The translations under genes and the position numbers were made by a program. A DNA stretch of 11,475 bases from the NCBI GenBank assembly GCA_025350745.1, contig JANXXG010000184.1, positions 1 through 11,475 on the forward strand, written 5' to 3'. Source of the stretch: Chloroflexota bacterium (GTDB taxonomy: Bacteria; Chloroflexota; Limnocylindria; P2-11E). Below the pieces are notes generated by a model. The model had not been told where the DNA came from. It did not search any database and saw nothing but the letters and a program-made list of their open reading frames with translations. Shown one piece after another: positions 1-11,475 of the stretch. Position 1 is the first letter of the stretch. Every line of letters starts with the position of its first letter.

Positions 1-82
1 CCCGCAGCAGGATGAGCACGGTGACGTAGACGACGAAAGTGCGAAGGATGATCTCGTACCACGCGGTCGTCATCTCGAACAT
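1..82 (-). CDS. DUF421 (YetF-like) membrane protein, N-terminal fragment
   Basis: Partial gene running off the left edge; only the first 27 codons are visible. The reading starts MFEMTTAWYEIILRTF and continues as a hydrophobic helix ending LILLR. An Ile-Leu-Arg-Thr-Phe motif followed by a long hydrophobic helix is how DUF421/YetF/YcaP-type membrane proteins usually begin (family knowledge; too short to be certain). Two in-frame ATGs are possible, at 82 and at 73. The first lies 2 bases after the cytochrome stop (85-87), with a GGGGAG Shine-Dalgarno-like run inside the cytochrome gene about 11 bases upstream. It would be the last visible gene of the minus-strand copper/redox operon. DUF421 proteins have no firmly established biochemical role, so its link to copper here rests on position only. 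Confidence 0.6.
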   Translation of the reverse strand, partial: MFEMTTAWYEIILRTFVVYVTVLILLR

Positions 83-84
83 CT

Positions 85-645
85 CTACGGCTGCTCCCCG
101 CGCGCGAGTGCCTGCACGTACCGGATGATGCTCCAACGATCCTCATCCGAGAGCTTCGGCTTTCCCGTGGACGCATCACTGTCCTGCCACGCCGGCATCG
201 CAGTGCCGGGGACGCCGCTCGAGATCCAGTAGAAGACCTCGCCCGGCGCGTGCTGCGGGACGTGCAGCTGCAGGTTCACCGGCCGCGGGACGAGCGTGAA
301 CGCCGCCGGCCCGTCTCCCTTCGCGACCGCGCCGTGGCAGACGGCGCAGTTGACCTGATAGACCGCCTTCCCGCGAGCGACGGTCGCTGGCGTGTCCGGC
401 GTCGGGTTCGAGACGAAGCGCGCCGTCAGAGGCACCGGGGGGGTGGGGATGTTGGGCGCGATCGTGTAGCCGAGGATGAGCGCTACCGCCGCGAGCGCAG
501 CGAGGATCCCGGCGGAGACCGCGAACCGGCGGTACTCGTCCTTGCGGCGTACGCGCACGAGCGCGAGCACCGCGAACAGGATGACGCCGACCGCGAGCGC
601 GATCGCGATCTGCTCGAGCCCCTGGCGGCTGATGGGGATCGTCAT
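85..645 (-). CDS. Membrane-anchored class I cytochrome c
   Basis: This 186-aa protein has two hydrophobic helices (about residues 12-30 and 41-61) followed by a proline-rich linker and a single cytochrome c domain. The haem-binding motif is CAVCH (Cys100, Cys103, His104), followed by a glycine/aspartate segment (GAVAKGDGP). The likely distal ligand is Met150 in GTAMPAW, and a C-terminal helix (DRWSIIRYVQAL) is typical of class I monohaem cytochromes such as the ActE-like group. The haem domain should face outside the cytoplasm and carry one electron. Its ATG overlaps the stop of the 56-aa gene as ATGA (642-645), so it is probably translated by coupling. It sits downstream of CopC-CopD, which suggests an electron-transfer step linked to copper handling, or delivery to or from a copper oxidase; that link is inferred. 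No oxidase gene is visible in the window. Confidence 0.88.
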   Translation of the reverse strand: MTIPISRQGLEQIAIALAVGVILFAVLALVRVRRKDEYRRFAVSAGILAALAAVALILGYTIAPNIPTPPVPLTARFVSNPTPDTPATVARGKAVYQVNCAVCHGAVAKGDGPAAFTLVPRPVNLQLHVPQHAPGEVFYWISSGVPGTAMPAWQDSDASTGKPKLSDEDRWSIIRYVQALARGEQP

Positions 646-812
646 GGCTTCTTGTCTAGCGCAGGCGCTTCAGCCTTCGCGGCCCGCTTCTTCTTCTCTT
701 TGCGCGATGACCACCAGTAGAGGCCGATGAAGATCGAGAGTGGAAGGACGAGCTCGATCAGGAACTCGTCGACGAACGTTCCGTGCAGGACGAGCAGCTC
801 CATCCCGGTCAT
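642..812 (-). CDS. 56-aa single-pass membrane protein (small ORF)
   Basis: A short gene between CopC-CopD and the cytochrome. It encodes 56 aa: a short N-terminus (MTGMELLVLHGTFVDE), one hydrophobic helix (about residues 17-34, ending GLYWW), then a strongly basic tail (SSRKEKKKRAAK, ending DKKP). The positive-inside rule places the Lys/Arg tail in the cytoplasm. It is supported mainly by architecture: its ATG (812-810) overlaps the CopC-CopD stop as ATGA, and its TGA (644-642) overlaps the cytochrome ATG as ATGA. Without it there would be an unexplained gap of about 160 bases in a cluster that otherwise has almost none. No Shine-Dalgarno is visible, consistent with translational coupling. 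The small, one-helix, basic-tail form recalls accessory subunits such as CcoQ, but I see no diagnostic motif. Function unknown. Confidence 0.8.
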   Translation of the reverse strand: MTGMELLVLHGTFVDEFLIELVLPLSIFIGLYWWSSRKEKKKRAAKAEAPALDKKP

Positions 813-2692
813 GGTGACACGACGAACGTGTACTCCGCGATGTTGGCCCCGTCACCGATCGTGAGCTTCATCGCCCAGCTGCCCTTCCCAAGACCGGCGA
901 TGTCGATGCGATAGCGGCCGGCGCCAAGCTCGCTCGCGACGAGGGTCTCGGGCTGGGCGGGTTGCCCGGTCTTCGCGGACAGCGAGCCCGTGATCTTCAC
1001 GCCCGTCGCCGGATCCCCGGCCTTGTTGAGCGCGACCACGTTGAGCGCGATCGGCGCCCCCTCCACCGGGAGGCTCGGCTCGGGGAACACGACGAGATTG
1101 AATGCGCCCGCGGTCAGCGCCATCGCGGTCGCGCCCTGCCCGGCCTGTTGCGAGATGGGCACCACGAATAGCGCGCGCGCGTCGTCCCTGCCCGCGAGCC
1201 GGACGATCGTCTCGACCTTCCAGGTGCCGTACATCGCCGTCGGGCTGCCGGTAGCGACGTACTCGCCGGGTGCCCGCTCCTCGGCGACGAGCTCGGACTG
1301 ACCCATGTCGTGCTCGACCATGGTGAAGCGGAGCACGACCTTCTCCGCTCCGGTCACCGGCGCCAGGCCGCGCTGCACCCGGACCACGAATCGGTTGCGA
1401 CCGGGGATGTTCGTCGGGACCACCAGCTCCACGCGCAGGCCGCCGACATGCTGCGTCTGATCGAATGCGGCGCCCGACGCCTGGGCCGGCGGCGCGAGCG
1501 CGGTGAGGATCCCCGCGGCGACGAAGACCGCCGCGAGCAGCGCGGATTCGAGCACCGTCCCGCGGATGAGCGCGCGTCGGTCCCCGCGGGGCCCATATCG
1601 CAGGAGGTTGAACGCCGCGAGCGACAGCACTGCGGCGAGCAACGCGATCTTGGCCAGCAGCGCGATCCCGTAGGGCGTCTCGACGAGGTCCTGGAGAAGC
1701 ACGAGCCGGTCGAGGGCCTGGAGCGTCCCCGTCGTCACGAGCAGGGCCACCGAGGTCAGCGCCAGCAGCGAGAAACGCCAGGTCGTGCGCCGCAGTGCAT
1801 CCGGCGACTCGTCGCGAGACCGGAGGCGGATCCAGAGGAACGCGACGAGGCCGCCGGTCCACGCCGACACCGAGAGGACGTGGACCAGATCGAGGGCCAT
1901 GTCCTTGCTGTCGCCCAGCGCCGTGGCGTGCGACACGAGGGTCGCGGTGAGCGCTCCGATGATCCCCGCGGCGAGCACGAGGTATCGACGGGTCCGTGCG
2001 GGGACCGCTCCGGCCAGCGCCGCCCCGACCCCGAGGCCCGCCAGGAGGCGCACGCTGAGGAGCAGCTCCAGGCGCGGTGGCAACCGATCCCCCTGCGCAA
2101 GCACCATCCCGGCTGAGCCGACCGCGATCAGGCCCCCCGCGACGAAAAGCAGCTGACGCTCCCGGCGCCGCTCAGCCGGATCCGCGGCGGCATGCACGAC
2201 GAGACCGAACAGCGCGGTCCCGAGTGCGAGCGCGATGCCGGCGTACGACAGCGCGCGCGCCGCGACCTCGAGCGGCGTCGGCGGGGCCGCGGCGTTCGGC
2301 ACATCGGGCAGCGAGGGCAGCGGACCGGTCCCGACGACGAAGGCGAAGCTTCCCTTCGTCTCGTGACCATCCACAGCTGAGACCGCGGTCCACGCGACGA
2401 GATAGCCCCCGTCGCCGATGGCCTTGAGGCCGACCTTGATCCCGTTCGGCTCGTCGGAGAGCGTCGTCGCGCCCTGGTCCCACCGTTGTCCCTTGTCGTC
2501 GAGCACCTGGATCTGGCTGCCCTTTGGATCCGGGGGCTCGCTGAAGGAGATCCGGACCTCCGCGGGTGGCCGGACCAGCCGCGCGTCGGACGCCGGATTC
2601 GAGCGCACGTAGTTCGCGTGCGCGCTGACGGGCACCGCACCGGCCACCGCGCCCGCGAGCGCGAGCGCGGTGGCCAGGAGGAGTCGCCTCAA
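809..2692 (-). CDS. CopC-CopD-YtkA-like copper protein (triple fusion)
   Basis: A 627-aa envelope protein. Residues 1-24 form a signal peptide ending VSA, so the mature chain would begin with His25 (HANYVRSNPASD), as in CopC. Residues 25-122 are CopC-like, with the Cu(II) ligand motif DGH (Asp108, His110) that partners the N-terminal His. Residues about 144-400 are a polytopic CopD domain with several helices and His255 and His271 (LVHVLSVSAWTGG). Residues about 411-515 resemble the YtkA/FixH-like beta domain and contain MVEHDMGQSEL and MYGTWKVE. Residues 530-627 look like a second beta-sandwich domain. CopC/CopD proteins bind periplasmic copper and are associated with copper uptake. The start is TTG at 2692-2690, overlapping the upstream TGA as TTGA; no ATG lies near the signal peptide. 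YcnJ of Bacillus has a similar CopC-CopD-C-terminal domain layout. Confidence 0.93.
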   Translation of the reverse strand: MRRLLLATALALAGAVAGAVPVSAHANYVRSNPASDARLVRPPAEVRISFSEPPDPKGSQIQVLDDKGQRWDQGATTLSDEPNGIKVGLKAIGDGGYLVAWTAVSAVDGHETKGSFAFVVGTGPLPSLPDVPNAAAPPTPLEVAARALSYAGIALALGTALFGLVVHAAADPAERRRERQLLFVAGGLIAVGSAGMVLAQGDRLPPRLELLLSVRLLAGLGVGAALAGAVPARTRRYLVLAAGIIGALTATLVSHATALGDSKDMALDLVHVLSVSAWTGGLVAFLWIRLRSRDESPDALRRTTWRFSLLALTSVALLVTTGTLQALDRLVLLQDLVETPYGIALLAKIALLAAVLSLAAFNLLRYGPRGDRRALIRGTVLESALLAAVFVAAGILTALAPPAQASGAAFDQTQHVGGLRVELVVPTNIPGRNRFVVRVQRGLAPVTGAEKVVLRFTMVEHDMGQSELVAEERAPGEYVATGSPTAMYGTWKVETIVRLAGRDDARALFVVPISQQAGQGATAMALTAGAFNLVVFPEPSLPVEGAPIALNVVALNKAGDPATGVKITGSLSAKTGQPAQPETLVASELGAGRYRIDIAGLGKGSWAMKLTIGDGANIAEYTFVVSP

Positions 2693-3273
2693 CAGCGGCG
2701 GGCCATGGCAAGCGACACGACGGAGACACCGAGTGCCGCCGCGGCAAGCGCGATCGCCAGGGTCAGCTTGCCGTTCGCGTCGTCGAGATTCGTCGCGAGG
2801 TCGCTGTTGGACGGGACGCTGTTCGGGAACTGCAATGGCGCGAGGTCCTCGATGCCGCCGAACCGGCCGGGGCCGGATTCGAACTTCTCATCGATCACGG
2901 TCGTGTTGACTGTGCCGGTCAGGTGGAAGGTGTATTCCCCGACCCTGGTCGGTAGGACCTGGCCCTGGTACTTGCCGGGCAGACCGAAGCGCGTAGCGAT
3001 CGTCAGTGGCTTGACCGTCGATCTACCGCCGGCGATGAGCTCGGCCTTGAGCGTCTTCTCGAGACCTTCGACGGGCTTGGTCGTTGCCGTCTCGGTCACC
3101 GTGAGATCGAGCGCGTTGAGCTGGTTGAGGTACGCCGGCTCGACGATCCAGCCGACGACGAACGTGTAGGGACCGACCGTGCGGCGCTCGTGCGCCGCGG
3201 CTGGACTCGAGAAGATGCCGAGTGACGCCACGACCATGACGATGGCCGCGGCGACCGAAAGGAGCCGCGTCAT
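2689..3273 (-). CDS. Exported, C-terminally anchored protein; putative copper protein
   Basis: A 194-aa protein with a signal peptide (residues 1-27, ending SSPAAA), an extracytoplasmic domain and a C-terminal hydrophobic helix (about residues 170-190) followed by ARRC. Predicted cleavage after AAA would expose His28 as the new N-terminus (HERRTVGPYTFVVGWIVEPAY), resembling the copper-binding N-terminus of CopC. The GPYTFVVGW...EPAY and VGEYTFHLTG segments suggest a beta-rich domain. The ATG at 3273 is preferred over a GTG at 3285 because a GGAGG Shine-Dalgarno lies 5 bases before it (about 3279-3283). The GTG start would place that site inside the gene. Its stop overlaps the CopC-CopD start by 4 bases. 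I know of similar unnamed proteins beside CopC genes but cannot assign a named family. A role in copper binding or delivery is inferred. Confidence 0.85.
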   Translation of the reverse strand: MTRLLSVAAAIVMVVASLGIFSSPAAAHERRTVGPYTFVVGWIVEPAYLNQLNALDLTVTETATTKPVEGLEKTLKAELIAGGRSTVKPLTIATRFGLPGKYQGQVLPTRVGEYTFHLTGTVNTTVIDEKFESGPGRFGGIEDLAPLQFPNSVPSNSDLATNLDDANGKLTLAIALAAAALGVSVVSLAMARRC

Positions 3274-3278
3274 AAGAA

Positions 3279-3283
3279 CCTCC
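3279..3283 (-). promoter_or_regulatory. Strong ribosome-binding site, decides the start of the 194-aa gene
   Basis: On the minus strand GGAGG is followed by TTCTT and then ATG at 3273. This 5-base spacing is ideal and makes the ATG, not the upstream GTG at 3285, the likely start. It is the only strong Shine-Dalgarno visible in this minus-strand operon. It is the place where ribosomes could load independently of coupling. Confidence 0.75.
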
Positions 3284-3303
3284 ACGCCCTTTGAGATATC
3301 GAC

Positions 3304-3693
3304 TTACGCGGACACGAAGAGGTACGTACGCGGCGGGCCCAGCGGAGCACCGTGCCGCCACTGCGATGTGCCCAGCGCCACCGTCTTCAACCGGGCCACC
3401 AGGCGACGCGCGGGGCAGGGAAGCACCGCGACGGCGACGACCAGCGTCGCGAGTACGAGGGCACCGAGCTGGACCTGGCTGGGGGTCTCGAGGCTCCAGC
3501 CGGGCTCGCTCGCACGCATGGGCGCGGCTCGGAGCTGGAGCAGGAACAGCGGGTAGCGGTACACCGCAAGGAGGTGATCGTGGGATAGCGGCGTACCCGG
3601 GGGATCGACGTGCGGCGGTAGCGCGAGGCCTGAGGAGGCAAGAGCGCAGCTGCCGGCCGCGACGGCGAACACGAGCGCACGCAGCCAGCGCAT
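3304..3693 (-). CDS. Small exported membrane protein of unknown function (129 aa)
   Basis: A 129-aa protein. The N-terminus MRWLRALVFAVAAGSCALAS looks like a signal peptide or first helix. A short His-containing region follows (LPPHVDPPGTPLSHDHLL, residues 25-42), then a YRYPLFLLQLRA segment, a hydrophobic helix (about 74-92) ending LPCPARR, and a basic C-terminus ending PPRTYLFVSA. The start ATG (3693-3691) shares one base with the fur stop (TGATG), so the two genes are probably translationally coupled. The next gene begins 30 bases downstream. The same open frame extends much further upstream antisense to the transporter genes, but the coupled ATG and signal sequence mark the real start. 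His28, His38 and His40 could bind metal, which is speculation. No family recognised. Confidence 0.72.
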   Translation of the reverse strand: MRWLRALVFAVAAGSCALASSGLALPPHVDPPGTPLSHDHLLAVYRYPLFLLQLRAAPMRASEPGWSLETPSQVQLGALVLATLVVAVAVLPCPARRLVARLKTVALGTSQWRHGAPLGPPRTYLFVSA

Positions 3694-4115
3694 CACGATG
3701 AGGGTACGACGCGGCATTGCCGGCAGATGCCGACGATCGCGGAGTGGGCGAGGTCCGCGTCGAAGCCGTGCTCGTCGTGCAGCCGCTTCGCCATGGAGGC
3801 GAGCGCGATCGGGCGGACCTCCGTCTCGCCGCCGCAGACCCGGCAGACGAGGTGCCCGTGCGGGTGGCTGTCCGCGCGGTGCCATCGCGTGATCCGGTCG
3901 TCCAGATGCGTGTGGATCACTTCGCCAAGCTCCTCGAGCGCCTGGAGATTGCGGTACACGGTCGACGCGTCGATCTGCGGGTGCTTCGCCCGGACCCGCT
4001 TCGCGATCTCCTCCGCCGTGACGTGGTGTCGCGCCTGGCGGACCGCGTCGAGCACGAGGCGTCGCTGCACCGTCATGCGCTTGCCGCTGGAGCGCAGCGC
4101 GTCTTGCAGGCTCAT
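3693..4115 (-). CDS. Fur-family metal-dependent transcriptional regulator (first paralogue)
   Basis: A 140-aa Fur superfamily protein with the usual two-domain form. The winged helix is at residues about 1-80, with recognition helix IDASTVYRNLQALEELG at 49-65. A C-terminal dimerisation and metal domain follows. Zinc-type cysteine pairs are Cys91/Cys94 (HLVCRVCGG) and Cys131/Cys134 (GICRQC). A His cluster (HPHGH, 84-88), plus His68, His70, His113, His116 and His124, supplies other metal ligands. The ATG at 4115 is preferred; a TTG at 4133 in frame would add 6 residues. Family members sense Fe, Zn, Ni or Mn; which metal applies here cannot be read from the sequence. It is divergent to a NiCoT nickel/cobalt transporter and heads the copper/redox operon, so nickel (Nur-like) or zinc sensing are reasonable options. 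It probably autoregulates through the octamers around its start. Confidence 0.9.
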   Translation of the reverse strand: MSLQDALRSSGKRMTVQRRLVLDAVRQARHHVTAEEIAKRVRAKHPQIDASTVYRNLQALEELGEVIHTHLDDRITRWHRADSHPHGHLVCRVCGGETEVRPIALASMAKRLHDEHGFDADLAHSAIVGICRQCRVVPSS

Positions 4116-4179
4116 ATCGCAAGCCTGCGGCAATCGCGAACGTATCGCAACAGGACGCTATCGCCACAAGTTGCGATAG
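4115..4179. promoter_or_regulatory. Divergent operator region with TATCGCAA/TTGCGATA octamers
   Basis: The octamer TATCGCAA occurs at 4115-4122 (touching the fur start codon) and 4143-4150. A variant TATCGCCA lies at 4159-4166, the inverse TTGCGATA at 4171-4178, and a weaker copy (AATCGCGA) at 4132-4139. The last clear pair forms a 22-bp imperfect palindrome at 4158-4179, with perfect 7-base arms CTATCGC and GCGATAG. The position between fur and a divergent metal transporter is typical of Fur-family operators. The TTGC/GCAA ends recall the Nur (nickel) box of Streptomyces, TTGC-n-GCAA, but the spacing differs. Promoter elements are not clear: TTGTGG and GATACG, 17 bases apart on the minus strand, are a weak candidate. 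Binding is inferred. Confidence 0.65.
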
Positions 4180-4191
4180 GCTCGCCATCGA

Positions 4192-5097
4192 ATGGATCTC
4201 GCGTTGGTCGGACTGCTCGCGGGGATGGTCGTCCTCGGCTTCCGGCACGGCTTCGACTGGGATCACATCGCGGCGATCACGGACATCACGAGCACCACCA
4301 CCGCCTCGCACGCGGCCGAGGACGTTCCAGCGATCGCGCCGATGCCTCGCCATGCTCACGATGAGGGACCGGCAGAGCACGGCCACTCGCACGCCGATGC
4401 GAGCCCCATCCACGTGCTCTCGGACTCGCGGTTCGCGCACGAACAACGTCACGCCATCGGGCTTGCCAGCCTCTACGCCTTCGGGCACGCGAGTGTCGTG
4501 ATGGTCCTCGGCATCCTCGCTCTGGCGGTCGGGGCCATCCTGCCCGCGTGGGTCGACCCGATCCTCGAGCGCGTCGTGGGTGTCACGCTCGTGCTCCTTG
4601 GGATCTGGGTGGTCATCTCTGTCGTCCAGTACGTTCGCGGCGAAGGCGAGTTCCGGATGCGCAGCCGTTGGATGCTCGTGTTCGACGGTGTGCGCTACGG
4701 CTGGGATCGCCTCCAGGGCCGGATCCACGGGCACCACCACGAGCCCATCGCCCATGCGTCGCAGTACGGACCGAAGACCGCGTTCGGGGTGGGGATGATC
4801 CACGGCGTCGGAGCGGAGACCGGATCGCAGGCGCTCCTCCTTGCCGGCATCGCGGGCGTGACCGGCGCCCAGGGCGTCGTCATCCTGGTCGCGTTCATCG
4901 TCGGCCTGCTGCTCTCCAACACGCTCGTCGCGGTCGTCAGCGCGACGGGATTCATCGGGGCCCAGCGTCTGCGGACCGTGTATGTGGTGGTCGGGGCGTT
5001 CGCCGGGCTCTCGAGTCTGGTCATTGGGCTGTTCTTCATCGCCGGCCTCGGCAACGCGCTGCCCGATATCCAGGAGCTCTTGTTCGGCGCGCGGTAG
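4192..5097 (+). CDS. NiCoT-family nickel/cobalt transporter
   Basis: A 301-aa polytopic membrane protein. Helix I carries the signature RHGFDWDHIAAITD, fitting the NiCoT HX4DH motif (His19, Asp24, His25) that is essential for Ni/Co recognition in HoxN/NixA. Further helix motifs are LYAFGHASVV (His99) and GMIHGVGAETGSQ (His204, Glu209). A long hydrophilic loop (residues about 35-87) is rich in His (HAHDEGPAEHGHSHADASPIH) and a second His run (HGHHHE, 179-184) follows later, probable metal-collecting regions. Family proteins import Ni(II) or Co(II) using the ion gradient. The ATG at 4192 lies only 12 bases after the operator palindrome and has no good Shine-Dalgarno, so the mRNA may have a very short leader. 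It is the first gene of a three-gene plus-strand run. Substrate (Ni or Co) is undetermined. Confidence 0.88.
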   Translation: MDLALVGLLAGMVVLGFRHGFDWDHIAAITDITSTTTASHAAEDVPAIAPMPRHAHDEGPAEHGHSHADASPIHVLSDSRFAHEQRHAIGLASLYAFGHASVVMVLGILALAVGAILPAWVDPILERVVGVTLVLLGIWVVISVVQYVRGEGEFRMRSRWMLVFDGVRYGWDRLQGRIHGHHHEPIAHASQYGPKTAFGVGMIHGVGAETGSQALLLAGIAGVTGAQGVVILVAFIVGLLLSNTLVAVVSATGFIGAQRLRTVYVVVGAFAGLSSLVIGLFFIAGLGNALPDIQELLFGAR

Positions 5098-5116
5098 CCC
5101 CGCCGAATACGCTCCG

Positions 5117-5956
5117 GTGGTGCTCGAGATCGCCGGCTTCATCGCGCTGGGCCTCGCGATCGGGACCATCGGGACGCTTATCGGAGCGGGTGGGGGCTTC
5201 ATCCTCCTTCCGGTCCTCGCACTCCTGAACCCGCTCGAGCCGACCGGCACGCTCACCGCCACGTCGCTCGCCGTGGTCGCGGCGAACGCGACGAGCGGCA
5301 CGATCGCGTACCGCCGGCAAGGCCGCATCGACGTGCGCTCCGGAATCTGGTTCGCGCTGGCCGCGCTCCCGGGCAGCATCGCCGGCGTGTTGCTCGCCCG
5401 GACGATCCCCCGCGGACCGTTCGATATCGCATTCGCTCTGGTGCTCCTGGCACTCGCGCTGGTCGTGGTGCGCGTCCGACCGATCATGCAGCCGGCGGCG
5501 CCGGTCGGGCACGTCGCTCATCCATGGGGCCGGGTGTCGCGTGAGCTGACCGACAGCGAGGGGCAGATCCACCGGTACACGGTCGAGTTCCCTCTCGGCG
5601 TGGCCACGTCGTTCGTGATCGGCTTCGCGTCCAGCCTCCTCGGCATCGGCGGCGGCTTCATCCACGTGCCGGCGCTCATCGCGCTGCTCGGCTTCCCGGT
5701 GCACATCGCGACCGCTACCTCGCACTTCGTGCTCGCGATCACGACGAGCATCGGCACGGTGACCCACATCCTCGCCGGGGACCTCAACACGACGTGGCCG
5801 CGAACGGTCGCGATCGCCGCCGGAGCGATCTGCGGCGCGCGGATCGGAGCCTCACTCAGCCGCCGCGTCCGCGGGGTACTGATCATGCGGCTGCTCGCGC
5901 TCGCCCTCGTGATCGTCGCGTTGCGGCTCGCGGCCCAAGGGCTGCTCGGGGTATGA
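5117..5956 (+). CDS. TauE/SafE-family (sulfite exporter-like) permease
   Basis: A 279-aa membrane protein with the internal duplication of the TauE/SafE family: GTLIGAGGGFILLPVLALL (residues 19-37) in the first half and SSLLGIGGGFIHVPALIALL (172-191) in the second, separated by a hydrophilic loop (ELTDSEGQIHRYTVEF). Each half has about four helices. Members export small anions or organosulfur compounds such as sulfite, sulfoacetate or taurine products, but many are uncharacterised. No ATG lies near the first helix. GTG at 5117 or the adjacent GTG at 5120 are the only sensible starts, 19 or 22 bases after the transporter stop, without a clear Shine-Dalgarno. The frame stays open further upstream inside the NiCoT gene, but that part has no TauE character. 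Its stop overlaps the next start as ATGA. Co-transcription with a Ni/Co transporter suggests an ion-homeostasis role; substrate unknown. Confidence 0.85.
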   Translation: MVLEIAGFIALGLAIGTIGTLIGAGGGFILLPVLALLNPLEPTGTLTATSLAVVAANATSGTIAYRRQGRIDVRSGIWFALAALPGSIAGVLLARTIPRGPFDIAFALVLLALALVVVRVRPIMQPAAPVGHVAHPWGRVSRELTDSEGQIHRYTVEFPLGVATSFVIGFASSLLGIGGGFIHVPALIALLGFPVHIATATSHFVLAITTSIGTVTHILAGDLNTTWPRTVAIAAGAICGARIGASLSRRVRGVLIMRLLALALVIVALRLAAQGLLGV

Positions 5957-7059
5957 GGATGCGCGTCAGCGGCCTCCTCGTCCTCCTCGCGGTCCTCGCT
6001 CTTCCCGCGTGCGCCGACGCGAACACCGGACAGGTGTCGAGCGTCATCGATGCGCATGTGGTCCGGGTCGTGACGCAGGGAAATCGGGTCGTCGGTCAGC
6101 CGGGCCTACCGGGTCAGCCGTTCCAGACGCTCGAGGTCCAGCTTGACGGTGGCCTGTACCGCGGCGATCACGTGACGCTGGAGTGGGGCGGCCAGAACGC
6201 GCTCAACGCGAACGGCCTGTTGGCAGCCGGTGATCGGGTGCTCGTGTCGCAGCGCCGCGGTGACGGCGACGCGCGGCAGTATGCGATCGAGGAGGTCGTG
6301 CGGCTGCCCTCGCTCGCGCCGTTCGCGGTCATCCTCATCGTCGCCCTCATTGCGGTCGCGCGATGGCGGGGGCTGGCGTCGCTCGCCGGCCTCGCCGGCA
6401 GCATCGCGGTGTTCCTCTTCGCCATCGTGCCTGCCGTGCGACGCGGCGACGACCCGCTCGTCGCGACGCTCGCTGGAGCGGTCGCGGTGCTCGGCGTCAC
6501 CGTCTTCGTCGTGCATGGACTCAATCGCAAGAGCCTGGCCGCGCTCATCGGCACTGCCACATGCCTCTTCATCGTGGTCGTGCTCGCTGCGGTGACCCTC
6601 GCGGTCGCCCACATCACCGGCCTTGGATCCGAGGAATCCGTGTTCCTCGCCATCGGCTCCGGTGGCCGGATCGACCTGCATCGGCTCGTGCTCGCGGGGA
6701 TCATCGTCGGATCGCTCGGGGCGCTCGTCGATATGGGGATCGGGCAGGCGTCGGCGACGTTCGAGCTCGCCGCCGCGCACGATGAGATGCGCGGTCCCCG
6801 GCTCTACGCGAGCGCGCTCAACGTCGGTCGGGACCACATTGGATCGCTCATCAACACGCTTGCGCTCGCGTACTTCGGTGGATCGATGCCGCTCATCGTG
6901 CTGCTGTCGCTCGGCGCGGTCCCGCTCTCAGTTGCGCTGAACAGCGAGACGATCGTCATCTCAGTCTTGTCCGTGCTAGTCGCGAGCATCGGGCTGGTGC
7001 TCTGCGTACCGATCACGACGGCGGTGGCGGTCGTACTGGTCGGCCGCAAGCCTGCCTAG
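5953..7059 (+). CDS. YibE/F-family multipass membrane protein
   Basis: A 368-aa protein. The N-terminus (RVSGLLVLLAVLALPAC) is a signal sequence with a lipobox-like LPAC (Cys20). An extracytoplasmic beta-rich domain of about 100 residues follows (22-120), then seven or eight membrane helices (from about 122 to 362). The hallmark segment LGALVDMGIGQASATFELAA (residues 255-274) and GRDHIGSLINTLALAYFGG (292-310) match the YibE/F family (PF07907) as I know it. The family is widespread in Firmicutes and Actinobacteria but has no proven function; a transport role is usually assumed. The start ATG overlaps the TauE stop (ATGA, 5953-5956), so it is coupled. An in-frame open stretch upstream (from 5794) is out-of-frame TauE coding sequence. 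The gene ends in a TAG shared with the convergent gene. Confidence 0.85.
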   Translation: MRMRVSGLLVLLAVLALPACADANTGQVSSVIDAHVVRVVTQGNRVVGQPGLPGQPFQTLEVQLDGGLYRGDHVTLEWGGQNALNANGLLAAGDRVLVSQRRGDGDARQYAIEEVVRLPSLAPFAVILIVALIAVARWRGLASLAGLAGSIAVFLFAIVPAVRRGDDPLVATLAGAVAVLGVTVFVVHGLNRKSLAALIGTATCLFIVVVLAAVTLAVAHITGLGSEESVFLAIGSGGRIDLHRLVLAGIIVGSLGALVDMGIGQASATFELAAAHDEMRGPRLYASALNVGRDHIGSLINTLALAYFGGSMPLIVLLSLGAVPLSVALNSETIVISVLSVLVASIGLVLCVPITTAVAVVLVGRKPA

Positions 7060-7556
7060 CGAAGCTCCAGCGTCGCGCCCACCCTCGCGGTCGTGGTGGC
7101 CCCGCCGTCGGTAATTCGGAATTCGAGCACCAGCGAGTAGGCGTCCGCGGGTACCGGCGCCCCCTTGAGGTCCCTCGCGTCCCACGCGACGACCGTCGAC
7201 CCGCGACCCGCCGACACCGTCACCGGCGTCGCGGCAAGCTCCCGAACGAGCACCTCTGCAGGCAGGCCGCGCTCGTTGATGCCGCTGGCCATGATCCGTG
7301 CGGTGACCGGGCCGCTGATCGTGCCTCGGGTCACCACGACCGCGACCGGTATCACCAGAGCCGCCCCGATCGGGTACGCCGCCGCGACCGTCACCTCGAC
7401 CCGGCCGTTCGGAAGGCTGGTCGGTATCACGAAGCTGATCGGGGCGGTGCTCGCACGTGTGGGGACCGGCGCTGCCACGCATGTCGCTCCCACCAGGAGG
7501 AGCAGGACCGGCGCGAGCCGCGAGGCTACCGAGCGCGCTTTCGGCAGCTGCCGCAC
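7056..7556 (-). CDS. Small secreted protein with an Ig/FlgD-like C-terminus
   Basis: About 166 aa. The N-terminus is basic (MRQLPKARSVASR), followed by a hydrophobic core LAPVLLLLVGATCVAA and a small-residue region that looks like a signal peptide. The mature part is beta-rich, with a stretch VVAWDARDLKGAPVPADAYS (residues 122-141) similar to the W-D-G-x-D-x-x-G-x-x-V-P-A-G-x-Y signature of FlgD-type Ig-like domains. No ATG exists near the signal peptide; GTG at 7556 is the best start and overlaps the upstream regulator gene by 31 bases. A later start is possible. It is the second gene of the Zur-like regulator transcript, so it may be a metal-related envelope protein, but I recognise no metal motif. 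The ligand and function are unknown. The frame's upstream extension is antisense to the ZIP gene. Confidence 0.68.
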   Translation of the reverse strand: MRQLPKARSVASRLAPVLLLLVGATCVAAPVPTRASTAPISFVIPTSLPNGRVEVTVAAAYPIGAALVIPVAVVVTRGTISGPVTARIMASGINERGLPAEVLVRELAATPVTVSAGRGSTVVAWDARDLKGAPVPADAYSLVLEFRITDGGATTTARVGATLELR

Positions 7557-7990
7557 AGACCGTAGAAGTCGAGCGCGGCGTGGTCCACCTGGAAGTCGTG
7601 CGTGCGCCCGACGGATGAAAGGAGCGGAGCGACCACGGTCTCGTCGAGGTCCTCGACCCGCTGGCACCGGGTGCAGACCAGATGATGGTGGTGCGTCGCG
7701 TCGCAGGCGACGTAGGCCGAGACGTGGCCGTCGCGCTCGAACCGGCTCGCCATCCCGTCCTGGACCTGCGCCTCGAGCGCGCGGTAGACCGTCGCCAGGC
7801 CAAGGGTCGGATGGCCTGCGTTGATCCGCTCGTGGAGCTCCTGCGCGGAGAGCGCGCGCCGGGCGGCCGCGAGAGCCTCCGCAACGATGACGCGTTGGGG
7901 CGTCGATCGGCGTCCCCGGGAGACCATCCGTCGCTGGATCGCGGCCGGGCGCCTGGAACGAGCGTGCGCGGTCGACGCCGTGTTTGACAC
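7526..7990 (-). CDS. Fur-family regulator, probably Zur-like (second paralogue)
   Basis: A 154-aa Fur superfamily regulator. The N-terminal tail (residues 1-21) is basic and variable, followed by the winged helix with recognition helix GLATVYRALEAQVQDG (64-79). The metal domain has THHHHLVCTRC (His100-His103, Cys106, Cys109) and HDFQVDHAALDFYGLCGSC (His131, His137, Cys146, Cys149), the pattern of Zur/Fur proteins with a structural zinc site. It is divergent to a ZIP-family metal importer, and a perfect palindrome lies between them. Zinc sensing is therefore the best guess; iron or manganese cannot be excluded. The GTG at 7990 opens the full frame; an ATG at 7927 (MVSRGRRS) would give 133 aa and still keep the whole DNA-binding domain. 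The predicted promoter puts the mRNA start almost at the GTG, so the gene is either leaderless or starts at 7927. Confidence 0.88.
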   Translation of the reverse strand: MSNTASTAHARSRRPAAIQRRMVSRGRRSTPQRVIVAEALAAARRALSAQELHERINAGHPTLGLATVYRALEAQVQDGMASRFERDGHVSAYVACDATHHHHLVCTRCQRVEDLDETVVAPLLSSVGRTHDFQVDHAALDFYGLCGSCRKRAR

Positions 7991-7998
7991 TCGGTCCC

Positions 7999-8027
7999 AG
8001 TATCCCTAGGTTGAGAACAATTCTCAA
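7999..8027 (-). promoter_or_regulatory. Probable promoter of the Zur-like regulator gene
   Basis: On the minus strand TTGAGA (8027-8022, five of six with the -35 consensus) is followed by a 17-base spacer and GATACT (8004-7999, four of six with the -10 consensus). The -35 element lies inside the palindrome at 8011-8027, so bound repressor would block it. This points to autoregulation. Transcription would begin near 7992, about at the GTG start. Confidence 0.5.
8011..8027. promoter_or_regulatory. Fur/Zur-type operator, perfect 7-3-7 inverted repeat
   Basis: The sequence TTGAGAACAATTCTCAA has perfect 7-base arms around a 3-base centre. It can also be read as a 7-1-7 Fur-type box (TGAGAAC-A-ATTCTCA) close to the known TGATAATnATTATCA pattern. 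It sits midway between the divergent starts of the regulator (7990) and the ZIP gene (8040), so one dimer pair could control both. The sequence is AT-rich against a very GC-rich background, which supports function. The binding protein is inferred to be the neighbouring Fur-family regulator. Confidence 0.75.
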
Positions 8028-8028
8028 T

Positions 8029-8034
8029 AGGGGG
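8029..8034 (+). promoter_or_regulatory. Ribosome-binding site of the ZIP gene
   Basis: AGGGGG lies 5 bases before the ATG at 8040 (spacer TCCGC) and immediately after the operator palindrome. It fixes the ATG as the start. Confidence 0.65.
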
Positions 8035-8039
8035 TCCGC

Positions 8040-8762
8040 ATGACCGTCTTTGCGGTCGTCGCCGCGACGTTCCTGTCGACGCTCGCGGGGGGCATCGTCG
8101 CGCTCCGCAGCACGAAACAGCTGGGCTTCGTCATCGCCCTCGGCGCCGGGGTGCGTATCGGTGCGGCGTTCTTCGACCTTGCTCCCGAATCGGCCAAAGC
8201 GCTCGGATCGATCGATGACGCGATGCTCTTCGCGGGCGTCGGCTTCCTCGCCTTCTACCTGTTGGAGCGCATCACGCTCCTGCACGTCGGGCACGAGGCG
8301 GGACATCCGGTGGAGCGGCACGAGCATGTCGGCGCGATCGGCGCGGGCGGGATGTCGGTCCACAGCTTCCTCGACGGCGTCGCGGTCGGCGCGTCGTTCC
8401 ACGCGAGCGTCGAGCTCGGCATCCTCGTCGCGGTCGTCGTGATCCTCCACGACTTCTCGGACGGCATCGCGACCGTCAGCGTGCTTCTGGCCAACGGCGC
8501 CACACGCGCGACGGCGTTCCGTTGGCTCCTCATCGACGCAGCGGCCCCTGTGATCGGGGCGATCGTGGCCCTCTTCCTGACGATCGAGGGTCCGGTCCTC
8601 GGAGCGATCCTCGGCTCGTTCGTCGGCTTCTTCCTGTACGTGGGTGCGGCGGAGCTTCTGCCCGAGGCCCACCGCAAGGGCCGGGGCGACCTCGTCATGG
8701 TCGGCACCGTCGCCGGCGCGGCCTTCATCTTCGCCGTGACGCGCATCGTCGGGGGCGTGTAG
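8040..8762 (+). CDS. ZIP-family divalent metal transporter
   Basis: A 240-aa membrane protein with the eight-helix ZIP pattern and a short His-rich cytoplasmic loop (HVGHEAGHPVERHEH, residues 82-96). Helix IV carries VHSFLDGVAVGASF (His108, Asp112) and helix V carries LHDFSDGIATV (His137, Asp138, Asp141), corresponding to the binuclear metal site of ZIP transporters. Other family signatures are FDLAPES (helix II) and AAELLPEAH (Glu205, helix VI). ZIP proteins bring Zn(II), Fe(II) or Mn(II) into the cytoplasm. The usual Glu of the helix IV and V motifs is Asp here, a substitution that could alter metal choice. A good Shine-Dalgarno precedes the ATG. Control by the divergent Zur-like protein through the operator at 8011-8027 is likely, making zinc the favoured substrate. 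The next gene follows after 17 bases. Confidence 0.9.
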   Translation: MTVFAVVAATFLSTLAGGIVALRSTKQLGFVIALGAGVRIGAAFFDLAPESAKALGSIDDAMLFAGVGFLAFYLLERITLLHVGHEAGHPVERHEHVGAIGAGGMSVHSFLDGVAVGASFHASVELGILVAVVVILHDFSDGIATVSVLLANGATRATAFRWLLIDAAAPVIGAIVALFLTIEGPVLGAILGSFVGFFLYVGAAELLPEAHRKGRGDLVMVGTVAGAAFIFAVTRIVGGV

Positions 8763-8779
8763 CCATCCGCTCCCAGTTC

Positions 8780-9706
8780 GTGCGGGGCACGGTCTTCTGG
8801 CTGTTCGTCGTGCTCGTGATCTTCGTCTTCGACCTCATCACCGGCCCCGACTACGGCTTCGGGTTCTTCTACCTCTTCGCCGTCGTGCCGGCCGCATGGC
8901 TGCTCGGCCGGGGTCCGGGTCTGCTCGCGGCATTCGCCTCAGGGTTCGCGTGGTTCTTCGCCGACGCCACGGAGTCGAGGCTGGGCACGATCTGGCCCAC
9001 GGTCTGGAACGCCTCCAGCCGGCTGCTCGTGTTCGTCCTCGCCGCCGTCCTCCTGGACCTCGTGCACCGCGAGCGAGAGCGGCTTCGCACACTGGACGTG
9101 CAGCGATCGCATTTCATGCGCGTCCTCGCGCACGAGCTCGCTGGTCCGGGGCACGAGCTCGCGACCGGGCTTCGCGCATTGCAGGCCGCGGGCGGAGCCA
9201 GCGCATCGGAGCTGCTGCCGTTCATCGAGCGGGCCCAGGACCTCGAGTTCCTGAGCCGCGATTTCATGTCGCTCGGTCAGCTGCAAGCAGGCGATCTGTG
9301 GCTGAAGCACCGACCGGTCGACGTCCGCGCGGTGGTCGAGGATCTCCGGGCCCGCGCGTCGGGCGGCCCGCGTATGCCGATCACGCTGTCGACCGGCTCG
9401 TTCAGCGTCGAGGGCGACGAGGATCGGCTGCGCCAGGCGATCAGCAGCCTGTTCGTCGCTGCGCGGGCCAGCGCGGGTGCGGCCGAGGTGACGATCGATC
9501 TGCGCCGCGAGAAAGGCAACGCGAAGCTCACGATCTCCGCCGGCGCCGGACCATTCGTCTCCTCGGCCGGTGACGATGGCGGCGGGATCGGCCTCGAGCT
9601 CGCGCGGATGATCGTGGAAGCGCATCACGGCCGGCTCGATCATCGTCGCGAGGCGGCGTCCAAAGCGGTCCGGTTCGTCCTCTTTCTGCCGCTCGCCAGC
9701 GGCTGA
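8780..9706 (+). CDS. Histidine-kinase-like membrane protein with degenerate ATPase domain
   Basis: A 308-aa protein. The N-terminal 95 residues form a four-helix membrane sensor (DLITGPDYGFGFFYLFAVVP, then GRGPGLLAAFASGFAWFFAD and WNASSRLLVF), a type often fused to histidine kinases and diguanylate cyclases. Next comes a short coiled linker (HRERERLRTLDVQRS) and a HisKA-like helix with the H-box FMRVLAHEL (His118). A HATPase_c-like domain follows (about 180-305). The G2-like glycine box GGGIGLELARMIVEAHHGRL is well kept, but the N-box (EDRLRQAISSLFVAARASAG) lacks the usual Asn and the G1 box (SAGAGPF) lacks the Asp that contacts adenine. Activity is therefore doubtful. No response regulator is adjacent. 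The start is uncertain: GTG at 8780 is the first usable codon after the ZIP stop and no clear Shine-Dalgarno is seen. It probably shares the ZIP transcript. Confidence 0.78.
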   Translation: MRGTVFWLFVVLVIFVFDLITGPDYGFGFFYLFAVVPAAWLLGRGPGLLAAFASGFAWFFADATESRLGTIWPTVWNASSRLLVFVLAAVLLDLVHRERERLRTLDVQRSHFMRVLAHELAGPGHELATGLRALQAAGGASASELLPFIERAQDLEFLSRDFMSLGQLQAGDLWLKHRPVDVRAVVEDLRARASGGPRMPITLSTGSFSVEGDEDRLRQAISSLFVAARASAGAAEVTIDLRREKGNAKLTISAGAGPFVSSAGDDGGGIGLELARMIVEAHHGRLDHRREAASKAVRFVLFLPLASG

Positions 9707-9723
9707 GCGGACGCGCTCGCACC

Positions 9724-9729
9724 TATACT
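9724..9729 (+). promoter_or_regulatory. Candidate -10 element of the Mrp gene
   Basis: TATACT (five of six with TATAAT) occurs in the only sizeable non-coding gap of this region (9707-9760), 31 bases before the GTG start. No good -35 is visible about 17 bases upstream, so it may depend on an activator or another sigma factor. It suggests the Mrp gene has its own promoter separate from the ZIP/kinase unit. Confidence 0.45.
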
Positions 9730-9748
9730 TCGCATCAGCACGCCCCCG

Positions 9749-9755
9749 TAAGGAG
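9749..9755 (+). promoter_or_regulatory. Strong ribosome-binding site for the Mrp gene
   Basis: TAAGGAG is followed by five C bases and a GTG at 9761. This is the best Shine-Dalgarno in the plus-strand genes and confirms the GTG start. Confidence 0.8.
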
Positions 9756-9760
9756 CCCCC

Positions 9761-10810
9761 GTGGCTGACGCGATCACCCCCGACATGACCATCGCTTCCG
9801 TCACCGAACGCTGGCCCGACACCGCGCGCATCTTCGCGCGCTACGGCCTCGGCTGCGCCTCGTGCGCGATCAGCAAGAGCGAGTCGGTCCTCCAGGGCGC
9901 GACCGGGCACGGCGGGGGCCGCGTGAATGTTGACGAGCTCCTGCGCGACCTGAACACCTTCGCGGCCACCGGCAAGCTGCCCGCGGGTCTCCCCGACGCA
10001 TCCGCGGTCGCATCCGGCGGTGGCGGGATGAAGGTCAAGGGCATGGCCGAGCAGAAGGGCATCAAGAGCGTGATCGCCGTGATGTCCGGGAAGGGCGGCG
10101 TGGGGAAGTCCCTCGTCGCCGGTCTGCTCGCCGTGGGTCTCCGGCGCCGGGGCATGAGCGTCGGCATCCTCGACGGCGACATCACCGGACCGAGCATCCC
10201 GCGGATGTTCGGCGTCCGCGAGAAGCCCGGCGTTGCCGGTCCGAACACCCTGAAGCCGTCGTACTCCAAGGGGGGGATTCCGATCATGTCGATGAACCTC
10301 CTGCTCCCGGGCGAAGAGGAGGCGGTCATCTGGCGCGGCCCGATGGTCTCCGGCGCGATCCGGCAGTTCTTTAGCGATGTCGCATGGGGCGAGCTCGACT
10401 ACCTCATCGTCGACCTGCCGCCAGGCACAAGCGACGCGCCGCTCACGGTCATGCAGGCGCTCCCGATCGCCGGGGTCGTGCTCGTCACGACGCCGCAGGC
10501 GCTCGCGACGATGGTCGTGACCAAGGCGGTGCGTCTGGTGAAGCAGCTCGGCGGCGACATCCTCGGCGTGGTCGAGAACATGGCCTATGTCTCGATGCCC
10601 GATGGCTCGCGTTATGAGGTGTTCGGTCCTTCTCAGGGCTTGAAGCTCGTCATCGCGGCGAACGCGCCGCTCATGGCGCGGATCCCGATCGATCCCGAGA
10701 TCGCGCACCTCGCCGATACCGGTGGCATCGAGCAGTACGTCTCGCCGGAGTTCGAGGAGCTGATGGCGAACTTCCTGTCGGTCGCCCCGAAGGTGCCGCA
10801 GCCCGCATAG
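9761..10810 (+). CDS. DUF1858-Mrp/NBP35-family P-loop ATPase fusion
   Basis: A 349-aa cytoplasmic protein. Residues about 4-66 form a DUF1858 domain (ITPDMTIASVTERWPDTARI, then the GLGCASCA pair Cys32/Cys35 and VNVDELLRDLN). A Gly-rich linker (84-90) leads to an Mrp/ApbC/NBP35 ATPase: deviant Walker A SGKGGVGKS (109-117), switch I GDITGPSIPRMFG (139-151), Walker B-like LIVDLPPGTSD (215-225) and a C-terminal NTPase core. Mrp proteins act as Fe-S cluster carriers or assembly ATPases, binding a cluster through a C-terminal CxxC. Here that motif is absent: ENMAY is followed by VSMPDGS where the cysteines normally lie. Cys32 and Cys35 are the only cysteines in the protein. The GTG start is fixed by a strong Shine-Dalgarno. 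It has its own candidate promoter; the next gene starts 11 bases downstream. Confidence 0.92.
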   Translation: MADAITPDMTIASVTERWPDTARIFARYGLGCASCAISKSESVLQGATGHGGGRVNVDELLRDLNTFAATGKLPAGLPDASAVASGGGGMKVKGMAEQKGIKSVIAVMSGKGGVGKSLVAGLLAVGLRRRGMSVGILDGDITGPSIPRMFGVREKPGVAGPNTLKPSYSKGGIPIMSMNLLLPGEEEAVIWRGPMVSGAIRQFFSDVAWGELDYLIVDLPPGTSDAPLTVMQALPIAGVVLVTTPQALATMVVTKAVRLVKQLGGDILGVVENMAYVSMPDGSRYEVFGPSQGLKLVIAANAPLMARIPIDPEIAHLADTGGIEQYVSPEFEELMANFLSVAPKVPQPA

Positions 10811-10821
10811 GGCGGATCTCG

Positions 10822-11475
10822 ATGCGGGCTCGCACGGTCGCGGCCCTCCTCGCGCTCGCCGCCGCCGCGGTCTATATCGGGGTACCGGTCCTGCACCGCT
10901 CCACCGACACTGATCCGCAGCTGTTCACGGCCGCCTCGTGGATCCGGCGCGGTGATGCGAAGATCGATGGGTACCCGCCCGGACAATCGAACGAGATCGT
11001 GTTCCGCGACCATCGGTATTCGTCGTACCCGGTCGGGTTGAGCCTCGTCGCCGCGCCGGCGCTCGCGCCGTTCATTGTCGCCGGGGCCCAGATCGAGGAC
11101 CTCGTCTTCCGCACGCTGTTCGGCCGGTTACTCGCGACGCTGCTTGCTGCGGCGTCCGTTGGGTTCGTGTTCCTCGCCTGTCGAAGGGTTGCCCGAGAGG
11201 ATGCGGCGATCGTCGCGACGCTCGGCTACGCCTTCGGCGCCGCGACGTGGTCGATCACCAGTCAAGAGCTCACCCAGCACGCCGCCGCGCAGCTTTTCAT
11301 CGCCATCGGACTGTGGCTCCTGGCCGGCGCCGGCCCGGCTGCGCCGAGGTCCGGACTCGCGTTCGGCTTGGCCACGCTGACCCGTCCACTCGCGGTGATC
11401 GTCGTCGCGGCGGGCGCGCTGGCGGTGCGGCGCACGGGCGGACGCTCCGCCCTTGCGCGGTATGTCGGGTGGGGG
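10822..11475 (+). CDS. GT-C-type membrane glycosyltransferase, N-terminal fragment
   Basis: An open gene of 218 codons cut by the right edge. It begins MRARTVAALLALAAAAVYIG, a first membrane helix, followed by an extracytoplasmic loop with TDTDPQLFTAASWIRRGDA; the acidic Asp-Thr-Asp lies where GT-C enzymes keep a catalytic Asp in the first loop. Next is YSSYPVGLSLVAAPALAPF and several more helices, including WSITSQELTQHAAAQLF (about residues 146-162), a pattern common in GT39/PMT-like polyprenyl-phosphate-sugar glycosyltransferases of environmental Chloroflexota and Actinobacteria. The family transfers sugars from lipid carriers onto proteins or glycans outside the membrane. A GGCGGA run lies just upstream of the ATG, 11 bases after the Mrp stop, so co-transcription is likely. 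The relation to metal genes is not evident. Confidence 0.78.
   Translation, partial: MRARTVAALLALAAAAVYIGVPVLHRSTDTDPQLFTAASWIRRGDAKIDGYPPGQSNEIVFRDHRYSSYPVGLSLVAAPALAPFIVAGAQIEDLVFRTLFGRLLATLLAAASVGFVFLACRRVAREDAAIVATLGYAFGAATWSITSQELTQHAAAQLFIAIGLWLLAGAGPAAPRSGLAFGLATLTRPLAVIVVAAGALAVRRTGGRSALARYVGWG

Follow-up and report, generated by a model that had tools for sequence, protein, structure and literature searches.

A Nur-like regulator gene heads a conserved CopC-CopD-type envelope operon in a family of Chloroflexota

In the Chloroflexota contig JANXXG010000184.1, a gene for a Fur-family protein that looks like the nickel sensor Nur, and has Nur rather than Fur, Zur or PerR as its closest solved relative, heads an operon of copper-type envelope genes and is divergent from a gene for a NicO-type permease-like protein. 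The operon is real and conserved, and its gene order goes beyond chance. Judging from sequence comparisons, we consider it probable, if far from assured, that this is a nickel-repressed or nickel-responsive metal-acquisition locus with a captured copper module of the YcnI/YcnJ type, in which the cargo of the CopC arm would be mainly Cu(II).

RESULTS

Organization and conservation of the operon

The window, i.e. the whole stretch of 11,475 nucleotides that was analysed, carries the following features:

85..645, minus strand: membrane-anchored mono-haem cytochrome c (Pfam Cytochrome_CBB3, 6.3e-11)
642..812, minus strand: 56-aa peptide with a single TM segment (15 relatives in neighbouring loci)
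809..2692, minus strand: YcnJ-like CopC-CopD-YtkA fusion, 627 aa (Pfam CopC 6.2e-19, CopD 9.3e-12, YtkA 6.3e-11)
2689..3273, minus strand: p194, exported, His-led protein of 194 aa (no Pfam or NCBIfam match)
3304..3693, minus strand: 129-aa membrane protein (no Pfam or NCBIfam match)
3693..4115, minus strand: Nur-like Fur-family regulator (nur), 140 aa, operon head (Pfam FUR 4.3e-23)
4158..4178, no strand: palindromic putative operator CTATCGC-N6-TTGCGATA in the nur-nicO gap
4192..5097, plus strand: NicO-type nickel/cobalt permease-like gene (nicO), 301 aa, divergent from nur (sub-cut-off TIGR00802 and Pfam NicO matches)

Six complete minus-strand genes are joined by junctions of -1, +30, -4, -4 and -4 nt, read from nur to the cytochrome c gene. 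The original prediction had counted seven, the last being DUF421; that entry is a stub of 27 codons (2-82) at the edge of the contig, which gave no Pfam match, and it is an inconstant member of the operon, a similar start being noted after the cytochrome gene in L062 (phmmer 2e-07) and L076 (by inspection). The range described earlier ended at 4115, and the divergent NicO-type gene and the putative operator lie beyond it.

Conservation was followed in 28 genomes of the family and in a phylum sample of 301 Chloroflexota genomes. A Nur ortholog is present in 20 family genomes, the source genome of the window counted in. The full order Nur-129-194-CopCD-56-cytochrome c, with NicO divergent, occurs in 14 of these 20; four more (L065, L072, L074 and L079) agree with it until the contig ends, and two (G075 and G091) deviate in having nur without adjoining NicO. 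The claim of a single conserved operon is borne out by this distribution. Among the full-order loci, CopCD is split over two frames in L070, and long internal gaps occur in L069 (1775 nt) and L071 (513 nt); the 611 nt between 194 and CopCD in L077 is owing to the choice of start in our analysis.

It could be argued that Nur controls itself and nicO alone, and that the copper genes are passengers with an internal promoter. The 194-aa/CopCD pair is indeed widespread in Chloroflexota, and in 38 loci (L084-L121) it stands without Nur, the sole Fur match there being a weak one in L107. A general link between p194 and nickel superoxide dismutase (NiSOD) was tried and rejected (NiSOD in 20/82 genomes with p194 and in 49/219 without, p 0.76), as would also be expected of passengers. 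The distance between nur and the 129-aa gene bears on both sides: it is 35-94 nt in seven of the 17 measured loci and 513 nt in an eighth, L071, whereas in the other 9 it is only -4 to +5 nt, and the gene order is kept across the family and also in L082, from a second family of the order. We hold the passenger explanation to be improbable, and retain the reading of a single nickel-responsive locus.

The regulator, its putative operator and the NicO-type gene

The best PDB relative of the regulator is 3eyy (E 1.6e-27, the next PDB chain following at 1.6e-14). This is the Streptomyces Nur, described as having a nickel site of three histidines and an M-site of four. Residues His31, 68, 70, 84, 86, 88 and 124 of the window protein align with His33, 70, 72, 86, 88, 90 and 126 of 3eyy. 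We take H70, H72 and H126 of the latter to be its nickel-site ligands and H33, H86, H88 and H90 to be those of the M-site. The equivalents of H70, H72 and H126 are His in 21/21, 21/21 and 19/19 readable sequences of the family and order, window included. All four M-site histidines are present in the window regulator; the position of 3eyy His86 is His in just 3/21 sequences. The weak Fur match near p194 in L107 has E, R and D at the three nickel-site positions; it was rejected as a Nur and excluded from the ligand counts. The head gene does belong to the Fur family, as had been predicted, but it is Nur-like rather than an unspecified Fur, and the remark that such a regulator is atypical for copper genes holds for a Nur-like gene heading a CopC-CopD operon. 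Because the regulator looks like Nur and its divergent partner is of the nickel-permease type, the metal sensed is most likely nickel.

NicO is divergent from nur in 18/20 Nur-bearing family genomes. The gene product shares with NicO/NiCoT permeases the HxxDxDH-type signature of the first helix (HGFDWDH in the window, HGFDWDH or HGIDWDH in 20/20 NicO-type rows, window included), a His-rich loop, and a JGI nickel-transport name on 20 of the 120 homologues listed (13 are hypothetical, the rest unnamed). It differs from them as a divergent branch, below the cut-offs of both NCBIfam (TIGR00802 0.0014, 18.1 bits vs 333) and Pfam (NicO 0.02, 14.7 bits vs 27.7).

The palindrome CTATYGC-N6-TTGCGATA is exact at the nur-nicO gap in 17/28 family genomes, its arms being fixed among these 17 while the N6 mostly varies. 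It is exact at no other site in the 28 genomes, hence not at sodN; three one-mismatch matches only were found outside the gap, and a backward control pattern gave 0 matches. Further TATCGCAA half-sites lie at 4115-4122 and 4143-4150 in the window. The published Nur box, tTGCaa-N5-ttGCAA, has a related TTGC core, and the putative operator is unlike it in that the GC steps are 10 bp apart rather than 11 (counted by hand).

A Fur-family protein that has drifted to sensing copper, or another metal, in an ordinary copper-starvation operon would fit the copper-type character of the genes that the regulator heads, with CopCD, 194 and the cytochrome as its main, presumably co-transcribed neighbours, and the variation of the M-site His86 position among orthologs. 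Such drift is hard to reconcile with the retention of all three nickel-site histidines, with the divergent NicO, and with the company of NiSOD kept by strong Nur matches (see below). We consider it very improbable, and nickel stays our candidate for the sensed metal. In other groups, contexts of Nur-like genes inspected by eye contained no clear nickel genes, and a contig scan with a single Nur sequence as query returned two remote Fur relatives only.

Nickel demand

NiSOD was detected in 22/28 family genomes, namely in 19/20 with Nur vs 3/8 without (hand count; Fisher 0.003). In the phylum sample it occurs in 13/17 genomes with a Nur match below 1e-33 vs 56/284 others (Fisher 2e-6), where the threshold was chosen in the analysis, the genomes are related and the Fisher rows are not independent. 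The link is one-sided, as 56/69 NiSOD genomes of this sample lack a Nur match below that threshold. Among the 28 family genomes Fe/Mn-SOD was found in none and Cu/Zn-SOD in four, one of those with Nur, and NiSOD is the sole SOD detected, from the three families searched, in 18/20 Nur-bearing genomes. The window's own genome (80.8% complete) gave no NiSOD match.

Other nickel consumers were considered and rejected. A full NiFe hydrogenase match was obtained in G320 only of the 28 genomes, alongside a strong contig-edge fragment in G314 and weak matches in three more; for urease the matches were all partial and did not exceed 26 bits. A switch from nickel to copper SOD as the cause of nickel control over copper was discarded too, Cu/Zn-SOD being present in 1/20 Nur-bearing genomes. 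Because G285 retains NicO-129-194-CopCD-56-cytochrome c without Nur, operator or NiSOD (it has Cu/Zn-SOD), the cluster is not tied to NiSOD. Conversely, G075 has nur and NiSOD, yet no CopC match and no NicO beside nur.

The envelope proteins

CopC, CopD and YtkA domains are all in one chain by Pfam, and the PDB relatives of the CopC part are CopC and the CopC of YcnJ. Residues H25, D108 and H110 of CopC and H255 and H271 of CopD are invariant in readable rows (44 to 51 of 51). The Nur/NicO-linked CopCD form one clade: in a tree of 47/60 CopCD rows, one per locus and at least 500 aa long, all 15 linked rows of sufficient length lie on one side of a 100/100 branch. Each of the 18 nur-nicO genomes has one CopC above the cut-off; in G301 it lies on a different contig, and in the other 17 it belongs to the locus.

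p194 is predicted to be exported, with mature N-terminal His28 and, by inspection, a C-terminal anchor. The alignment comprised 75 rows, 54 from loci (L068, L103, L104 and L113 of the 58 locus rows were omitted) and 21 from the 120 database proteins listed. H28, G41, E45 and P46 are invariant, and the mature His is preceded by A/G/S at -1 and A/G/S/V/T/I/L at -3 in 75/75 rows, which upholds the prediction of an exported protein with an N-terminal His. Trp is absent from invariant or nearly invariant columns, a DUF1775 Pfam match was not found, and sequence and profile searches of the PDB gave no match below E 0.4. With 1363 homologues and presence in 82/301 Chloroflexota genomes, p194 represents a new envelope protein family, anchored and predicted to start with histidine. 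Outside the family no constant third partner emerged: when 30 of the 100 listed neighbours were scanned with Pfam, no family occurred more than twice (DUF929 and DUF4399 twice each).

The 129-aa protein, with two hydrophobic segments by inspection, is fast-evolving; it has 17 relatives in neighbouring loci, and in most relatives the ectodomain reads PH(V/I)DPPGTPxxHDH and the C-terminus ends in GPPR. A frame with a PP tail lies before p194 in 19/37 other loci, compared with 17/285 control genes. Relatives of the 56-aa peptide share HGxTGTWLDE...WSxRKEKKK, and its gene overlaps that of cytochrome c by 4 nt in 15/16 loci and by 1 nt in the remaining one. Pfam assigned no family to these two proteins or to four analogues by position, the best match (E 0.078) being regarded as fortuitous. 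The cytochrome c occurs in 15 other loci of the family or order, and one of lower similarity follows CopCD in L087, from another Chloroflexota group.

These data also bear on whether the CopC-CopD arm has been retuned, so that p194 and the CopC histidine brace would catch Ni(II) and feed NicO and/or CopD as one nickel importer. The single history shared by Nur, NicO and the CopCD lineage is compatible with this, as is the presence of NicO with the cluster in G285. In addition, binding of Ni2+ (220 nM) besides Cu2+ (74 nM) has been described for Ang-1, a domain with N-terminal His that occurs fused to HupE/UreJ permeases (PMC12537917). The locus resembles the anglerases Ang-1 and Ang-2 in that an envelope domain with N-terminal His is combined with a membrane protein of the nickel-permease type. 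In the anglerases this domain and HupE/UreJ form one fused chain, whereas p194 has a gene of its own next to CopCD, and NicO is encoded on the opposite strand. Against retuning, the copper-ligand positions of CopC and CopD are the same in Nur-linked and other CopCD, YtkA and the cytochrome c partner suit copper better, and 17/18 nur-nicO genomes have their one above-cut-off CopC in the locus. We regard retuning as unlikely, and give the same modest weight to its corollary, in which Nur/NicO would have recruited CopC-CopD-YtkA and the His-led family for Ni(II), a classical copper histidine-brace route thereby feeding NiSOD in Chloroflexota.

DISCUSSION

Envelope metal acquisition by CopC-CopD and the His-led 194-aa protein appears the likeliest function of the operon. 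To this extent the original prediction of an envelope copper-acquisition module stands; the regulator and NicO, however, point to nickel as the sensed metal. In the mechanism that we favor, when nickel is plentiful Ni-bound Nur would, by homology, occupy the nur-nicO palindrome and repress both directions. Under nickel shortage Nur would be released, NicO could import nickel for cytosolic NiSOD and, as the gene order suggests, the same release would switch on nur-129-194-CopCD-56-cytochrome c. Outside the membrane, p194 and the CopC domain would then capture a divalent metal and pass it to CopD, as described for YcnI/YcnJ; docking or redox roles would fall to the YtkA domain, the cytochrome c, the 129-aa protein and the 56-aa peptide. 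The least certain step is that the cargo of the CopC arm would still be mainly Cu(II), which we propose because all copper-ligand positions tested are kept; copper uptake would consequently be a member of a nickel-starvation regulon. Our literature search found no report of Nur controlling CopC-CopD.

The system resembles that of Streptomyces coelicolor Nur in the Fur-family regulator with aligned nickel-site and most M-site histidines, in its association with a nickel transporter and with genomes that have NiSOD, and in the TTGC-containing operator. It differs in that nicO and the CopC-CopD operon adjoin here in place of nikABCDE/sodF, the operator spacing is off by one base, and the 28 family genomes have no Fe/Mn-SOD to switch to. 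With Bacillus subtilis ycnKJI it shares the CopC-CopD-YtkA fusion of YcnJ, with its CopC His/Asp/His positions and conserved CopD His, and an adjoining anchored protein whose mature N-terminal His and Glu (H28 and E45 in p194) correspond to those of YcnI. In contrast to YcnI, p194 lacks a DUF1775 match and the invariant Trp; the regulator is Nur-like and not YcnK, and the 129-aa, 56-aa and cytochrome c genes and the divergent NicO are additional.

A metal uptake system is commonly assumed to pair a single sensor with a single metal. Throughout one order of Chloroflexota that has been little studied, an uptake operon of the copper type has a nickel-type sensor at its head, in genomes whose sole detected SOD is mostly the nickel enzyme. 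The finding supplies a context for p194, an unnamed envelope family of 82/301 Chloroflexota genomes, and suggests that either copper acquisition belongs to the nickel-starvation response of these bacteria, or CopC-CopD can serve nickel.

Organization of the locus

The window is the entire contig G000:C224 (11,475 bases) of a draft Chloroflexota genome of 2.0 Mb and 80.8% completeness; the names of its proteins' homologues indicate Candidatus Limnocylindria. Its minus-strand series begins with the Fur-family gene (nur) and continues, in the order of transcription, with genes for a 129-aa protein, the 194-aa exported protein (p194), the 627-aa CopC-CopD-YtkA fusion (CopCD), a 56-aa peptide and a cytochrome c, the successive junctions being -1, +30, -4, -4 and -4 nt. 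Of the seven-gene operon originally predicted, the six genes from Fur through cytochrome c stand; of the presumed last one, DUF421, the contig edge leaves only a stub of 27 codons. The predicted region also ended short of a NicO-type permease-like gene (nicO), divergent from nur and 76 bases apart from it.

Genes for TauE/SafE and YibE/F membrane proteins follow nicO (5117-7059), and a YibE/F relative is present in 11 of the 22 loci L062-L083. A 166-aa exported-looking protein (7056-7556), without significant Pfam match, has relatives in 13 of these 22 loci. Its gene overlaps the second Fur-family gene (7526-7990), whose best PDB match makes it FurB/Zur-like. A ZIP gene faces this Fur gene, with one feature between the two:

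8011-8027: perfect 7-3-7 palindrome TTGAGAAcaaTTCTCAA, between the FurB/Zur-like Fur gene and the divergent ZIP transporter (region 7526-8762)

Regulator and operator

The closest solved-structure relative of the regulator encoded by nur is 3eyy (1.6e-27; next chain 1.6e-14), identified in a figure legend as Streptomyces Nur. Histidines are found at the positions aligned to 3eyy His33, 70, 72, 86, 88, 90 and 126. Among 21 sequences of the family and order, these histidines are conserved at every readable position but that of His86, where just 3 of the 21 have His. We take these seven 3eyy residues to have M-site and Ni-site roles. Nur is described as having one metal site of four histidines and one of three (PMC7055735). 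Judged from its sequence, the window regulator is Nur-like. Next to the Nur-like gene of another genome, G185 (locus L152), inspection revealed a metal ABC-transporter binding protein-like gene.

The nur-nicO gap contains the palindrome CTATYGC-N6-TTGCGATA. In a search allowing at most one mismatch, it was exact at this gap in 17 of the 28 family genomes and gave only three one-mismatch matches elsewhere in them, whereas a backward control pattern gave none; the gap palindrome of G320 is degenerate. The arms are constant, and the spacer varies between most genomes. At L082, from the second family of the order, the palindrome differs but retains the same geometry (CTCCTGC-N8-GCAGGAG). The window operator resembles the published Nur box, tTGCaa-N5-ttGCAA (PMC3919588), in its core, with spacing one base shorter.

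The copper-type module

No match to p194 was found in Pfam or NCBIfam, nor any in the PDB below E 0.4. It has 1363 homologues, occurs in 82 of 301 Chloroflexota genomes, and its presence there is not tied to that of nickel superoxide dismutase (NiSOD). Of the loci outside the Nur/NicO group, 38 were read (L084-L121), and p194 adjoins CopCD in 33 of them (the exceptions are L096, L100, L113, L117 and L121). Across 75 aligned rows, neither the mature N-terminal His nor Glu45 varies. Bacillus subtilis YcnI binds Cu(II) via an N-terminal His, a Glu and a Trp (PMC8424229), and can exchange it with the CopC domain of YcnJ (PMC12362106); p194 shares the His and Glu, but has no invariant Trp and is not a DUF1775 protein. 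In f14 genomes (e.g. L103, L104), p194 homologues match in two separated pieces within open frames of up to 565 aa, which suggests that a long stretch has been inserted behind residue ~64.

The domain set of the window CopCD is that of YcnJ, whose function requires its CopC and CopD histidines (PMC13344008). Both CopC histidines, the Asp and two CopD histidines show no variation, whether the CopCD is Nur-linked or not. On an uncertain alignment, an M..EHDM cluster of the YtkA domain (residues 458-487) is common to the Nur-linked CopCD (gene 809-2692), which have other residues (595-598) in place of an H..M pair often seen in the last domain of other CopCD; a shift of the metal site is possible.

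Outside the Nur/NicO group, a frame that ends in a PP tail directly precedes p194 in 19 of 37 loci; for control genes from the same loci the figure is 17 of 285 (p 2.6e-11, for a pattern picked after looking and among related loci). At L082, the space between Nur and p194 is occupied by a frame of this kind, which has AHEHGAGWSHEG behind a signal-like start. Judging by these frames, the 129-aa protein appears to be a long-standing, rapidly evolving component of the 194-CopCD cluster. At L087, in another part of the phylum, CopCD is likewise followed by a cytochrome.

Origin and probable nickel requirement

In the midpoint-rooted tree, a fully supported branch has all 15 Nur/NicO-linked CopCD on the same side. 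The CopCD of G285 lies inside this group; in that genome Nur, the operator and NiSOD have been lost, Cu/Zn-SOD is present, and NicO and the cluster are retained. The CopCD of G171, of the same family, falls in a different part of the tree. The simplest account is that Nur, NicO and the copper module came together once, in the order's ancestor, and that losses followed.

NiSOD is present in 22 of the 28 family genomes, Cu/Zn-SOD in four and Fe/Mn-SOD in none (positive controls matched in 12 of 14). Within the family, NiSOD accompanies a Nur ortholog in 19 of 20 genomes, versus 3 of 8 genomes devoid of it; none was seen in the window's own genome, which is 80.8% complete. Among 301 genomes of the phylum, uncorrected for kinship, NiSOD occurs in 13 of the 17 whose Nur match lies below 1e-33 and in 56 of 284 others. 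The converse fails, however: 56 of 69 NiSOD genomes of the phylum have no Nur match that strong. Many NiSOD genomes therefore either lack a Nur of this type or possess a more remote one. In the three NiSOD genes of the family that were read (L128-L130), the enzyme is preceded by a short stretch with no clear export signal, and at L128 a peptidase-like frame follows, by inspection; for these reasons, we take the family NiSOD to be cytosolic, its nickel needing import.

Which metal the locus serves

Several findings speak against the reading of a nickel-responsive locus. In G075 and G091, nur has no adjacent NicO, and G075 gives no CopC match at all; the window's own genome yields no NiSOD match; and NicO scores below the thresholds of curated models (Pfam, NCBIfam). 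In the open-licence literature on Nur, on nickel regulation of CopC/CopD, on NiSOD in Limnocylindria and on copper uptake, none of the titles and opening lines of abstracts listed described CopC-CopD as being controlled by Nur; a Frankia paper places nur by other genes (PMC4531530). The sequences give good support to the conservation of the locus, to the operator and to the identity of the regulator. We infer that nickel would repress the locus, and copper is the likelier candidate for the cargo of the CopC arm. The locus is a nickel-sensor-led variant, apparently of single origin, of the YcnI/YcnJ-type copper module.
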